From assembly GCF_003260275.1 (NCBI RefSeq), contig NZ_QJHB01000002.1, forward strand, positions 124,001 through 188,000: a stretch of DNA of 64,000 bases, given 5' to 3'. Made by a program: the position numbers and the translations under genes. Below the pieces are notes generated by a model. It saw nothing but the letters and a program-made list of their open reading frames with translations, searched no databases and had not been told where the DNA came from. This DNA comes from Homoserinimonas sp. OAct 916 (GTDB taxonomy: Bacteria; Actinomycetota; Actinomycetes; Actinomycetales; Microbacteriaceae). Shown here piece after piece: positions 1-64,000 of this stretch (within the stretch, counting starts at the first letter, position 1; each line of letters opens with the position of its first letter).

Positions 1-2
1 GC

Positions 3-509
3 GGCCTGATCCCCGACCTGCACGAGGAGAACAGCTGGACGCAGACGGTCGACCAGGTCGAACCGCTGGAGATGCTCGAGGTGCAGTTGGCGAACATGAC
101 TGCGCCGTTCCTGCTGATCAGCCGGCTGCGCGCCTCACTGGCGGCGTCGGATGCCCGGCGCACCTATGTCGTGAACGTCTCGGCGATGGAGGGGCAGTTC
201 GCCCGGCGCTACAAGGGGCCGGGACACCCGCACACCAACATCCAGAAGGCCGGAATCCACATGCTGGTGCGCACGAGCGCCGGGGAGATGTTCGAGACCG
301 ACCAGATTCTGATGACCGCGGTCGACACCGGCTGGATCACCGACGAACGGCCGCATCCGACCAAGGTGCGCCTGGCCGAGGAGGGCTTCCATGCGCCGCT
401 CGACCTCGTCGACGGCGCCGCCCGGGTGTATGACCCGATCGTGCGCGGCGAGGCGGGCGAAGACCTGTACGGCATCTTCCTCAAGGACTATAAGCCGGCG
501 CCCTGGTGA
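3..509 (+). CDS. SDR family oxidoreductase, C-terminal part (start outside window)
   Basis: The reading frame is open at the left edge, so the start and the NAD(P)-binding Rossmann glycine motif lie upstream of the window. The visible 168 residues hold the typical SDR strand with catalytic Ser ('NVSAMEG') and, about 20 residues later, 'HPHTNIQKAG'. In a classical SDR the active site is YxxxK; here the Lys is kept but the Tyr position is Thr ('TNIQK'). The HPHTN..KA signature is, to my memory, typical of a distinct SDR subgroup, so this is likely a genuine feature of that subgroup and not a mutation. Substrate unknown. It is followed 7 bp later by a small co-oriented gene. Confidence 0.85.
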   Translation, partial: GLIPDLHEENSWTQTVDQVEPLEMLEVQLANMTAPFLLISRLRASLAASDARRTYVVNVSAMEGQFARRYKGPGHPHTNIQKAGIHMLVRTSAGEMFETDQILMTAVDTGWITDERPHPTKVRLAEEGFHAPLDLVDGAARVYDPIVRGEAGEDLYGIFLKDYKPAPW

Positions 510-516
510 CTGAAAC

Positions 517-831
517 GTGGTGACTCCCGACGGTTCGCAGCCGGAACCCACGCCACAACCCGACTCTGCGCCGGCCCCGGAGCCGTATCCGCCACACCCG
601 CCGGCGTCGAATGATCCTCTCGCCTTTCTCACCGCCGCGCCGCTCGGCACCCGTGTAGTGGCGCGCACGCGCATCCGGGGCGGTTTCAGCGATGCGCTCG
701 GCTACCTGCGCTCCCGTGACGAGACCGGTTGCACGATCGAGGCCCGCCGTGGCCTGGTCACCGTGCTGTTCGCCGACCTGGTTGCCGCCAAGGCGGTTCC
801 ACCGCCGCCCGAGCGCCGGGCGCCCAGATAA
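517..831 (+). CDS. Small SH3-like protein resembling the N-terminal region of actinobacterial GNAT acetyltransferases
   Basis: 104 residues with a Pro-rich N-terminus (about residues 1-35) and then a compact beta-rich segment 'PLGTRVVARTRIRGGFSDALGYL' continuing to 'VLFADLVAAKAVPPPP'. This segment resembles the SH3-like domain that precedes the GNAT domain in some actinobacterial acetyltransferases (recognition from memory; moderate). Here it stands alone, without any acetyltransferase domain. Start is GTG at 517, with a second GTG at 520; both are just downstream of the SDR stop, suggesting co-transcription. Function cannot be assigned beyond a possible nucleic-acid or protein interaction role. 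Confidence 0.6.
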   Translation: MVTPDGSQPEPTPQPDSAPAPEPYPPHPPASNDPLAFLTAAPLGTRVVARTRIRGGFSDALGYLRSRDETGCTIEARRGLVTVLFADLVAAKAVPPPPERRAPR

Positions 832-840
832 ACCGACGAT

Positions 841-888
841 CTGTGATTGCCTAATCCTGTGATTGCCTATTCCTGTGATTGCCTATTC
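841..888. repeat. Three tandem copies of a 16-bp unit
   Basis: Units at 841-856 (CTGTGATTGCCTAATC), 857-872 and 873-888 (CTGTGATTGCCTATTC) are contiguous; units 2 and 3 are identical and unit 1 differs at one base. The array is noticeably AT-richer than the surroundings and sits between two convergent genes. Confidence 0.9.
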
Positions 889-962
889 GAGGCACGCACT
901 GCGGCGCGATCGACACGACGGGCAGAATTCGCCTGACACCGCGTGAGCGTGCCGCCCCGCGC

Positions 963-2591
963 TCAGCCCGGCGGTGAGCCGGTGTCGTCGGTCTTCGGCA
1001 ACCCGAAGCGGGCCTTGCCGCCCAGCCGTGGTTTCTGCTCGATATCCACATGCGGGGGCGGGATGAACCACACCTGACCGTCTTTCACCCGGATCAGCCA
1101 GCCGTCCTGGTGCACCCGGGTGTGACACGGGCCGCACAACAGCACACCGTTGTCGAGGTTCGTCGGCCCGGCGTCTTGTTTCCACCAGCGGATGTGATGG
1201 GCCTCGGTGAAGGCGACATCGATGCCGCACGAGGCGCAGCCGCCGTCACGTTCGCCGAGCGCGAGCCGTTGCGGCCAGGTGAACAACCGGGCCACCCGGC
1301 CCAGATCCAACGGCAGGCTCTGCCCGCCCAGCACCGCCGGGATGAGTCCGGCGGCAGCGGCCAGCCGGCGCACCGTGCGGGCGCTCACAGGTTGGTCCAG
1401 TCCGTCGATCCGGGCGTGCCCGAGACCGGTGGTCAACGTGTCCAGGTCGGTGCGCACGATCACCGCCATCGCCGGCGCCGACGGCATGCCCGAACAGCCG
1501 AGCACGTGCCGGGCGATCATCGCCAACGCATCGACCTGCAACTGCGCAATCGACCGGTCATCGTCGACCGCGGGTGCCGCACACAGCTCCCCGTCTGGCG
1601 TCGCGCGGCGTGCCCTGATCTGCCCGGTCACGATGGCCTCGATCGCGGTTTTGACCGGCGCCGCCGTCTCTGGGTCCATCCGGGCCGTCAACAGCACCAT
1701 CCCGTTGCCGTCTTGCCGGATGTGCAATGACCGCTCGGCACGAAGCTGGTCCTCCAGCAGTTCGACCCCGTCCTGGTCAAGCCGCGCCTCCGCCTCCCGG
1801 ATCACCCGCAGCAACCGGTCAAAGGTCAGATCAGCCGCACGGCCGGCCAGAATCACCTCTACCGCCTGCGCCTGAACCGGATCGGCCCGCAACGCCACCC
1901 GATCTAACATCGCGGTGATCGCCGCGGCCGCATCCACACTGATCGACCCCGCCGTCAACGCCTCCGCGACGGCCGGATGCTTGGAGGGCAACCGCTGCCC
2001 GGTCAACGACACCCGGCTGGCGGTCGCCCGCCCCACCGCCACCAGCCGGGCGGCGCCCGCCACGGCACCGCCGGTGGCCGCGGCCACCAACTGGGTCGGA
2101 GTCGCAAAACCTTGTCTTTTTGCCAGGCCCTCCCGGCCCAACTCGACCCCCGAACGCCTCGCCACCTCGCCGGCCACCCGCGCCAGCAGCGCCTCCGCGT
2201 CACGCACCAACCGGCCCAACGTGTCTGTGGCGGCCACCAGCCCGGCGTCACTCATCTGCTCCACGTCGGCCTGCACACGATCCGCCTGTGCCGCACCCGC
2301 ATCGGCACCTGATCGCATCGCACCAGGGCGCGACGCACCCGCAGGCGCAGCGGCCTGCACAGAATCAGTGAGCACCGAATCAGTGGGCGAAGGAGCAGCC
2401 TGCCAACGAACAGCCGGCAAGGGGACCGTTTGCAGAGGAACAGCCCACTCCGCTGTCTCAAAACCCGCTGTGCCAAAACCAGCGGAACCAAGCCCCGGCG
2501 AACCAAATCCAGCGAACGCCGGCAAAGCTCCCGCCCAGGTCACGCGCAACGCCTCGAGGTCTTTCTGAAGGAGCTGCAACGGCTGGTTCAT
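963..2591 (-). CDS. DUF222 / 13E12-repeat family HNH endonuclease
   Basis: 542 residues. The C-terminus (about 452-495) carries a full HNH nuclease motif: CxxC, then 'EAHHIRWW', an Asn/Asp stretch and a second CxxCH ('CGPCHTRVH'). The middle part, from about residue 120, is the alpha-helical DUF222 region typical of the actinobacterial 13E12 family, which is usually multicopy. The first ~110 residues are low-complexity, rich in Gly/Ala/Phe/Ser/Pro. The family is often tied to REP13E12-type mobile elements, but no inverted repeats or integrase are seen beside it, so mobility is not claimed. Direct repeats ACCGTTAC (2670-2677 and 2681-2688) lie upstream of its start. Confidence 0.9.
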   Translation of the reverse strand: MNQPLQLLQKDLEALRVTWAGALPAFAGFGSPGLGSAGFGTAGFETAEWAVPLQTVPLPAVRWQAAPSPTDSVLTDSVQAAAPAGASRPGAMRSGADAGAAQADRVQADVEQMSDAGLVAATDTLGRLVRDAEALLARVAGEVARRSGVELGREGLAKRQGFATPTQLVAAATGGAVAGAARLVAVGRATASRVSLTGQRLPSKHPAVAEALTAGSISVDAAAAITAMLDRVALRADPVQAQAVEVILAGRAADLTFDRLLRVIREAEARLDQDGVELLEDQLRAERSLHIRQDGNGMVLLTARMDPETAAPVKTAIEAIVTGQIRARRATPDGELCAAPAVDDDRSIAQLQVDALAMIARHVLGCSGMPSAPAMAVIVRTDLDTLTTGLGHARIDGLDQPVSARTVRRLAAAAGLIPAVLGGQSLPLDLGRVARLFTWPQRLALGERDGGCASCGIDVAFTEAHHIRWWKQDAGPTNLDNGVLLCGPCHTRVHQDGWLIRVKDGQVWFIPPPHVDIEQKPRLGGKARFGLPKTDDTGSPPG

Positions 2592-2973
2592 GCCCCAAGT
2601 GTCTACCGCACCACCGACATTCGACGCCCGAAAATCCCCGGAAACACGCGGATTTCAGCCCAAACTGCAACCGTTACCAAACCGTTACGCATCTGAGGTT
2701 CGTCGGCCCCATCCCACCTCTCAGAAAAACTCCTGAAGTGCCTTCGGGTTTTCGCCGTCAGCGGTGGCGACACCTCGCTGATTGAGGGATTTTGAGGCAC
2801 GAAAAATCGTCTCGAAATCGAGGCGCACGCGTCAACCTGGTTCGTACCTGGCGGCTTCGAGACGGCCGCAAGCGGCCCTCAGCCAGCGTGAAACCAACGT
2901 GAAACCAACGCGAAAAGGGCTCGCCGCGGGGCCACACGCTGCTTGCGTCGCGCCTGGTAGCACCGCCGCCCGG
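2592..2973. other. Non-coding stretch between HNH gene and response regulator
   Basis: No convincing gene. It contains direct repeats ACCGTTAC at 2670-2677 and 2681-2688 (11-bp period, one helical turn), a tandem GTGAAACCAAC at 2888-2898 and 2899-2909, and a short GGCCG/CGGCC hairpin (2864-2877) that could end the response-regulator transcript arriving from the right on the minus strand. Confidence 0.5.
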
Positions 2974-3642
2974 CTACTCGGCGTCGCGCCGGCGACCGGG
3001 CTGCACCAGCCCCGACTCGTAGCCGAGAATGACCGCTTGCGGCCGATCGCGCAGGCCCAGCTTGGCGAAGATGCGGGTGATGTGCGTCTTCACCGTGGCC
3101 ACGCTGATGAACAACCGCTCGGCGGTCTCGTCGTTGTTGAGCCCACCGGCGATCAGGCTGAAGATCTCGAGTTCACGCTCGGTGAGCACCGCGAAGACCG
3201 TACGCCGGGCATCTGGTGCCGGGCCGTCGGCAAAGCGGTCCGCAAGTCGACGGGTGATCGCCGCCGACAGCAGGGTGTCGCCCCGGGCGACCACGCGCAC
3301 CGCCCGAACCAACTCGGGCGGATCGACGTCTTTCAGAAGAAAGCCGCTCGCCCCGGCCGTCAAAGCCTGGTGAACATAGTCGTCGACGTCGAAAGTGGTG
3401 AGCACGAGCACCCGGTCGGCGAGGCCGAGCTGCGCCAGGTCGCGGGTGGCGGCGAGGCCGTCGTGCCCGGGCATCCGCACGTCCATCAACACGACATCCG
3501 GGTTGTGGGCGCGCACTCCGGCCACCGCCTCTCCCCCATTCGCCGCCTCGAAGACCACTTCGATGTCCTCTTCGGCCTCGAGAATCATCCGAAAGCCACT
3601 GCGCACCAGCGGGTGGTCGTCGGCCACCAGCACCCGGATCAT
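2974..3642 (-). CDS. LuxR/NarL-family response regulator
   Basis: 222 residues in two domains: an N-terminal receiver with the acidic pair 'ADDH' (residues 7-10), the phospho-acceptor Asp54 in 'LMDVRMPG' and the conserved Lys in 'LLKD'; then a C-terminal LuxR-type HTH ('LTERELEIFSLIAGG..ATVKTHITRIFAKLGLRDR'). The ATG at 3642 was chosen because residues match the family N-terminus exactly (MIRVLVADDH) and it overlaps the stop of the upstream kinase by 4 nt (ATGA), implying coupled translation. Its targets are unknown; the divergent membrane gene at 5007 is a candidate by position only. Confidence 0.95.
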   Translation of the reverse strand: MIRVLVADDHPLVRSGFRMILEAEEDIEVVFEAANGGEAVAGVRAHNPDVVLMDVRMPGHDGLAATRDLAQLGLADRVLVLTTFDVDDYVHQALTAGASGFLLKDVDPPELVRAVRVVARGDTLLSAAITRRLADRFADGPAPDARRTVFAVLTERELEIFSLIAGGLNNDETAERLFISVATVKTHITRIFAKLGLRDRPQAVILGYESGLVQPGRRRDAE

Positions 3643-4835
3643 CCGACCACCCCGAACGGCAGGTGCGCGGTGACTGTGAACCCGCGGTCTGCGTCTGGGC
3701 ACGCGACGAGCTCGCCGCCGCACAGGCGCGCCCGTTCACGCATTCCGTTGATGCCGTGGCCGGGGCGTCCGGGGCCCGTGCGAAGCGGGCCACGACTGGC
3801 CGTTTCCGGCGAACCCGTGTTCTGGATGCGCAGGTCGATCCGCTCCTGATCCACCTCGATGTGCACGAAGGCTTCGGCGCCCGGCGCGTGTTTCAGCGTG
3901 TTCGTGAGCGACTCCTGCACGATTCGGTAGGCGGCGAGGTCGACGGCCGGCGGAAGCCGGCTGATGTCGCCGACGGCGTCGACGCTGACCGGCAGGCCCG
4001 CGTCGCGCATCTGGGCGACCAGCTCGGTGAGGCGTCCCAGCCCCGGGTTCGCGCCCGCGTGGGCGTCGGGCACGTCGGCATGCAGCCCGAGCATGAACCG
4101 AAGCTCGGTCAGGGCGGCCTTGCCCATCGTGCGCACCGATTCGATCACGCTGCGGGCGGCGTCGCGGTCGGTGTCGATGATGGCCTGCACGCCGCCGAGC
4201 TGCACAACCATGACACTGACCGTATGGCTGAGCACGTCATGCATCTCCCTGGCCATGCGATCACGCTCGGCAAGCACGGCCTGCCGGGAACGCTCCTCCC
4301 GCTCGAGTTGAAGGGTGCGCGAGAGCTCGCGCAATTCGTCGATGCGCTCCTGGCGGCCGCGGATCATGCGCCCGACCGCCCACGGCGCCCCTGCCACCAG
4401 TCCGGTGAATGCATAACTGGGCAACTGGGCATCCAGACCCTCGGCGCCGAACGGAATACTGATCCAGACGCACGAAAGCGCGATGATTATTCCAGCGATG
4501 GCCCGGCGGCGTGCACAGTGTGCGGCAACCGAATACACCGTGATCACCAGAGCGATCACCGCGGCGTAGCCCTGGCTGGTGACGTCGGCGCCGAGCCCCT
4601 CCTGCACCAGCAGTGCGACCCAACCGACGGCGACCGACGCCAACGGGGCGATGCGCCGGGTGGCGACGGGAGCCGTCATTGCGACCATGCCCGCCAGGGC
4701 ACCTGGCGTGAGCCCTTCAGAGACCAGCTGCAGCCAGCCGAGAACGACCAGGACCGTGGCGAGAATCACGTCGGCGACCACCGGATGCGCACGCAGGGCG
4801 ACAGGGGCACTCCCGAGGCCACGGCGCGTCGTCAT
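3639..4835 (-). CDS. Two-component sensor histidine kinase (HisKA_3 / NarX type)
   Basis: 398 residues. Four or more hydrophobic segments occupy residues 1-155, then a coiled linker, the dimerisation/phospho-acceptor box 'RDRMAREMHDVLSH' with His199, and a C-terminal HATPase_c domain ('AAYRIVQESLTNTLKHA', later 'GHGINGMRERARL' as the G-box). It pairs with the response regulator, overlapping by 4 nt. No periplasmic sensor domain is evident, so the stimulus is probably sensed in or at the membrane. The ATG at 4835 is preceded 6 nt upstream by TACGGT, suggesting a leaderless transcript; the frame extends further upstream but those residues look non-family-like. Confidence 0.93.
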   Translation of the reverse strand: MTTRRGLGSAPVALRAHPVVADVILATVLVVLGWLQLVSEGLTPGALAGMVAMTAPVATRRIAPLASVAVGWVALLVQEGLGADVTSQGYAAVIALVITVYSVAAHCARRRAIAGIIIALSCVWISIPFGAEGLDAQLPSYAFTGLVAGAPWAVGRMIRGRQERIDELRELSRTLQLEREERSRQAVLAERDRMAREMHDVLSHTVSVMVVQLGGVQAIIDTDRDAARSVIESVRTMGKAALTELRFMLGLHADVPDAHAGANPGLGRLTELVAQMRDAGLPVSVDAVGDISRLPPAVDLAAYRIVQESLTNTLKHAPGAEAFVHIEVDQERIDLRIQNTGSPETASRGPLRTGPGRPGHGINGMRERARLCGGELVACPDADRGFTVTAHLPFGVVG

Positions 4836-4841
4836 GGGCCA

Positions 4842-4847
4842 ACCGTA
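4842..4847 (-). promoter_or_regulatory. -10 hexamer TACGGT for leaderless kinase gene
   Basis: Read on the minus strand, TACGGT is followed by 6 nt and the ATG at 4835. The spacing fits transcription starting at the start codon. No clear -35 box. Confidence 0.35.
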
Positions 4848-5006
4848 GCCCGAATGGGGCCGGCACGGCATCATCCAACCGGACCTGTCGAATACAACCA
4901 CGGTCGTACTCGCTTCGGAGCAGGGTCGGACGACGACGTCCCTCCCGGCCACCTAACGTGGGCTGCGTCGTCGCACATTCGGTGCGTCACGTGGAAAGGA
5001 CTTGCC

Positions 5007-5663
5007 ATGACGAACCGCATCCTGCCGGCCACCCTGCTGGCCGCACCCCTGACCGGGCTGCTGGCGGGGCTGCTGCTCCCGCAGCTTTCGGGAGGCGGGG
5101 CAGAACGGCTGGCGATCATCGAGGCCAACAGCACCCGGTTTCTCGCCGCCAATCTGCTCCTGCTGGTCTCTTTCACGCTCTTCGTGCCCGCCCTCGTTCT
5201 GATCGGCCACCATCTGGCTGAGAAGGGCTCCCGGTGGGGATACGTCTCGGCCATCGCCGCGGCAGCCGGCTGGATCCTGCACCTCGCGATTGTTGGCGGC
5301 GGGCTCGTTCAGTACCCAATGGCCGCCGCGGCCGACCGGGCCGCGATGAGTGAGGTTGCCGACGCCATGTTCGAGAGTGCATCATTCCTGGTGCTCGTCG
5401 TACCGATGCTGCTGCTTACCGCGCTGGGGATGCTGCTGACCGCAGTTGCACTATGGCGCGCACGCGTCGCGCCGCTCTGGGCAGCGATCGCGATCGTTGC
5501 GGCAATAGTCGCCGATTTCGTTGCCCCGGAGCCGTTCGATGTGCTTTCGCTCTACGGATTGCTGACGGTCGGGTTCGCCGGGGTTTATGCGGCCCTGGTC
5601 AGGCGCAGCCGAGAGGCGATGGTCGAGGAGCTCATTGCGGAACCTCAGCAGTCGCATCGCTGA
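5007..5663 (+). CDS. Multi-pass membrane protein of unknown function
   Basis: 218 residues with about six hydrophobic segments: ~7-30, ~48-70, ~80-102, ~125-150, ~155-175 and ~183-205. I do not recognise the family with certainty; the general layout resembles DUF4386-like proteins. ATG at 5007 has a good ribosome-binding site (GGAAAGGA ending 7 nt upstream). It is divergent from the two-component pair, which could control it. Its 3' end overlaps the 3' end of the convergent FAD oxidase by 32 bp. No soluble domain, so a small-molecule channel or a stress-induced membrane protein are equally possible. Confidence 0.75.
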   Translation: MTNRILPATLLAAPLTGLLAGLLLPQLSGGGAERLAIIEANSTRFLAANLLLLVSFTLFVPALVLIGHHLAEKGSRWGYVSAIAAAAGWILHLAIVGGGLVQYPMAAAADRAAMSEVADAMFESASFLVLVVPMLLLTALGMLLTAVALWRARVAPLWAAIAIVAAIVADFVAPEPFDVLSLYGLLTVGFAGVYAALVRRSREAMVEELIAEPQQSHR

Positions 5664-7329
5664 TCCCATCCTCAAGACGGATGAGTTTGCCGGGGTTCAG
5701 TATGCCCACAGGATCAAGCGCATACTTCACCGCACCCAGTACGTCTTCGGCCAGGGCTCCGATCTGTTCGGCCAGATACTCGGCGTGGTCACTGCCGATC
5801 GCGTGGTGATGGCTGATTGCCGCCCCCGACACAACAATGGCTTCGGAGGCGGCCCGCTTCACCCGCAGGCATTGCTCGATACCGTCACCCTCCATCCCGG
5901 CCACGAAGGTGTAATACAGCGAAGCGCCGCCCGGATACAGGTGCGAGATATGGGTCTGCACGTGGCACGGCGCCCCGTTCATCTCGAGCGCACCGGTGAT
6001 CGCAGCGTGCACCGCCCGGTGTGTGGCATGCAGGTTTGCCCAGCTGGTCGCGGTCTCCAGAGTTTCGACGAGCACGCCCCGGGTAAGCAGCTCGTCCCGT
6101 CGGTAGGGTGCCAGAAACCGCCCCCGATCCCAGGCTCGCGCCGGCGAAGCCGTCACCGCCACGCCACCGTGTCTGCGAAAAACCCGCGCGCTCCGGCGCC
6201 TGCGCGCCGCCGTGCTCCCCCGTCTGCCCTCCCACACAAAGATGCCGAGGGCCGGATGGGTGTGCCCCCGCATCTGCAGGTACCGCCGCAGGTACTCCAC
6301 ACTGCGCCCTCCCGCCAGCCTGAGATTCGCGTCGGTCTCATCGACGTCGCTCAACCGGCACACGGTAGGCACCTCACCATGCTCATCACCCTGGATGAGC
6401 TCCCTGAGCGCCTCGGCACCGGCCTCGAACGACGGGAACGACCACGCCCCGAACGCCTTCTCCAGGGGCTTCGGCACGATACTCACGGTCACCTCGGTGA
6501 TGATGCCGTACACGCCCTCACTGCCGATCAGCAGGTCGAGCAGGCCCGGCCCGGTGGCGGAGGCGGGCGCGTGACCGCCCAGCCGCAGGGTGCCGGCCGG
6601 TGCCTCCACCCGCAACGCGGTGATCAGTTCGTCGCTGCGCCCGTATCCCGCCGATGACTGACCGGCCGAACGGGTGGCCGCATAGCCGCCGAGGCTCGCC
6701 TCCTGGTGGCTCTGAGGCAGGTGCCCGAGGGTGAACCCCCGGTCGGCCAGGGCGGCCTCGAGGGCGGGTCCGCGAATCCCGGCCTGAAATACCGCGGTGC
6801 GTGAGACGGGATCCAGTGACAGCATTCGGTTGAGGCGATGCAGGTCGACGCTCACCACCGCATCGAAGCGGCCGGGCGTGGCTCTGACGCCCCCGACAAC
6901 GCTGGTGCCGCCGCCGAACGGCACGACAGCGATCTTCTCCGCCGCGCACACCCGCAGAAGATCGGCCACCTGCTCGCTGGTCTCGGGGCAGATGACGGCA
7001 TCAGGGGCTTCACCGGCGACCCCTGCGCGAATGCGCAGCAGATCGACCGTGCTCTTGCCGCCAGCATGCCGGATCCGCTCGGTGCGGTCGGTGAACACGG
7101 CATCGCTTCCGACCGCGTCCCGCAGCAGGGCCAGTCGCCGTTCATCCAATCGGCTGTCGCCGAGGCGCACCTCGGACAGGTCCACCGGCAAACGAGTCGG
7201 CGAAATCGAGCCCAGCCGCAGCTCGTCGGTCAGATAGGCCAGCGCGTGCTCGCTGAGCGGCTCGGCCAGGGCCGGGTCTCCCCAGCCGTACCAGACCGAA
7301 TCAGCGATCGATTGGGTGATGTCGGCCAT
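5632..7329 (-). CDS. FAD-binding oxidase, alkyldihydroxyacetonephosphate synthase / glycolate oxidase-like
   Basis: 565 residues with a PCMH-type FAD domain at about 130-310 ('VVPFGGGTSVVGGV' as the pyrophosphate loop, 'GSEGVYGIITEVTV' at its end) and a C-terminal cap domain ending 'DPVGILNPGKL', the typical tail of the GlcD/AGPS superfamily. The N-terminal 100 residues are of the AGPS-like actinobacterial type. Probable cytoplasmic flavoenzyme oxidising a 2-hydroxyacid or acting on a dihydroxyacetone-phosphate ether/ester. It is divergent from glpD with only 17 bp between start codons, so the two are probably linked in glycerol/DHAP-type metabolism (inference). Confidence 0.9.
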   Translation of the reverse strand: MADITQSIADSVWYGWGDPALAEPLSEHALAYLTDELRLGSISPTRLPVDLSEVRLGDSRLDERRLALLRDAVGSDAVFTDRTERIRHAGGKSTVDLLRIRAGVAGEAPDAVICPETSEQVADLLRVCAAEKIAVVPFGGGTSVVGGVRATPGRFDAVVSVDLHRLNRMLSLDPVSRTAVFQAGIRGPALEAALADRGFTLGHLPQSHQEASLGGYAATRSAGQSSAGYGRSDELITALRVEAPAGTLRLGGHAPASATGPGLLDLLIGSEGVYGIITEVTVSIVPKPLEKAFGAWSFPSFEAGAEALRELIQGDEHGEVPTVCRLSDVDETDANLRLAGGRSVEYLRRYLQMRGHTHPALGIFVWEGRRGSTAARRRRSARVFRRHGGVAVTASPARAWDRGRFLAPYRRDELLTRGVLVETLETATSWANLHATHRAVHAAITGALEMNGAPCHVQTHISHLYPGGASLYYTFVAGMEGDGIEQCLRVKRAASEAIVVSGAAISHHHAIGSDHAEYLAEQIGALAEDVLGAVKYALDPVGILNPGKLIRLEDGISDATAEVPQ

Positions 7330-7333
7330 GGGA

Positions 7334-7339
7334 TACAGT
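7334..7339 (+). promoter_or_regulatory. -10 hexamer TACAGT of leaderless glpD
   Basis: TACAGT is followed by 7 nt and the GTG at 7347. This supports a leaderless glpD mRNA and argues against the in-frame GTG at 7338, which lies inside the hexamer. Confidence 0.5.
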
Positions 7340-7346
7340 GTGTCAT

Positions 7347-8924
7347 GTGTGGCCGTCGCCCGAGAGTGATCGCCGGTTTCCGGCGTCCTGGATCAACGAT
7401 GCCACCCGCGCCATCGCGCTGAGACACGTCGCGAAACACCGTCTCGATGTGATCGTCATCGGGGGCGGGATCACCGGTGCAGGCGTCGCGCTCGATGCGG
7501 CAAGTCGCGGCCTGCGCGTGGCCCTTGTCGAGTCACACGATCTGGCATCCGGCACCAGCCGGTTCAGCTCGAAACTGGTACATGGGGGCCTGCGCTACCT
7601 CGCCAGCGGTGACGTTGCGGTGGCCTGGGAGTCCGCCATCGAACGCGCACGGCTGATGCGCTTCATCGCCCCACATCTGGTGCACCGACGTGGCTTCCTG
7701 ATTCCGAGTGAGCACGGCTCACCGCGCCGCGAATACGTGCTGTCGGGGGTTGGGGTCGCGATTGCCGATTTGATGCGGCACGCCACCGGCCTGCCTGGCA
7801 GCATCCTGCCGGCGCCACGACGCGTCAACGCGGCCACCGCGCACCGGCTTGCCCCGGCTCTTGCGGAGGGGAGCCTGCGCGGCGGCGTTCTCTATTTCGA
7901 CGGCCAACTCGAAGACGACGCCCGACTGGTTCTGGCAGTCGCCCGCACCGCGGCGAAGCTCGGAGCCCACATCATCCGCGATGCCCGGGCGGTGAGCGCC
8001 ACTGATACGAGTGTGGTCATCGACGATCGGCGAAGCGACACCCGACTCGTTCTCGAGGCACAGGCGGTGATCAATGCAACCGGGGTCTGGGCGGCCGACC
8101 TCGACCCTCAGTTGAGCGTGTTGCCCAGCCGGGGCTCACACCTGGTGGTGCGCTCCGCGCGATTGGGCCACCCAAAGGTTGCGTACACCGCACCGGTTCC
8201 CGGCCACTTCGGCCGGTTCGTATTCGTCCTGCCGCAGCCGGATGGCCTCTGCTACATCGGGATCACCGATCAGGAAGACCACACCACGGACGGCCGTCAC
8301 CCCGTGGTGCCGGATTCCGACGTCGCGTTTCTGCTCGACATCGTCGGCCGGACCATGGAACACCCGCTCACGCCAGGCGACGTGGTCGGCAGCTTTGCCG
8401 GGTTGCGACCACTGGCAAGCTCCGGCGGCGACACCGCCGATGTGTCCCGACGTCACCTTTTGAACGACATCCCCGGGAATCCGATCAGCATCATCGGCGG
8501 CAAGCTCACCACGTACCGGCGCATGGCCGAGGATGCGGTCGACGCCGCCGTGGCCAGAATCGACTCCGGCGATAACCCCTGCCGAACGCGCCGCTTGCCG
8601 CTGGTGGGTGCCGCAGACGCGCGCTACCTGGCTCACCTGCGTGCGCGATCGGCTGCCCGGCTGGTACGCCGGTTCGGCACAGAGGCTCCGGAGGTCGCAG
8701 CACTCGCCGGCCAGATTCCCGATGTGGCCGGGCCGTTGTACGAGGGCTGCCCGGTTCTGGGCGAGGAACTGCTGTTCGGTGTTCTGGCCGAGGGGGCGAG
8801 CGACATCGATGACCTGTTGGAGCGCCGCACCCGGCTGAGCCTGGTTCCGACGGAGGCAGCCCGGGCGCGTGAGAGGGCCGAGCGCATTCTGGGCCGCGGC
8901 CGCGAGCTTCTGCAATCAGGCTGA
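7347..8924 (+). CDS. glpD: Aerobic glycerol-3-phosphate dehydrogenase
   Basis: 525 residues. Oxidises sn-glycerol 3-phosphate to dihydroxyacetone phosphate, passing electrons through FAD to the respiratory quinone pool at the inner face of the membrane. The dinucleotide motif 'VIVIGGGITGAGVALDAASRG' is about 35 residues in, followed by 'SSKLVHGGLRYL', 'INATGVWAADL', 'GLRPL' and 'IIGGKLTTYRRMAEDAVD', all GlpD hallmarks, with the C-terminal GlpD domain to the end. Start chosen as GTG 7347 from the -10 hexamer geometry. No glycerol kinase or facilitator is present nearby. Confidence 0.95.
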   Translation: MWPSPESDRRFPASWINDATRAIALRHVAKHRLDVIVIGGGITGAGVALDAASRGLRVALVESHDLASGTSRFSSKLVHGGLRYLASGDVAVAWESAIERARLMRFIAPHLVHRRGFLIPSEHGSPRREYVLSGVGVAIADLMRHATGLPGSILPAPRRVNAATAHRLAPALAEGSLRGGVLYFDGQLEDDARLVLAVARTAAKLGAHIIRDARAVSATDTSVVIDDRRSDTRLVLEAQAVINATGVWAADLDPQLSVLPSRGSHLVVRSARLGHPKVAYTAPVPGHFGRFVFVLPQPDGLCYIGITDQEDHTTDGRHPVVPDSDVAFLLDIVGRTMEHPLTPGDVVGSFAGLRPLASSGGDTADVSRRHLLNDIPGNPISIIGGKLTTYRRMAEDAVDAAVARIDSGDNPCRTRRLPLVGAADARYLAHLRARSAARLVRRFGTEAPEVAALAGQIPDVAGPLYEGCPVLGEELLFGVLAEGASDIDDLLERRTRLSLVPTEAARARERAERILGRGRELLQSG

Positions 8925-8994
8925 ATAGCCTCGCATCAGTACCCAATGCCGGGCAATATCGGTTCAGGTTCTCCAATGATGCCAGAGTGGGAAC

Positions 8995-9657
8995 ATGCAG
9001 AACCTGACCCTGCGCGGCGGCGTCGGCGCCCGTGTCGACGCCGCGATCGAGATCAAACGCTCGCGCTTCCTGACGAGGCTCGTACGGGTCGAGCGTGAGG
9101 AGGAGGCGCGGTTGGTGGTCGACGAGGCTCGGCGCGAACATTGGAAGGCCCGCCATCATTGCACCGCCTTCGTGCTCGGCGCGAATGGTTCGGCAGACCA
9201 GATCCGCCGCTCCAACGACGACGGGGAACCTTCCGGCACTGCCGGGGCTCCCATTTTGGCCGCGTTGCAGGGGGCTGGTTTCATCGACAGCATCGCCGTT
9301 GTGACCCGCTATTTCGGCGGCGTGCTCCTCGGTGCCGGCGGTCTGGCCCGCGCCTATTCCGAGGCCGTGGTGGCAGCGATCGAGCTCGCACAGAACAACA
9401 GCCTGGTGGTGCGACGAACCGAGCAGGCGCTCTTTGCGCTCACACTCGACCACGCGACCGCAGGGCAGGTCGAAGCCGAACTGCGCTCTCGCCGCGTCGA
9501 GGTGGTGAAGGCAGGTTACGGGGAAGAGGTCGAACTGATGCTCAGCCATCCCGACGGTGACGCCCTCTCGGCCATTGTTGCCGACCTGACCGCGGGTCGG
9601 GCAGTGATCAAGCCCCGAGGCACCCGCTGGATCGACGTCGAGCCGGCTGCGCATTGA
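8995..9657 (+). CDS. yigZ: YigZ / IMPACT family protein
   Basis: 220 residues. The N-terminal UPF0029/IMPACT domain has the family blocks 'EIKRSRFLTRL', 'HHCTAFVLG', 'SNDDGEPSGTAGAPIL', and 'VVTRYFGGVLLGAGGLARAYSEA', followed by a DUF1949-like C-terminal domain (about 140-210). Members are thought to act near translation or ribosome-linked stress; the bacterial role is not settled. ATG at 8995 lies shortly after 'CAGAGT', a weak -10 candidate. It stands alone between glpD and the convergent VWA gene, with independent transcription likely. Confidence 0.93.
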   Translation: MQNLTLRGGVGARVDAAIEIKRSRFLTRLVRVEREEEARLVVDEARREHWKARHHCTAFVLGANGSADQIRRSNDDGEPSGTAGAPILAALQGAGFIDSIAVVTRYFGGVLLGAGGLARAYSEAVVAAIELAQNNSLVVRRTEQALFALTLDHATAGQVEAELRSRRVEVVKAGYGEEVELMLSHPDGDALSAIVADLTAGRAVIKPRGTRWIDVEPAAH

Positions 9658-9696
9658 CGGCTTCGAACGGTTGGAGGGCGGGACCAGCGGCTTCGG

Positions 9697-11718
9697 TCAT
9701 CCGCCCACCCAGAAGCCTCGTCCGGCAAACCAGTCACCGCCCGCATCGTCCGTGCCGCGCTCCGACGTCGGCCCCCGGGAGCCGAGGTACGATTCCACGA
9801 CCGTGGCATCGAGACCGTCGAGCTCCGGGGCGATGACCCGTCCTGAGACCCGGCGCGCAATCGTGTCCATGAACCGGGCAAGACCCGGGTCGTCTCCCAG
9901 TCGGAAGAACGTGGTCTGGGCGCCCAACCGCTTCGAGTTGTCGAGTTCGTGGAGGGTGTGCGCGATGGTCAGCGGGTGCGGCGGGTAGGAAAAAGAAGCC
10001 TCACCGCCGGCCTCCAGGTGGGAGGTCGGCTCACCGTCGGTGACGATGAGCAGCACCGGTTGCGAGTCCGGATGGTTGCGGAAGTGGCGATTGGCCAGCA
10101 ACAGCGCGTGATGCAAGTTGGTGCCTTTGTCCCACTCCGCTTCCAGAGCGGTGATCTGTTCGATTTCCATCACCTGCGCGAAGCGGGCGAACCCGATCAA
10201 CTGCAGGTGGTCGCCGCGAAAACGGGACCGGATCAGGGTGTGCAGGGCGAGCGCGGTGCGCTTCATCGGCACCCACCGGCCGTCCATCTCCATCGAGAAC
10301 GACGTGTCGACCAACAAGGCGACCGCCGCCTGGGTGCGTGCCTCGGTCTCTGCGATCTCGATGTCGTCGACGGCGATCAACGGACCGTTGCCCCCGCCGG
10401 CGCGACGCTGAAAACTGTTGAGCAGTGTGCGCGGGATGTCCCAGGGCTCCGTGTCGCCGAACTCCCACGCCCGCGTGGCGCCCGAGATCTCCCCCGCCGC
10501 GCCGGACTGGCGAAGTTCGCGCTGCCCGGTTCGACCTGACATGCGCGTCGCAATGTCACGCAGCAGAGATCTGCCGAGTTGACGCATCGCCTTGGGGGTG
10601 AGGGTGAGCTTCCCCGACCAGTCGCGGCGCAGTGTTCCGGTCTCGCGCAGCGCCTTCTCCAGCTCGCGCAGTGTGTTTGCTGCGACGGCGGCATCGCCCC
10701 CGAGCTGGCGGGAGAGACTGTCCAGGTCAACATCTTCCATCCGGGCGTCGCGGTGCGACTGGGAAAGCTGTTCGGTCAGTTCGTCGAGCTCCGCGATGTC
10801 CTGCAGCACCCCTGTCCCGTCTCCGAGGCCGAGTGGCTCGTCCCCTCCGAAACTCTCGGAGCCGCCCCAGTTCTCCCCAGGCCGCAAGGCCCGCAGGTTC
10901 GCATCCAGTTGCGTCAGCGTCGACATCAGCTGGGGTGTGCCGAAGGCCTGCGCCGAGAGCTGCATCAGTTCTTCGCGCTGCTCGGTCGTCATCGAGTTGA
11001 GCATCCGTTGGGCTGCCGCCGCGCGCTGCGCCAGGGCGTCGATCAATTCATCGATGTTCTGCGGGTGCTCAGGAAAATAGTCGCCGTGCTTGTCCATGAA
11101 ATCGTCGAAGTCGTGCGGGGTGTCCTCCCCCAGGCGGTGCTTTTCCAGCAGAGCGTTCAGGTCGCCGAGCATCTGGTTGATGGCCACCCGGTCTTCGTCG
11201 GTGGCATTCTCCAGCGCCTTCTTCAGACCGGCGAATCGTTGATCAAGCAGTTCCCTCCCGAGCAGGTCTTTGATCTTCTCGTAGTCAGCCCGAGCCTGGC
11301 GCGACTGCCACGCATAGTCGCTCAACTCCTGCACCGCGGCCGCAGTGGATGGGGGCAGGCTGTCCAGGCGAAGCTGGGCGAATTCCCTCAGGTCGTCGTC
11401 CATTTCCGTGTCGCGCGCCAACTGCTTGCGCTCCTCCAGCACTGCATGCTCCAACAGTTGCCTGGCCTGCTCGAGGGTGCCATCGAGGTTGTGTCGACGG
11501 AGCAGCATGCGCCGCCGCTTGGCCACCCGGCGGGCAAGATCGTCGAGTCCGCTCTGCCCGCGCCCTCCCCTTCGCAGAAATTCGTTCAGCGCACGTTCGG
11601 GCGAACTGCCCGCCATCACGGACTCGCCGATGGCGTCGAGTGCCTCGGCGATCTCGACCGGCCCGGCGAGTGGGTCCCCGCCCTCGTAGCGGTGGAAACG
11701 TGAACGGATCTCAGCCAT
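9697..11718 (-). CDS. VWA-domain protein, partner of a MoxR/chelatase-like ATPase
   Basis: 673 residues. A long helical, charged region (about 1-430; no membrane segment) is followed by a C-terminal von Willebrand A domain with a MIDAS motif 'LLVDTSFSMEMDG' (DxSxS) and later 'LIVTDGEPTSH'. The ATG at 11718 overlaps the stop of the ATPase gene by 8 nt, so the two are translated together. The architecture resembles BchD/ChlD-type subunits of chelatases and the MoxR-VWA chaperone pairs used for metal insertion or complex remodelling. From memory it is close in size and order to M. tuberculosis Rv0958/Rv0959. Its client is unknown. Confidence 0.9.
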   Translation of the reverse strand: MAEIRSRFHRYEGGDPLAGPVEIAEALDAIGESVMAGSSPERALNEFLRRGGRGQSGLDDLARRVAKRRRMLLRRHNLDGTLEQARQLLEHAVLEERKQLARDTEMDDDLREFAQLRLDSLPPSTAAAVQELSDYAWQSRQARADYEKIKDLLGRELLDQRFAGLKKALENATDEDRVAINQMLGDLNALLEKHRLGEDTPHDFDDFMDKHGDYFPEHPQNIDELIDALAQRAAAAQRMLNSMTTEQREELMQLSAQAFGTPQLMSTLTQLDANLRALRPGENWGGSESFGGDEPLGLGDGTGVLQDIAELDELTEQLSQSHRDARMEDVDLDSLSRQLGGDAAVAANTLRELEKALRETGTLRRDWSGKLTLTPKAMRQLGRSLLRDIATRMSGRTGQRELRQSGAAGEISGATRAWEFGDTEPWDIPRTLLNSFQRRAGGGNGPLIAVDDIEIAETEARTQAAVALLVDTSFSMEMDGRWVPMKRTALALHTLIRSRFRGDHLQLIGFARFAQVMEIEQITALEAEWDKGTNLHHALLLANRHFRNHPDSQPVLLIVTDGEPTSHLEAGGEASFSYPPHPLTIAHTLHELDNSKRLGAQTTFFRLGDDPGLARFMDTIARRVSGRVIAPELDGLDATVVESYLGSRGPTSERGTDDAGGDWFAGRGFWVGG

Positions 11719-13111
11719 AGATGGTCTCGCCCCCTTCGGCATCCTTTCCGATCTTTCGCGAGAGGTAGAGGCCCTCCAGCGCCAGCTCGATCGCTGCGGC
11801 GCGTTCGCCCTCCGCCGTGGCTCCCAGCCGATCGCAAATCTCCTCATAGAGATTAGATTCACCCAGAACCGGCAACTGCTCGAGAAACTGTCTGGCAGGA
11901 ACCTGCTCGCCTGTCAGCGCCATCGCGCCGTTCTCGATCACCGCGACCAGGACTGAGAAGTCCACCCCGCGAAAACAATGCCGCACGGTGTCGGCGGTCG
12001 CGGTGCGCAACAAGTGGCCCAGCACCTCTGACTCCCGCCCCTCCTCACCGGTCTCGAATTCGATCTTTCCCCCGAGTACCGCGACGGCCGCTTCGAGGTC
12101 GACCACGCGTGCGACGGCGTTGTCTTCTCCCTGCGACATCGCACGGTGCAGTGCGGCGGCCGCGATCGTCTCGGCCCCGGCGATCGCGACCCGCGCGCTC
12201 ACACCGCTGCGCTGGTCAACCGCGCTGGACTCACGCAGGTTGCGCGTGAATCGCGCCAGAATCTCCACCAGGTGGTCGGGCACCTCGGCTACGAGGTTCG
12301 TCTCCTGTCGGATCACCGCGATCTCGGCCTCGATCCGTCTCGGGTAGTGCGTGTGGATCTCGGCTCCGAACCGGTCTTTGAGCGGGGTGATGATCCTGCC
12401 CCGGTTGGTGTAGTCCTCGGGGTTGGCGCTGGCCACGACCAAGACATCGAGCGGCAGTCGAAGCACATAGCCTCGAACCTGGATGTCGCGCTCCTCCATG
12501 ACATTGAGCATCGCGACCTGGATCCGTTCGGCGAGGTCGGGCAATTCGTTGATCGCGACGATGCCGCGATGGCTGCGCGGGATCAGTCCGAAATGGATGG
12601 TTTCCGGGTCACCAAGCGAACGACCCTCGGCCACCTTCATCGGGTCCACATCGCCGATGAGGTCTGCCACCGAGGTGTCCGGGGTGGCCAGCTTCTCGAC
12701 ATAACGCTCATCACGATGTCGCCAGACCACCGGCAACGCGTCGCCCAACTCCAGAGCCCGGCGCTGAGATTCATGGGTGATCGGTTCATAGGGGTGCTCA
12801 CCGAGCTCCGAGCCGCCGATGACCGGCGTCCACTCGTCGAGCAGACCGGCGATGGTGCGCAGCAACCGGGTCTTGCCCTGGCCGCGTTCCCCGAGGAGCA
12901 CGATGTCATGGCCGGCGATCAGTGCCCGTTCCAGCTGCGGAATGACCGTGTCCTCGAAGCCGTGCAAACCGGGCCAGGGATTCTCACCGGCGCGCAGCTT
13001 TTCGAGGAGGTTGTCGCGAATCTCACTCCGCAACGCCTTCTGGAGGTGGCCGGAGTGGCGCAATTCTCCGACGGTACTGATTTTGGGGGCCCGCGTCACC
13101 TGATCGGTCAC
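11711..13111 (-). CDS. MoxR / magnesium-chelatase-I-like AAA+ ATPase
   Basis: 466 residues. AAA+ core with Walker A 'GERGQGKT' (about residues 75-82), Walker B-like 'GIVAINELPD' and sensor 'VLVVASANPEDYTNRGRIITPLKDRFG', the typical order in ChlI/BchI and MoxR proteins. There are no chlorophyll genes here, so 'magnesium chelatase' is a fold label rather than a function. The start is GTG (13111), preceded at 6 nt by TACCCT on the minus strand, so the mRNA appears leaderless. It forms a two-gene operon with the VWA protein downstream. Confidence 0.93.
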   Translation of the reverse strand: MTDQVTRAPKISTVGELRHSGHLQKALRSEIRDNLLEKLRAGENPWPGLHGFEDTVIPQLERALIAGHDIVLLGERGQGKTRLLRTIAGLLDEWTPVIGGSELGEHPYEPITHESQRRALELGDALPVVWRHRDERYVEKLATPDTSVADLIGDVDPMKVAEGRSLGDPETIHFGLIPRSHRGIVAINELPDLAERIQVAMLNVMEERDIQVRGYVLRLPLDVLVVASANPEDYTNRGRIITPLKDRFGAEIHTHYPRRIEAEIAVIRQETNLVAEVPDHLVEILARFTRNLRESSAVDQRSGVSARVAIAGAETIAAAALHRAMSQGEDNAVARVVDLEAAVAVLGGKIEFETGEEGRESEVLGHLLRTATADTVRHCFRGVDFSVLVAVIENGAMALTGEQVPARQFLEQLPVLGESNLYEEICDRLGATAEGERAAAIELALEGLYLSRKIGKDAEGGETIYG

Positions 13112-13117
13112 CTGTCT

Positions 13118-13123
13118 AGGGTA
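13118..13123 (-). promoter_or_regulatory. -10 hexamer TACCCT of the MoxR-like operon
   Basis: Minus-strand TACCCT followed by 6 nt and the GTG at 13111; fits leaderless transcription. Confidence 0.4.
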
Positions 13124-13262
13124 ACCCCCGATGCTTCCAACGGCACCTCGAAATCAAGCGGCCACCCACGGTGCAACCAGGCTCGGCCGGGCTGGCCGAC
13201 GCGCAGTTACCATCCCGCCGGCTCCGGGAATAGAGTGCCACTAGAGCAGGTGGAGGACGATC

Positions 13263-14954
13263 GTGGATGCTTCGCTCGATGTTCCGTGGCGTCGCCCCGG
13301 CCGAATCACGTATGCACGCGCGCGCCTCGCAGCGTTCATCCGGCCGCCGGTCGCTGTGACGCCCGCCCCCGCCGACCTGCAGGTGCACCGCGATGTTGCC
13401 GTGCCGATGAAAGACGGCGTACTCCTGCGGGTCAATGTATATCGGCCCCCGGGCGATGAGCCCGTGCCCGTCATCCTGTCCGCCCATCCGTATGGCAAGG
13501 GCAACCACCCGCATCGCACCCGGCGCGGCTGGTCACTGAACTTTCAGTACCGCATCATGAACCAACCCGCACCGGTCGAATTCTCCAGCGAGACCGGCTG
13601 GGAGGCCCCCGACCCGGTGTGGTGGGTCTCTCAGGGCTACGCCGTCATCAACGCCGACCTGCGCGGAGCCGGCACCTCGGAGGGGGTCGGCTCCCTTCTC
13701 AGCGACGCGGAGGCGGCCGACGTCGTCGATCTGATCGAGTGGGCCGGCGCTCAACCCTGGTCGACGGGAAGCGTCGGTATGCTGGGCGTCTCGTACCTCG
13801 CAATCTCGCAATACAAGGCAGCCGCGCTCCACCCGCCCAGCCTGAAGGCGATCTGCCCCTGGGAGGGCTTCACAGATGCCTATCGCGACTTCATGACTCC
13901 CGGTGGCGTTACCGAGAACGGCTTCGCGAGGATCTGGCTCTTCATGTCCATGCGCGTCGCCCGGCTTCGCGTCAATCTGGGCCGGGAGCGCAAGGCCCAT
14001 CCGCTGCACGACGCGTGGTGGGATGCCCTCACGCCCGACCTCGCCGCGATCACCGTGCCGATGCTCGTCTGCACCAGCTTCTCAGATGACAACGTGCACA
14101 GCTCCGGGTCGATGCGCGCGTTCCAGCGGGTCGGCTCGACGGATCGGTTCGCCTACGCCCACCGCGGCCCGAAGTGGTCGACCTTTTATGGCGAACCCGC
14201 TCGCACGGCGCAACTGCAGTTCTTCGACCGCTACCTGAAGCAGAAGGATGTGCCCACGTTGCCACCACTACGCCTCGAAGTGCGGGAGAGTGCCCACGAG
14301 ATCGTCGCGGTCCGCGCCGAGCAGGAGTGGCCGTTGGCCCGCACCGTCTGGACAGACCTGTATCTGGCCGACGAAGGAGTCTTGCGGCCGTCGCCGGGTG
14401 ACGAAGGAAGGATCCGGTTCGAGCTGAGGCGCACGGCGGCCGCGTTCACCTGGACCGTCGGTGAGAATGTCGAGCTCACCGGCCCCCTGGCCTTGAAGGT
14501 CTGGCTGTCGTTGGAGCGTGTCGACGACGCCAACATCTTCGTCGGGGTCGAGAAGCGCCGGGCCGGTCGTGCAGTGGACTTCGAGGGGTCGTATGGCTAC
14601 GGCCGTGACTGCGTCGCCTCCGGCCGGCTGCGCGTAGCTCTGCGCGAACTCGACGAGGACCTCTCGACGCCCCAGCAGCCCGAGCACACCTTTCGCACGG
14701 CGCAGCCGCTCGCCCATGGCGAGATCGTTCCCCTGGAGATTCCACTCACCGGCTCATCGACGCTGTTCCGGGCCGGAGACGAGCTGCGCGTTCTCGTCGC
14801 CGGACGCTACCTCCAACCGCGCAATCCCCTGTTCGGCCACTTTCCGGCGCACTATGTGCCCAGTGAGCCAGGTTACGGGATCGTGCACTTTGGCGGCGAG
14901 CACCCCTCGAGACTGCTCGTGCCGGTGGTGCCGGCCGCCACGCAGGAGATTTAG
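13263..14954 (+). CDS. CocE/NonD-family (X-Pro dipeptidyl-peptidase S15-like) hydrolase
   Basis: 563 residues. Alpha/beta-hydrolase core with 'DLRGAGTSEG' (oxyanion region), nucleophile Ser in 'GMLGVSYLA', acid in 'SFSDDNVH' and a likely catalytic His in 'AHRGPKWSTFY', followed by the C-terminal jelly-roll (about 350-560) that defines the S15/CocE family. Likely a cytoplasmic esterase, acylase or peptidase with unknown substrate; no signal peptide is seen. GTG at 13263 is supported by 'GGTGGAGGAC' just upstream. Divergent from the AAA+ gene with 151 bp between. Confidence 0.92.
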   Translation: MDASLDVPWRRPGRITYARARLAAFIRPPVAVTPAPADLQVHRDVAVPMKDGVLLRVNVYRPPGDEPVPVILSAHPYGKGNHPHRTRRGWSLNFQYRIMNQPAPVEFSSETGWEAPDPVWWVSQGYAVINADLRGAGTSEGVGSLLSDAEAADVVDLIEWAGAQPWSTGSVGMLGVSYLAISQYKAAALHPPSLKAICPWEGFTDAYRDFMTPGGVTENGFARIWLFMSMRVARLRVNLGRERKAHPLHDAWWDALTPDLAAITVPMLVCTSFSDDNVHSSGSMRAFQRVGSTDRFAYAHRGPKWSTFYGEPARTAQLQFFDRYLKQKDVPTLPPLRLEVRESAHEIVAVRAEQEWPLARTVWTDLYLADEGVLRPSPGDEGRIRFELRRTAAAFTWTVGENVELTGPLALKVWLSLERVDDANIFVGVEKRRAGRAVDFEGSYGYGRDCVASGRLRVALRELDEDLSTPQQPEHTFRTAQPLAHGEIVPLEIPLTGSSTLFRAGDELRVLVAGRYLQPRNPLFGHFPAHYVPSEPGYGIVHFGGEHPSRLLVPVVPAATQEI

Positions 14955-14960
14955 CAACGA

Positions 14961-14978
14961 CGACGGGTCTCCCCGTCG
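14961..14978. terminator. Hairpin between convergent genes
   Basis: CGACGGG (14961-14967), loop TCTC, CCCGTCG (14972-14978): a perfect 7-bp stem just after the CocE stop and before the tmm stop. No T-run, as is common in high-GC actinobacteria. Confidence 0.5.
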
Positions 14979-15003
14979 CCGTGCATAGAGTGTGTTGCCG
15001 CCC

Positions 15004-16452
15004 TCAGACGGCCTTCGCCTGCTCCGAGGCAACCGCTGGGGTCACCCGAACCTGCATCGTGACCGGTTCGGTGTGCGGGCCGTCCACCATGTTCGACAAC
15101 TCGCTGCGCTCGGGCTTTGACAGGTAGCGCTCGCTTGAGTCGTCCAACTCCCGCAGCCACGGCGTGTGGTGCCGGGCCGCCATGGTTCCGGTCATCACCG
15201 AGCGGTGCCGGCCGTCGCGATAGGTGAGCACATTGGTCTGCTTGTCCTGCGTCCACTGCACGAAGATTTCGACCACGGTGTCGAGGTCGAACATCGGGTA
15301 GTCGGTGGCGCCAATGAGGTCGCGGATGTAATCGGCCTGGAACTGGATCTGCTCCCGGGTGGTGCTGAGGGCATCCTGCCGGGCGAGCCAGGAGTCGATC
15401 GAATCACGCTGCGTGGCCGCATCGGGCAGCGACACCTCGCCGAGGATGACGTCACGCACGAACCACGCCTGCGCATCGAACATGTTGAACGTGAACCACT
15501 GGTCCTGGGCGCCGAGGTAGAACAACTTGTTGTTCTTCTCGGAGACGACGCCACGGTACAGCGTGTCGGGGTACAGACAGTTCGGCGAGTCCAACGCCAA
15601 CTCCGTCGGCAGGAATGGGTAGTGGTGCAGGTAGCCGGTGCAGAGCACCACGGCGTCGAAGCGCCGCGACACGCCGTTGGAGAAATGGGCGACCGAACCC
15701 TCGAAGCGGTCGATCAGCGGCAACTCTTCCATGCCTTTGGGCCAATCGAGTCCCATCGGCTGGGTGCGGTAGCTGAAAGTCACCGAGCGGGCGCCCATCT
15801 TGTATGCCTGCACGCCGATGTCCTCGGCCGAATAGCTGGCGCCGATCAGCAGCACGTCCCTGCCGGCCAACGACTCCGCGCCGCGGAAGTCGTGTGCGTG
15901 ACGCAGGCTGCCGGGGAACGTGTCGATACCCTCAAAGTGAGGCACGTTCGGCACGTTGAAATGGCCGGAACCGACGATGACGTGGTCGAACTCAGAGGTC
16001 TCGGTGACCTTGTTGACCAGGTCTTCGACGGTCACGAAGAACGTGCCCGTGGATTCGTTGTACTGCACCCAGCGCACCGCAGTGGAGAATCGAACGTAGT
16101 CGCGCACGCCGGTCTTCTCGACCCGGCCGTTGATGTATTCCCAGAGAACCTCACGGGGCGGGTAAGACGAGATCGGCGTGCCGAAGTGCTCATCGAAGGT
16201 GTACTCGGCGAATTCAAGCGCTTCTTTCGGCCCGTTCGACCAGAGGTTGCGGTACATGCTCGAGTGCACGGGCTCGCCGTACTGGTCGATACCGGTGCGC
16301 CAGTCGTAGTTCCATTGGCCACCCCAATCATCTTGCTTCTCGAAACAGACGATGTCGGGAATCTCCCGCCCCGCCCGCTTCGCTGACTCAAAGGCTCGTA
16401 GCTGAGCCATTCCGCTGGGTCCTGCTCCGATGATTGCGATGCGCTTCTGCAA
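15004..16452 (-). CDS. tmm: Trimethylamine monooxygenase (flavin-containing monooxygenase)
   Basis: 482 residues from the TTG at 16452. Converts trimethylamine to trimethylamine N-oxide using FAD, NADPH and O2. Motifs: FAD site 'GAGPSG' at residues 8-13, 'FEKQDDWGGQWNY', 'YRNLWSNGPKEALEFA', FMO signature 'FPGSLRHAHDF' (FxGxxxHxxxF), NADPH site 'GASYSAED', 'LCTGYLHHYPFLP', and 'QDQWFTFNMFDAQAWF'. These blocks match the bacterial Tmm subgroup better than generic FMOs (recognition from memory). TTG start: it has GGAGAGGA 5 nt upstream and gives 'QKRIAIIGAG', aligning with the family start; a longer ATG/GTG frame would add ~87 unrelated residues. Confidence 0.88.
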   Translation of the reverse strand: MQKRIAIIGAGPSGMAQLRAFESAKRAGREIPDIVCFEKQDDWGGQWNYDWRTGIDQYGEPVHSSMYRNLWSNGPKEALEFAEYTFDEHFGTPISSYPPREVLWEYINGRVEKTGVRDYVRFSTAVRWVQYNESTGTFFVTVEDLVNKVTETSEFDHVIVGSGHFNVPNVPHFEGIDTFPGSLRHAHDFRGAESLAGRDVLLIGASYSAEDIGVQAYKMGARSVTFSYRTQPMGLDWPKGMEELPLIDRFEGSVAHFSNGVSRRFDAVVLCTGYLHHYPFLPTELALDSPNCLYPDTLYRGVVSEKNNKLFYLGAQDQWFTFNMFDAQAWFVRDVILGEVSLPDAATQRDSIDSWLARQDALSTTREQIQFQADYIRDLIGATDYPMFDLDTVVEIFVQWTQDKQTNVLTYRDGRHRSVMTGTMAARHHTPWLRELDDSSERYLSKPERSELSNMVDGPHTEPVTMQVRVTPAVASEQAKAV

Positions 16453-16772
16453 ATATTCCTCTCCGGTTCCAACCTTGTCTGCCACCACGGCATTGCCTCG
16501 GGCGGAAATCGTGCCAGGCCCGGCGCCATGAAATGCGTCTGCCGAGCCAGTCGCGAAAGGCGTCGCAACACCACTGCTCAGCAGAAATCCCGCAACTGTG
16601 TTCGCGCGGGAAGAACTCTTGAAATATAGCATGGCCGTCTGAATCCTCTCTGGGCGCGCGCCGCTCAACAAGAAACTGGGAGCTCTCCGCAGCTCTTTGC
16701 GCGATACCCCCACCGGGTATACAATTGGAGGCAGACACCCGCTGGCAACGATCAGGAATGAGGCCTCGCATC
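16453..16772. other. Divergent regulatory region between tmm and copZ
   Basis: The minus-strand frame stays open up to 16713 but its residues do not look like the Tmm family, so it is treated as tmm leader. It contains the tmm ribosome-binding site (minus GGAGAGGA just above 16452) and, at 16697-16725, the copZA promoter and operator. Confidence 0.6.
16697..16725 (+). promoter_or_regulatory. copZA promoter with CsoR-like operator inside the spacer
   Basis: -35 TTGCGC (16697-16702), exactly 17 bp, -10 TACAAT (16720-16725). The whole spacer is the pseudo-palindrome ATACCCCCACCGGGTAT (16704-16720), matching the ATACCCC..GGGTAT shape of CsoR-family operators. A repressor bound here would block RNA polymerase; copper release of CsoR would induce copZA. 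No csoR gene is in the window. Confidence 0.7.
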
Positions 16773-16985
16773 ATGGTTCAGACCGTCTATACCGTGACCG
16801 GCATGACCTGTGCGCACTGCGAACGCGCCGTCGCTGAAGAAGTGGAACGAATCGTCGGCGTGACCGCTGTCGAGGTGAGCGCGAAGACGGGGCTGCTTGG
16901 GATCTCCAGCAACGCAGCGATCGACGAAAAATCGGTTCTCGCGGCTGTGGATGAGGCCGGCTACGAGGCCGCGCGAGCATCATGA
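16773..16985 (+). CDS. copZ: Heavy-metal-associated (HMA) copper chaperone
   Basis: 70 residues forming a single HMA ferredoxin-like domain. The Cu(I)-binding loop is 'GMTCAHC' (residues ~8-14) and the fold ends 'AVDEAGYEA'. It delivers Cu(I) in the cytoplasm to the CopA exporter encoded 49 bp downstream. ATG at 16773 gives the family start (VYTVTGMTC); an ATG at 16758 is a less likely alternative. Expression is expected to be copper-inducible through the CsoR-like operator upstream. Confidence 0.93.
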
Positions 16986-17034
16986 ACGTCGTTATCCAGG
17001 CGAGGCCGCCCGCTACGACACGAGAAGGCAACTG

Positions 17035-19275
17035 ATGGCTCTGGAACTTGATCTCGATATTCAGGGAATGACCTGCGCTTCCTGTGCGATGCGCATCGAG
17101 AAGAAGCTGAATCGGCTCGACGGCGTGAGGGCATCGGTGAACTACGCCACCGAGAAGGCTCACGTGATGGCAACCGGCGATGTCACCTCCGAAGCGATCA
17201 TCCGTGAGGTCGAAAAGACTGGTTATTCCGCGAACCTCCCCACGCCACCGTCCGCAGATCTCGTTGACGACGCTTCGGACACACCGTTGGACCACGAGCT
17301 CACATCCCTTCGGCAACGCCTGATCGGCAGCATCGTGCTGTCGGTGCCGGTGATCGTGTTGGCGATGGTTCCCGCATTTCAGTTCACCTATTGGCAATGG
17401 GCCTCATTGACCCTGGCCGCACCGGTCATCGTCTGGGCCGCCTGGCCGTTCCACCAGGCCACCTGGGTGAACCTGCGCCACGGCGCCGCCACCATGGACA
17501 CGCTCATCTCGGTCGGAACGGGTGCAGCGTTCCTCTGGTCGCTGTATGCCCTGTTCCTCGGCACCGCCGGCGAACCCGGAATGACGCACGCGTTCGAGTT
17601 CATCATCGCGCCGAGCGATGGTGCTGGGAACATCTACCTCGAGGTCGCCGCCGGTGTGACCATGTTCGTATTGGCGGGCCGCTATTTCGAGAAGCGCGCC
17701 AAACGAACAGCCGGCGCAGCCCTGCGCGCCCTGCTCGAGCTGGGGGCGAAAGACGTGGCGGTCATGCGCGACGGCGCCTCCGTGCGCATCCCCATTGCTG
17801 ATCTGGTGGTGGGCGATGAGTTCATCGTGCGACCGGGTGAGAAGGTGGCCACCGACGGGGTGGTGGTTGAAGGCGCGAGCGCGATCGACGCCAGCATGCT
17901 CACCGGTGAATCAGTACCGGTCGAGGTGGCGGAGGGCGACACCGTGGTCGGCGCCACGATCAATGCCGGAGGCCGGCTGCTCGTGCGCGCCACCCGCGTG
18001 GGCGCCGATACCCAGTTGGCGCAGATGGCCGCCCTGGTGGAGAACGCCCAGTCGGGGAAGGCGGACGTGCAGCGGCTGGCCGACCGCATTTCTTCTGTGT
18101 TTGTACCAATCGTGATCGGCATCGCGTTGGTGACCCTGGCGGTCTGGCTGCTGCTCGGATTCCCGGCGCAGGCTGCGTTCACCGCGGCCGTGGCCGTACT
18201 GATCATCGCCTGCCCGTGTGCGCTGGGTCTTGCGACCCCCACTGCGTTGCTGGTCGGTACCGGGCGTGGAGCCCAATTGGGCATCCTGATCAGGGGGCCC
18301 GAGGTTCTCGAGTCCACCCGCAAGGTCGACACCATCGTGCTTGACAAGACCGGCACCGTCACCACCGGCCGGATGACGCTCGGCGGGGTGCATATCGGCA
18401 CGGGCACCACCGAGACCGAACTGCTGCGTCGGGCCGGCGCTGTAGAGCACTACTCCGAGCACCCGATCGCCCAGGCGATCGCCGACGGGGCGGCCGAAAA
18501 GGTGGGCGAACTTCCTGCAGTCGAGTCGTTTGAGAACGTGCCCGGCAAGGGCGTGCAGGGCATCGTCGACGGCGAACTGGTGCTGGTCGGGCGTGACACG
18601 CTGATGGCCGACTGGACGCTCGAGATCGAACCAGAGCTCGCCGCGGCGAAGGCGGCCGCGGAGGCTGCCGGCCAGACCGCAGTGCTGGTCGCCTGGGATG
18701 GTCGGGCGCGCGGAGTGCTCACGGTCGCCGATGCGCTGAAGCCAACCAGCGCGGAGGCGATCGCCCAGTTTCGAACGCTCGGACTCACGCCGGTGCTGCT
18801 CACCGGCGACAACAAGGCGGTCGCCGACGAGATCGCGGGCCAGGTCGGCATCACCGAGGTGTACGCCGAGGTGATGCCCCAAGAGAAGGTCGCCGTGATC
18901 GAACGGCTGCAGTCCGCGGGCAAAGTGGTGGCGATGGTCGGCGACGGCGTCAACGACGCGGCCGCATTGGCAACCGCCGACCTGGGTCTGGCGATGGGCA
19001 CGGGCACGGATGTCGCGATCGAAGCCGCCGACCTCACCCTGGTGCGCGGCGATCTGCGAGCCGCGGCCGACGCGATCCGGCTCTCGCGCAGAACTCTCAG
19101 GACCATCAAGGGCAACCTCTTCTGGGCCTTCGCCTACAATGTGGCCGCGATCCCATTGGCAGCCCTCGGGCTGTTGAACCCGATGCTTGCTGGGGCGGCC
19201 ATGGCGTTCTCCAGTGTCTTCGTGGTCGGCAACAGCCTGCGCCTGCGCCGATTCCGCTCCCTCAATCCCCGCTAG
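17035..19275 (+). CDS. copA: Copper-exporting P1B-type ATPase
   Basis: 746 residues. One N-terminal HMA domain with 'GMTCASC' (residues ~10-16), eight transmembrane segments, actuator 'MLTGESVPV', the membrane CPC in '[17 protein letters not shown]', phosphorylation site 'DKTGTVTTG', and hinge '[17 protein letters not shown]'. CPC plus the C-terminal Tyr-Asn/Met-Ser pattern ('[14 protein letters not shown]', '[16 protein letters not shown]') place it in the Cu(I)-export P1B-1 class. ATG at 17035 follows 'GAGAAGGC'; forms an operon with copZ. Cu(I) efflux at the plasma membrane. Confidence 0.96.
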
Positions 19276-19347
19276 GCAACCTCTCGGGAACCCGGCACGG
19301 GTTGTACGTTGGTATCTGGCAGAAAGCCTGTGATCCAGGGAGAGAAC

Positions 19348-20331
19348 ATGCAACCGATTCGCATTGGCATCGCCGGTTACGGCAACCTTGGCCGCGGTGT
19401 GGAAGCGGCCATCGCCCAGACCGAAGACCTCGAACTGGTGGCGGTCTTCACCCGGCGACCGCCCGAAAGCGTCACTGTGGCCAGAGAGGAGACCCCCGTA
19501 CTGGCTTGGGACACGATCGAGGAACACCGCGAGAAGATCGACGTGATGATCCTCTGCGGGGGCTCCCAGACCGACCTACCCGAGCAGTCGCCGGCAGTGG
19601 CCGCGTTGGTCAACACCGTCGACAGTTTCGACACTCACGCGCGCATTCCCGAGCATTTCGAAGCCGTCGACCACGCGGCTCGCGCCAACGGCACCACCGC
19701 CCTGATCTCGGTCGGTTGGGATCCCGGCCTGTTCTCGCTGAACCGGCTTCTCGGTGAAGCGATCCTTCCTGAGGGCAGCACTTACACCTTCTGGGGCCGT
19801 GGGCTCAGCCAGGGCCATTCTGACGCCCTGCGCCGCGTTCCCGGCGTCGCCGACGCCGTGCAGTACACGCTGCCGCAACCGACGGCAGTCGACTCCGTTC
19901 GAGCAGGCCACCAGCCCACGCTGAGCACCAGGGACAAACACACCCGACAGTGTTTCGTCGTGCTGGAAGACGGTGCCGACGCGGCCGCCGTGCGGGAGCA
20001 TATCGTCACGATGCCCGATTACTTCGCCGACTTCGACACCGAGGTCAACTTCATCTCGCTCGAAGCGTTGAAGCGTGACCATTCCGCGATGCCGCACGGT
20101 GGCTTCGTGATTCGCAGCGGCACGACGGCTGATGAGCACACGCAGACGATGGAGTACGCCCTGACGCTCGACAGCAACCCCGAGTTCACCGCCAGCGTTC
20201 TGGTGGCGTACGCGAGGGCCGCGCACCGCATGAATGCTCTCGGCCAGATCGGGGCCAAGACCGTGTTCGACGTGCCGCCGGGCCTGCTCTCGCCGAAGTC
20301 ACCCGACCAGTTGCGGGCCGGGCTGCTGTAG
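19348..20331 (+). CDS. ddh: meso-Diaminopimelate D-dehydrogenase
   Basis: 327 residues. NADPH-dependent reversible conversion of L-tetrahydrodipicolinate plus ammonia to meso-diaminopimelate, a short route to lysine and cell-wall DAP. Family features: N-terminal 'IRIGIAGYGNLGRGVEAAI', 'CGGSQTDLPEQSP', 'NTVDSFDTHARIPEHF', 'SVGWDPGLFSLNRLL', 'WGRGLSQGHSDALRR' and 'ALGQIGAKTVFDVPPGLLSP'. ATG at 19348 has GGGAGAG upstream. Placed alone between copA and the convergent Lrp gene. Ddh is patchy in actinobacteria (as in Corynebacterium), so acquisition or lineage-specific retention is possible. Confidence 0.95.
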   Translation: MQPIRIGIAGYGNLGRGVEAAIAQTEDLELVAVFTRRPPESVTVAREETPVLAWDTIEEHREKIDVMILCGGSQTDLPEQSPAVAALVNTVDSFDTHARIPEHFEAVDHAARANGTTALISVGWDPGLFSLNRLLGEAILPEGSTYTFWGRGLSQGHSDALRRVPGVADAVQYTLPQPTAVDSVRAGHQPTLSTRDKHTRQCFVVLEDGADAAAVREHIVTMPDYFADFDTEVNFISLEALKRDHSAMPHGGFVIRSGTTADEHTQTMEYALTLDSNPEFTASVLVAYARAAHRMNALGQIGAKTVFDVPPGLLSPKSPDQLRAGLL

Positions 20332-20335
20332 CCCG

Positions 20336-20357
20336 AGCTGCCGGAGTTTCGGCAGCT
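20336..20357 (+). terminator. Hairpin after ddh
   Basis: AGCTGCCG (20336-20343), loop GAGTTT, CGGCAGCT (20350-20357): a perfect 8-bp stem right after the ddh stop and before the convergent lrp gene. No T-run. Confidence 0.6.
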
Positions 20358-20477
20358 GGGGGCGTTGCATAGGTCGTCGCGCCCGTACGAGTCCGGAACG
20401 ATGTTCTGTGCACCCAAAAGAACGCGCAGCGGCCGGGCCAGGCACGGCGCAGAGCACACCCCTATCCGGAAAGGGGA

Positions 20478-21416
20478 CTAACCCGACGCCTCGACTGCAG
20501 AATCACCGACATGCCCATCGCGAATTCGATGCAGGCTGTGTTGATATCGCTCTTTGCGGATCCGCGCGTGCAGCCATTGTTCGAGAACGCGCACCTCGGG
20601 CAGTGACCGGGTTGCCTCGGTGAAGACGTTGAAATCATGCAGGCTGCCGAACCCGATGGTGGCCACAAAATCGAACCGTCCGACAGTTCGGGCCATAAAC
20701 TCCGTGCCCGGCTGCGCCTCGATCAGGGCAATCACGTTCTCCGGATCACCAACAGTGCTGAATCCGAGGCCAAACACCAACTGGTTAGTCGAATCGGCTC
20801 GCTCTCTCAGCAACCCGATTCGCATGGCACCGGTCTCGGTCAGCCGGTTGACTCTCGTTCGGCACCCGCTGATCGACAAACCCACCTTCTCCCCCAGTTC
20901 GGCGTAACCGAGGCGGCCATCATCTTGCAGCAGTTCCATGAGCTTGAGGTCGGTGCTGTCGATATCGAGATTGACGATCTGGGGCTCTTCCCCGAGGAAG
21001 AAGCTCTGAAGCATCCGCTCATAGATGATGACCTGCAGTTCTCTCACCCCGGGCAATGCCCTGATCTTACGAATCTCTTCCTGAAGCTCACGCATGGAGG
21101 CTGTGTGCAGTTCGGTCACTAGCTGGTAGTGCCCGGCAATCTCGGAGACGAAGACGGGAGTGTCCAACTCGCAGATCCGGTCGGTGAGGTCGGCCGTGCT
21201 GCCTTCTGCACGAATGCTCAGGTGCGCCAAGACGTGAAGCCCCAGCAACCGCGGATGCACCGCTGCAACCACCCGGACATCCCCCGAGTTCAACAAGGGG
21301 TTGAGCCGCTTCGCGATGTTCGTGCGATTCGTGCCCAGTTGGCGCGCGATATCGCTGAAGGAGGCCCTGCCGTCTCGCTTCAACAGGGCCAGGGACTGTT
21401 CGGTGAGTTCATCCAC
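20478..21416 (-). CDS. Double-length Lrp/AsnC-family transcriptional regulator
   Basis: 312 residues, about twice the usual ~150. The first half has an AsnC HTH ('ASFSDIARQLGTNRTNIAKRL') and a RAM/ligand domain; the second half repeats the plan, with an HTH-like 'GYAELGEKVGLSISGCRTRVNRL' from ~155 and a second ligand domain ('MARTVGRFDFVATIGF'). It is divergent from the transport/catabolic operon at 21653 and is the obvious candidate controller, responding to an amino acid. Start: GTG 21416 is preceded at 7 nt by TACAGT on the minus strand (leaderless); GTG 21425 is in frame but overlaps the hexamer region. Confidence 0.9.
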   Translation of the reverse strand: MDELTEQSLALLKRDGRASFSDIARQLGTNRTNIAKRLNPLLNSGDVRVVAAVHPRLLGLHVLAHLSIRAEGSTADLTDRICELDTPVFVSEIAGHYQLVTELHTASMRELQEEIRKIRALPGVRELQVIIYERMLQSFFLGEEPQIVNLDIDSTDLKLMELLQDDGRLGYAELGEKVGLSISGCRTRVNRLTETGAMRIGLLRERADSTNQLVFGLGFSTVGDPENVIALIEAQPGTEFMARTVGRFDFVATIGFGSLHDFNVFTEATRSLPEVRVLEQWLHARIRKERYQHSLHRIRDGHVGDSAVEASG

Positions 21417-21423
21417 GATCCCC

Positions 21424-21429
21424 ACTGTA
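21424..21429 (-). promoter_or_regulatory. -10 hexamer TACAGT of the lrp-type gene
   Basis: Minus-strand TACAGT, 7 nt, then GTG 21416. Supports leaderless transcription and the shorter start. Confidence 0.45.
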
Positions 21430-21555
21430 ACGCAACACCTCAGAGATAGTCACAACTTTGCGCTCACCTATCCGGTTTGGCCAAATAGTGTGATCAATTA
21501 TTCGAAGTTATTCGGCATGATTACAACGTTTGGGGAATCTTGCCGCAAAGTTGTC

Positions 21556-21585
21556 TTGACAATCCGGAGAAGTGCTGTCCACAAT
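21556..21585 (+). promoter_or_regulatory. Promoter of the ABC-transport/catabolic operon
   Basis: Consensus -35 TTGACA (21556-21561) and -10 CACAAT (21580-21585) with an 18-bp spacer. The preceding ~110 bp (about 21440-21545) is unusually AT-rich for this window and is the likely Lrp-type binding region. The ribosome-binding site GGAGAAG lies before the ATG at 21653. Confidence 0.65.
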
Positions 21586-21652
21586 GGTGTCTATCCCAAC
21601 ACCGAATCGGGACAGTACCCGGTGAGAACCCAATGCCGTCAATGGAGAAGCA

Positions 21653-22519
21653 ATGAAAAAGTCAATGATGGGCCTCGTCGCAGGCGTATCCCTCGCCCTC
21701 GTGCTCGCAGGTTGCGCCGCAGGAACCCCTGCCGCCGATCAGCCGGCTTCGGACAGTGCCAACCCCGCCGGGGCGAACGCTCCCACGGGCCTGGTCAAGG
21801 AAGGCACATTCACTGCCTGCATCGACCCCGAGTATCCGCCTCTGGAGTATTACGCCGATTCGACCGGCGGCGACATCATCGGGTTCGACGCTGACGGGGT
21901 GCGTGCAATCGCAAAGCTCTGGGGCGTTGATTCCAAGTTCGAGGTGACGTCATTCGACGGCCTCATGCCCGGACTTCAATCAGGAAAATGTGACGTGATC
22001 TTCGGCGGGCTCTACATGAGCGAGGAGCGTCTTCAGATCGCCGATGCGAACGCCGTCATGAACGCGGGCCCCGCCGCCCTGGCCGCGCCAGATCTGGCCG
22101 CCACGTTGTCGAAGTCTGAAGACCTGTGCGGCCTCAAAGTCGTCACGCAGTCTGCTTCGAGCAACTCCGCAAGCGTGGAAGCGCTCAGCAAGAAGTGCGT
22201 CGACGACGGCAAGGATGCGATCAAGCACACGGACTACCCGAAGACGGCCGAAACCGTCTTGGCCGTGCTCAACGGAAAGGCCGACGTCTTGGTGGAGACC
22301 AACGTCGCCGCTGCGTACATGTCTAGCCAGAACGAGGGCAAACTGACGGTCGCGAACGGTGTCTTCGAACCCGACACCACGTTCGGCGTCTTCACTCCGA
22401 AGGACGGAAAGCTCACCCCCGAGATTGCCAAGGCACTTCGCACGCTGTACGACGATGGCACCTTTGCGAAGATCGCCGCCGAGTACAACCTCGACGCGTC
22501 GATCCTCGACGTCTACTGA
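21653..22519 (+). CDS. ABC transporter substrate-binding lipoprotein, amino-acid type (SBP family 3)
   Basis: 288 residues. Lipoprotein signal peptide with lipobox 'LAGC' (Cys at about residue 21) tethers it outside the membrane. The mature part has the family-3 pattern 'TACIDPEYPPLEYYADS..IIGFDADGVRAIAK', 'FDGLMPGLQSGKCDVIFGGLYMSEERLQIADF-like', and a C-terminal 'DGTFAKIAAEYNL'. These are typical of polar amino acid/opine/glutamine-type importers, but the ligand cannot be read from sequence. First gene of the operon, followed by a strong stem-loop (22532-22559). Confidence 0.93.
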   Translation: MKKSMMGLVAGVSLALVLAGCAAGTPAADQPASDSANPAGANAPTGLVKEGTFTACIDPEYPPLEYYADSTGGDIIGFDADGVRAIAKLWGVDSKFEVTSFDGLMPGLQSGKCDVIFGGLYMSEERLQIADANAVMNAGPAALAAPDLAATLSKSEDLCGLKVVTQSASSNSASVEALSKKCVDDGKDAIKHTDYPKTAETVLAVLNGKADVLVETNVAAAYMSSQNEGKLTVANGVFEPDTTFGVFTPKDGKLTPEIAKALRTLYDDGTFAKIAAEYNLDASILDVY

Positions 22520-22531
22520 TTCATCCGCGAC

Positions 22532-22559
22532 TGGGTGGTCACCGCCAGGTGACCACCCA
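22532..22559 (+). terminator. Intercistronic stem-loop after the binding-protein gene
   Basis: TGGGTGGTCAC (22532-22542), loop CGCCAG, GTGACCACCCA (22549-22559): an 11-bp perfect stem between the binding-protein stop and the permease ATG at 22580. No T-run, so likely a partial terminator or an RNA-stabilising element keeping binding-protein mRNA in excess. Confidence 0.7.
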
Positions 22560-22579
22560 TCGACAAGGAGCACAATCGC

Positions 22580-23335
22580 ATGGTATTCGACCCCCAGATC
22601 TTCCTGGAACAACTGTTCAACCCGGCCTACCTGATGGGCGCATTCCTCTCCGTAAGCGTGGCTGTCCTCTCTTTGATCATCGCCACCGTCATAGGTTTCT
22701 TCCTCGCGATCGGGCGCACGTCGAAGAAGGCGTACCTTCGTGGCCCGTCTCACACCTACGTCTGGTTCTTTCGAGCGCTGCCCGCACTACTCGTGCTGCT
22801 CATCATGTGGAACGCGCTTCCCCAGGTGATTCCTGCGTTGCAAGCAGACTGGTACACGCCGTTCATCGCTGCAGCGGTCGGGCTGGGGCTCGTCGAGTCC
22901 GCCTTCATGGCGGAGATCATCCGCTCCGCACTGAGCAGTGTCGACGAGGGCCAAGAACTTGCAGCCCGTGCGCTGGGCATGAAGCCCGCTTCGGTCATGC
23001 GAAAGGTTGTTCTCCCTCAGGCGATTCGCACGGCGTTGCCGCCGACCGGGAATGAGTTCATCGGCTTGATCAAGTATTCCTCGCTGGCATCGGTGATCTC
23101 GCTGAAAGAGCTGTTGACCACGGCGCAGATCGGGGTCAACATCACATTTCGTTATGCCGAGTATTACACGGTCGCAATTATCTACTACCTGATCATCGTC
23201 ACCATAATCACGCTTATCCAGAGCAGGGTCGAGAAGAAGTTCCTCTGGACTTCTCGAGGCGTCAAGAAAGTCGTCGCTCCGATCACGTTGAGCACCGAAG
23301 CGATCGCCACGAGTTCAAAGGAGATTTCGGTATGA
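22580..23335 (+). CDS. Amino-acid ABC transporter permease (HisM/GlnP type)
   Basis: 251 residues with five to six hydrophobic segments and the EAA coupling loop 'ELAARALGMKPASVMRKVVLPQAIRTALPPTGNEFIGLIKYSSL', typical for polar-amino-acid permeases that work as a homodimer when a single permease is encoded, as here. ATG at 22580 has AAGGAGC upstream. Its stop overlaps the ATPase start by 4 nt (ATGA), indicating coupled translation. Confidence 0.94.
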   Translation: MVFDPQIFLEQLFNPAYLMGAFLSVSVAVLSLIIATVIGFFLAIGRTSKKAYLRGPSHTYVWFFRALPALLVLLIMWNALPQVIPALQADWYTPFIAAAVGLGLVESAFMAEIIRSALSSVDEGQELAARALGMKPASVMRKVVLPQAIRTALPPTGNEFIGLIKYSSLASVISLKELLTTAQIGVNITFRYAEYYTVAIIYYLIIVTIITLIQSRVEKKFLWTSRGVKKVVAPITLSTEAIATSSKEISV

Positions 23336-24141
23336 CCACACCACACGAGGCGGCCGGATTCGGCGCCGGGTCCACGGCGACCACACCGACGCTTCAGGTA
23401 TCGGATCTCCACAAGTCCTACGGCGGCAATGAGGTGTTGAAGGGTGTCGAGTTCGCGATTGACAAGGGCCAGGTCAAGGCGGTCCTCGGGCCCTCCGGTT
23501 CGGGCAAGTCGACGATGCTTCGCCTGATGGCCCTCCTCGAACCGGCCGACCGCGGATCAATCATGCTCGACGGGACACGAATCGGCGCCGCGACCCAGAA
23601 CGGCAAGATTGTTCATCACTCCGAGCGGAGACTCGCGGTGCAGCGTCGTGACATCGGCATGGTCTTTCAGAAGTTCAACCTGTTCCCGCACTTGACGGCA
23701 TTACAGAATGTCGTTGTCGGGCTCACTGATGTGCAGGGTATGCACAAGACCCAGGCCCGCGACGTGGCGTTCCAGATGCTCACGAAGGTCGGCCTTGCAG
23801 ATCGCGACGGTCACTTCCCTTCAGAGCTCTCCGGCGGGCAGCAGCAGCGGGTCGCGATCGCGCGTGCACTCGTGCTCAATCCCCAGGTCATGCTGTTCGA
23901 CGAGCCCACCTCGGCCCTCGACCCAGAGTTGGTCGGTGAGGTGCTCGAGGTCATGGAGAATCTCGCGGCCGCCGGCATGACCATGATCGTGGTCACCCAC
24001 GAGGTTCGGTTCGCCCGGCGGGCCGCGGACGAGGTGACGCTTTTCGACAGCGGTGTCATCGTCGAGCAGGCAGACCCGACCAGTTTCTTCGAGAATCCCC
24101 AGCACGAGCGCACCAAGAGGTTCCTGAGCCATGTCCACTGA
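23332..24141 (+). CDS. Amino-acid ABC transporter ATP-binding protein
   Basis: 269 residues. Complete ABC ATPase: Walker A 'GPSGSGKST', Q-loop 'MVFQKFNLFPHLTALQNV', signature 'LSGGQQQRV', Walker B 'VMLFDEPTSALDPE', H-loop 'VVTHEV'. The order and loops are of the GlnQ/HisP class. It carries ~20 extra N-terminal residues before the first strand. Overlaps the permease by 4 nt and the next gene by 11 nt. Confidence 0.96.
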   Translation: MTTPHEAAGFGAGSTATTPTLQVSDLHKSYGGNEVLKGVEFAIDKGQVKAVLGPSGSGKSTMLRLMALLEPADRGSIMLDGTRIGAATQNGKIVHHSERRLAVQRRDIGMVFQKFNLFPHLTALQNVVVGLTDVQGMHKTQARDVAFQMLTKVGLADRDGHFPSELSGGQQQRVAIARALVLNPQVMLFDEPTSALDPELVGEVLEVMENLAAAGMTMIVVTHEVRFARRAADEVTLFDSGVIVEQADPTSFFENPQHERTKRFLSHVH

Positions 24142-25129
24142 CGTGAACGTTCGGCCGTTGGCCGTCTACACCGACCTCGACGCCACCGACTTTTCTGGAG
24201 GGCGCGCCCTCTTGCAGGCAAACGGCTTTCAGGTGAGCTACCTCGATTCCCAGGATGCTGACACGATCGTCAACGAGTCGCGCGACGCCGTGGCGCTTCT
24301 CGTCGGTTATGCCTCCATCACTCGCGAGATGATCGCCGAGATGCCGCGCTTGAAGATCATCGCCCTCATGTCGATGGGTTTCGACAATGTCGACGTCGAC
24401 GCAGCCACCGAGCGTGGAATCTGGGTCACCAACATCCTCGGTGCAGCCACGGAGGAAGTGGCAACACATGCGCTCGCCCTTGCACTGCACGTCACGCGCG
24501 GCCTGTCGTTTTACAGCGACTCGGCAACGAACCAATCGTGGAACTCACGTGACAACATAGCTCCGCCGCGACTCAGCGAATGCACCTTGGGAATCATTGG
24601 GCTCGGACGAATAGGTCTCAAATTGGCCACCCTGGCCCGGCCACTGTTCGGTGAGATCATCGGCTACGATCCTCTCCTTCCCGACACCGACGAGACCCGA
24701 CTTCGGTTGGCTGAAGTCGGTGTGAGGCGCGAAAGTCTGACGACTGTGCGCTCTGGGTCCACGGTTCTCTCACTGCACCTGCCCCTGACACCCGACACCG
24801 AGAAGACGGTAGATGAGGATTTCTTGGCGGCGATGAGGAATGATGCCTTTCTGGTCAACGTCAGCCGCGGAGCACTGATCGACAGCACCGCGCTGGCGAA
24901 CGCAGTTTCAGCAGGGCTGATCGCGGGAGCAGCACTCGACGTGCTGGACGAGGAGCCTCCCCGCCCAGATCATCCCCTGCTCGGTCTGCCGCGGGTGCTC
25001 ATCACGGCGCACGTCGCCTACCTCTCAACGCGCAGCGACGCCGAGTATGTTCGCATGCAGGCGCAGAACGTCGTCTCATGGTCCACAAACGGCACCCCAG
25101 ACACCCCGGTTGCCACCATCGCCGCCTGA
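24131..25129 (+). CDS. D-isomer specific 2-hydroxyacid dehydrogenase (C-terminal-binding-protein-like)
   Basis: 332 residues. NAD(P)-dependent interconversion of a 2-oxoacid and a D-2-hydroxyacid. NAD-binding motif 'LGIIGLGRIG' (GxGxxG), substrate-binding Arg in 'VNVSRGALIDSTAL', the acidic 'LDVLDEEPPRPDHPL' and catalytic His in 'ITAHVAYLS'. Within the operon it could reduce the 2-oxoacid made by the aminotransferase or feed a hydroxyacid into it. Its start overlaps the ATPase stop by 11 nt. Confidence 0.92.
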   Translation: MSTDVNVRPLAVYTDLDATDFSGGRALLQANGFQVSYLDSQDADTIVNESRDAVALLVGYASITREMIAEMPRLKIIALMSMGFDNVDVDAATERGIWVTNILGAATEEVATHALALALHVTRGLSFYSDSATNQSWNSRDNIAPPRLSECTLGIIGLGRIGLKLATLARPLFGEIIGYDPLLPDTDETRLRLAEVGVRRESLTTVRSGSTVLSLHLPLTPDTEKTVDEDFLAAMRNDAFLVNVSRGALIDSTALANAVSAGLIAGAALDVLDEEPPRPDHPLLGLPRVLITAHVAYLSTRSDAEYVRMQAQNVVSWSTNGTPDTPVATIAA

Positions 25130-25174
25130 CCGGAAATCTTCCACTCTCCATCGACCCTTGCCCGGAGCCTCCCC

Positions 25175-26851
25175 ATGCGCACACTCAGCACCTTCGAAAA
25201 GCCCCTGTCGGAGTTCGTCCCACACATCATCACCGCACGCACCGTGCACACCCTTTCGACCGACAACCGTGTCGCTCAGGCACTGGTCGTCTTCGCGGGC
25301 CAGGTTGCAGCGATCGGCTCGGTTGACGAATGCGTCGCCGCAGCAGCACGACTCTCCCCCCAGGAGCCCAGACGCACAGACCTGGGCGAGCAAGTCGTTG
25401 TTCCGGGGTTCATCGACGCCCACGCGCATCCCCTGATGCTGGGCCAGATGATGAGCTGGGTCGACTGCGGCCCCGACAAGGCCGGCAGCATCCCAGAGAT
25501 CGTGGATCTCTTGAAGGCGGCCCGCGACCGGGTTCCGGCAGGGTTGCCGATTCGCGGCTTCGGCTACGAACAACGCAATCTGGCCGAGAAACGCCACCCC
25601 CACCGCACCGAGCTCGACGAGGTCGCCACCGACCGCGAGGTCTACCTGATGAACGCATCCGGCCACGGCGGCGTGGTCAACACCTTCACCCTCGAGCAAT
25701 ACGGGGTGACGCGAGACACCCCGAACCCGCAGGGCGGCGAGTACTTTCGCGACGCCGACGGCGAACTCACCGGCGAGCTGTCCGATGCCGCCTGCAACAT
25801 TCTCACCGGTGTCGACGGCGTGAAGATCGGTCATCACGGGCCAAACTTCCACCTCGCCGACGCACCCGAGGAGCATGTCAGGCAGTTGGCTGTCGCGCAA
25901 GCAGTTTTTCTTCGTGGCGGGGTGACGACCATCGGCGACGCGCAGGTGTCCCGGCGCGAGTTCGACACCTACCTGCGGCTGGCCGAACAGAACCAGTTAA
26001 CCACTCGCGTGTCGATGTACCTTCTCTCGCACCTTCTTGACGAGGTGATCGAGACGGGCATGCACGGTCCGTTCGGAAATTCTCACCTCAGTTTCGCCGG
26101 GATCAAGTTCTACGCAGACGGAACCCTGGGCGGCTGGACGGCCTATTTCCCCGACGGTTACGTCGGTGACCCATGCCGCACCGGGCAGCTCTACCATGAG
26201 CCCGCCGAATACAAGGCGCTCATCAAGAAAGCCCATGCCGTTGGCCTTCAGACTGCGACACACGCGCAGTCTCCGACCGCGATCGAGATGGTCATCGATG
26301 CGATCGAGTCGGCACTGGCCGACGATCCGCGCCCCGATTCCCGCCACCGCATCGAACACTGCGGGTTGCCGACCGCCGACCAGATCACCCGCATGGCGGC
26401 AGCGGGCATTCACCCGGTCAACCAGCCACAACACCATTTCAACTGGGGCGAAGGCGTCGAAGAAGCGATCGGCACCCCCGGCGAACGGTTCAACCCGCTG
26501 GGAGAGTTCCAAGCCGCACGCGTGCACATCACAATCAGTTCGGATGCCCCGGTCGCAGACCCCCGACCGTTGGAAGCCATCCAGGCTGCCGTGAGTCGCA
26601 TCACCCGGCGTGGCACCCAGCTCGGCCCGGACTCCCTCGCGATCACGCGGGAGCAGGCGCTCCGGGCGCATACTATTAACGCCGCACGCACCTTGGGCCG
26701 CGAGCAGGATCTGGGCAGCCTCGAGGTCGGCAAACGCGCCGACTTCGCGGTGCTCGACGCCGACATCTTCGACGTCGAGACCGAATCGATCAGCCAGATC
26801 GCCGTGACCCAGACCTGGGTCGACGGAACCTGCCACTACCACGCCGAATAG
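25175..26851 (+). CDS. YtcJ-like amidohydrolase
   Basis: 558 residues of the amidohydrolase superfamily. Metal-binding 'IDAHAHPL' (HxH) after the N-terminal beta-sandwich strand, further His residues in 'QTATHAQS' and 'HRIEHCG', a late Asp in 'ISSDAPVADPRPL', and the closing sandwich 'LEVGKRADFAVLDADIF'. The 'NASGHGGVVN' and 'RGVTTIGDAQ' segments are typical of the YtcJ group, whose known members hydrolyse amides of varied type. Likely to release a free amino acid or amine for the next enzymes. A second, diverged YtcJ-type gene lies at 38805. Confidence 0.9.
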   Translation: MRTLSTFEKPLSEFVPHIITARTVHTLSTDNRVAQALVVFAGQVAAIGSVDECVAAAARLSPQEPRRTDLGEQVVVPGFIDAHAHPLMLGQMMSWVDCGPDKAGSIPEIVDLLKAARDRVPAGLPIRGFGYEQRNLAEKRHPHRTELDEVATDREVYLMNASGHGGVVNTFTLEQYGVTRDTPNPQGGEYFRDADGELTGELSDAACNILTGVDGVKIGHHGPNFHLADAPEEHVRQLAVAQAVFLRGGVTTIGDAQVSRREFDTYLRLAEQNQLTTRVSMYLLSHLLDEVIETGMHGPFGNSHLSFAGIKFYADGTLGGWTAYFPDGYVGDPCRTGQLYHEPAEYKALIKKAHAVGLQTATHAQSPTAIEMVIDAIESALADDPRPDSRHRIEHCGLPTADQITRMAAAGIHPVNQPQHHFNWGEGVEEAIGTPGERFNPLGEFQAARVHITISSDAPVADPRPLEAIQAAVSRITRRGTQLGPDSLAITREQALRAHTINAARTLGREQDLGSLEVGKRADFAVLDADIFDVETESISQIAVTQTWVDGTCHYHAE

Positions 26852-26860
26852 GACTGAGAC

Positions 26861-28528
26861 ATGAACTACAGTGACGTATCCGTCGAAGCCGCCCGCACAG
26901 CCGGGGTCGAGGTCGAGAACGCCGGCCTCGCGGTGATGACAGTTCTGCGCAACTACGGCATCGACACCGTGTTCGGCATCCCGGGCACCCACAACCTTGA
27001 GCTGTATCGGCCGTTGGAGCGCCTCGGCATGCATCCGGTCACCAGCCGCCACGAGCAGGGCGCCGGCTACGGTGCAGACGGTTGGGCCCAGCAGAAGGGG
27101 CTGCCCGGCGTGGTCATCACCACCTCCGGTCCCGGCCTGCTGAACGCGCTGTCGGCCGTGGGAACCGCGTATTGCGAGTCCCGACCGCTCATCGTCATCT
27201 CCCCCGGCGTCGCCGAGGGCGACGAGTTCGCCGACAACGGTTCGCTGCACGAGACCAAAGACTCCACCGGTGCGGCCGGGGCCATCGCCGAATGGAGCCG
27301 GCGGGTGCACAGTGCCAGTGAGGCTGTTCAAGCGGTGCACGACGCATTCGAGCTGTTTCGTTATGGCCGGCCGCGCCCCGTGCACATCGAGATTCCGCTC
27401 AACGTGTTGGAATCGGCCAGCGATGCCCCGGCCGAACTTCTCGCCGCTGTTCCTGTCCGTGACAAGGCTGTGGCGGGTGAAGCGGACCTGGAACGGGCGA
27501 TCTCAGTGCTTCAGGGCGCCGAGCGACCGGTGATCATCGCCGGCGGCGGAGCCAGTCGAATCGGGTCGCAGTTGACCATGCTTGCTGAGAAGCTCTCCTC
27601 TCCCGTCGTGACCACCCTCAACGGCAAGGCCTCCGTCTCGGAGAAGCACCCGCTCTCGCTGGCATCCGACATTCGTCTGCCGTCGGTGCTCGAAGTGATC
27701 AACGGCTCCGATGCGGTTCTGATCATCGGCTCGAAGCTCGGCGAGGCCGAGTTGTGGGGCGGGGTCATTGCCCCTGCGGGAACGGTCATCAGGATTGACG
27801 TTCTTGAGTCACAGATGCAGAAGAACGTCTCCTCAGACATCTCCTTACTCGGCGACAGTGCCGCCATTGTGACCAGACTCGTCACCGCCCTCAGCGAGAA
27901 ACCACCGGCCCACCGGGCCGACCCGAGCCACAAACTGGACGAGGTTCGCCGGCGTGCCAAAGGTGAGGCGCGGGAGATATCCCCCGCACTGTATTCGTTG
28001 TCGGAACAGATTGAGGCCGCACTTCCCGAAGACGCGATCGTCGGCGGAGACTCCTCACAGATCACCTACTTCGGGATGGCGAGTGTCCTGCGTCAGCGCA
28101 GACCCCACTCATTCCTGTACACCCCCGCCTACGCCACGCTCGGCTATGGTCTGCCGGCATCCATCGGCGCAAAGGTGGCCAGCCCAGACCGCCCGGTGGT
28201 GTGTGTTCTCGGGGATGGGGCGCTCATGTTCGCGGTGCAGGAATTCATCACAGCGGTGGAACAGGGTCTCGACCTGACCGTCGTCTGCGTCGACAACGGC
28301 GGCTACGGCGAGATCAACCAGAATGAGCGCGACCGCGGCATCGAGCCTGTCGGGGTGGTGCTCACCCAACCGAATTGGGTCGCACTGGCCGACGCGTTCG
28401 GCGGCACCGGTCACACGGTCGAATCACCCGAAGACGTGACCACCGTCGTCGCCCGCGCCATTGCAGCCCCCGGGCTGAACGTGGTGCATGTTCCACTGAA
28501 AATCTTCGACGTCCCCACGGGCACCTGA
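26861..28528 (+). CDS. Thiamine-diphosphate-dependent decarboxylase (acetolactate synthase-like; 2-oxoacid decarboxylase)
   Basis: 555 residues in three domains. N-terminal ThDP Pyr domain with 'FGIPGTHNLELYR' and catalytic Glu in 'TSRHEQGAGYGADG'; central domain ('ERPVIIAGGGASR'); C-terminal PP domain with Mg2+/ThDP motif 'GDGALMFAVQEF...VDNGGYGE'. The GTHN variant is seen in 5-guanidino-2-oxopentanoate (2-ketoarginine) decarboxylase-type enzymes (family memory; uncertain). It lacks features proving acetolactate synthase. Next to an aminotransferase it probably decarboxylates the 2-oxoacid product. 9 bp after the amidohydrolase gene. Confidence 0.85.
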   Translation: MNYSDVSVEAARTAGVEVENAGLAVMTVLRNYGIDTVFGIPGTHNLELYRPLERLGMHPVTSRHEQGAGYGADGWAQQKGLPGVVITTSGPGLLNALSAVGTAYCESRPLIVISPGVAEGDEFADNGSLHETKDSTGAAGAIAEWSRRVHSASEAVQAVHDAFELFRYGRPRPVHIEIPLNVLESASDAPAELLAAVPVRDKAVAGEADLERAISVLQGAERPVIIAGGGASRIGSQLTMLAEKLSSPVVTTLNGKASVSEKHPLSLASDIRLPSVLEVINGSDAVLIIGSKLGEAELWGGVIAPAGTVIRIDVLESQMQKNVSSDISLLGDSAAIVTRLVTALSEKPPAHRADPSHKLDEVRRRAKGEAREISPALYSLSEQIEAALPEDAIVGGDSSQITYFGMASVLRQRRPHSFLYTPAYATLGYGLPASIGAKVASPDRPVVCVLGDGALMFAVQEFITAVEQGLDLTVVCVDNGGYGEINQNERDRGIEPVGVVLTQPNWVALADAFGGTGHTVESPEDVTTVVARAIAAPGLNVVHVPLKIFDVPTGT

Positions 28529-28571
28529 GCAGACCGCAACCACACTTTTGAATCGTTTGAAGGAGCACCCA

Positions 28572-30146
28572 GTGACCGAAGTACAGTTGGACGCCGCCGC
28601 GAAAGAGACCGCGCGCCAGTGGATTGATGAGAACATGCCGCGGCTCTCACAATGGCACAGTCACATCTGGGAACTGGCCGAGCCGGCCTGGCGCGAGTTC
28701 CGTTCGGCTCATTGGTATGTGGAGCAGCTGCGCACCGAGGGCTTCACCGTAGAGGCGGGTTCGGCGGGAATGCCCACGGCGTTCAGCGCCGAATGGACGC
28801 GCGGCGCCGGCGGCCCCACGCTGCTGACCTACGCCGAATACGATGCGGTTCCGGGAAACAACCAGTCGGCCTCCGTCACCGAAGACAGCAGGGAAGGCAT
28901 GAGCCGGTTCGCACCGGGGCACACCGACCCGCATTCGGCACTGGGCATTTCGACCCTGGCCGGGCTGTTGGGCACCAAGCACGCCATGGAGACCCATGAC
29001 ATTTCCGGAACACTCAAATACACCGGTGAGCCAGCCGAGAAGATGCACGGTTCCAAAGTGGTGCACGGGTTGCGCGGCTACTACGACAACGTCGACGCGA
29101 TCGTGAGCTTCCACCCCTTCTACATGTTGCCACTGTGCAACACTGCCCGCTGGGACACCCAGTGCGGGGCGTATTACAGCAAGGTCTACACCTTTGTGTG
29201 CGACGAGCCCGAGTCGTGGCAGTTGTCGGCGAACCCCAACTCGCCCATTCCCGCCTCACACTCGGCCGCCCGCGCTCCCGGCGCCAACGTGGCGCTGATG
29301 TCGATGTACACGTCATCGCGCATCATGCACGATGCCATGCTGCCGAGCTTCGGCGGCTGGAGCCTGAGCGACGCTATTCTGCTGGATGGGCAGGCGACCG
29401 CAGACAACCTCCCGGCACGGGTGGCGCGCATCCAGTATTCCTGGCGCACACCGAACGTGGAGATGGCCGAGCACGTGTTGGCGGTGCTCGACCGCAATGC
29501 CGAGCACGCGGCGCTCATGGCCCACTGCTCGCTGGAGGTCACCTGGGTCGCTCGCAGCCGGCCCGGTCGCACCAACCACTCACTGTCGACGGTGCTCTAC
29601 GACAACCTCGCAGCAGTCGGCGCCCCGACGTACGATTCGGCGGCGATCGAGGTGGCGCAGGAGATCCAACGCAACCTCGGCATGGAACCGATGGAGAAGC
29701 CGTTTCTCGACGAGTGTGAACAGCTGATCACACCACAGGATGCCGAAGAGGCCCTGCGCCAGCATCTTGCACCGTGGCAGCTGAATTGGACCAGCGACGA
29801 CTATGTGGAAATGACCCACTACGCACCGACCGTGCGGTTCTATGTCTCCCGCCCGGCGTTGAAACCGGCGCCGGGCGCGGGCGCCTACCCGGGTTGGGTG
29901 ATGAACGCCCTGGGCGGGATTCCTGCCACCATTGACCCCACGATCGAGGTGGCAGGCAAGACCGTCGCCGGCACCTTCATCGACCTGCTGACCTCGCCCG
30001 AGTTGGTTGCCGAGGCCAAGGCCGAGTTCGATCGCCGCGTGGCCGCTGATCCGATGCCAGCCCTGTTGGACGCAGATTTCGAACCACCGATCGAGTTGCC
30101 GTGGCCCGACTACCGCACTCGCGACGACGTGCGCAGCTGGGGTTGA
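28572..30146 (+). CDS. AbgB-like M20 amidohydrolase (p-aminobenzoyl-glutamate hydrolase subunit B type)
   Basis: 524 residues. M20 peptidase fold: 'WELAEPAWREFRSAHWYVEQLRTEGF', metal site 'YAEYDAVPG', 'PGHTDPHSALGISTLAGLLGTKHAM', 'YTGEPAEKMHGSKV', and a long C-terminal section of the AbgB group. It likely cleaves an N-acyl or aryl-amino-acid amide bond in the cytoplasm. GTG at 28572 follows AAGGAG; the frame extends 8 residues upstream without RBS. Two amide hydrolases (this and the YtcJ gene) in one operon suggest conjugated amino acids as growth substrate. Confidence 0.88.
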   Translation: MTEVQLDAAAKETARQWIDENMPRLSQWHSHIWELAEPAWREFRSAHWYVEQLRTEGFTVEAGSAGMPTAFSAEWTRGAGGPTLLTYAEYDAVPGNNQSASVTEDSREGMSRFAPGHTDPHSALGISTLAGLLGTKHAMETHDISGTLKYTGEPAEKMHGSKVVHGLRGYYDNVDAIVSFHPFYMLPLCNTARWDTQCGAYYSKVYTFVCDEPESWQLSANPNSPIPASHSAARAPGANVALMSMYTSSRIMHDAMLPSFGGWSLSDAILLDGQATADNLPARVARIQYSWRTPNVEMAEHVLAVLDRNAEHAALMAHCSLEVTWVARSRPGRTNHSLSTVLYDNLAAVGAPTYDSAAIEVAQEIQRNLGMEPMEKPFLDECEQLITPQDAEEALRQHLAPWQLNWTSDDYVEMTHYAPTVRFYVSRPALKPAPGAGAYPGWVMNALGGIPATIDPTIEVAGKTVAGTFIDLLTSPELVAEAKAEFDRRVAADPMPALLDADFEPPIELPWPDYRTRDDVRSWG

Positions 30147-30198
30147 ACTCCAGACGTCGTGGGAACAACATCTCTCCGTCACGACCGGGGGCGGCGCA

Positions 30199-30204
30199 TA
30201 CACT
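30199..30204 (+). promoter_or_regulatory. -10 hexamer TACACT of leaderless aminotransferase gene
   Basis: TACACT, 7 nt, then ATG 30212. Suggests an internal promoter that can express the aminotransferase separately from the upstream operon. Confidence 0.45.
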
Positions 30205-30211
30205 GGAAACC

Positions 30212-31471
30212 ATGAGCGCGGACAGCACGACAGGCCCTGCCGGAAACGACCGCGATGGGTCCTTGCACGGCGCCCGATTCGCGGCGAGAGCGAGCGGGTT
30301 CCACCCCTCACCGGTGCGCGCCGTGTTCGAAGTCAGCATGTTGCCCGGCATGATCTCGCTGGCAGGAGGAAACCCTGATCTTTCTGCCCTGCCCATGGCA
30401 GAGATTGCGGATGCCGCTCGTACCCTCCTCGTGGAAGAAGGTCTGGACGCGCTGCAGTACGGATCCGGCGCCGGCACCGAAACGCTTCGGCAGGCCATCT
30501 CTGAGGTGATGGCGATCGAAGGCGCTCATACATCCCCCGCAAACGTGCAGGTCACCGCCGGTTCCCAGATGGCCCTCGAACTCGTGACCACGATGTTCTG
30601 CGACCCCGGTGACGTCGTGCTGGCCGAGGGCCCGACGTATGTGGGCGCGCTCTCGGTCTTCGAAGGGCTGCAGGCAGAGGTCGCTCACGTGGCGATGGAT
30701 GACGACGGTCTCGACCCGGTACTCCTCCAGGAGCGGATCGACGAGGTGAAGTCCGCCGGTAAGACGATCAAGTTTCTTTACACGATTCCGAACTTCAACA
30801 ACCCCGCCGGAGTGAGCCTGGCGGTGCACCGTCGCCAGGCCGTTGTCGACATCTGCCGCGCCGAGAACATCGCGATCGTCGAAGATAATCCGTACGGCAT
30901 GATCAGTTTCGACGGCAGCTACATGCCCACGCTCTACTCCCTCGACCCCGACAACGTCTTCTATCTCGGCTCGTTCTCGAAGATCTTCTCCCCGGGCGTG
31001 CGAATCGGCTGGGTTGTGGCACCGGAGCAGGTTCGAGGGCGGCTGCAGATTGCGGCCGAGGCAACCACGATCTGCCCGTCGATGCTCAGCCAGATGCTCG
31101 TTGTGCGCTATGTGCGCAACTTCGATTGGCGCGACTACGTCGAGAAGTCGAGTGCCACCTATGCGGCTCGCTGTGCGGCGACAATGGCTGCCCTCGAGGA
31201 GCACATGCCTTCCGGCACGACCTGGACGGTGCCGACCGGTGGTTTCTTCACGTGGATCACGTTGCCCGAGGGTTGCTCCGTCACAGAGTTGCTCCAACCC
31301 TCGATCGAGAATGGTGTGGTCTTCGTGCCGGGGATCGCGTTCTATGCCGACGGCGAGGGCACGAACCAATTGCGCGTCGCCTTCTCGTTCGAAGACGAAT
31401 CCATGCTCGAAGAAGGAATCAAACGACTTGGGGCAACGATCGCCACTCTCGCAGCCGGCCAGGCGGGCTGA
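30212..31471 (+). CDS. PLP-dependent aminotransferase, class I/II (2-aminoadipate / LysN-like)
   Basis: 419 residues. Fold-type I: 'AGGNPD' at the N-terminal part, 'VTAGSQMALELVTTMF', 'PNFNNPAGVSL', 'IVEDNPYG', PLP-binding Lys in 'LGSFSKIFSPGVRIGWV' and C-terminal 'NQLRVAFSFEDE'. No N-terminal GntR domain, so it is not a MocR regulator. Likely converts the released amino acid to its 2-oxoacid for the decarboxylase or the hydroxyacid dehydrogenase. Last gene of the cluster; gap 65 bp with its own -10. Confidence 0.92.
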   Translation: MSADSTTGPAGNDRDGSLHGARFAARASGFHPSPVRAVFEVSMLPGMISLAGGNPDLSALPMAEIADAARTLLVEEGLDALQYGSGAGTETLRQAISEVMAIEGAHTSPANVQVTAGSQMALELVTTMFCDPGDVVLAEGPTYVGALSVFEGLQAEVAHVAMDDDGLDPVLLQERIDEVKSAGKTIKFLYTIPNFNNPAGVSLAVHRRQAVVDICRAENIAIVEDNPYGMISFDGSYMPTLYSLDPDNVFYLGSFSKIFSPGVRIGWVVAPEQVRGRLQIAAEATTICPSMLSQMLVVRYVRNFDWRDYVEKSSATYAARCAATMAALEEHMPSGTTWTVPTGGFFTWITLPEGCSVTELLQPSIENGVVFVPGIAFYADGEGTNQLRVAFSFEDESMLEEGIKRLGATIATLAAGQAG

Positions 31472-31479
31472 CGCACTAC

Positions 31480-32370
31480 TCAGAATCCGGCGATCTCGAG
31501 CTTCTTCATTGCCATCATGTTGTCGAACGCCCCGGGCCTGCTCATCAGTTCACCCATGTTCTCCGGCACGATCTGCCAGCTGACCCCGAAGCGGTCTTTG
31601 CACCAGCCGCACTGCTCCGCCTCGGGAACTTCGGACAGAGCAGCCCACAGCCGGTCGATCTCGTCCTGATCCGCACAGGTGACCACGAGCGACACGCCTT
31701 CGGTGAAACTGAAACTCTGCTCGACCCTCGAATCCATCGCGGCGAACCACTGGCCTGCGAGCGTGAAGTCTGAGAACATCACCGCCCCGGCCGCCGCCGG
31801 CCCGGTCTGCTCTGGGTACTCCATGACGGTGGCAGTGCGTGAATCCGAAAAGATTGACGTGTAATATGCTCTGGCCTCGGCAGCCCGGTTCTGGGCAGAA
31901 CCTCCGAACAGCAGGTTCGGCACGATGAAAGGGGCCCGTTCGCCGCCGGGGTTCGCCAGCATCAGCTGCCAACTCACGCCGAAGCGATCCTGCACCCACC
32001 CGTAGCGCGTGCTGTGCGGGTATTGCCCCAGCGGCATGAGAGTCTCTCCGCCATTTTCCAGGGCCGCCCAGAGTTCATTCAGCCGAGCTTCAGCGTCGTC
32101 ATCGTGAGACGGGTCGAGGTTGACCATGAACGAGATCGCCGGTGTGATCGGATACTCGGGCCCGGCATTGATGCCGGTGAACCGAAACCCGCCGAGCTCG
32201 AAGTCGATGGCCAGTACTTTGCCCGCCATTTCCTTCTGGAAGTCGGGCAAGCCCTCGTCGGGGTAGCGCGAGGTTGTGACCACGCGCGAGTCGGGAAACA
32301 GGTCGGTGTAGAACTGGGCGCCTTCGGCCGCGTTGCCGTTGAACCAGAGGCACGGGGTGATCTTCTGCAT
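31480..32370 (-). CDS. Tandem VOC / PhnB-like (3-demethylubiquinone-9 3-methyltransferase-like) protein
   Basis: 296 residues made of two PhnB-type VOC domains: 'KITPCLWFNGNAAEGAQFYTDLF..GWVQDRFGVSWQLM' (about 1-145) and 'PNLLFGGSAQNRAAEARAYYTSIF..GWCKDRFGVSWQIVPENM' (about 150-285). Despite the domain name there is no methyltransferase motif; the function is unknown. ATG at 32370 has AGGAG upstream. Tail to tail with the aminotransferase. Confidence 0.93.
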   Translation of the reverse strand: MQKITPCLWFNGNAAEGAQFYTDLFPDSRVVTTSRYPDEGLPDFQKEMAGKVLAIDFELGGFRFTGINAGPEYPITPAISFMVNLDPSHDDDAEARLNELWAALENGGETLMPLGQYPHSTRYGWVQDRFGVSWQLMLANPGGERAPFIVPNLLFGGSAQNRAAEARAYYTSIFSDSRTATVMEYPEQTGPAAAGAVMFSDFTLAGQWFAAMDSRVEQSFSFTEGVSLVVTCADQDEIDRLWAALSEVPEAEQCGWCKDRFGVSWQIVPENMGELMSRPGAFDNMMAMKKLEIAGF

Positions 32371-32503
32371 GCGGAACTCCTGGGGCTTCGGACAAACGGA
32401 GGCGGTGGTTTTGCTCCGAAACCCACTTTGCACCCGTAGCGGTAAGCAGTCAACAGGAATCGAACTGCTCCATTCACCCTGACCAGGGCGCAGACTGGAT
32501 GGT

Positions 32504-32908
32504 ATGCACACGTTCACGGCAATTTCCCATATCGACCTGTCTGTCTCCGACGTGGAGAAGAGCGCATCCTGGTACTGCGAAGTGCTGGGGCTCCGCCGCG
32601 TGAGGCGTTCCGATATGGACAACCGCATCATGATCGTTCTGGTGCATGATCCGACAGGCCTGATCATGGGCCTTCTCCAGCACAACGAGCCAGCCGCCGA
32701 TCGCTTTGATGAGCGCCGGCCCGGTCTCGACCATCTGGGGTTCGGGGTGACCGAACGCGCAGATCTCGATGACTGGCAGGCCCGGTTCCAGATGCTGGGC
32801 GTCGAACACTCCCCGGTGACCGACAGCCCATCCGGCTCGGGAACGGCCCTGGTGTTTCGTGATCCCGACAACGTCCAGCTCGAGCTCTGGTGGACCAGAC
32901 CGCACTAG
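32504..32908 (+). CDS. VOC family protein (glyoxalase/bleomycin resistance fold)
   Basis: 134 residues, one VOC domain. 'ISHIDLSVSDVEKSASWYCEVLGL' holds the first metal-ligand His, 'GLDHLGFGV' the second and the C-terminal 'VFRDPDNVQLELWW' a Glu ligand. This pattern is compatible with a metal-dependent lyase, isomerase or dioxygenase; substrate unknown. Divergent from the tandem VOC gene. Confidence 0.9.
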   Translation: MHTFTAISHIDLSVSDVEKSASWYCEVLGLRRVRRSDMDNRIMIVLVHDPTGLIMGLLQHNEPAADRFDERRPGLDHLGFGVTERADLDDWQARFQMLGVEHSPVTDSPSGSGTALVFRDPDNVQLELWWTRPH

Positions 32909-33070
32909 GATCCAACCGGGGAGGCTGTGCAGCCGACCATCCCCACACGCCTCGGAAGGAAGGCCCGCGGTGACTGTCACTCCCCCGGGTCGCGTGGATG
33001 CGGAGCGCGGCCCGAACTCCGAATCGCTGAAGCACGCGTCGCCGACCTCGACCGGGGCATCCGAACCCGT

Positions 33071-33110
33071 CTCAGATGACACGGTACTTTCTCAGATGAC
33101 ACAGTACTTT
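33071..33110. repeat. Tandem 20-bp direct repeat, possible insertion-sequence scar
   Basis: Two adjacent copies of CTCAGATGACAC(G/A)GTACTTT (33071-33090, 33091-33110) differing at one base. Its AT content is out of line with both sides, and a short frame beginning at GTG 32970 runs into it. This is reminiscent of IS ends, but no transposase is here. Confidence 0.6.
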
Positions 33111-33119
33111 CTGCGTGAA

Positions 33120-33935
33120 CTAATTCGAGGTCGAGCCTCGGGAATCATTCGAGTCTGGTGTGCCTTGTTGCGGCCCAACTCGGTTCACCTTGAACACCAC
33201 CAGCGGGATCAAGACCAGTGACCGCAGGTCGAAAACCGCGTGCAGGATGATCGGCCACACAATGCTGCCCGTCGCCAGGAACAGCGCCATCAGAACGACA
33301 CCGAGCACGAATGCTCCGATCACACCGCCCACTCCTTGATACGCGTGCATCAGCCCGAACAGGATGAGGCTCACAACAATCGCGATGAGCGCGTTGCCGA
33401 ACACAGCGAAGATGAGCACGGGCATCGCGAGCCGGAACAGCAGTTCCTCCACCACACCGGCGTTGATCGAGAGCGCCCAGCCATACTTCAGCTCGGCACG
33501 ATTACGAGGGAGCAGGGCAAGGGTGTCGCCGAGCGCCATGACGTTCTCCGCTTTGCGACCAAGGAATGCGGTACCCACGAGCCCCAGGAGCAGGCCGACT
33601 CCCCCTCCGACGAGCAGGCCCAGTGCGAGACTGTTGTCTGCCAGCAGGCCCCGAAAACCGGCCATCAGCGGCCATGTCTCGATCTCGTCCAGCATGCGGG
33701 GCACGAACGGCCAGACAAGCGCGAGCACGAAGATAGCGGAACCGCCGAACCAGCCAAGCGACTGCAGCACCCACTTGCGCAACATCGCCTGCCGACGCTT
33801 CGTCGAGCGGTAGCGCTTGAAACGCTCGTATTCGCGGCGATCCCTCGAACCGGCTCGCCACGCGATCAGGCCGAGCAACGCGGCCAGCACGACACCGAGT
33901 ACCCAGGGGGTGAATGATGCGTCCGGGGAAAGCAT
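33120..33935 (-). CDS. CPBP family intramembrane metalloprotease
   Basis: 271 residues, about seven to eight hydrophobic segments. The CPBP (Abi/Rce1-like) motifs are complete: 'VVEELLFR' (EExxxR), 'FGLMHA' (FxxxH) and 'HAVFDL' (HxxxD). An N-terminal segment (1-35) and a charged cytosolic loop 'RDRREYERFKRYRSTKRRQ' precede the membrane core. Substrate unknown. The stop at 33120 lies beside the tandem repeat. Confidence 0.9.
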   Translation of the reverse strand: MLSPDASFTPWVLGVVLAALLGLIAWRAGSRDRREYERFKRYRSTKRRQAMLRKWVLQSLGWFGGSAIFVLALVWPFVPRMLDEIETWPLMAGFRGLLADNSLALGLLVGGGVGLLLGLVGTAFLGRKAENVMALGDTLALLPRNRAELKYGWALSINAGVVEELLFRLAMPVLIFAVFGNALIAIVVSLILFGLMHAYQGVGGVIGAFVLGVVLMALFLATGSIVWPIILHAVFDLRSLVLIPLVVFKVNRVGPQQGTPDSNDSRGSTSN

Positions 33936-34084
33936 GCTCCCATCCTGTCAGTACCATCCAGGTCCACTTCTCTGCCCTGTCGCTTTCTGCGGCGTCAGCG
34001 TTGAATGGGCTCACCGGTGGTCTGCAGTGCCTGTATTCGACCACGGCTGGCGAACGAGTTTCCGGAGCGAACAAGGGAGCAATC

Positions 34085-34837
34085 ATGGCAAACGATTTCG
34101 AAGGCAAGACCGCGCTGGTCACCGGTGGCGGATCGGGCATCGGTAAGGGGGTGGCGCTGAGTCTGGCGGCGGTAAGCGCACAGGTTGTCGTCAACGACTT
34201 CAACCTCGAAACTGCACAGGCCACCGTCGACGAAATCACCGCCGCCGGAGGCACGGCCACTGCCGTCGGCGGCGATGTTGGAAAACCAGATGACGTGAAG
34301 GCCGCTGTCGATGCGGCAGTCAGCGCGTATGGTGCCCTGCACCTTGCACTTAACAATGCGGGGATCGGCGGGCCGCAGGGCCCAATCGCCGACATCGACA
34401 TCGACGAGTACCTGAAGTTGATGGACGTGAACCTGCACTCCGTGTTCTACGGCATGCACTTCGAGATTCCTGAAATGTTGAAGGCGGGCGGTGGCTCGAT
34501 CGTGAACATGTCGTCGATCCTCGGGCTGGTCGGCGAGCCGATCGCCATCCCCTATGTGACAGCCAAACACGGCGTGGCGGGCATGACCAAGGCAACCGCC
34601 CTCGGATATGCGGATCAGGGCATCCGCATCAATTCGGTTCACCCCGGATACATCGATACTCCGTTACTCGAAGGTGCTCCGCAGCAGATGCGTGATGGGC
34701 TGGTGGCGCTGCACCCGATCGGGCGTCTCGGCTCAGTCGAGGAAGTCGCCAATGTTGTTCTGTTTCTGCTCTCCGACAAGGCCGGCTTTGTGACCGGCTC
34801 CCAATATGTGGTCGACGGTGGCTACACCAGCCGCTAG
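34085..34837 (+). CDS. SDR family oxidoreductase (3-oxoacyl-ACP reductase-like)
   Basis: 250 residues, classical SDR: NAD(P) motif 'TGGGSGIGKG', 'NNAGIGG', catalytic Ser in 'NMSSILG', 'YVTAKHGV' (YxxxK intact, in contrast to the first gene of the window), and 'HPGYIDTPLL'. Likely a NAD(P)-dependent alcohol dehydrogenase/reductase; substrate unknown. ATG at 34085 is preceded by AAGGGAGC. Confidence 0.93.
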   Translation: MANDFEGKTALVTGGGSGIGKGVALSLAAVSAQVVVNDFNLETAQATVDEITAAGGTATAVGGDVGKPDDVKAAVDAAVSAYGALHLALNNAGIGGPQGPIADIDIDEYLKLMDVNLHSVFYGMHFEIPEMLKAGGGSIVNMSSILGLVGEPIAIPYVTAKHGVAGMTKATALGYADQGIRINSVHPGYIDTPLLEGAPQQMRDGLVALHPIGRLGSVEEVANVVLFLLSDKAGFVTGSQYVVDGGYTSR

Positions 34838-34987
34838 ACGAGTCGACCAATCCCCACGCACTGTGTGGAGATCGTGTTTGTCGGATGCACCAGTTCGCCC
34901 CGTCAGGTTGGTGCAGATGGTTTGTGCGCATTCAATCGGCCTTCGCGCCGACGATCACCGATCGCCAACCAATTCTCGGCAGAGCTG

Positions 34988-35500
34988 ATGACACGACCAT
35001 ACACTTCGCCACAGCCAGACAGCGGGCAGTCGTCGTCACCACGATCTGGAGCACGGCGCACCGCGGCGTTTTTGGTCGCTTCGCTCATCGTCGCCCTCTT
35101 GCTGATCGTGCAGTTCGTCTTCGGCATGTTCGTCAACCTGTTCGTGAATATTCCAGCCGATCATCCGGGGGCGCACCCGGCTGGGTATTTCAGCGGGGTC
35201 GTCCGAAGTGTTGGGTGGGCGCTCGGGGATGGAACATTGTGGTTGACCCTGCATGCTGCCCTCGGACTACTTCTGGTTCTGGGCGCGGCGTGGGTCGTGG
35301 TTCTGTCGTTACGCGCGGCAGTTCCGTTCGGCCGAACTTTGTCCGTCATCGGGCTCCTCGCCATTCTTGGCGCTGGCTTCAACGGGGGCAGCTTTCTCAA
35401 CTACAACAACGACATCAGCTCGATGATCATGGCCGGTCTGTTCGCGGTTGCCCTTGCGTCGTATGTCATAGGCCTCTTCATGGGCCGCCGCATTGCCTAG
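34988..35500 (+). CDS. Small multi-pass membrane protein
   Basis: 170 residues with a polar Ser/Pro-rich N-terminus (1-25) and four hydrophobic segments (about 28-52, 76-100, 108-130 and 140-163). Not recognised by family; the layout 'RTAAFLVASLIVALLLIVQF' resembles small actinobacterial membrane proteins of unknown role. ATG at 34988 was chosen because upstream residues look non-coding. Follows the SDR by 150 bp. Confidence 0.65.
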   Translation: MTRPYTSPQPDSGQSSSPRSGARRTAAFLVASLIVALLLIVQFVFGMFVNLFVNIPADHPGAHPAGYFSGVVRSVGWALGDGTLWLTLHAALGLLLVLGAAWVVVLSLRAAVPFGRTLSVIGLLAILGAGFNGGSFLNYNNDISSMIMAGLFAVALASYVIGLFMGRRIA

Positions 35501-35639
35501 CGTCACCAAGTTGTGCCGCTGCGTGCCACCCGTCAGGGCGGAACAGAAACTCAGGAGCTGAGGCAACTCGGCCTCGTGAGGAAGTCGGCCAGGCTGTCAT
35601 CCTGAACTTTGCACGATCACAGCGGCGGCGGGCAGGGGT

Positions 35640-36035
35640 TCAACCCTCGGCGTCGAGGTAATACCACTCTCGGTCGACCCGCTGGAATCGGCTGTTCTCC
35701 TGCTGCACGTCTGCCTGGCGAGCAGTGGAGCCGGCAGCTTCCCGGTAGTGGGCACGAAACTCCACCGTTCCGTCATCGTCGAGCAATCCACCGCCCGTCG
35801 TCGATATGACATCAAGGCGATACCACCGGATGCCCGGGTCAAGTTGCAACGACGGTGGTCGGGTGCGCGGATGCCATGTGCGCAACAGATAGCCGGCATC
35901 ACTGATCGCGAACGCCGAGAACCTAGACCGCATCAACTCGACAGCCGTGGTCGCCGTGACCTCGCCACGGTGCAAACGCCCACAACACTCCCCATAGATC
36001 AGGCCGCTCAGACAGGGGCAACGAGTGGAGGACAT
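35640..36035 (-). CDS. ychJ: YchJ family protein (SEC-C / UPF0225)
   Basis: 131 residues. N-terminal Cys-rich SEC-C-type zinc motif 'CPCLSGLIYGECCGRLH' (CxC..CC) followed by the YchJ NTF2-like middle domain ('AVELMRSRFSAFAISDAGYLLRTWHPRTRP', 'VEFRAHYRE'). Role unproven in the family. ATG at 36035 is 6 nt after GATAAT on the minus strand, so it is likely leaderless; its promoter region adjoins the divergent persulfide operon. Confidence 0.93.
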   Translation of the reverse strand: MSSTRCPCLSGLIYGECCGRLHRGEVTATTAVELMRSRFSAFAISDAGYLLRTWHPRTRPPSLQLDPGIRWYRLDVISTTGGGLLDDDGTVEFRAHYREAAGSTARQADVQQENSRFQRVDREWYYLDAEG

Positions 36036-36041
36036 GCTCTC

Positions 36042-36047
36042 ATTATC
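36042..36047 (-). promoter_or_regulatory. -10 hexamer GATAAT of leaderless ychJ
   Basis: Minus-strand GATAAT, 6 nt, then ATG 36035. Confidence 0.5.
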
Positions 36048-36118
36048 GCTCCAGGGATACCCCTGTTCTCGACCTCAAACTCGCCGAAAACCGACTCTCA
36101 GTCGTGATCAAACAAGAT

Positions 36119-36148
36119 TTGGCATAAATACCCCCTAGGGTATAAGAT
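36119..36148 (+). promoter_or_regulatory. Promoter of the persulfide operon with first CstR-like operator
   Basis: -35 TTGGCA (36119-36124) with -10 TATAAG at 36141 (16-bp spacer) or TAAGAT at 36143 (18-bp). The spacer and -10 are covered by the palindrome ATACCCCCTAGGGTAT (36128-36143), the shape of operators for the persulfide-sensing CstR/CsoR family. Confidence 0.7.
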
Positions 36149-36161
36149 GAGTCCATAGCGG

Positions 36162-36177
36162 ATACCCCCTTGGGTAT
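36162..36177 (+). promoter_or_regulatory. Second CstR-like operator in the 5' leader
   Basis: ATACCCCCTTGGGTAT, the same 16-bp pattern as the first site with one base changed, centred 34 bp downstream of it. Two sites suggest cooperative or roadblock repression. No CstR-type gene is present in the window. Confidence 0.7.
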
Positions 36178-36206
36178 CTTTGCGTGAACATGAGAAGGAG
36201 AAGCAC

Positions 36207-37625
36207 ATGCTGCTCGAGCGCATCTATGACGAAGACCTGTCCCAAGCAAGCTATTTCATCGGATGCCAGGTCAAGGGCGAGGCTGTCGTTGTCGACGCTC
36301 GCCGAGACATCCAGGTCTACCGAGATCTGGCCGTCGCGAACGACATGCAGATCGTCGCCGTCACCGAGACGCACATCCACGCCGACTATCTTTCTGGTAC
36401 GCGTGAACTTGCTGCGGCAACCGGAGCCACCATGTATGTCTCCGGCGAGGGCGGCGAAGACTGGCAGTACGGTTTCGACGCCAACCGCCTGTTCGACGGC
36501 GACACGATCACGCTCGGCAACATCACCATCCAAGCCGTCCACACCCCGGGCCACACCCCGGAACACCTGGCGTTCCTGATCACCGACGGTGCGTTCAGCG
36601 ACAAGCCCGGCTTCATGCTCAGCGGCGACTTCGTCTTCGCCGGCGACCTCGGCCGGCCCGACCTGTTGGATGAGGCCGCCGGCGGCGTCGACACGCGTTT
36701 CGGCGGCGCCAGGCAGCTCTTTGGCAGCCTGCGCGACAAATTCTTGACTCTGCCCGACCACGTTCAGGTGCATCCCGCCCACGGGTCCGGCAGCGCCTGC
36801 GGAAAGGCACTGGGCTCGATCCCCTCCAGCACCGTCGGCTACGAACGGCTCTACGCCTGGTGGGGCCCCTACCTCGCAGCAAATGACGAGCAGGGCTTCG
36901 TCGACAAACTGCTCGACGGCCAACCAGACGCGCACGGCTACTTCGGGCGCATGAAGCGCGAGAACCGCGATGGGCCCGCCATCATGGGTGAGCGCGCTCC
37001 ACTGGCCGAGTTGGACAATATCGCTATCGCCGCAGACCTCGCCCAGGACCGAATCACGTTCGTCGACACCCGCACAAACACCGAGGTGCACGAAGCAACC
37101 GTCGAGGGCGCGTTGAACGTGCCGAATGCCGGCAAGTTCGCCACCTACGGGGCCTGGGCCTACGACCCGGAGACCGACTCCCGGCCGCTGGTGCTGCTTG
37201 CCGAGAGCCAGGATTCCGCGATGGACATGTGGGACCACCTGGTGCGAGTTGGTATCGACACCGTCGCCGGCTACACCACCACCCTCGACGGGTTGCCCAA
37301 AGTCACCCCGAAGATGATCCAACCCGAAGAGGTCGCCGACTTCGACGCGGCCGTGTTGCTGGATGTGCGCAACAACACTGAATATGCCGCCGGAACCATC
37401 CCCGGCGCGACCCATCTCGGCGCGAGCCGCGTGATGTGGCACCAGGACACGTTGCCCGCTCAGGGCACGATCGTCACATTCTGCCAGACCGGGGTGCGCA
37501 ACTCGGTGGCCGCCAGCGCCCTGCGCCGGGCCGGTCACGACGTTGTCGAGGTTGACGGCGCCTATGAGGCCTACGCCAACTGGCAGGCCTCCGAACGGGC
37601 ATCCCTCCAAGACTCACTGGTCTGA
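36207..37625 (+). CDS. Persulfide dioxygenase-rhodanese fusion (MBL fold plus rhodanese domains)
   Basis: 472 residues. N-terminal metallo-beta-lactamase domain with iron ligands 'THIHADYLSG' (HxHxD), 'HTPGHTPEH', 'GDFVFAGDLGRPD' and 'HPAHG', typical of ETHE1-like persulfide dioxygenases. A degenerate rhodanese domain (about 265-360) has no Cys, and a C-terminal active rhodanese domain (about 375-465) has 'TFCQTGVRNS' with catalytic Cys. The order MBL-rhodanese-rhodanese is that of CstB-type enzymes that oxidise glutathione/thiol persulfides to sulfite or thiosulfate. ATG at 36207 has AAGGAGAA upstream. Confidence 0.93.
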   Translation: MLLERIYDEDLSQASYFIGCQVKGEAVVVDARRDIQVYRDLAVANDMQIVAVTETHIHADYLSGTRELAAATGATMYVSGEGGEDWQYGFDANRLFDGDTITLGNITIQAVHTPGHTPEHLAFLITDGAFSDKPGFMLSGDFVFAGDLGRPDLLDEAAGGVDTRFGGARQLFGSLRDKFLTLPDHVQVHPAHGSGSACGKALGSIPSSTVGYERLYAWWGPYLAANDEQGFVDKLLDGQPDAHGYFGRMKRENRDGPAIMGERAPLAELDNIAIAADLAQDRITFVDTRTNTEVHEATVEGALNVPNAGKFATYGAWAYDPETDSRPLVLLAESQDSAMDMWDHLVRVGIDTVAGYTTTLDGLPKVTPKMIQPEEVADFDAAVLLDVRNNTEYAAGTIPGATHLGASRVMWHQDTLPAQGTIVTFCQTGVRNSVAASALRRAGHDVVEVDGAYEAYANWQASERASLQDSLV

Positions 37626-37646
37626 CCCGAACTCTCCAGTGACTGT

Positions 37647-37687
37647 TTCTTCCCGGCCGGCCGACTCGCGGCGCTGGCCGGGAAGAA
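37647..37687 (+). terminator. Stem-loop between persulfide enzyme and TauE genes
   Basis: TTCTTCCCGGCC (37647-37658) pairs fully with GGCCGGGAAGAA (37676-37687), loop 17 nt, a 12-bp stem. It could reduce read-through into the exporter gene. Confidence 0.55.
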
Positions 37688-37730
37688 CCTCTTCACTCAT
37701 TCATCCCGCCGCAGAAAAGGAGCCCATCCG

Positions 37731-38705
37731 ATGAGCATCGCCCTGATAGCGACACTCGTGCTCGCCGTGCTGATCGGCGTCTCGCTCGGCCTGCTCGGTG
37801 GCGGAGGTTCGATCCTCACGGTTCCGATCCTCACCTACGTCGCCGGCTTCAGCCCGAAAGAGGCCATCGCGGCGTCCCTTTTCGTTGTCGGTGCGACATC
37901 GGCGGTGGCTGCCATCCGCCATGCCCGCGCCGGGCGGGTCAGATGGCGCACAGGGCTCGTCTTCGGCGCTGCCGGCATGGCCGGGGCATTCGCTGCCGGG
38001 CTGGTCGGTGGCCACATCCCGGGCACCATCCTCATGATCGCCTTCGCCCTCATGATGGTGGCCACCTCGCTCGCAATGATTCGCGGGCGCAAGAAACAGG
38101 CCTCCTCCCCCACCACCGGCGAGCTGCCGCTGGCCAAGGTCATCATCGAGGGCCTCGTCGTCGGGCTGGTCACCGGCCTGGTCGGTGCGGGTGGCGGCTT
38201 TCTGATCGTGCCTGCCCTCGCCCTTCTCGGCGGGCTCCCCATGCCCATCGCGGTCGGTACGTCACTTGTGGTCATCGCCATGAAGTCGTTCGCCGGACTC
38301 GGTGGCTACCTCACCAGCGTCAGCCTCGACTGGCCCCTGGTCATCGCCGTCACGGTGTTCGCAATCGCGGGATCCTTCCTCGGCGCCCGGCTCGCCGGCC
38401 GCATCCCCGAGGTCGCACTGCGCAAGGGCTTCGGCATCTTCGTTCTGATCATGGGTGTGTTCGTGCTCGCGCAGGAACTCCCGGCTCCGGGCGGCCTGAT
38501 CCTCGCAATCGCAGCCGGCATTGTGGCCGTCGCCTCAGCAATCTGCTGGTTCGCCTTCCCCACGTGCCCCCTGCGCAGATTCCGTGCAGAAGAACCGGCA
38601 GCGGCACCGATCGCGGAATCGGTACCAGACTCAGAGCCGGCACCAGACTCAGAGCCGGCAGCAGACACAGCGGTGCCTCCGACTACGAGCGCTGCAACCC
38701 GCTGA
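37731..38705 (+). CDS. TauE/SafE family sulfite (organosulfur anion) exporter
   Basis: 324 residues, about eight hydrophobic segments. Family hallmarks 'GVSLGLLGGGGSILTVPIL' in the first segment and its inverted-topology counterpart 'GLVGAGGGFLIVPALALL' near residue 150. C-terminal 45 residues are a repetitive acidic tail (SEPAPDSEPA repeats) of cytosolic type. It follows the persulfide enzyme by 105 bp and is probably co-regulated by the CstR-like sites, removing the sulfite that enzyme makes. Confidence 0.93.
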   Translation: MSIALIATLVLAVLIGVSLGLLGGGGSILTVPILTYVAGFSPKEAIAASLFVVGATSAVAAIRHARAGRVRWRTGLVFGAAGMAGAFAAGLVGGHIPGTILMIAFALMMVATSLAMIRGRKKQASSPTTGELPLAKVIIEGLVVGLVTGLVGAGGGFLIVPALALLGGLPMPIAVGTSLVVIAMKSFAGLGGYLTSVSLDWPLVIAVTVFAIAGSFLGARLAGRIPEVALRKGFGIFVLIMGVFVLAQELPAPGGLILAIAAGIVAVASAICWFAFPTCPLRRFRAEEPAAAPIAESVPDSEPAPDSEPAADTAVPPTTSAATR

Positions 38706-38804
38706 GTACGCGCATCAGCTGTGGCAGGATGAGGGTTCCGCATACACGGAGCCCGAGCACGAGTTCCCGCAAGGAAACACTTTGAGAAAGACGATGTAGC
38801 CCTG

Positions 38805-40436
38805 ATGACCCCCACAGAAACCGTGTACACGAATGCCGAGATCTTCACCGCCGACGGCACTCACGGAGCCGAGGCGTTCGTGGTGCGCGGTGACCGCCTG
38901 GCCTACGTGGGCGACCGGGGAACGGCCCAGCGGCTGGCATCCGGCGACGCGACGGCGGTCGACCTGGGCGGCCGCTTCGTGATGCCCGGTTTCACCGATG
39001 CGCACAGCCACCTTGTGATGATGGGCGAATCACTTCGGAAGGTCGACCTCATCGACGCGGGTGATCTCGCCGAGATTCAGCGGCGGATGCGTGCAGCCGC
39101 CGAACAGGCACCGCACGCGGCCCGGGTGTTGGGGCGCAGTTGGCTGCCCGACGCCGTGCCCGGTGGCAACCCGACCAGGCAGATGCTTGACGAAGTCGTC
39201 GCCGATCGGCCGGTCTATCTCGATGCCAACGACCTGCATTCGGTGTGGGTCAACACCGCCGCGCTGGAAGAGCTGGGCATCACGCGCGACACGCCTGACC
39301 CTCACGGCGGCCTCATCGCTCGCGACGAGTCGGGTGAGCCGAGCGGCATGCTCTACGAGACCGCGGTCACGGCGATCGTCTGGCCGAAACTGGTTGAACT
39401 GTCCAGCGACACTGAGCGCGATGCCGCGTTGGCCGCCACCTTCGAGCACTACCTCGCCAGCGGAGTCACCGGGGCGATCGAAATGGCCTGCGGAGAGGCC
39501 GAGCTGGCGACTCTGCAGCGCGCCGTCGCAGACGACGGCTCACTGCCCATCCGAGTCACAGCCCATTGGTTGATCCACCGCTCCGACACCCCTGAGCAGG
39601 AGCTGCGCCAGGTGCAGCGCGCCGCCGAACTCGCAACCTCGGTATGCACGCCATGGCTTCGCGTGGCCGGAATCAAGCTCATCCTCGACGGCGTGATCGA
39701 CACCTGCACAGCCGCGATGAAAGAGCCGTACGCGAACGGAGAGAACGCCGACCCGATCTGGGGTCGTGAAGCATTGTTCCCCGTGGTGGCCGCGGCCGAC
39801 GCCGCCGACCTGCAGATAGCGATGCATGCCATCGGAGACGAAGCCTCGGCAATAGCGCTGGATGCCCTCGAACACGCGTTCAGAGAGAACGGCCCGCGCG
39901 TGAGGCGCCACCGAATGGAGCACCTCGAGACCATCACAGTAGAAAGCATCCAGCGGATGGCGTCGCTGGGCATCGTGGCCTCGATGCAGCCAGTGCACTC
40001 CGATCCGGCGGTGCAGGAAAACTGGCGGGCCAAGCTGGGCGATCACCGGGTCGACCGAGGATTCCCGTGGCCTGAGCTATCCGCCGCCGGGGCCGCATTG
40101 GCCTTCGGGACCGACGCTCCGACCGCGCCATACGCTCCGCTACCGAACATGTTCATCGCTGCGACCCGGCGATCCGCGCTCAACCCTTCGCTCCCCGCAA
40201 ACCTGCCGAAGTACGCGATGCCGATCGCCGACGCGCTGCGGCATGCAACCGCCGATGCCGCCTGGTCGGCCGGCTGCGAGAGAGACCTGGGCCGCTTGTC
40301 GACGGGCATGCTCGCTGACTTCGTGGTGCTCGACGGCAACCCACTCACCGCCGAGGCGGATGACCTGCTCACGATGGGGGTGCACCTGACGGTCGTCGGC
40401 GGTCAGACGCGATACGCGGTCGAACCTCGCGACTGA
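38805..40436 (+). CDS. YtcJ-like amidohydrolase (second copy)
   Basis: 543 residues, same architecture as the amidohydrolase at 25175. Metal site 'TDAHSHLV', substrate loops 'LDANDLHSVWVNTAALEELGI' and 'QIAMHAIGDEA', 'RRHRMEHLE', Asp in 'FGTDAPTAPYAPL', and the closing 'LSTGMLADFVVLDGNPL'. Divergent in most of its length from the first copy, so not a recent duplication. It sits 99 bp after TauE; functional link to it is not evident. Confidence 0.9.
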   Translation: MTPTETVYTNAEIFTADGTHGAEAFVVRGDRLAYVGDRGTAQRLASGDATAVDLGGRFVMPGFTDAHSHLVMMGESLRKVDLIDAGDLAEIQRRMRAAAEQAPHAARVLGRSWLPDAVPGGNPTRQMLDEVVADRPVYLDANDLHSVWVNTAALEELGITRDTPDPHGGLIARDESGEPSGMLYETAVTAIVWPKLVELSSDTERDAALAATFEHYLASGVTGAIEMACGEAELATLQRAVADDGSLPIRVTAHWLIHRSDTPEQELRQVQRAAELATSVCTPWLRVAGIKLILDGVIDTCTAAMKEPYANGENADPIWGREALFPVVAAADAADLQIAMHAIGDEASAIALDALEHAFRENGPRVRRHRMEHLETITVESIQRMASLGIVASMQPVHSDPAVQENWRAKLGDHRVDRGFPWPELSAAGAALAFGTDAPTAPYAPLPNMFIAATRRSALNPSLPANLPKYAMPIADALRHATADAAWSAGCERDLGRLSTGMLADFVVLDGNPLTAEADDLLTMGVHLTVVGGQTRYAVEPRD

Positions 40437-40500
40437 AACTCCACTACTGGAATCTGAGCTCACCGGCTGAAGCCTCGGGCGGGTTCCGAGTCTGCCCATC

Positions 40501-40552
40501 GGCCGGCCCATCCGGCCGGCCCATCCGGCCGGCCCATCCGGCTCGGTCATCC
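40501..40552. repeat. 13-bp tandem repeat
   Basis: Three exact copies of GGCCGGCCCATCC (40501-40539) and a fourth diverged copy (40540-40552), with half-copies on either side. Each unit contains the palindrome GGCCGGCC. It lies between the amidohydrolase stop and the MFS promoter. Confidence 0.9.
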
Positions 40553-40587
40553 GGCTGGGCACCTTCGTGCACCCGAGCCGGAGTGGC

Positions 40588-40593
40588 TAGTGT
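40588..40593 (+). promoter_or_regulatory. -10 hexamer TAGTGT of leaderless MFS gene
   Basis: TAGTGT, 8 nt, then GTG 40602; supports that start rather than GTG 40590, which overlaps the hexamer. Confidence 0.4.
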
Positions 40594-40601
40594 TGGACAA
40601 C

Positions 40602-41819
40602 GTGAGCCCACAACCCCCGCCAGCGCCGAAACCAGTATGGCGCGCACCCGGCATGCCGGCACTTCTCGTGCTGACGGCCGCTGGTTTCGCCGGATTCTCG
40701 GCCCTTTTGCCGATCGCCCCCCTGTGGGCTGTGCAGGGCGGCGCGAACGAAGCCGGCTCCGGCCTGGTCAATGGCGTGCTCCTGGTCGTGACGGTCCTGA
40801 CCCAACCGTTCGTACCTCGAATGCTCAGCCGAGTGGGGACCGGCCGCGTGCTGGCCGCCGGTCTGGTGCTGCTCGGAGTACCCCCATTGCTTCACCTCAT
40901 CTCCGAGCACCTCGGCTGGATCCTTCTCCTCTCGGTTCTGCGCGGTGTCGGATTCGGCATACTCACCGTGGCCGGATCGGCCGTGGTGGCCAATCTGGTG
41001 CCCCGCGCCCAACACGGCGCGGCGATCGGGGCCTACGGCGCGGCGATCGCCGTGCCGCAGGTTGTTCTCATCCCTGCCGGGCCGTGGCTGGTAGACACGG
41101 TCGGGTTCTGGGCGGTCTTCGCCCTGGGCACTCTGCCGCTTCTCGGCATCAGCTCCGCCCCACGGCTGGCGCGGGTTCTGCGAGAACAGGCAGCCGAGCG
41201 GGCGCTTCATCCACCGACCGATCCCACACCAACGGGGACCGACCGCGAGTCCCGCCTGCGGCTGGTGGCGGAACTCCTACGCCCGATGCTCCTTCTGAGC
41301 GGAGTCACCCTCGCCGGTGGGGCATTGATCACGTTCGCACCCCAGATGAGTTCGTCACCGGCGGTGACCACGGGCGCACTCTTCCTGCTCACCGTCGCCG
41401 CGGCCCTGACACGCTGGTACATCGGAGGTCTGGCCGACCGGCACGGCACCAGACCGTTTCTGTGGCCATTGGTGGTGCTCACCGTCATCGGGCTCCTCCT
41501 CGCCGCGATCGCTGTCGAGAATCCCGATGCCACCAGAGCCCTGCTCTTCCTGGCCGCCATGGTCCTGGTTGGCATCGCCTACGGCGGGCTGCAGAACTTG
41601 ACTCTCGTGTTGTCCCTTTCTGCCGTCAGACGCGCACAGTACGGCACAGCGAGCGCGGCGTGGAATATCGGGTTCGACATGGGCACGGCCGTGGGTTCCA
41701 TCCTTATCGGAACCCTCGCCGCGGGCTTCTCGTTCCCGGTGGCATTGCTCGTCGCCGCAGCCATCGCACTCGCCACACTTCCGCTCGCATTCCTGCGCCG
41801 CCCGACAGCCAACAAGTAG
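40602..41819 (+). CDS. Major facilitator superfamily transporter
   Basis: 405 residues with twelve hydrophobic segments in two six-helix halves separated by a polar loop (about residues 192-215, 'LREQAAERALHPPTDPTPTGTDRES'). Motif A-like 'PFVPRMLSRVGTGRVLAAG' after segment 2 and 'GGLADRHGTRPFLWPLVV' in the second half. Drug/metabolite exporter type; substrate unknown. Starts at GTG 40602 on -10 geometry. The C-terminus is short and positively charged. Confidence 0.9.
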   Translation: MSPQPPPAPKPVWRAPGMPALLVLTAAGFAGFSALLPIAPLWAVQGGANEAGSGLVNGVLLVVTVLTQPFVPRMLSRVGTGRVLAAGLVLLGVPPLLHLISEHLGWILLLSVLRGVGFGILTVAGSAVVANLVPRAQHGAAIGAYGAAIAVPQVVLIPAGPWLVDTVGFWAVFALGTLPLLGISSAPRLARVLREQAAERALHPPTDPTPTGTDRESRLRLVAELLRPMLLLSGVTLAGGALITFAPQMSSSPAVTTGALFLLTVAAALTRWYIGGLADRHGTRPFLWPLVVLTVIGLLLAAIAVENPDATRALLFLAAMVLVGIAYGGLQNLTLVLSLSAVRRAQYGTASAAWNIGFDMGTAVGSILIGTLAAGFSFPVALLVAAAIALATLPLAFLRRPTANK

Positions 41820-42100
41820 AAGTCAATAACGCAGGTGAATGGCGGTTCGGGCTGCTGACGGCTCCCGAACGCGGTCGCTCAGGACGACGCGTTCGCCCCG
41901 TGAAAGACGCAGCGGTGGCAACGTTCGTCACGCTGGTCGTGCAGTTTCCTCGGATGGGTGTTGAATGGCGATATGCGCAGTCAGTATCGTGGCCACGAAG
42001 TCTCTCGAAGCGTATCTCCGCCGCTGTGCCCGCGACGGCGTCGCCACGGCCCAAGAAATTCGGATGACCAGCACGCCACCCCAAGCCGAAGGAGCTCAAC

Positions 42101-42289
42101 ATGCGTAAGTCTGTCGTCTTTCTCCTCGTCACCGCAGTCGGTGTCACCGCCTACTTCATGGGCCTGAAGAACAGCAGATCCAGCTTTCACGAGTTCAGCC
42201 GACCAGCCCAAAGCTACTGGTACGATCCCGAGGTCAAGGAAGCCCGCATTCGAGCCCGCAAAGCTGCTGCAAAGCCGCGAAGCAGATGA
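42101..42289 (+). CDS. Small single-span protein
   Basis: 62 residues: one N-terminal hydrophobic segment (residues 4-21) and a strongly basic C-terminus. The ending 'YWYDPEVKEARIRARKAAAK' resembles a small protein common in Microbacteriaceae in which the tail reads W-DP-VK-AR-A (memory). GAAGGAG lies 6 nt before the ATG, so expression is credible. Likely inner-membrane anchored with the basic tail inside. Function unknown. Confidence 0.75.
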   Translation: MRKSVVFLLVTAVGVTAYFMGLKNSRSSFHEFSRPAQSYWYDPEVKEARIRARKAAAKPRSR

Positions 42290-42374
42290 ACGAGTGAGTG
42301 GCCGTCTCACCTCGGACGCCACTGAGTCATGAGTCGCTCGGGCGACTGACGGCACACCGATCAGCAGATCTGCC

Positions 42375-42839
42375 CTAATTGTGTCCGACCGCCTGCAAAA
42401 CAAGAAGCGGGATGATTCGGGTCACTTTTGCCTGGTACTCGTCATAGTGGGGGTTTGACACGAGGGCACGCTCCCACCATTCGGCCCTCTCCTCACCGCT
42501 GGCTTCGTGAGCGACCATGTCGTGAATCTCCGCTCCGTCTTGCAATCGCGTGGTGGGATGTGCGAGCAGGTTGAAGTACCAGCCCGGGTTCTTGGGCGAG
42601 CCACTATCGGCCGCCACCACCGCATAGGTGCCGTCGTGCTCCACACGAATCAGCGGGACCTTGCGCAGCTTGCCCGACTTCGCACCGACGGTCGTCAGGA
42701 TGACCACCCGGGCGGGCCCCATACTGGCACCCTCGGCACCGTCAGAATTCTCATACTTCGCCACATGACCGCGAACCCACGCGGCGGGGCTGGGTTCATA
42801 TTCACCGTACAAAGTCACGTTTTCATGGTACGTCTGCAA
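42375..42839 (-). CDS. Deazaflavin (F420)-dependent nitroreductase/quinone reductase, DDN-like
   Basis: 154 residues. The FDOR-A pattern is present: 'VILTTVGAKSGKLRKVPLIRV', 'YAVVAADSGSPKNPGWYFNLLAHPTTRLQDG' and 'ERAEWWERAL'. These split-barrel enzymes use reduced F420 to reduce quinones or nitro compounds at the membrane face. The frame starts at TTG 42839; GTG 42818 is an alternative. Monocistronic. Confidence 0.92.
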   Translation of the reverse strand: MQTYHENVTLYGEYEPSPAAWVRGHVAKYENSDGAEGASMGPARVVILTTVGAKSGKLRKVPLIRVEHDGTYAVVAADSGSPKNPGWYFNLLAHPTTRLQDGAEIHDMVAHEASGEERAEWWERALVSNPHYDEYQAKVTRIIPLLVLQAVGHN

Positions 42840-42954
42840 TCGCCTGTCGCATTGTCCTCGGAAGGATTGATCTACTTCATTTGATTCAATCGATGCGTTC
42901 AGCGGTCGGACGGCAGCATCGCACGCACGATGACGTCCGCTCCAGTGATGTCTG

Positions 42955-43182
42955 CTACTTCGGCCCGCCGTTCAATCGGGAAGTTGTTCCTTTGCCGATG
43001 AGCTTCGGCGCGAGCCAGAACAGCGCGATGGTGCCGATCACGGCGCGTACGCCGGCGAACGCCAACACCCACCAGCCGACACTGTTTCCTGCGACCAGAT
43101 AGCCAATGCCGATCAGGCCGAGCACCACATCCGCGGCGTACGGCACCTTCAGCCAGAACAGCAGTCGGCGAGTCGGATCCAT
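42955..43182 (-). CDS. Small two-span membrane protein
   Basis: 75 residues from ATG 43182 ('MDPTRRLLFWLKVPYAADVV'): hydrophobic segments at about 17-35 and 38-62, with a basic tail. Not recognised by family; size and topology match a frequent small actinobacterial membrane protein. No clear ribosome-binding site. Function unknown. Confidence 0.6.
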   Translation of the reverse strand: MDPTRRLLFWLKVPYAADVVLGLIGIGYLVAGNSVGWWVLAFAGVRAVIGTIALFWLAPKLIGKGTTSRLNGGPK

Positions 43183-43224
43183 ACCCCTATCGTCACGCCG
43201 CTGACTGCGAATCACCGCAACAAG

Positions 43225-43259
43225 GCTTACGGTGACAGCCCGATCGTGTTCCCGTAAGC
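43225..43259. promoter_or_regulatory. Inverted repeat GCTTACGG / CCGTAAGC
   Basis: GCTTACGG (43225-43232) and CCGTAAGC (43252-43259), 19-nt spacer, in the intergenic segment between the small membrane gene and the 43440 gene. Could be an operator or a weak hairpin. Confidence 0.4.
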
Positions 43260-43439
43260 ACCTCTGGAGCCGCTCCTACCTCGCCGAGATCGGGGAACTT
43301 CCCGTAGCACCGACACCAGTCAGAATCAATCACTCCACCGTCTCGGCAAACGCACCAAGAGAACCTAAGCTGAAGGCAACAAGGGGCCTCAGTCATCGTC
43401 GTAGATGACCGCAGGACATGAAGGGTGGGCGCAGTCACA

Positions 43440-43664
43440 ATGCTGAAGCAACTGTCTGCATTGTCAGCCGTGATAGGTCAGAGTCGACTGGAACTGGAGG
43501 GGCACAGCCCTGAAGTAGCTTTTCAGATTCTTCGAAAGCGGTTACGCAATCTCCATATCGAGATCTCGGATGACGAGCTTGAACGAATCGCCGGTGATAT
43601 CGCCCGGGGTGACACGTCTGGCTCCGCTCGAAACGCCATATTCCGCACATCAAACGGTTCCTGA
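43440..43664 (+). CDS. Small hypothetical protein, atypical base composition
   Basis: 74 residues, soluble and helical ('SRLELEGHSPEVAFQILRKRLRNLHIEISDDELERIAGDIARG'). No known domain recognised. Third codon positions use A/T far more than neighbouring genes, pointing to a recent arrival or to weak selection. ATG at 43440 (GTG 43425 in frame) lacks an obvious ribosome-binding site. The amphipathic pattern makes it more credible than a chance frame. Confidence 0.45.
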   Translation: MLKQLSALSAVIGQSRLELEGHSPEVAFQILRKRLRNLHIEISDDELERIAGDIARGDTSGSARNAIFRTSNGS

Positions 43665-43711
43665 GACTTCGGGCACGATCCTGTGCTGGAAGCCCACGGC
43701 ATCCGAGCGAC

Positions 43712-43717
43712 TAAAAT
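43712..43717 (+). promoter_or_regulatory. -10 hexamer TAAAAT of the glycosyltransferase gene
   Basis: TAAAAT, 6 nt, then GTG 43724. Supports GTG as start; the TTG at 43718 directly touches the hexamer. Confidence 0.5.
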
Positions 43718-43723
43718 TTGCAC

Positions 43724-45034
43724 GTGCCCCACGAAGTAGACCCTCTTCGCATTGCTCTCGTCAGCATGCACACCTCACCGGCGGCGGTACCCGGATCTGG
43801 TGACGCCGGGGGGATGAACGTCGTGGTACGCCAGCAGGCGGAGGTTCTTGGACGCCTCGGGCACCACGTCGAGATCCTGACCCGGCGCGCATCACCCGAC
43901 GGCCCCACCATGGTCGAACTCTCCCCGGGGCTCACCTTGCGCCAGCTGGATGCCGGGCCGCGTGAACCGATAGCCAAGGGCGACCACGAACAACTCATCG
44001 CCGCCTTTGGCGCGCGTCTGGGCGCCCTCGAGCCGTATGACCTCATTCATTCCCACCACTGGTTCTCGGGAATGGCCGCTCTACCAGTCGCCCACGCGAC
44101 CGGGGCACCTCATGTGCAGAGCTTCCACAGCATCGCGGCGGATGCCTCGACCCCACTGTCTGCCGGAGAGCGACCGGAGTCCCCCGGCCGCCTTGCAGGA
44201 GAAGCATGGCTTGCCCGCGACTCAGATGCGATCGTGACCGTCAGCAAGGCCGAGGCCCACACCGTGGCAACCCGGCTCGGCGGGGCACCTGAGCGAACCT
44301 GGGTGGTGACGCCCGGGGTCGATGCGGCGCTGTTCCGCCCGGCGGCGCCACAGCCCGATCTGCAGCTGGGCGAAACTCCTGCGTGGGCCCGTCGTCTCGA
44401 GCTGGCCGAGCCCCTCGCGCGGGACTTTGTCGTTGCTGCCGGGCGGCTGCACCCACTCAAGGGCTTCGACCTCGCCATCGAGGCCATCGCGGCGATGCCG
44501 CAGCATCTGCGACCGCATCTCGTCATCGCCGGCGAGCCCTCGGAAGACTTCACCGGGTATCTGGACCAGTTGAAAACCAGTGCCAATCGCCTCGGTGTCG
44601 CGAACACTGTGAGCTTCATCGGCCCGCAGTCCCGGATGGACCTCGCCACGCTGTTCCGTGAGGCACGCGTGGTGCTGATCCCGTCGCATTCCGAGACGTA
44701 TGGGCTGGTCGCCCTCGAGGCGGCGGCGAGCGGTGTGCCGGTCGTGGCTGCCGCATCCGGCGGGCTGAGCGAAGCGGTGATCGACGGCGAGACGGGTATC
44801 GTGCTCCCCTCGCGCGACCCACAGGTCTGGGCCGATGCCCTGAGCGAGCTTCTTGCGAACCCCGACCTGACCGCCCGATTATCGCAGGCCGCGCGCCAGC
44901 GAGCTGAGGGCCTCACTTGGACCCGGTCTACCCGGGAGCTGTTGAAGGTCTACTCTGCTCTGCTCGATCGGGCGGTGCAACCAGCTGAAACCCGCAGCAC
45001 GACAGACCACTCTGAGACAAGGATTACGCCATGA
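43724..45034 (+). CDS. MshA-like glycosyltransferase (GT4)
   Basis: 436 residues, GT-B fold. The N-terminal lobe opens 'LRIALVSMHTSPAAVPGSGDAGGMNVVVRQQAEVLGRLGHHVEILTRR', very like MshA, which joins UDP-GlcNAc to inositol-3-phosphate in mycothiol synthesis. C-terminal donor lobe: 'VVAAGRLHPLKGFDLAIEA' and EX7E-type 'IPSHSETYGLVALEAAASGVPVVAA'. The ATGA overlap with a PIG-L deacetylase gene supports a two-step sugar pathway. It could be MshA itself or a paralog acting on another acceptor. Leaderless GTG start inferred from -10 spacing. Confidence 0.88.
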   Translation: MPHEVDPLRIALVSMHTSPAAVPGSGDAGGMNVVVRQQAEVLGRLGHHVEILTRRASPDGPTMVELSPGLTLRQLDAGPREPIAKGDHEQLIAAFGARLGALEPYDLIHSHHWFSGMAALPVAHATGAPHVQSFHSIAADASTPLSAGERPESPGRLAGEAWLARDSDAIVTVSKAEAHTVATRLGGAPERTWVVTPGVDAALFRPAAPQPDLQLGETPAWARRLELAEPLARDFVVAAGRLHPLKGFDLAIEAIAAMPQHLRPHLVIAGEPSEDFTGYLDQLKTSANRLGVANTVSFIGPQSRMDLATLFREARVVLIPSHSETYGLVALEAAASGVPVVAAASGGLSEAVIDGETGIVLPSRDPQVWADALSELLANPDLTARLSQAARQRAEGLTWTRSTRELLKVYSALLDRAVQPAETRSTTDHSETRITP

Positions 45035-45813
45035 GCCTCCTCGACGCACGAGATTCGGTGCTCTTTGTTCACGCGCACCCCGACGACGAGACCATCTCGA
45101 CCGGTGCCCTGATCGCTGAGCTGGTTGCACGCAATATCCGGGTCTTTCTCCTGACCGCGACCCGTGGTGAGCGCGGCGAAGTGGTGCCCGGCCCACTGGC
45201 GAACCTCGCTGGCACCGAAGAGCTCACGCGGGTGCGGGAGCAGGAATTGCAGCAGGCGGCCCAGACACTCGGTATCGAGCGGCAATTCTGGCTGGGCGAG
45301 CCGCCCGCCCGGGCCACCGGCCGTGCTGCACGCCGCTACCGCGACTCCGGCATGCGGTGGATCCACGCCGGGCTCGCCGGCCCGGCAGATGACACCGACG
45401 ACCAATCACTCGTTGCGGCACCGCTTGACGAGGTGACCGAAGACGTGTCTGCCCTGATCGAATGGCTGAACCCCTCGCTGGTGGTCAGCTACGACGAGAA
45501 CGGGGGCTACGGGCATCCCGACCATGTGCGCATCCGCGAGGCGGCATTGGCCGCCAGCGGTGCGCAGACAATCCCCTTCGCAGAGATTCTTCCTGCAGCT
45601 ACCCCCACCGCTCCGCCTGACGGCGACGATGATGGTCCTGGTGGCCCGGGCTCGACGGATGCGGAGTACTTCACGCTCGACGCGCACCTCGAAACCCTGA
45701 AGGCGGCCCTGGCCTCTCACGCGACCCAGCTCACGGTCGACGGCCCTGAGATCATTCACTCCGGTGGACAGCGCCAGCCGATCGAGACGGCCGTGGGTCT
45801 GCGCCTGGTTTGA
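45031..45813 (+). CDS. PIG-L family N-deacetylase, MshB/Mca-like
   Basis: 260 residues. Zinc motif 'HAHPDDET' near residue 15 and 'YDENGGYGHPDHVRIREAA' around 150, the signature of MshB and Mca-type deacetylases; 'ARRYRDSGMRW' also fits. MshB removes acetyl from GlcNAc-inositol; Mca cleaves mycothiol conjugates. A Gly/Asp/Pro-rich insert lies at about 195-210. Start overlaps the glycosyltransferase stop by 4 nt. As the two are coupled, MshB is the better guess than Mca, but not proved. Confidence 0.88.
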   Translation: MSLLDARDSVLFVHAHPDDETISTGALIAELVARNIRVFLLTATRGERGEVVPGPLANLAGTEELTRVREQELQQAAQTLGIERQFWLGEPPARATGRAARRYRDSGMRWIHAGLAGPADDTDDQSLVAAPLDEVTEDVSALIEWLNPSLVVSYDENGGYGHPDHVRIREAALAASGAQTIPFAEILPAATPTAPPDGDDDGPGGPGSTDAEYFTLDAHLETLKAALASHATQLTVDGPEIIHSGGQRQPIETAVGLRLV

Positions 45814-45837
45814 GGCAGATCCGGGCTGGTGGCCTGC

Positions 45838-45860
45838 TCGGCTTCGCAGAGGCCGTGCAC
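45838..45860. repeat. 23-nt repeat, copy 1, upstream of the TM2 gene
   Basis: Core CGGCTTCGCAGAGGCCG; the second copy at 47195-47217 matches 21 of 23 positions. Confidence 0.7.
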
Positions 45861-45985
45861 AGCCGCTGGTAGGGCTCTGGGCGCGAAAGTACCCGCCGAG
45901 GCTCCCGAACCGGGGCGACGCCTGCTGCGCGACATCGACACTCCGAGGTTGGCAGCGCGGAAATTTAGAGCTCCGTCTCTCGCCC

Positions 45986-46052
45986 GACGCGCCTACACTG
46001 GTGACAGATTGAGCCACCCGGCCAACGGATCGAACCGGATGCGGTTGCACTC
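45986..46052 (+). promoter_or_regulatory. Conserved 67-bp leader, copy 1
   Basis: Aligns without gaps over all 67 bp to 50642-50708 with roughly 50 or more identities. It starts with a shared GACGCGCC-TACACT block (putative -10 at 45994-45999), contains GATTGAGCCACCCG, and ends in ATGCGGTTGCACTC, the opening codons of a short frame. The gene begins 89 bp beyond its end. Confidence 0.75.
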
Positions 46053-46125
46053 CTTGCCTTTCGCGTACCTGCCGTTCACGCTCCGGGCGACGGGGGGCAG
46101 TCGGGCCCGACTGCTCAACCAATAG
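46039..46125 (+). CDS. Possible upstream leader peptide of the TM2 gene
   Basis: 28 codons starting 'MRLHSLPFAY' and ending 17 bp before the TM2 ATG. The homologous frame at 50695 starts 'MRLHSVPSAF'. Serine and proline codons between them differ at the third base only (TCC/TCG, CCT/CCC), consistent with coding constraint, though the sample is tiny. No strong ribosome-binding site. Confidence 0.35.
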   Translation: MRLHSLPFAYLPFTLRATGGSRARLLNQ

Positions 46126-46141
46126 AACCGAGGGAGCGCGA

Positions 46142-47167
46142 ATGTCCACCTACCAACCGCTGCGCGTTGTGCCGCCTCTGGCGCCTCCGCGCCCTGCCAG
46201 CGTGAGATTCGTCAGGCCGGCACGGCGTTCCGTGCGCCCCGCGACTGAAGGCAGCAAGAGCTTCCTCGTGACGTTGCTTCTGTCGTACTTTCTTGGTTTC
46301 TTCGGCGCCGACCGTTTCTACCTCGGAAAGAACCGCTCGGCACTGCTGAAGATCTTCACCCTCGGGGGCTTCGGCTATTGGGTAGTCATCGATATCCTCA
46401 TGACGCTTTTCGGCGGCCAACGCGATATCTGGGGTTTGAGGCTGTCAGGATACGACCGGTATAAGAAGACTGCGTGGATCGTCATCGGCGCAATCTTCAG
46501 TTCCACCGTGTTCATCAGCATCGTTGCGGCGACAGTCATGGCTACTTTCGGCGGCGAAGGGCTGGCGGCGCTCGGGTCGGCGCTCCTGGTGATCCTTGGC
46601 GTCGCAGTGACCTTAGGGGGCACGATCTGGCTGCTGCGTCGTCTTAATGCGCGAGGTGGAACCGCGAGGGCCATCCGCCAGGCCGACCCGGTGCCACAGC
46701 GCATTCGCGCGCTCATCCAGAAACTCATGGTGATTCGGCAGCAGTATCTGGTGCATGAGAAGGCAGGCGACAAAATGGCCCCGGCAGTGATCGGCCAGGT
46801 CGACTCGCTGGTGGCCAATGTGACCGAACTGTTTCGGCGGCTACAGGTCACGGCCGACATGGCGCAACCCGCACGCGCCCAGATTGAGTACGAGGGCAAA
46901 CTCCGCAAACTCGTCGCGACTCTAGATCGCGACTACCTTCTGGACGTGCTCGCCAACCCCGGATTGTGGGATAACCCGGAGCAGCGAATGCGTGAGGCGC
47001 AGGGGGCGATCGAGTCAGTGAATGCCCAGCTTCTCGAGAGTATCAGGCAGGTCAACGCCCACGTCGGGCTGGTGTTCGAGTTCACTCTCGACGGCCTCGC
47101 GGGCCCCCACGAGGCCATGGCCGACTGGCAGCGTGACTTCGACGAAGCGTCAGGTCAGGGCAGATGA
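46142..47167 (+). CDS. TM2-domain membrane protein with a conserved C-terminal helical domain
   Basis: 341 residues. Residues ~35-100 are a TM2 domain ('FLVTLLLSYFLGFFGADRFYLGKNRSALLKIFTLGGFGYWVVIDILMTLFG' in outline); two more hydrophobic segments at ~108-130 and ~140-165. The C-terminal part (~180-335) is a soluble helical domain, 'PQRIRALIQKLMVIRQQYL...LVANVTELFRRLQV...LDRDYLLDVLANP', nearly identical in the gene at 50810. ATG at 46142 has GAGGGAGC upstream. Not a recognised family for the C-domain; the position after a conserved leader suggests regulated expression. Confidence 0.88.
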   Translation: MSTYQPLRVVPPLAPPRPASVRFVRPARRSVRPATEGSKSFLVTLLLSYFLGFFGADRFYLGKNRSALLKIFTLGGFGYWVVIDILMTLFGGQRDIWGLRLSGYDRYKKTAWIVIGAIFSSTVFISIVAATVMATFGGEGLAALGSALLVILGVAVTLGGTIWLLRRLNARGGTARAIRQADPVPQRIRALIQKLMVIRQQYLVHEKAGDKMAPAVIGQVDSLVANVTELFRRLQVTADMAQPARAQIEYEGKLRKLVATLDRDYLLDVLANPGLWDNPEQRMREAQGAIESVNAQLLESIRQVNAHVGLVFEFTLDGLAGPHEAMADWQRDFDEASGQGR

Positions 47168-47194
47168 CCCGCGAATCCTATTCTGGCGATATGG

Positions 47195-47217
47195 TCGGCT
47201 TCGCAGAAGCCGGGCAC
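47195..47217. repeat. 23-nt repeat, copy 2, downstream of the TM2 gene
   Basis: Contains CGGCTTC (47196-47202), GCA, GAAGCCG (47206-47212), a 7-bp hairpin just after the TM2 stop that may act as a terminator. It matches 45838-45860 at 21 of 23 positions. Confidence 0.65.
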
Positions 47218-47304
47218 GATCTCAAATAAGCCCATGGCCACTCGCTCTCCTGTCACCCACTACCCCGCGACCGTGGTGCACCGGTGAGTGCCTCGCGCAC
47301 AAAC

Positions 47305-47619
47305 TCACGTCTGCAAGTGCTTCCTGACTGCCTCCGAAAGCTGTTCCGCACTCGGTGCCCCGACGAAACCGTTCTCGGTGCGATATACCCGGCACGCCAA
47401 TTCGGTGACCCGGGCCGCACCCGGAAAAGCGTCGGCCCCGTCGAAGAGAATGGTCGGCGATCCCGCAAACGGTACCGAAGCCGCCTCGGCAGGCGTTGTC
47501 AGCAGGTGAAAGTCGATTGTGACATCGGGCATACCGGCTTCATCGAGAACGGCCCGCAGGCGAACGCCAGCTTCCTTCCAGTTCGCACAATCGGCATTGT
47601 GCAGAATCTCAACTCTCAT
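47305..47619 (-). CDS. Thioredoxin-fold small protein (alkylmercury-lyase/DUF-type thiol protein)
   Basis: 104 residues: 'MRVEILHNADCANWKEAGVRL' with Cys where relatives show CPxW-type motifs, then 'FAGSPTILFDGADAF', 'CRVYRTENGFVGAPSAEQL'. The cis-Pro ('SPT') supports a thioredoxin fold; only one active-site Cys is present in the first motif, with a second Cys in 'LACRVY'. ATG at 47619 is just downstream of a perfect inverted repeat (47624-47639), implying regulation. Possible thiol-metal or mercury-type stress role, unproven. Confidence 0.8.
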   Translation of the reverse strand: MRVEILHNADCANWKEAGVRLRAVLDEAGMPDVTIDFHLLTTPAEAASVPFAGSPTILFDGADAFPGAARVTELACRVYRTENGFVGAPSAEQLSEAVRKHLQT

Positions 47620-47623
47620 ACTC

Positions 47624-47639
47624 CTAGGTCTACACCTAG
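47624..47639 (-). promoter_or_regulatory. Inverted repeat operator CTAGGT-N4-ACCTAG
   Basis: Perfect 6-4-6 inverted repeat (minus strand CTAGGTGTAGACCTAG) directly before the ATG at 47619; TAGACC within it is 7 nt from the ATG and could be the -10. A MerR- or ArsR-type regulator is suggested but none is nearby. Confidence 0.5.
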
Positions 47640-47923
47640 AAGCCAGAATCGCCGCCCCCTCAGCCACGACCAATCCCACGAACAACACGCGTATGGGCGG
47701 GGCTTCACCGTGCACCGGTGTGCCGTTCATGGGCCACGCAGCGGAAAGGCCATCGACCACAAGACCAATACGTCGATGCGGCCCGTCGTCGCACTGCGCA
47801 ATCAGGTTCCCAAAACCATCCCGCGATCGCAACGGTTCAGTCACATTTCGCGATAATAGCCGTCAGCGGTTGTATTCTGATCAGCTTTGCACTTTTGGGT
47901 TCCGCTGACAGAGGAGTCGCGCC

Positions 47924-49000
47924 ATGACCGCCTTCACTATTGAGGAGTTGGCCATTCCGGCCACGATTGATGCCCCGGACGCCGCCGACTTCATCGACAT
48001 GACCCACGTGCGCAACGAGATCGAAGCCGACGCTGTTGGCACAAGCGAACTCACCTACGAACCGGCTGAGTTGCTGCCGAACTGGCAGGATCCTTATTCA
48101 CCCCAGACGTGCCTGATTGCCCGAGTGGACGGGCGGATCGTGGCGCGGGCGGTCTACGAGGCGCCTGTCGAGGAGGGGTCGACCGATGCATGGTTCGACA
48201 TCGGCGTGCTGCCGGCGTTTCGGAGGCTGGGGATCGGTTCCACGTTGTTCGAGCAGCTCGTGGCCATCTGCACGGCAGACGGTCGCACAGTGCAGCAGTC
48301 GTACGTCATTCACAAGAGGTCGGATGGCGCTGCGCAGCTGCCGTCGCCGACCGGTTTCGGTTCCGTACCGCGCGACAACCCGGAAACGCAATTTCTCCGG
48401 AAGCGCGGGTTCGCCCTGGAGCAGGTCGAGCGGGTCAGTCGTCTGCCGCTGCCACCTGATCCAGCCTCGTTCGCAACGGCACTTTCAGCCGCAACCGCGG
48501 CAGCCGGTGACGACTACCGTGTGGTGCAATGGACAGGTCGAACGCCCCAGAAGTGGCTGGCGGGCATGGCGCTGCTGCACCGTCGAATGAGCACCGATTC
48601 CCCGAGCGCGGGTTTGGAGCTCAGCGCGGAGGCCTGGGACGAGGGCCGGGTACGCGCACTCGACGAACGTCTCATGACGAGTCCGCGCACACATCTGGTG
48701 ACCGCTGTGGAGCACGTGCGCACCAGAACTCTCGTCGGGTTCACGGACCTCTCCGTTCCGCCGGAAACCGAGCGCCCCGTCGATCAACAGGACACCCTTG
48801 TTTTGAAGGAGCACCGCGGCCGTCGGCTCGGGTTGCTGTTGAAACTCTCAAACCTGCAGTACCTGGCACAGAGTCATGCCGGGCACCCCGCCGTCACGAC
48901 ATTCAACGCCGAGGAGAACCGGCCCATGCTCGCCGTGAACGAGGCAATCGGCTTCGTGCCAGTGGGGTATGGCGGCGGCTGGAAAAGACTTGTCGGCTGA
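47924..49000 (+). CDS. Tandem GNAT N-acetyltransferase
   Basis: 358 residues in two GNAT-like halves. First half: acetyl-CoA pyrophosphate loop in 'FDIGVLPAFRRLGIGSTLFEQLV' (about 90-112). Second half (about 185-355): 'LVLKEHRGRRLGLLLKLSNLQYL' with the same Q/RxxGxG/A-type loop, and 'TFNAEENRPMLAVNEAIGFVPV'. Resembles MshD-like or generic two-domain acetyltransferases. ATG at 47924 has AGAGGAG. The presence of MshA/MshB-type genes 2-4 kb away raises the MshD possibility, but identity is not clear enough to name. Confidence 0.88.
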   Translation: MTAFTIEELAIPATIDAPDAADFIDMTHVRNEIEADAVGTSELTYEPAELLPNWQDPYSPQTCLIARVDGRIVARAVYEAPVEEGSTDAWFDIGVLPAFRRLGIGSTLFEQLVAICTADGRTVQQSYVIHKRSDGAAQLPSPTGFGSVPRDNPETQFLRKRGFALEQVERVSRLPLPPDPASFATALSAATAAAGDDYRVVQWTGRTPQKWLAGMALLHRRMSTDSPSAGLELSAEAWDEGRVRALDERLMTSPRTHLVTAVEHVRTRTLVGFTDLSVPPETERPVDQQDTLVLKEHRGRRLGLLLKLSNLQYLAQSHAGHPAVTTFNAEENRPMLAVNEAIGFVPVGYGGGWKRLVG

Positions 49001-49087
49001 GGCCTTGAGGTTCCAACGAGAATGGCCATGGGTCGCGGCGCAGACGCGAGAAGAGGCGCCCCCGCAACCCACGGGAACGCCTCAACG

Positions 49088-49113
49088 CGGGGCCGGCTAA
49101 GCGGCCGGCCCCG
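49088..49113 (-). terminator. Terminator hairpin of the HtrA-like gene
   Basis: CGGGGCCGGC (49088-49097), loop TAAGCG, GCCGGCCCCG (49104-49113): a perfect 10-bp stem whose base overlaps the protease stop codon (49097-49099). Confidence 0.65.
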
Positions 49114-50401
49114 TTCCCAGCGCGACCGTCGCTGTGGCAGACACACCCGATGCATCCACCCAGGTGAGGGTCACGCGCTGGCCCGGCGCGTAGGCGACAA
49201 GCGCCGCGCTCAGGTCAGATGGCGAGGTGATCGCCGTTCCGCTGACACCCGTGATCGTGTCACCGGCGGCCAGCCCGGCGTTCGCGGCCGCCGTTCCCTC
49301 AAAGACCCCTCCGATCATGGCTCCCGGTACAGCCGGCGCCTGCACGCCGCCGGTACTGAACCCGTTTCCGTAACCGTATGCCGAGTTACCCGCTGAGGGA
49401 ACCACCTCGACCCCCAGAAACGCGGGGTAGCCGAGTGTGACCTGAGCCGAAGCCTGCCCCGACTCGATATGGCCCGCGATCGACAGCGCGCTGGCGATGG
49501 GGATGGAATAGCCGGCGACGGTGCTCCCCCCGGCCGCAGCCGCGGTGTCAATTCCGATGATCGTGTTGTTTGCGTTGTAGAGCGGCCCGCCGGAGTCTCC
49601 GGCCTGAATGTTGGCGTTCGACTGGATCAGCCCACTCAGGTGCTCCGATGCCGCCGACCCCTCGGCCCGAGTCGTAATAGTTTGGCCCAGGGCGGTCACC
49701 TCTCCGGTGACGGCCGATGGGGTCCCTCCCGCACCACCGGCGTTACCGACCGCGGTGACAGCGGTTCCGACCGACACGTTCGACGAGCTGTCAAACGCGG
49801 CAGTTTGCAACCCGGATGCCCCTGAGAGCTGGAGTACGGCGATATCGTCTGTCGCGTCGGTGCCGACGACGGACGCCTTATAACTTTCGCCCGTTGAGAC
49901 CACCGTGACGCGGATGCTCGTGGAGCCCTCAACAACGTGGTTGTTGGTAAGGATCTCACCGTTCGAGGTGACCACCATTCCGGTCGCCATACCCTCTGCG
50001 CTGTCATAGGTGAGCTGTGAAACGACATCGACGATGCCCACCTGTTGCACGGCAGTAGCTGCCACGGTAGGGGTGCTGTCTGATCCGGAAGTGCCCGCGC
50101 CGGAAGAAGGTTGACCGAAAGGCGACGCACCGTACCCACCTGACAAGGAGGGAATGTGCCCGAATCCGGATTGCCCCTGATCACCGATCGGGTGGTTCTG
50201 ACTCCCGGTGGCAATGCTGGACGAGGTGTACGGGGTGGGCCGGTACGGGGTTGGGGTGTCGGCGCCGAACGCCGCGCCGATACCGAATGCCGAGCCCGCC
50301 ACCATGGTGGCTGCGGCAACGGACGAGAGAACTGCCAGTCTGCCGCGCGTCCGAAGGCTCGTGCCGGGGCGCGTGCTGTTGGCATCATCCGTAGCGTTCA
50401 T
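49097..50401 (-). CDS. HtrA/DegP-like trypsin (S1C) protease with PDZ domain
   Basis: 434 residues. N-terminal cytosolic tail, then one hydrophobic segment (about 23-47), a Pro/Ser/Gly-rich linker to ~125, the trypsin-like domain with catalytic His in 'TNNHVVEG', Asp in 'TDDIAVLQL' and Ser in 'AGDSGGPLY', and a C-terminal PDZ domain ('IGGVFEGTAAANAGLAAGDTITGVSG'). Secreted/anchored quality-control protease. Lies between the two paralogous genes on the opposite strand. ATG at 50401 has GAGAAGG upstream. Confidence 0.95.
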   Translation of the reverse strand: MNATDDANSTRPGTSLRTRGRLAVLSSVAAATMVAGSAFGIGAAFGADTPTPYRPTPYTSSSIATGSQNHPIGDQGQSGFGHIPSLSGGYGASPFGQPSSGAGTSGSDSTPTVAATAVQQVGIVDVVSQLTYDSAEGMATGMVVTSNGEILTNNHVVEGSTSIRVTVVSTGESYKASVVGTDATDDIAVLQLSGASGLQTAAFDSSSNVSVGTAVTAVGNAGGAGGTPSAVTGEVTALGQTITTRAEGSAASEHLSGLIQSNANIQAGDSGGPLYNANNTIIGIDTAAAAGGSTVAGYSIPIASALSIAGHIESGQASAQVTLGYPAFLGVEVVPSAGNSAYGYGNGFSTGGVQAPAVPGAMIGGVFEGTAAANAGLAAGDTITGVSGTAITSPSDLSAALVAYAPGQRVTLTWVDASGVSATATVALGTGPAA

Positions 50402-50641
50402 GATTCTGGCCTTCTCGTGCTCTCGGCCTCTTTGGTCATGCCTTCAGAACAGTCCTCGACACTGAATGCATCTCGGGAGTACGTTATGAGCTTGCTGGGA
50501 GGTTCACAGAGATTCCTGTAAGGCCCCGCAAAGCCGCTCACATCAGCCAGGGGAACGCCCGGGATACGGGCCATACCTGCTGCGTGGGGTCGATACAGCG
50601 AAATTGAGCGTCGTGGAAGATTGCCAGTTCCCGCATGGGCT

Positions 50642-50708
50642 GACGCGCCTACACTGGTGTCTGATTGAGCCACCCGATTAAGGCATTGAACGGGATGCGG
50701 TTGCACTC
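50642..50708 (+). promoter_or_regulatory. Conserved 67-bp leader, copy 2
   Basis: Same length and order of blocks as 45986-46052: TACACT at 50650-50655, GATTGAGCCACCCG, then ATGCGGTTGCACTC. The mature gene starts 102 bp beyond its end. Confidence 0.75.
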
Positions 50709-50745
50709 GGTACCCTCCGCGTTCATTCTGCGTTCATTCCGCTGA
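50695..50745 (+). CDS. Possible upstream leader peptide of the second paralog
   Basis: 16 codons 'MRLHSVPSAFILRSFR' in the same position as the 46039 frame; ends 64 bp before the ATG at 50810. Support is comparative only. Confidence 0.35.
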   Translation: MRLHSVPSAFILRSFR

Positions 50746-50809
50746 TGCCCCGAAAGGTGGAATGCGGATCGTGCTCGGCTGCTCAACAACTAGCACAGAG
50801 GGAGGACGA

Positions 50810-51439
50810 ATGGCCACTTACCTGCCGCTGGACTTGGTGCCGTCTCCGACGGTGTTCGGGTGGGTGCTCCTTGCCGTCCTGGCGGCAGCCGCCGCCATCC
50901 AAGCAACAATCTGGTCCCTCCGTCTTCGTGGTACGAACGCGAGGGTCCCACAGGAGCCCGACGCAGTGCCTCGGCGGATCCGCGCCCTCATCCAGAAACT
51001 CATGGTGATCCGTCAGCAGTATCTGGCGCGTGTTGATGCCGGCGACCGAACGGCACCAGCGGTGATCGGGGAAGTCGATTCTTTAGTTGCGAATGTGACC
51101 GAGCTCTTCCGACGGCTGCAGGTCAAGGCCGACGACACGCAATCCGGTCACGCCCAGGTTGAGTACGAGGACAAACTCAGCAAACTCGTCGCGATTCTGG
51201 ACCGCGACTACCTGCTGGACGTGCTCGCCAACCCCCGACTGTGGGATGACCCGGAACAGCGAATGCGAGAGGCGCAGGGCGCGATCGAGTCGGTGAATGC
51301 CCACCTTCTCGACAGTATCGTGAAGGTGAACGCCCGCCGAGGTATGTTGTGCGAGGTTGCGCTGCAGGGCCTCATGGGGCCACGCAAAGCGATGGACGAC
51401 TGGCAGCGCGACTTCGACAAGGCGTCGGGCACCACATAG
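50810..51439 (+). CDS. Membrane-anchored paralog of the TM2 protein, lacking TM2
   Basis: 209 residues: one hydrophobic N-terminal segment (about 14-35), then the helical domain shared with the 46142 gene. About 75-80% of C-terminal residues from 'PRRIRALIQKLMVIRQQYL' to 'AMDDWQRDFDKASG' match by eye. The TM2 unit and its two extra helices are absent. ATG at 50810 has GAGGGAGGA. A duplication followed by loss or gain of TM2 is the simplest history. Function unknown. Confidence 0.85.
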   Translation: MATYLPLDLVPSPTVFGWVLLAVLAAAAAIQATIWSLRLRGTNARVPQEPDAVPRRIRALIQKLMVIRQQYLARVDAGDRTAPAVIGEVDSLVANVTELFRRLQVKADDTQSGHAQVEYEDKLSKLVAILDRDYLLDVLANPRLWDDPEQRMREAQGAIESVNAHLLDSIVKVNARRGMLCEVALQGLMGPRKAMDDWQRDFDKASGTT

Positions 51440-51559
51440 CCCCAGTATGCGGCTTCGGCGCGCTCGCGACAACCACCGCCGAAGAAGCCGGAGTCAGTTG
51501 GATCAGAACGGAACAGGCCCCACATCTTCCGATGTGATGTGTTCCCTCCAGAAACCTTG

Positions 51560-51634
<75 letters not shown>

Positions 51635-51724
51635 GTTCTGTTCGCGCCACAACTGACACGCGAAGACAACTTCCTTAGATTACTACATTCTGCAGCCGAG
51701 GTGATAACCGAATCGCGGTTCGGC

Positions 51725-52105
51725 TCAACCTTCTGCGCCCACAGGCGCTTCGAGCTCGATCGGGATGCTCGGGCAGTCCTTCCACAGCCGCTCCAGCGAG
51801 TAGAACAAGCGGTCCTCCTCGTGGAACACGTTGACCACCAGGTCGCCGTAGTCCAGGAGCACCCAGCGGCCCTCGGTGCGCCCCTCGCGCCGCAGCGTTT
51901 TGAACCCCGCTTCCAGCATCTTCTCCTCCACATCGCGGGCGATGCCTGAGACGTGGCGCTCACTGTGCCCGGTGACCAGGAGGAACACATCGCTGAACGG
52001 CAACGGCCCAGACACATCCAGTGCGACCAGATCCTCCCCCTTCATATCGTCCGCAGCTGCGGCTGCGACCTGAAGTTGGACGTGGGCGTTTTCGGACGCG
52101 CTCAT
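51725..52105 (-). CDS. rsfS: Ribosomal silencing factor RsfS
   Basis: 126 residues. Binds uL14 on the large subunit and blocks subunit joining in poor growth conditions. RsfS family blocks: 'GEDLVALDVSGPLPFSDVFLLVTGHSERHVSGIARDVEEKM' and 'GRWVLLDYGDLVVNVFHEEDRLFYSLERLW'. ATG at 52105 matches the family start; longer frame upstream is non-family. Downstream of nadD as in many actinobacteria, with the 449-residue protein between. Confidence 0.95.
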   Translation of the reverse strand: MSASENAHVQLQVAAAAADDMKGEDLVALDVSGPLPFSDVFLLVTGHSERHVSGIARDVEEKMLEAGFKTLRREGRTEGRWVLLDYGDLVVNVFHEEDRLFYSLERLWKDCPSIPIELEAPVGAEG

Positions 52106-52145
52106 AGGCAGAAACTCACATTGTTTGTTGGTATCGATGGGTGAA

Positions 52146-53495
52146 TCAGAAGTACCCCAGAATTGCACCGGCGGCGAAGAGCCCCACCACGCCGACGGCC
52201 AGCGCGCCGGCAGAGATCGCCAGCGCCATCGGCAGTCGGTGGCTCGTCTTCGCAGCCTTGCCGACCACGTCTCCGGTCGGTGTGACCGAACTAACGGCTG
52301 AACTGGCACGCACGGGTTCTGAACCGGGCGCGTGCACCATCGCCGTGTCTACCCGCACCTCTTCCTCGTCGAACATGCGGTCAAGAGCCGAGGTATCGAA
52401 GCGGGCGTGCTCCCCCGTGGTTGACAAGCTGGTCGGCAGGTCGACGGTATCGGTTTCGAGCTTTTCGCCCGACTTTCCCATTGCCCCCCATGCGGACTCT
52501 CTGGACGGGACCGTGGGCAGAACCAGGGTGCTGCCGATGGCGCCATAGCCAGACGTGTCGGCCGGGCCGGAAAGGATGTCTTCAAAACTCGGCTGATCCT
52601 TCTGGCTTGCCGCAATCGACCAGTGCCCGGTCGGTGGGTGGAAGGAGCGCGTGTGCGACCCATCAGGGTCGTCAGTGCCTTCTGGAACTTCAGCGCCTTC
52701 TACAACCTCAGCTTCTTCTGCAACGTCAGCTTCTTCTACAACGTCAGCGGGCGACGATGCCAGTTCACTCGTTTCGAGCACTTCCGCTGCAGAGAACGCC
52801 ACCGTCTCCGGCTCGACCCTGACGGGTTTCGGAACCACAGCATCTGGTTCAACTTCGGCGAGGGTGATGAATTCTGTCGCGGGCAGTTGCTGATCGAGCA
52901 GATCATCATCAACAAAATCTTCGTCGACCTGCTCGAGAACGATGGGCTCGGGTTCGACGTCTGCCTGGGCTGGAGCCCCGTCAGCGGGATCGACACCGTC
53001 GGTCTTCCCCAGCAACTCGGTGCTCGGGCCGGATGCCTCGGGTCCCGGACCTGCCAGGCGCTGGGCTTCCTCGGCGGCGCGCAACTCGCGCAGCTGACGC
53101 CTGGTCAACGTGTGCTCGACGTCGTCTCTGGCAAAGCTCGGGCGTCCCGAAGGAGCAAAGAGTGAATCCGACGTTGGCACGACCCTGGCCGCTGCTGGCG
53201 ACTTCTGGTATTCCGAATATGAGGTGACCGGTGCATCCGGGAGCGCAGGGCCGGGCTGTTCTGGTTCTGGTGTCGCCCGGCTGTCCTGCGGCGCGAAGGG
53301 CTGTTCAGGAGTCGCCTGTGGCGCGTCTCCCGCCGTCGACGTTTCGGCAGCGTGTTCTGCTGCTTCGGCGTCTTTCGCGTCTGGGCCGTCTTCGGGCGCC
53401 CGCCACGACGGGTCGCTGCCAGCCAGCGCGGCCATTCGTTCGCGCTCGCGCAACTCGCGGCGAGTCAGGGGCTGCGAATCGTGGCGGTCAGTCAT
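52146..53495 (-). CDS. Large acidic single-span protein between nadD and rsfS
   Basis: 449 residues. Two copies of an 'LTRRxLRE' basic helix (about residues 9-16 and 130-137), long Pro/Glu/Val-rich acidic disorder with EEAEV-type repeats around 250-280, and one transmembrane helix at the very C-terminus ('[26 protein letters not shown]'). The ATG at 53495 overlaps the nadD stop by 4 nt (ATGA), so it is in the nadD operon. Such membrane-anchored disordered proteins lie here in related actinobacteria; function unknown. Confidence 0.85.
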
Positions 53496-54094
53496 GCCAG
53501 ACTCCGATACAGGTGGTGTTTCGAGATATATTGCACAACACCATCCGGAACCAAATACCACACGGGGTAATTTCGTTCTACCCGACTACGGCAATCGGTC
53601 GATGAGATGGCGAGTGCCGGAACTTCAAGCAAGCTTACGTTCTCATTCGGCAAACCGGAAACAGTCAGCTCATGTCCCGGGCGACTCACAGCAACGAAGT
53701 GTGCCAGAGACCAGAACTGTTCAACGTCCTTCCACGCCAGGATCTGCGCGATGGCGTCGGCTCCGGTGATGAAGAACAGCTGGGCATCCGGCCGGCTCTT
53801 CTGGATGTCCTTCAGAGTGTCAATCGTGTACGTGACCCCGAGCCGGTCGATATCGACGCGGCTCACATTGAACTGTGGGTTGGAGGCTGTCGCGATCACG
53901 GCCATCAAGTAGCGGTGTTCTGCCAGAGACACGTGCGGCTTGTCGACCGGTTGCCCCGTCGGCACGAAGATGACCTCGTCGAGGTCGAACGACCGTGCAA
54001 CCTCGCTGGCGGCCACGAGGTGACCGTGATGGATGGGGTCGAAAGTGCCGCCCATCACCCCGATCCTTGGGCTGCGCACTGCCGTTTCCGTCAT
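53492..54094 (-). CDS. nadD: Nicotinate-nucleotide adenylyltransferase
   Basis: 200 residues. Joins nicotinate mononucleotide and ATP to nicotinate adenine dinucleotide in NAD synthesis. Nucleotidyltransferase motif '[22 protein letters not shown]' at ~12-33 and the C-terminal '[13 protein letters not shown]' (ISSTxxR). Length normal. Start of the operon nadD-52146-rsfS. No proA/proB genes precede it although many relatives carry them between obgE and nadD. Confidence 0.97.
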
Positions 54095-54107
54095 TGAAGG
54101 CTAACGA

Positions 54108-54326
54108 TCAGTGTTCACTCTTCGTGGTGGCCACGTCGTGTCCGGGGTGAGGCGCATGCACATCACGAGCCAGAGCATGCCGGTGTGCAACGTCGCGGTA
54201 CGACCACAGCACGAAGCCGAGGGCGGCGAAGACGATGATCGAGATGGCCCCGTACATGATGGTCGGCATCGGGATGGCGACCAGTTCGTGCGAGGCCTCG
54301 GTCATGACGGCAGTCACAAAGGACAT
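54108..54326 (-). CDS. Small single-span membrane protein
   Basis: 72 residues: one helix around 20-45 ('PTIMYGAISIIVFAALGFVLWSY') and a His-rich hydrophilic tail ('HRHALARDVHAPHPGHD'). Upstream of nadD on the same strand, 14 bp before the nadD start. Resembles the short membrane proteins seen in Microbacteriaceae, but I cannot name a family. Possibly a metal-binding or complex-assembly peptide, by the His residues only. Confidence 0.65.
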   Translation of the reverse strand: MSFVTAVMTEASHELVAIPMPTIMYGAISIIVFAALGFVLWSYRDVAHRHALARDVHAPHPGHDVATTKSEH

Positions 54327-54434
54327 AACAACTCCAATTCAAAAAAGCGCTTCTCACCCAAGATTCTAGTTGAACGAACTGGTAGGTCGCCTACGCCCAC
54401 GCCCATTCCCCTTTCGATCGTGAAGCTCGGGCAG

Positions 54435-56075
<1,641 letters not shown>

Positions 56076-56089
56076 CTAGAAGACCTGCC

Positions 56090-56347
56090 CTATTCGGCGG
56101 CCACCACGATGTTGACCACCTTGCGGCCGCCCTTGGCGCCGAACTCGACAGAGCCGGCAGACAGAGCGAACAGTGTGTCGTCGCCGCCCCGGCCCACGTT
56201 CACGCCGGGGTGAAAGTGTGTTCCGCGCTGGCGCACGATGATCTCGCCCGCGCTGACTACCTGCCCGCCGAAGCGCTTCACGCCGAGGCGCTGCGCGTTG
56301 GAGTCACGACCGTTGCGAGTGGAACTCGCACCCTTTTTGTGTGCCAT
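56090..56347 (-). CDS. rpmA: 50S ribosomal protein bL27
   Basis: 85 residues with the family start '[28 protein letters not shown]'; no N-terminal cleavable extension. Located at the peptidyl transferase centre and exit face. Follows rplU, precedes obgE as in most bacteria. A short GGGGCG/CGCCCC hairpin lies after its stop, perhaps tuning obgE expression. Confidence 0.98.
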
Positions 56348-56399
56348 TAGTTGATCTCCTCAGATCCTTGCAAAGCTGAAAATTGCTGTGAGCAGCCTG

Positions 56400-56708
56400 T
56401 TACTTGATGCCGGTGATCTGAACGCGAGTGAGCTCCTGGCGGTGCCCCTTGCGACGCTTGTAACCGGTCTTGTTCTTGTAGTTCTGGATGACGATCTTCG
56501 GCCCGCGGAGGTCACCGAGCACCTCGGCGGTGACGGTCACCTTGGCCAGAGACTTCGAGTCTGACGTGATCTTGTCGCCGTCAACCAGCAGAACAGCGGG
56601 AAGCACCACGTTTCCATCGTCGTCTGACTTCACCCGGTCCATCGTCACAATGGTGCCGACCTCAACCTTTTCCTGCCGACCACCGGCGCGCACAACTGCG
56701 TAAACCAC
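56400..56708 (-). CDS. rplU: 50S ribosomal protein bL21
   Basis: 102 residues, '[26 protein letters not shown]', '[38 protein letters not shown]'. Typical bL21 length and tail. Head of the rplU-rpmA-obgE operon; the ~180 bp upstream carry the shared region with the divergent DUF4031 gene. Confidence 0.98.
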
Positions 56709-56879
56709 TCTCGTACCTAATTTCTCTGGGGGGCTCGTGGCCCCGAGTCAAACCGTGCTGAAGATTTTCTTGGCACACTGCGAGGTCAAACCCTTCGCAC
56801 ACCAACGGTCTACTGTACTTGATTTTGACCGCCCCGGTCAAACGCACCGCGTGGCGCGCCGCCATTGTTCGCCGCTGTT

Positions 56880-56885
56880 TAGAAT
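56880..56885 (+). promoter_or_regulatory. -10 hexamer TAGAAT of leaderless DUF4031 gene
   Basis: TAGAAT, 6 nt, then ATG 56892. Confidence 0.55.
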
Positions 56886-56891
56886 CATGCC

Positions 56892-57170
56892 ATGGCCGTG
56901 TTGATCGATACCCCGATGTGGCCGGCGCACGACACCGTGTGGTCGCACCTGGTGAGTGATGAGTCTCTGGAGGAACTGCACGCGTTCGCCCGGGCGAATC
57001 GGATACCGCCACGCTCGTTCGACCTCGACCACTACGACGTTCCCGCCCACCGCCACCACGAACTTGTTTCAGCTGGTGCCGTGCCCGTCAGCAACCGCGA
57101 ATTGGTGCTTCGGCTGATCTCCAGCGGTCTGCGTGTGCGCGCACGAGATCGGCCCCGCAACCACCGTTGA
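56892..57170 (+). CDS. DUF4031 domain protein
   Basis: 92 residues matching the DUF4031 pattern: 'VLIDTPMWPAHDTVWSHLVSDESLEELHAFARANRIPPRSFDLDHYDVPAHR'. Small cytosolic protein common in actinobacteria beside rplU/rne; function unknown. ATG at 56892, leaderless by -10 spacing. Convergent with rne, with a hairpin covering its stop. Confidence 0.92.
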   Translation: MAVLIDTPMWPAHDTVWSHLVSDESLEELHAFARANRIPPRSFDLDHYDVPAHRHHELVSAGAVPVSNRELVLRLISSGLRVRARDRPRNHR

Positions 57171-57186
57171 GGGTGGTGACGGGGCC
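57151..57186. terminator. Bidirectional hairpin between DUF4031 and rne
   Basis: GGCCCCG (57151-57157) pairs with CGGGGCC (57180-57186), with a second inner stem ACCACC/GGTGGT; the DUF4031 stop (57168-57170) is in the loop. Confidence 0.7.
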
Positions 57187-57215
57187 GACGTGGGCTCTGC
57201 CCGGCTACGAGTCGC

Positions 57216-60125
57216 TCAGTGGGATTCGGTCTCGTCCTTCGTCACTGTGGGCACTACCCCGCCGACCAGCGCTGAGGTGCTCACGCGGCGCGAGCGGCCA
57301 CGACCCTGGCCCGGGGCCTTCGGCGCGGGCAGGGCGTCCAGAACCGAGTCAAGAATCAACTCTTTGTCGTGCTCGCTGAGGTGAGGCTTCTCATGACTGG
57401 CCTTTGCGATCGGAATGTCGAGAATTTCGATCTCGGCCGGCGAGTCCTGCCGGGCAGGTGCCTCGGCACGCTTCGGTTCTTCGGCTGGCGCCGCTTTCAC
57501 CGGCTCCGTCTTCCCCCGCTCTGCCTTCACCTGCTCAGCATGCACCTGCTCAGCATGCACCTGCTCGAAGTCGAGGGTTGGGCCGGCTTCGGTCGACGTG
57601 TTCCGCGAGCCTCGACGCCCTGACCTGCGGCGACCGCTGGCCGATTGCCTCGGCTGGTCCGTGCCGGAAGAACCAGCATCGGAAGCACCAGCATCGGAAG
57701 CACCGTCAGGGGAGGCCGCGGCATCCGACTGGCCGGCATCCGGGTTTTCGGCGCCAGCCTTCTTCTCTTCCGGTTCTGTCTGCCGTGCGGTTGTCGACTC
57801 AGTCGGCTCAACCGTGGGCTTCTCGGTGACAGGATGCTCGGCCGCCTTGGTGTCGGCACCTCCGACAACGGGGATCGCGGCTGTCGGCGGCCTCGCCTCA
57901 CTGCCGATCGTGCTGGCCGCGATCTTGGCCAACGCGTTCTTGGCATCAGCTGTGATCGCGTGGGTGCTGATCGGTGCGGTCACAGGGTGCGCGTTGTTGT
58001 TGCCACCGCCGTTGCCCCGGCCGCCACGGCGGCGCGGTTCCTGCTGCGACTGGCGGTTCTTCGCCACCGGGTCGTGTTGGATGATGATTCCGCGGCCCGC
58101 GCAGGTCTCACAGTTCTCGCTGAACGACTCGATGAGCCCGAGGCCGATCTTCTTTCGCGTCATCTGCACCAGCCCGAGGCTGGTGACCTCGGCGACCTGG
58201 TGCTTGGTGCGGTCTCGGCTGAGGCACTCGACCAGACGGCGAAGCACAAGATCTCGGTTTGACTCGAGCACCATGTCGATGAAATCGACCACAATGATTC
58301 CGCCGATGTCACGAAGCCGCAACTGCCGCACGAGTTCTTCGGCCGCTTCGAGGTTGTTCTTGGTGACAGTTTCTTCGAGGTTTCCACCAGAACCCACGAA
58401 CTTGCCGGTGTTGACATCGACAACGGTCATGGCCTCGGTGCGGTCCATCACAAGCGACCCGCCGGAAGGCAGCCAGACCTTGCGTTCGAGAGCCTTCTCG
58501 ATCTGCTCCGAAATGCGGTACTCGTCGAACGAGTCCTTGTTGCCGGTGTGCTCGTGCACGCGATCGAGCAGGTCGGGTGCGACCTGGCCCAGGTACTCGG
58601 TGATGGTGTCCTGGGCGTCCTGGCCAGAGATGACCAATTTCTGGAAGTCCTCGTTGAACACATCGCGCACGATCTTGATCAGCAGGTCGGGCTCGCTGTG
58701 CAGGAGTGCCGGTGCCTTCTGGTTCGCCACCTTCTCGCTCAGCTTTGCCCACTGCGCGATCAGACGGTTGACGTCAACGGTCAACTGCTCCTCAGTGGCC
58801 CCTTCGGCCGCGGTGCGCACAATCACGCCCACGTTCTCAGGCAGTACCTCCTTGAGGATCTTCTTCAGGCGTGACCGCTCGGTGTCGGGCAGTTTGCGGG
58901 ATATCCCGTTCATTGACCCGTTCGGCACATAGACCAGGTAACGACCGGGCAGGGAGACCTGGCTGGTCAACCGGGCACCCTTGTGGCCGACAGGATCCTT
59001 GGTGACCTGCACAAGAACCTGGTCGCCCGGCTTCAACGCCAGTTCGATACGGCGTGGCTGGTTTCCGGTCTCGGCGGCGGCCCAATCGACCTCACCGGAG
59101 TAGAGCACGGCGTTGCGGCCGCGTCCGATGTCGACGAATGCGGCTTCCATACTCGGCAGCACGTTCTGCACGCGGCCGAGGTAGACGTTGCCGATGAGTG
59201 AGGCGTCCTGGTTCTTCGCAACGTAGTGCTCGACGAGCACACCGTCTTCGAGCACACCGATCTGCGTCTTGTTGTTCTTCGAACGAACCACCATGACGCG
59301 GTCGACAGCTTCGCGGCGCGCGAGGAACTCGGCCTCGGTGATCACCGGGCGTCGGCGACCGGCGTCCCTGCCATCCCGGCGACGCTGCCTCTTCGCTTCC
59401 AACCTGGTCGAGCCACGAACCTTCTGCGGTTCGGTGATCAGCTCGCTTTCGGCCCGCGGGGCGCGCACTTTGACGACGGTATTGGCCGGATCGTCAGCGC
59501 CCTGGCGGTTTTCCTCGCCCGGGCGTCTGCGCGCGCGACGACGCACCGAGGGGATCTCCTCGTCGAAGTCATCTGACTGGGCAGACCGGGTGTCGCTGTG
59601 CGACCGCGCCGGCTGGAGCGGCACATCCGGCGCCTGGAAGATCAGTGAGGTGGTGCTTCGCACGCCGGGTGCTGCCGCCGCCTCGGTCTTCGAAGCGCTG
59701 TCATCCTCTTCGGATTCGGGCGCTTGTTCGCTGCCCACTGGGCCAGAAGCATCGGGCTTGCCGGGTTCCTTTGATGTGTCATCGGCGAGCTTTTCGGTCT
59801 TCGGCTCGTCAGCTTTGGTCTTGTCTGCTTTGGTCTTCTCGCCCGTCGCCGCCCGTTCCGGCGCGCGTGCCCCTGTCACTGGCTCTGTCACTGGCTCAGG
59901 TTCTGCCGCGGGCGGCTGAGCGGTCGGCGCCGGCACGTCAGGCCGCCGGGCGGCCTGATCTTCAGCTGCAGGAGCCGGTTGCGGTGGCGTCACCGTCTGG
60001 GTCTGGCTGGTCGCCCGCCTGGATGGTTTTCTTCCACCGAACAGGCGGCCCAGTTTCATTCCGTTTCCCGCTTGCTTCGTTCCGTCAGTGTCATGGTCAT
60101 TTTTATTGTTGTCTTCCACCATCAC
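57216..60125 (-). CDS. rne: Ribonuclease E/G with long disordered arms
   Basis: 969 residues. N-terminal ~250 residues are disordered and acidic, then S1 domain (from 'DASLIGNVYLGRVQNVLPSMEAAFVDIG'), the RNase E/G catalytic domain with 'DVNTGKF' and 'IIVVDFIDM' (catalytic Asp), and zinc-link 'CETCAGRG'. C-terminal ~280 residues are disordered with Ala/Pro/Glu/Ser runs, including HAEQV repeats encoded by 15-bp DNA repeats near 57530-57560. Central RNA turnover enzyme. ATG 60125 has GGGAG upstream. Alternatives: RNase G naming; size favours E. Confidence 0.95.
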   Translation of the reverse strand: MMVEDNNKNDHDTDGTKQAGNGMKLGRLFGGRKPSRRATSQTQTVTPPQPAPAAEDQAARRPDVPAPTAQPPAAEPEPVTEPVTGARAPERAATGEKTKADKTKADEPKTEKLADDTSKEPGKPDASGPVGSEQAPESEEDDSASKTEAAAAPGVRSTTSLIFQAPDVPLQPARSHSDTRSAQSDDFDEEIPSVRRRARRRPGEENRQGADDPANTVVKVRAPRAESELITEPQKVRGSTRLEAKRQRRRDGRDAGRRRPVITEAEFLARREAVDRVMVVRSKNNKTQIGVLEDGVLVEHYVAKNQDASLIGNVYLGRVQNVLPSMEAAFVDIGRGRNAVLYSGEVDWAAAETGNQPRRIELALKPGDQVLVQVTKDPVGHKGARLTSQVSLPGRYLVYVPNGSMNGISRKLPDTERSRLKKILKEVLPENVGVIVRTAAEGATEEQLTVDVNRLIAQWAKLSEKVANQKAPALLHSEPDLLIKIVRDVFNEDFQKLVISGQDAQDTITEYLGQVAPDLLDRVHEHTGNKDSFDEYRISEQIEKALERKVWLPSGGSLVMDRTEAMTVVDVNTGKFVGSGGNLEETVTKNNLEAAEELVRQLRLRDIGGIIVVDFIDMVLESNRDLVLRRLVECLSRDRTKHQVAEVTSLGLVQMTRKKIGLGLIESFSENCETCAGRGIIIQHDPVAKNRQSQQEPRRRGGRGNGGGNNNAHPVTAPISTHAITADAKNALAKIAASTIGSEARPPTAAIPVVGGADTKAAEHPVTEKPTVEPTESTTARQTEPEEKKAGAENPDAGQSDAAASPDGASDAGASDAGSSGTDQPRQSASGRRRSGRRGSRNTSTEAGPTLDFEQVHAEQVHAEQVKAERGKTEPVKAAPAEEPKRAEAPARQDSPAEIEILDIPIAKASHEKPHLSEHDKELILDSVLDALPAPKAPGQGRGRSRRVSTSALVGGVVPTVTKDETESH

Positions 60126-60508
60126 TGGTGCACTCCCTGTCCTTCAGGTTCGGGCCGCGCCCTGGCCTGCTAGGTACTCTCTCGTGCAGAATTTCCGTGC
60201 GCTGTCTCGCGACTTCGCGTGGATTCCTGCTAATCCTTTTGTCTCAGGCGACCGGCCCGTGGCATCGATCGCTGCTTGTTCGTGTGTGTCGAATTTCAAA
60301 CTCTCACTTCGTCGACACGTGTCTGACTGCACTCGAGTCGCCTCCCTGTTCGGGAGAACCCACTTCAAGTGCGTTGTCGGGTTCACGACCCGAAAAGCTA
60401 TAACTGTGCGCCACACCGAGCGCGGCTCGGATGACTACTTTTGATTATCGCATGCATTCGACCACGGATTCCCAGCGTTGGCTTTTCACGGTGTGCCATA
60501 ATCCGAGT
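60126..60508. other. Divergent regulatory region of rne and VKOR genes
   Basis: No gene seen in 383 bp. It is AT-richer near 60390-60480 and would contain the rne promoter and a probably long rne 5' leader, as is usual for autoregulated rne; no RNA structure could be assigned by eye. Confidence 0.5.
60497..60502 (+). promoter_or_regulatory. -10 hexamer CATAAT of leaderless VKOR gene
   Basis: CATAAT, 6 nt, then GTG 60509, which supports that start over the earlier ATG frame at 60431. Confidence 0.5.
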
Positions 60509-61111
60509 GTGAGCCGAAACTCCACTGAGAAAACACCCACACTGTTCGCCATATTTCTGATCGTTGCCGGCCTCGTCGGCCTGTACGCCTCGTTCCAGCT
60601 GACACTGGAAAAATTGAGCCAATTGGAGTTCCCGAACAAGCCGCTGTCCTGCGACTTCGGCCTGTTCGTCACCTGTGGCCCCAACCTGAGCTCCGCCCAG
60701 GGCTCAATTCTGGGCTTCCCCAACTCGTTGATGGGCGTAGCCGCATTCGTGGCACCGATCGCGGTTGGTGTCGGCCTGTTGGCCGGGGCTCGCTTCGCGC
60801 GCTGGTTCTGGGTGATCTTCAACCTTGGCGTGTTGGGTGCCTTCGTCTTCATCGGGTGGCTGATCAGCCAGAGCCTGTTCGTTATCGGAACACTCTGCCC
60901 GTACTGCTTGGTCACCTGGTTGGCGGTGATCCCGCTGTTCTGGACGGTCACGTTCTTCACTCTCAAGAACGGCTACGTGATCGATTCGGCCGCCGCCCGA
61001 AACTTCGGCCGGCACGCCTACAGTTGGGTGATCAGCATCACCATCGTGACCTACCTGATTCTGGCCATCCTGATCCAAGTGGGCCTCGACGCCATTCAGC
61101 AACTGTTCTGA
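60509..61111 (+). CDS. Vitamin K epoxide reductase (VKOR) family protein
   Basis: 200 residues. Four or five membrane helices. Complete VKOR cysteine set: loop pair in 'CDFGLFVTCG' and active-site CxxC in 'GTLCPYC', with the Ser/Pro loop 'GFPNSLMG' between. In actinobacteria VKOR re-oxidises DsbA-type enzymes using menaquinone, supporting secreted-protein disulfides. No fused thioredoxin domain here. GTG 60509 is chosen because of the -10 spacing; upstream residues look unrelated. Convergent with ndk. Confidence 0.93.
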   Translation: MSRNSTEKTPTLFAIFLIVAGLVGLYASFQLTLEKLSQLEFPNKPLSCDFGLFVTCGPNLSSAQGSILGFPNSLMGVAAFVAPIAVGVGLLAGARFARWFWVIFNLGVLGAFVFIGWLISQSLFVIGTLCPYCLVTWLAVIPLFWTVTFFTLKNGYVIDSAAARNFGRHAYSWVISITIVTYLILAILIQVGLDAIQQLF

Positions 61112-61217
61112 CCCAACCGCCTGCCGCCTGCCGCCGACTGGGCAGCAGCTGGGCGAAAGGTCGCTCGATAACCTCACGTACTGCTCTCTCGGCGGATGCC
61201 TGAAGGGCGGGTTCCGC

Positions 61218-61640
61218 TCAGTCGAACCAGAGTGCGAGTTCGCGACGGGCAGTCTCGGGCGAATCAGAGCCGTGCACCAGATTCTGCTGCACGTTCAAGC
61301 CCCAGTCGCGCGCCAGGTCACCGCGAATGGTGCCGGGGGCGGCAGTGGTGGGGTCTGTGGTTCCGGCCAGCGAGCGGAAGCCCTCGATCACACGATTTCC
61401 GGCCACGCGGAACGCAACGATCGGGCCGGACTCCATGAAATCCACCAGCGGTTCGTAGAACGGTTTGCCAAGGTGTTCGGCGTAGTGCTCGGCCAGCAGG
61501 TCGCGATCCGCCTGCACCAGCCGCACATCGACCAGGGAGTATCCCTTCGCCTCGATGCGTCGCAGGATCTCGCCGGTGAGGCCGCGCGCCACCCCGTCGG
61601 GTTTGACGAGTACGAGGGTTTCTTCGACGTTGGTGGTCAT
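61218..61640 (-). CDS. ndk: Nucleoside diphosphate kinase
   Basis: 140 residues. Transfers the gamma phosphate among NTPs via phospho-His in 'NLVHGSDS' (His near residue 118); 'LVLVKPDGVARGLTGEILRRIE' and 'GTTDPTTAAPGTIRGDLA' are diagnostic. ATG at 61640 overlaps the DUF4233 stop by 4 nt. Last gene of the ileS-folC-DUF4233-ndk set. Confidence 0.98.
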   Translation of the reverse strand: MTTNVEETLVLVKPDGVARGLTGEILRRIEAKGYSLVDVRLVQADRDLLAEHYAEHLGKPFYEPLVDFMESGPIVAFRVAGNRVIEGFRSLAGTTDPTTAAPGTIRGDLARDWGLNVQQNLVHGSDSPETARRELALWFD

Positions 61641-62053
61641 ACTTTCTCCTTGGTTCGATCGATTCTGGTTCCGGTAATGATGGCGTAGGTCCACATGGCG
61701 GCGAAGACCGCTCCGAGGAAGAACATGACGGGTACGAGAAACCCGGTTGCGAGCAGAAGCGCCTGCAGTACCCAACCGACGGTGACTCCCCACGAATGGC
61801 GCAGCAGGCCGATGGTCACGACCATGGCGAGGAACAGCACGCCCCCGCCGACAAGCGCTATCACCGGCGGCAGCGGGTGCACCGCATCGAGGCCGAAAGC
61901 CACGAGCGACGCGAGGAACACCGTGAGCGCCTCACAGGCCAGCACGATCGATCCGAGGGATTCGGTCAGGCTTCGCCTGCGCGCCGGTCGGCCCCGCGCC
62001 GGGGCCTTCGGGCTCGAGTCTGTCACACCGTCACCGGCTGTCGGTTCGGTCAC
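61637..62053 (-). CDS. DUF4233 membrane protein
   Basis: 138 residues: polar N-terminus, then four helices from about residue 30 on ('IVLACEALTVFLASLVAFGL', 'VIALVGGGVLFLAMVVTIGLL', 'TVGWVLQALLLATGFLVPVMFFLGAVFAAMW' spans two). GTG 62053 overlaps the folC stop (GTGA) and has GGAG upstream; a TTG 12 nt before is in frame but weaker. DUF4233 routinely lies between folC and ndk in actinobacteria. Function unknown. Confidence 0.9.
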   Translation of the reverse strand: MTEPTAGDGVTDSSPKAPARGRPARRRSLTESLGSIVLACEALTVFLASLVAFGLDAVHPLPPVIALVGGGVLFLAMVVTIGLLRHSWGVTVGWVLQALLLATGFLVPVMFFLGAVFAAMWTYAIITGTRIDRTKEKV

Positions 62054-63411
62054 TGGGATCTCCAATTCTGGCGAGCGGCATACGCCATCGCGTCGCCGAC
62101 GAGGGTAATCGACCCGGTCACGAGTGCTGCGCCGTTGGTGGTTTCGGCGGCGAGCTGGCGGCCACGGTCCAGCGCCGCATTCAGGTCGGGGATCGTTTCA
62201 ACCCGGTTGGCGCCGGCGACGTCGGTCACGATCTTCGCCAACGTCTCGGCATCGACGGTTCGGTCGGACGGTGCAGTGGTGACGATGAAACGCGTGACGT
62301 GCGCGTTGAGCAATTCGACGATACGGTGTGCGTCTTTGTCGGCGAGGATGCCCAACACGCACGTGATCTGGTCGAACGAGTAGAACGCATCCAGCGAATC
62401 GTCGAGTGCTTGCGCGCTGCCCGGGTTGTGGGCGGCGTCAACCAACACAGTCGGATTCGTGCCGATGGTCTCGAGACGCCCGGGCGAGACCGCGCGGGCG
62501 AGCCCTTCGGCCAGGATGTCGATCGAGATCGGCTGGCTGCCACCACCGATGAACGATTCCACAGCGGCGATCGCCACCGAGGCATTCTGGGCCTGGTGAC
62601 GGCCGGCCAGGGGCAGCAGAAGGTCGGGGTACTGAGCGGCCAGGCCCTGCACAGTGATGCGCTGGCCGCCAGGGACGACCCGGCTGTCAATAACTCGAAA
62701 CTCATCCCCCTCGGTCGCCATGGTCGACTCGGTCAGCTCGATCGCACGCTCGAGTTCGGCACGGGCCTCGGGAACCTGATGGGAGCTCACCACGCGGGCG
62801 AGCGGTTTGATGATGCCCGATTTTGTGCGGGCGATCTCTGCCACGGTCGATCCGAGCCGTTTCGTGTGATCCAGCGAGATCGGCGTGAACACGGCCACCT
62901 GGCCGTCTCCGACGTTGGTGGAATCCCACTCGCCGCCCATTCCGACCTCGATCACCGCGACGTCGACCGGGGCGTCGGCAAACGAGGCGAAAGCCAGGGC
63001 ACTGAGCAGTTCGAAGTAGGTGAGTGGGCTCTCTCCCGAGGTGGCCAGGTCGCGGTCGACCATCTGAACGTACGGCTTGATGTCAGACCAGTTGGCGGCC
63101 AGCGAACCATCGCTGATCGGCTCGCCGTCAATCATGATGCGCTCGTTGAAACGCACCAGGTGGGGGCTGGTGAACAATCCCACTCGCAATCCGTGCGCAC
63201 GCAGGATCGACTCGATGATGCGCGCCGTGCTGGTCTTGCCGTTGGTCCCGGTGATGTGGATGATCGGGTACAACCGCTGCGGGTCGCCGAGCACGTCGAG
63301 CAGCTGCCGGGTGGGCGCGAGCCTCGGCCTCGGAGCCCCCTCCCCCGTGCGGGTGAGCAACTCCTGGTAGACGGCGTCGCCCGCGATCCGGTTCTCGTCG
63401 GGTTCAGTCAT
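62050..63411 (-). CDS. folC: Dihydrofolate/folylpolyglutamate synthase
   Basis: 453 residues. Adds glutamate to dihydropteroate/tetrahydrofolate with ATP. P-loop 'HITGTNGKTSTARI' at ~48-60, omega-loop region, 'EVGMGGEWDSTNV', and C-terminal Mur ligase-like domain 'VLVDAAHNPGSAQALDDSLDAF'. ATG 63411 overlaps the ileS stop by 8 nt; preceded by GGAG on the mRNA. Operon with DUF4233 and ndk, all overlapping. Confidence 0.97.
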   Translation of the reverse strand: MTEPDENRIAGDAVYQELLTRTGEGAPRPRLAPTRQLLDVLGDPQRLYPIIHITGTNGKTSTARIIESILRAHGLRVGLFTSPHLVRFNERIMIDGEPISDGSLAANWSDIKPYVQMVDRDLATSGESPLTYFELLSALAFASFADAPVDVAVIEVGMGGEWDSTNVGDGQVAVFTPISLDHTKRLGSTVAEIARTKSGIIKPLARVVSSHQVPEARAELERAIELTESTMATEGDEFRVIDSRVVPGGQRITVQGLAAQYPDLLLPLAGRHQAQNASVAIAAVESFIGGGSQPISIDILAEGLARAVSPGRLETIGTNPTVLVDAAHNPGSAQALDDSLDAFYSFDQITCVLGILADKDAHRIVELLNAHVTRFIVTTAPSDRTVDAETLAKIVTDVAGANRVETIPDLNAALDRGRQLAAETTNGAALVTGSITLVGDAMAYAARQNWRSQ

Positions 63412-64000
63412 GGTCTCCTCCGATCCGGCTGACGGCAACCTGGAAGCTGCCGGCGTTCGCGAATCTGTTCGCGGGGAACGACTGGATGTGGTCAGCGTGC
63501 ACAGCATCGGCTGCCCCGTCGCCGATCAGGAATGTGGTGGCCAGGGTTTCGGCGGCGATGTCGACCTCGGTCGCCTGCGCCAGCGCGCGGGCATCTGCCT
63601 CGTCACCGAAAACGAGTTCGAGACGGATGCGGTCGCCCACCTCGAACCCGGCAGCCTTGCGCGTGTCCTGCACCGCGCGGATCACATCGCGGGCAAGCCC
63701 CTCCGCCTCTAGCTCGGGGGTGGTCCGCGTGTCGAGCAGCAGAAACCCGTCGCCGGGCAACAGCGCCAATGAGACTCCGTCGCCCTCGCCCGGCTCGGTG
63801 GAGCCCGCCGAGAGCACGAGCTCGTATTCCCCCTCGGCGAGGGTGATGCCCCCGCAGGTCACGACGCCATCCTGTTCGCTCCAGTCGCCCGCGCGGGCGG
63901 CCTGGATCACCTTTTGCACGTCTTTGCCAAGCCTGGGGCCAGCGGCACGGGCGTTGACGGTGAGTTTCGAGGTGATGCCGTAGTCGGCCGCACTGGTGCC
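63404..64000 (-). CDS. ileS: Isoleucyl-tRNA synthetase, C-terminal part (start outside window)
   Basis: 199 codons to the right edge, in frame to the last base. The visible part is the C-terminal segment of the eukaryote-like IleRS type: 'ITSKLTVNARAAGPRLGKDVQKVIQAA', 'EYELVLSAGSTEP', 'GFLLLDTRTTPELEAEGLARDVIRAVQDTRKAAGFEVGDRIRLEL' which is the DUF5915-like tail. The catalytic HIGH/KMSKS core lies beyond the window. Family certain, IleRS rather than ValRS by this tail. Confidence 0.93.
   Translation of the reverse strand, partial: GTSAADYGITSKLTVNARAAGPRLGKDVQKVIQAARAGDWSEQDGVVTCGGITLAEGEYELVLSAGSTEPGEGDGVSLALLPGDGFLLLDTRTTPELEAEGLARDVIRAVQDTRKAAGFEVGDRIRLELVFGDEADARALAQATEVDIAAETLATTFLIGDGAADAVHADHIQSFPANRFANAGSFQVAVSRIGGDHD

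Follow-up and report, generated by a model that had tools for sequence, protein, structure and literature searches.

Paired CstR-type operator candidates at a persulfide dioxygenase operon of Homoserinimonas sp. OAct 916 and their spacing relative to copper CsoR operators

Introduction

In Streptomyces coelicolor, the CsoR-family repressor ScCsoR (SCO0620) controls a persulfide dioxygenase (PDO)-TauE operon, a rhodanese gene and itself from neighboring genes. The available part of that report (PMC7533328) gives the operator as ATACC-n6-GGTAT, corresponding to eight bases between TAC and GTA (X8), describes two such 16-bp sites at −48 and −9 from the transcription start of PDO, and records a 100- to 480-fold increase of PDO mRNA in the absence of ScCsoR. 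CstR of Staphylococcus aureus governs the CstB persulfide dioxygenase-sulfurtransferase and TauE, together with cstA and sqr, and a single operon is its likely direct target (accessible part of PMC5480029). The same protein family includes copper sensors such as S. lividans CsoR, whose operator is given as 5'-TAC-X9-GTA-3' in the portion of the source at hand (PMC3902906). TTHA1953 of Thermus thermophilus is a cysteine-based CsoR-family repressor of sulfur genes, the sox genes, and is encoded apart from its targets (PMC10318464, as far as the source is accessible).

Here we analyzed a 64,000-nucleotide stretch of the Homoserinimonas sp. OAct 916 genome (the window), which lies in contig C62. 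An earlier note on this DNA had proposed that twin CstR-like operators control a persulfide operon in the window. As judged from sequence, the switch matches the published Streptomyces ScCsoR-PDO-TauE-rhodanese circuit in a dispersed layout. The candidate regulator, encoded on contig C84, has Cys39 and Cys68, a 29-residue separation like that of Cys37 and Cys66 in ScCsoR (PMC7533328, in part) and Cys31 and Cys60 in S. aureus CstR (PMC5480029, in part). Two 16-bp sites stand at the PDO promoter in both the window and S. coelicolor, although their positions relative to the promoter differ, and the same gene set of PDO-TauE, rhodanese and the regulator itself is predicted to be controlled. Whereas the ScCsoR genes are neighbors, the regulator here is on a separate contig, and thioredoxin, DUF302 and small-protein genes are extra predicted targets compared with the accessible description of that circuit (PMC7533328). 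Control of a CstB-type enzyme and TauE is likewise predicted as in S. aureus, but the predicted targets are scattered (PMC5480029, in part). The distance between regulator and targets and the spacing-sensitive inverted repeat are also features of TTHA1953, whose 20-bp double TAC/GTA motif differs by having no continuous G/C stretch (PMC10318464, in part).

Paired palindromes at the PDO promoter

The operon in the window encodes the following products.

36207..37625, + strand: CstB-type persulfide dioxygenase-rhodanese fusion (PDO), 472 aa; Pfam Lactamase_B at residues 11-192 and Rhodanese at 381-457
37731..38705, + strand: TauE/SafE family exporter, 324 aa; PF01925, E 2.4e-51

By its domain set, an MBL-fold dioxygenase and a C-terminal rhodanese in one chain, the product of 36207-37625 is a persulfide dioxygenase-rhodanese. 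It aligns to PDB 3tp9 over residues 1-457 and to 3r2u over residues 2-454, and it keeps the THIHAD, HTPGHTPEH and GDFVF-GD motifs and the rhodanese cysteine of 3tp9. The conserved PDO motifs presumably have metal-ligand roles. We set the start at ATG 36207 because 23 other PDO genes start there, with ATG and closely similar next codons. This gene content bears out the claim of the earlier note that the operon carries the enzyme set under CstR in other bacteria, namely under ScCsoR in S. coelicolor and under CstR in S. aureus (cstB, tauE). The divergent gene upstream of PDO (35640-36035) encodes a YchJ-like SEC-C protein and no regulator.

Upstream of the PDO start, a promoter match and two palindromes were located.

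36119..36148, + strand: sigma-70-like promoter match TTGGCA-18-TAAGAT, 9/12 consensus bases
36128..36143, + strand: candidate operator I, ATACCCCCTAGGGTAT, TACCC-N4-GGGTA class, perfect 16-bp palindrome filling the −35/−10 spacer
36162..36177, + strand: candidate operator II, ATACCCCCTTGGGTAT, N4 class, perfect 16-bp palindrome in the leader (initially transcribed region)

The −35-like TTGGCA begins at 36119, and the promoter match is the only sigma-70-like one in 36000-36300 (0.2 expected). The palindromes that the earlier note had placed in the spacer/−10 and in the leader are real, one lying within the promoter match and the other after it. They are 34 bp apart from start to start, and the first TACCC base is 78 bases upstream of ATG 36207 in site I and 44 bases upstream in site II, which has the promoter on its other side. 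Transcription would start near 36154-36157, placing site II just downstream. ATACCC-N4-GGGTAT occurs in the 64-kb window only as sites I and II, and in 0 of 100 shuffles. Both sites fit the ATACC-n6-GGTAT 16-bp promoter palindrome (PMC7533328, accessible part). Like the operator of S. lividans CsoR, they are TAC/GTA inverted repeats around G-tracts, but the accessible description of the copper sensor's site has nine bases between TAC and GTA (X9, here N5; PMC3902906), against eight in the window sites.

Genome-wide, the exact 16-bp form ATACCC-N4-GGGTAT was found six times (control 0), and in the family sample it was found at 155 sites in 59 of 150 genomes (control 0). Looser patterns gave no excess over the reversed control in the whole genome, with 13 matches against 16 for the motif with three mismatches allowed and 15 sites against 14 for TACCC-N3..7-GGGTA. 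The latter search also matched C33, C84:84355, C84:120060 and C135. An N4 match at C22:9449, which seems by eye to lie inside a tRNA gene, was dropped as chance, and the loose matches on C11, C22:11075, C47 and C104:233109 were examined and rejected as sites.

Site II could instead work at the RNA level, as a leader hairpin that controls translation or termination, and the folded leader does show a hairpin over it. However, the folding is no clear improvement on that of shuffled sequences (z −1.42; 18 of 200 shuffles fold equally well), no terminator-like site was found, and the near-identical site I lies in the promoter spacer, outside the transcript. Relatives also keep the site II class although the inner bases differ. 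We consider the RNA explanation extremely unlikely and treat site II as a DNA operator candidate below.

A CstR-type repressor gene on another contig

A PF02583 search of the genome, assembled in 135 contigs, found three CsoR-family genes, on contigs C84, C51 and C49, one of which is of CstR type, as the earlier note had led us to expect. With an assembly this fragmented, an additional cstR may have been missed. The C84 protein belongs to the CsoR/DUF156 family (PF02583 79.3 bits; cut-off 22.8), contains C39 and C68 (C39-x28-C68), and has alanine where the copper-site histidine would stand. Its nearest solved structures are 7mq3 and 7mq1; 7MQ2, grouped with 7mq1, is named CstR in the available part of a review. 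No CstR model among the NCBIfam models matched the C84 protein. The best NCBIfam match was the formaldehyde sensor FrmR, an assignment we rejected at 43.7 bits against a cut-off of 133 bits. The C84 gene is directly behind a single-domain rhodanese gene and divergent from a thioredoxin gene, and the region between the rhodanese-cstR operon and the thioredoxin gene contains ATACCCCTAGGGGTAT. A CstR-type repressor, with release by persulfide predicted, is supported as the product of the C84 gene. The two other proteins have Cys-His-His (C51) and Cys-His-Tyr (C49) at the aligned positions, and the best NCBIfam match of each is the copper repressor RicR, below the cut-off.

On contig C62, about 160 kb separate the window operon from each end, and cstR is on C84, so control would be in trans, in agreement with the earlier statement that the regulator gene is outside the window. 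The two palindromes are very probably docking sites of this persulfide-sensing CstR repressor encoded elsewhere in the genome. The CstR-type gene and the like palindrome in its promoter region support the proposed control of the persulfide operon by CstR-like twin operators.

Further operator copies and the predicted regulon

The exact 16-mers of the genome are the two window sites and copies in the rhodanese-cstR/thioredoxin region and on C104, C93 and C49. The C104 copy precedes a DUF302 gene (PF03625), and the C93 copy (L032, C93:196570) precedes a gene for a small Cys-rich protein without a Pfam match. The copy at C49:21233-21248 (L024/L007) precedes a His-rich, copper-type gene remnant, followed by a SHOCT gene. 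Thus, when the search for further 16-bp sites suggested by the earlier note was carried out, five of the six copies fitted a persulfide regulon, whereas the sixth did not. The sixth copy looks like a decayed leader copy of a P-type ATPase gene on C125. The short His-rich ORF on C49 resembles a shortened leader and N-terminus of that gene, whose own site is N5 (C125:210176-210190, L034), and the C49 copy may have lost one operator base relative to it.

Relatives back the grouping of predicted targets in part. Among 76 other cstR loci of the family, most of them spanning about 6.3 kb, 64 have a rhodanese-like match (a number that may include rhodanese domains of PDO fusions), 20 thioredoxin, 13 PDO, 12 TauE and 3 DUF302. 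Within 1.5 kb of the 77 CstR genes, the counts are 51 for rhodanese-like, 28 for the small protein, 17 for thioredoxin, 9 for PDO, 2 for TauE and 1 for DUF302, and none of these was found within 1.5 kb of the gene at 42 CsoR loci. The small Cys-rich protein, which begins MCRAVRCSVCDKTTWAGCG, is a frequent cstR neighbor (41 of the 76 loci). Half of the matches starting at its residue 1 or 2 (26/52) have an N3 or N4 site at most 120 bp upstream.

Paired sites in related PDO loci and origin of the operon

The comparison of PDO loci covered 50 from Actinomycetota, namely the window and 49 records that include a 5' end. At least one site lies within 200 bp of the start in 40 of them (two or more in 19, one in 21, none in 10), and the spacing is 32-34 bp in 14 of the 19 loci with two or more. 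The reversed control pattern was absent from these stretches, and the eight Bacteroidota PDO loci had no site (0/8). The ten loci without an exact site within 200 bp comprise four from Nocardiopsis/Streptomonospora and one from Dietzia (none in the locus) and five others with one site farther upstream. At 13 Nesterenkonia loci, the sites start 74-80 and 42-46 bases ahead of the start, compared with 78 and 44 in the window. Among the other PDO loci in the family sample, 15 in all, two sites precede the operon in 13 cases, one in 1 and none in 1 when one mismatch and N3 are allowed, with spacings of 21 to 35 bp. Paired sites are common ahead of PDO operons, and their spacing is variable. Two Nesterenkonia records and one Arthrobacter record (L248, L255 and L259) have interrupted PDO frames of 317, 248 and 124 residues, with the upstream sites kept.

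In the PDO tree, the window protein and 16 Arthrobacter-group rows make up a 17-row set (96/90). Arthrobacter proteins are its nearest relatives; the best of those in the tree shares 78% across 467 columns, and for L255, a broken homologue, the best segment gives 83%. The 15 family PDO rows are placed elsewhere: 12 in another set, one with Gulosibacter and two far off. Five records share the set of 12 (97/79, not starred); four are from Microbacteriaceae, in keeping with that family for the window. At 13 of the 15 other family-sample loci, cstR is adjacent to and divergent from the PDO operon; in one of the remaining two (L132) PDO is 0.9 kb from the contig end, where a neighbor could be missed. 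Twelve of the 13 PDO-adjacent family CstRs form part of a 14-row clade excluding the Homoserinimonas CstR, so the affinity of the latter for the window sites is a prediction. The family sample contains no second genome of this genus. On the simplest reading, an Arthrobacter-like donor probably supplied the PDO operon with no regulator gene beside it, and the shared operator would let the resident rhodanese-linked CstR run it.

Operator spacing at CstR and CsoR loci

The half sites of the two operator classes are almost identical, and we compared the spacing in strict TACCC-Nk-GGGTA sites. At 77 CstR-class loci of the family sample (the Homoserinimonas locus included), 86 sites have k=4, six k=3 and one k=5. 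Counted per locus, N4 is present in 67 of 77, N3 only in 6, N5 only in 1, and no site in 3. At the 42 CsoR loci, made up of 40 of the 73 listed rows and the two of this genome, all 36 strict sites have k=5 (31 loci with a site, 11 without). The reversed control gave one site at CstR-class loci and none at CsoR loci. Of the family genomes, 64 have a CstR-class gene, and 58 of these contain the exact N4 16-mer; of the 86 that lack such a gene, one contains it (Fisher p 2e-33, over related and hence non-independent genomes). The lone genome (G134) has its site at a copper-type (CHC) CsoR gene, L200; like the copy before the C49 remnant, it shows that N4 need not signal CstR. The N5 form is present in 106 of 150 family genomes (control 1).

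Phylum-wide, in the best-scoring genomes, 30 CsoR loci had N5 in 20, N4 in 0 and no site in 10. The corresponding 28 CxC loci had N4 in 19 and N5 in 7 (both in two), with none in 4. Among these N5 cases, the site is directly upstream of the gene at L276, L278 and L287. At L283, L285, L286 and L288, which all come from one family of another class, it lies upstream at a distance of about 1.35-1.4 kb, and it could be part of the operon or of a different gene. These four are a possible N5-using CstR group. The seven N5 cases all come from taxonomic classes other than that of the window, so the spacing rule is weaker there. The N3-only (13-bp) CstR loci are L108 and L140 (G049), L115 and L128 (G141), L126 (G128) and L127 (G063). 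Each of G049 and G141 has two cstR-class loci, placed separately in the CstR tree, and both have N3, as if the spacing had drifted genome-wide. A strict universal spacing code is ruled out by the six N3-only CstR loci in four genomes, the N5-only CstR locus, the N4 site of G134 and the N5 CxC loci. In the Actinomycetota sampled, CstR-type operators are mostly TACCC-N4-GGGTA and copper CsoR operators TACCC-N5-GGGTA, with exceptions.

The N5 sites of this genome are at C49:3542, C51:4425, C62:140705 (window 16705) and C125:210176. They adjoin both csoR genes, the HMA-domain (copZ-like) and copA-like genes, and the P-type ATPase gene.

16705..16719 of the window: TACCCCCACCGGGTA, N5 class, immediately ahead of two genes, an HMA-domain (copZ-like) one at 16773 and then a copA-like one

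This site is the copper counterpart of the twin sites within the same window.

The spacing comparison bears on two other readings of sites I and II. The sites could be operators of the copper-type CsoR proteins of C51 and C49, with the operon answering to copper; the shared family and half sites, the N4 site at C49:21233 before a copper-type remnant and the N4 site at the CHC CsoR of G134 are consistent with this. However, the two csoR genes, the copZ-like/copA-like pair and the P-type ATPase gene here all have N5, none of the 36 strict sites at family CsoR loci is N4, the phylum-wide CsoR loci give 20 N5 against 0 N4, and the genes of the operon are sulfur genes. Copper control is very unlikely on these grounds. 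Alternatively, CstR and CsoR could share the sites, giving dual persulfide and copper control across operator classes that differ by only one base of spacing. In relatives, N4 and N5 sites are strongly separated according to the class of the regulator, which argues against sharing, as does the little or no binding of Thermus TTHA1953 and TtCsoR to each other's sites that the accessible part of PMC10318464 describes. That part also reports that one central base added to or removed from the TTHA1953 operator changed the Kd about 10- or 15-fold. Dual control seems a little less probable even than copper control, and CstR remains our preferred regulator of the operon.

Proposed mechanism and significance

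For binding, repression and chemistry we infer the following. Reduced CstR tetramers would occupy site I, which fills the −35/−10 spacer, and so block RNA polymerase, and CstR on site II, just past the predicted transcription start, would tighten repression. When persulfide or polysulfide builds up, Cys39 and Cys68 of CstR would react and the repressor would leave the DNA. PDO-rhodanese and TauE would then be made, with persulfide oxidized and sulfite exported. The same CstR would also govern the rhodanese-cstR operon, the divergent thioredoxin gene, the DUF302 gene and the gene for the small Cys-rich protein. We give a probability of about 0.87 to the whole sequence-based reading, which comprises tandem CstR operators, persulfide-released repression, a dispersed regulon and a PDO operon acquired without its regulator.

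The one-base spacing difference may insulate persulfide from copper control. A further step has in our view about even odds: X8 (CstR) and X9 (copper CsoR) would form a specificity code, and since X8 is common to different genera, a persulfide operon acquired without its regulator, as here, would come under the resident CstR immediately. The X8/X9 contrast is stated nowhere in the literature found, as far as those sources were accessible; on this coverage, the rule is only possibly new.

With this switch, a known circuit of persulfide detoxification is extended to one more actinobacterial genome. Its predicted targets are scattered, and among them the small Cys-rich protein and the DUF302 protein gain a predicted trigger. 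The spacing rule outweighs the switch in importance. It sorts most persulfide regulons from copper regulons, which aids annotation, and it is a testable claim on how crosstalk between near-identical paralogues is avoided. If it is true, sister repressors with nearly equal half sites would keep persulfide and copper regulons apart within a single actinobacterial cell.
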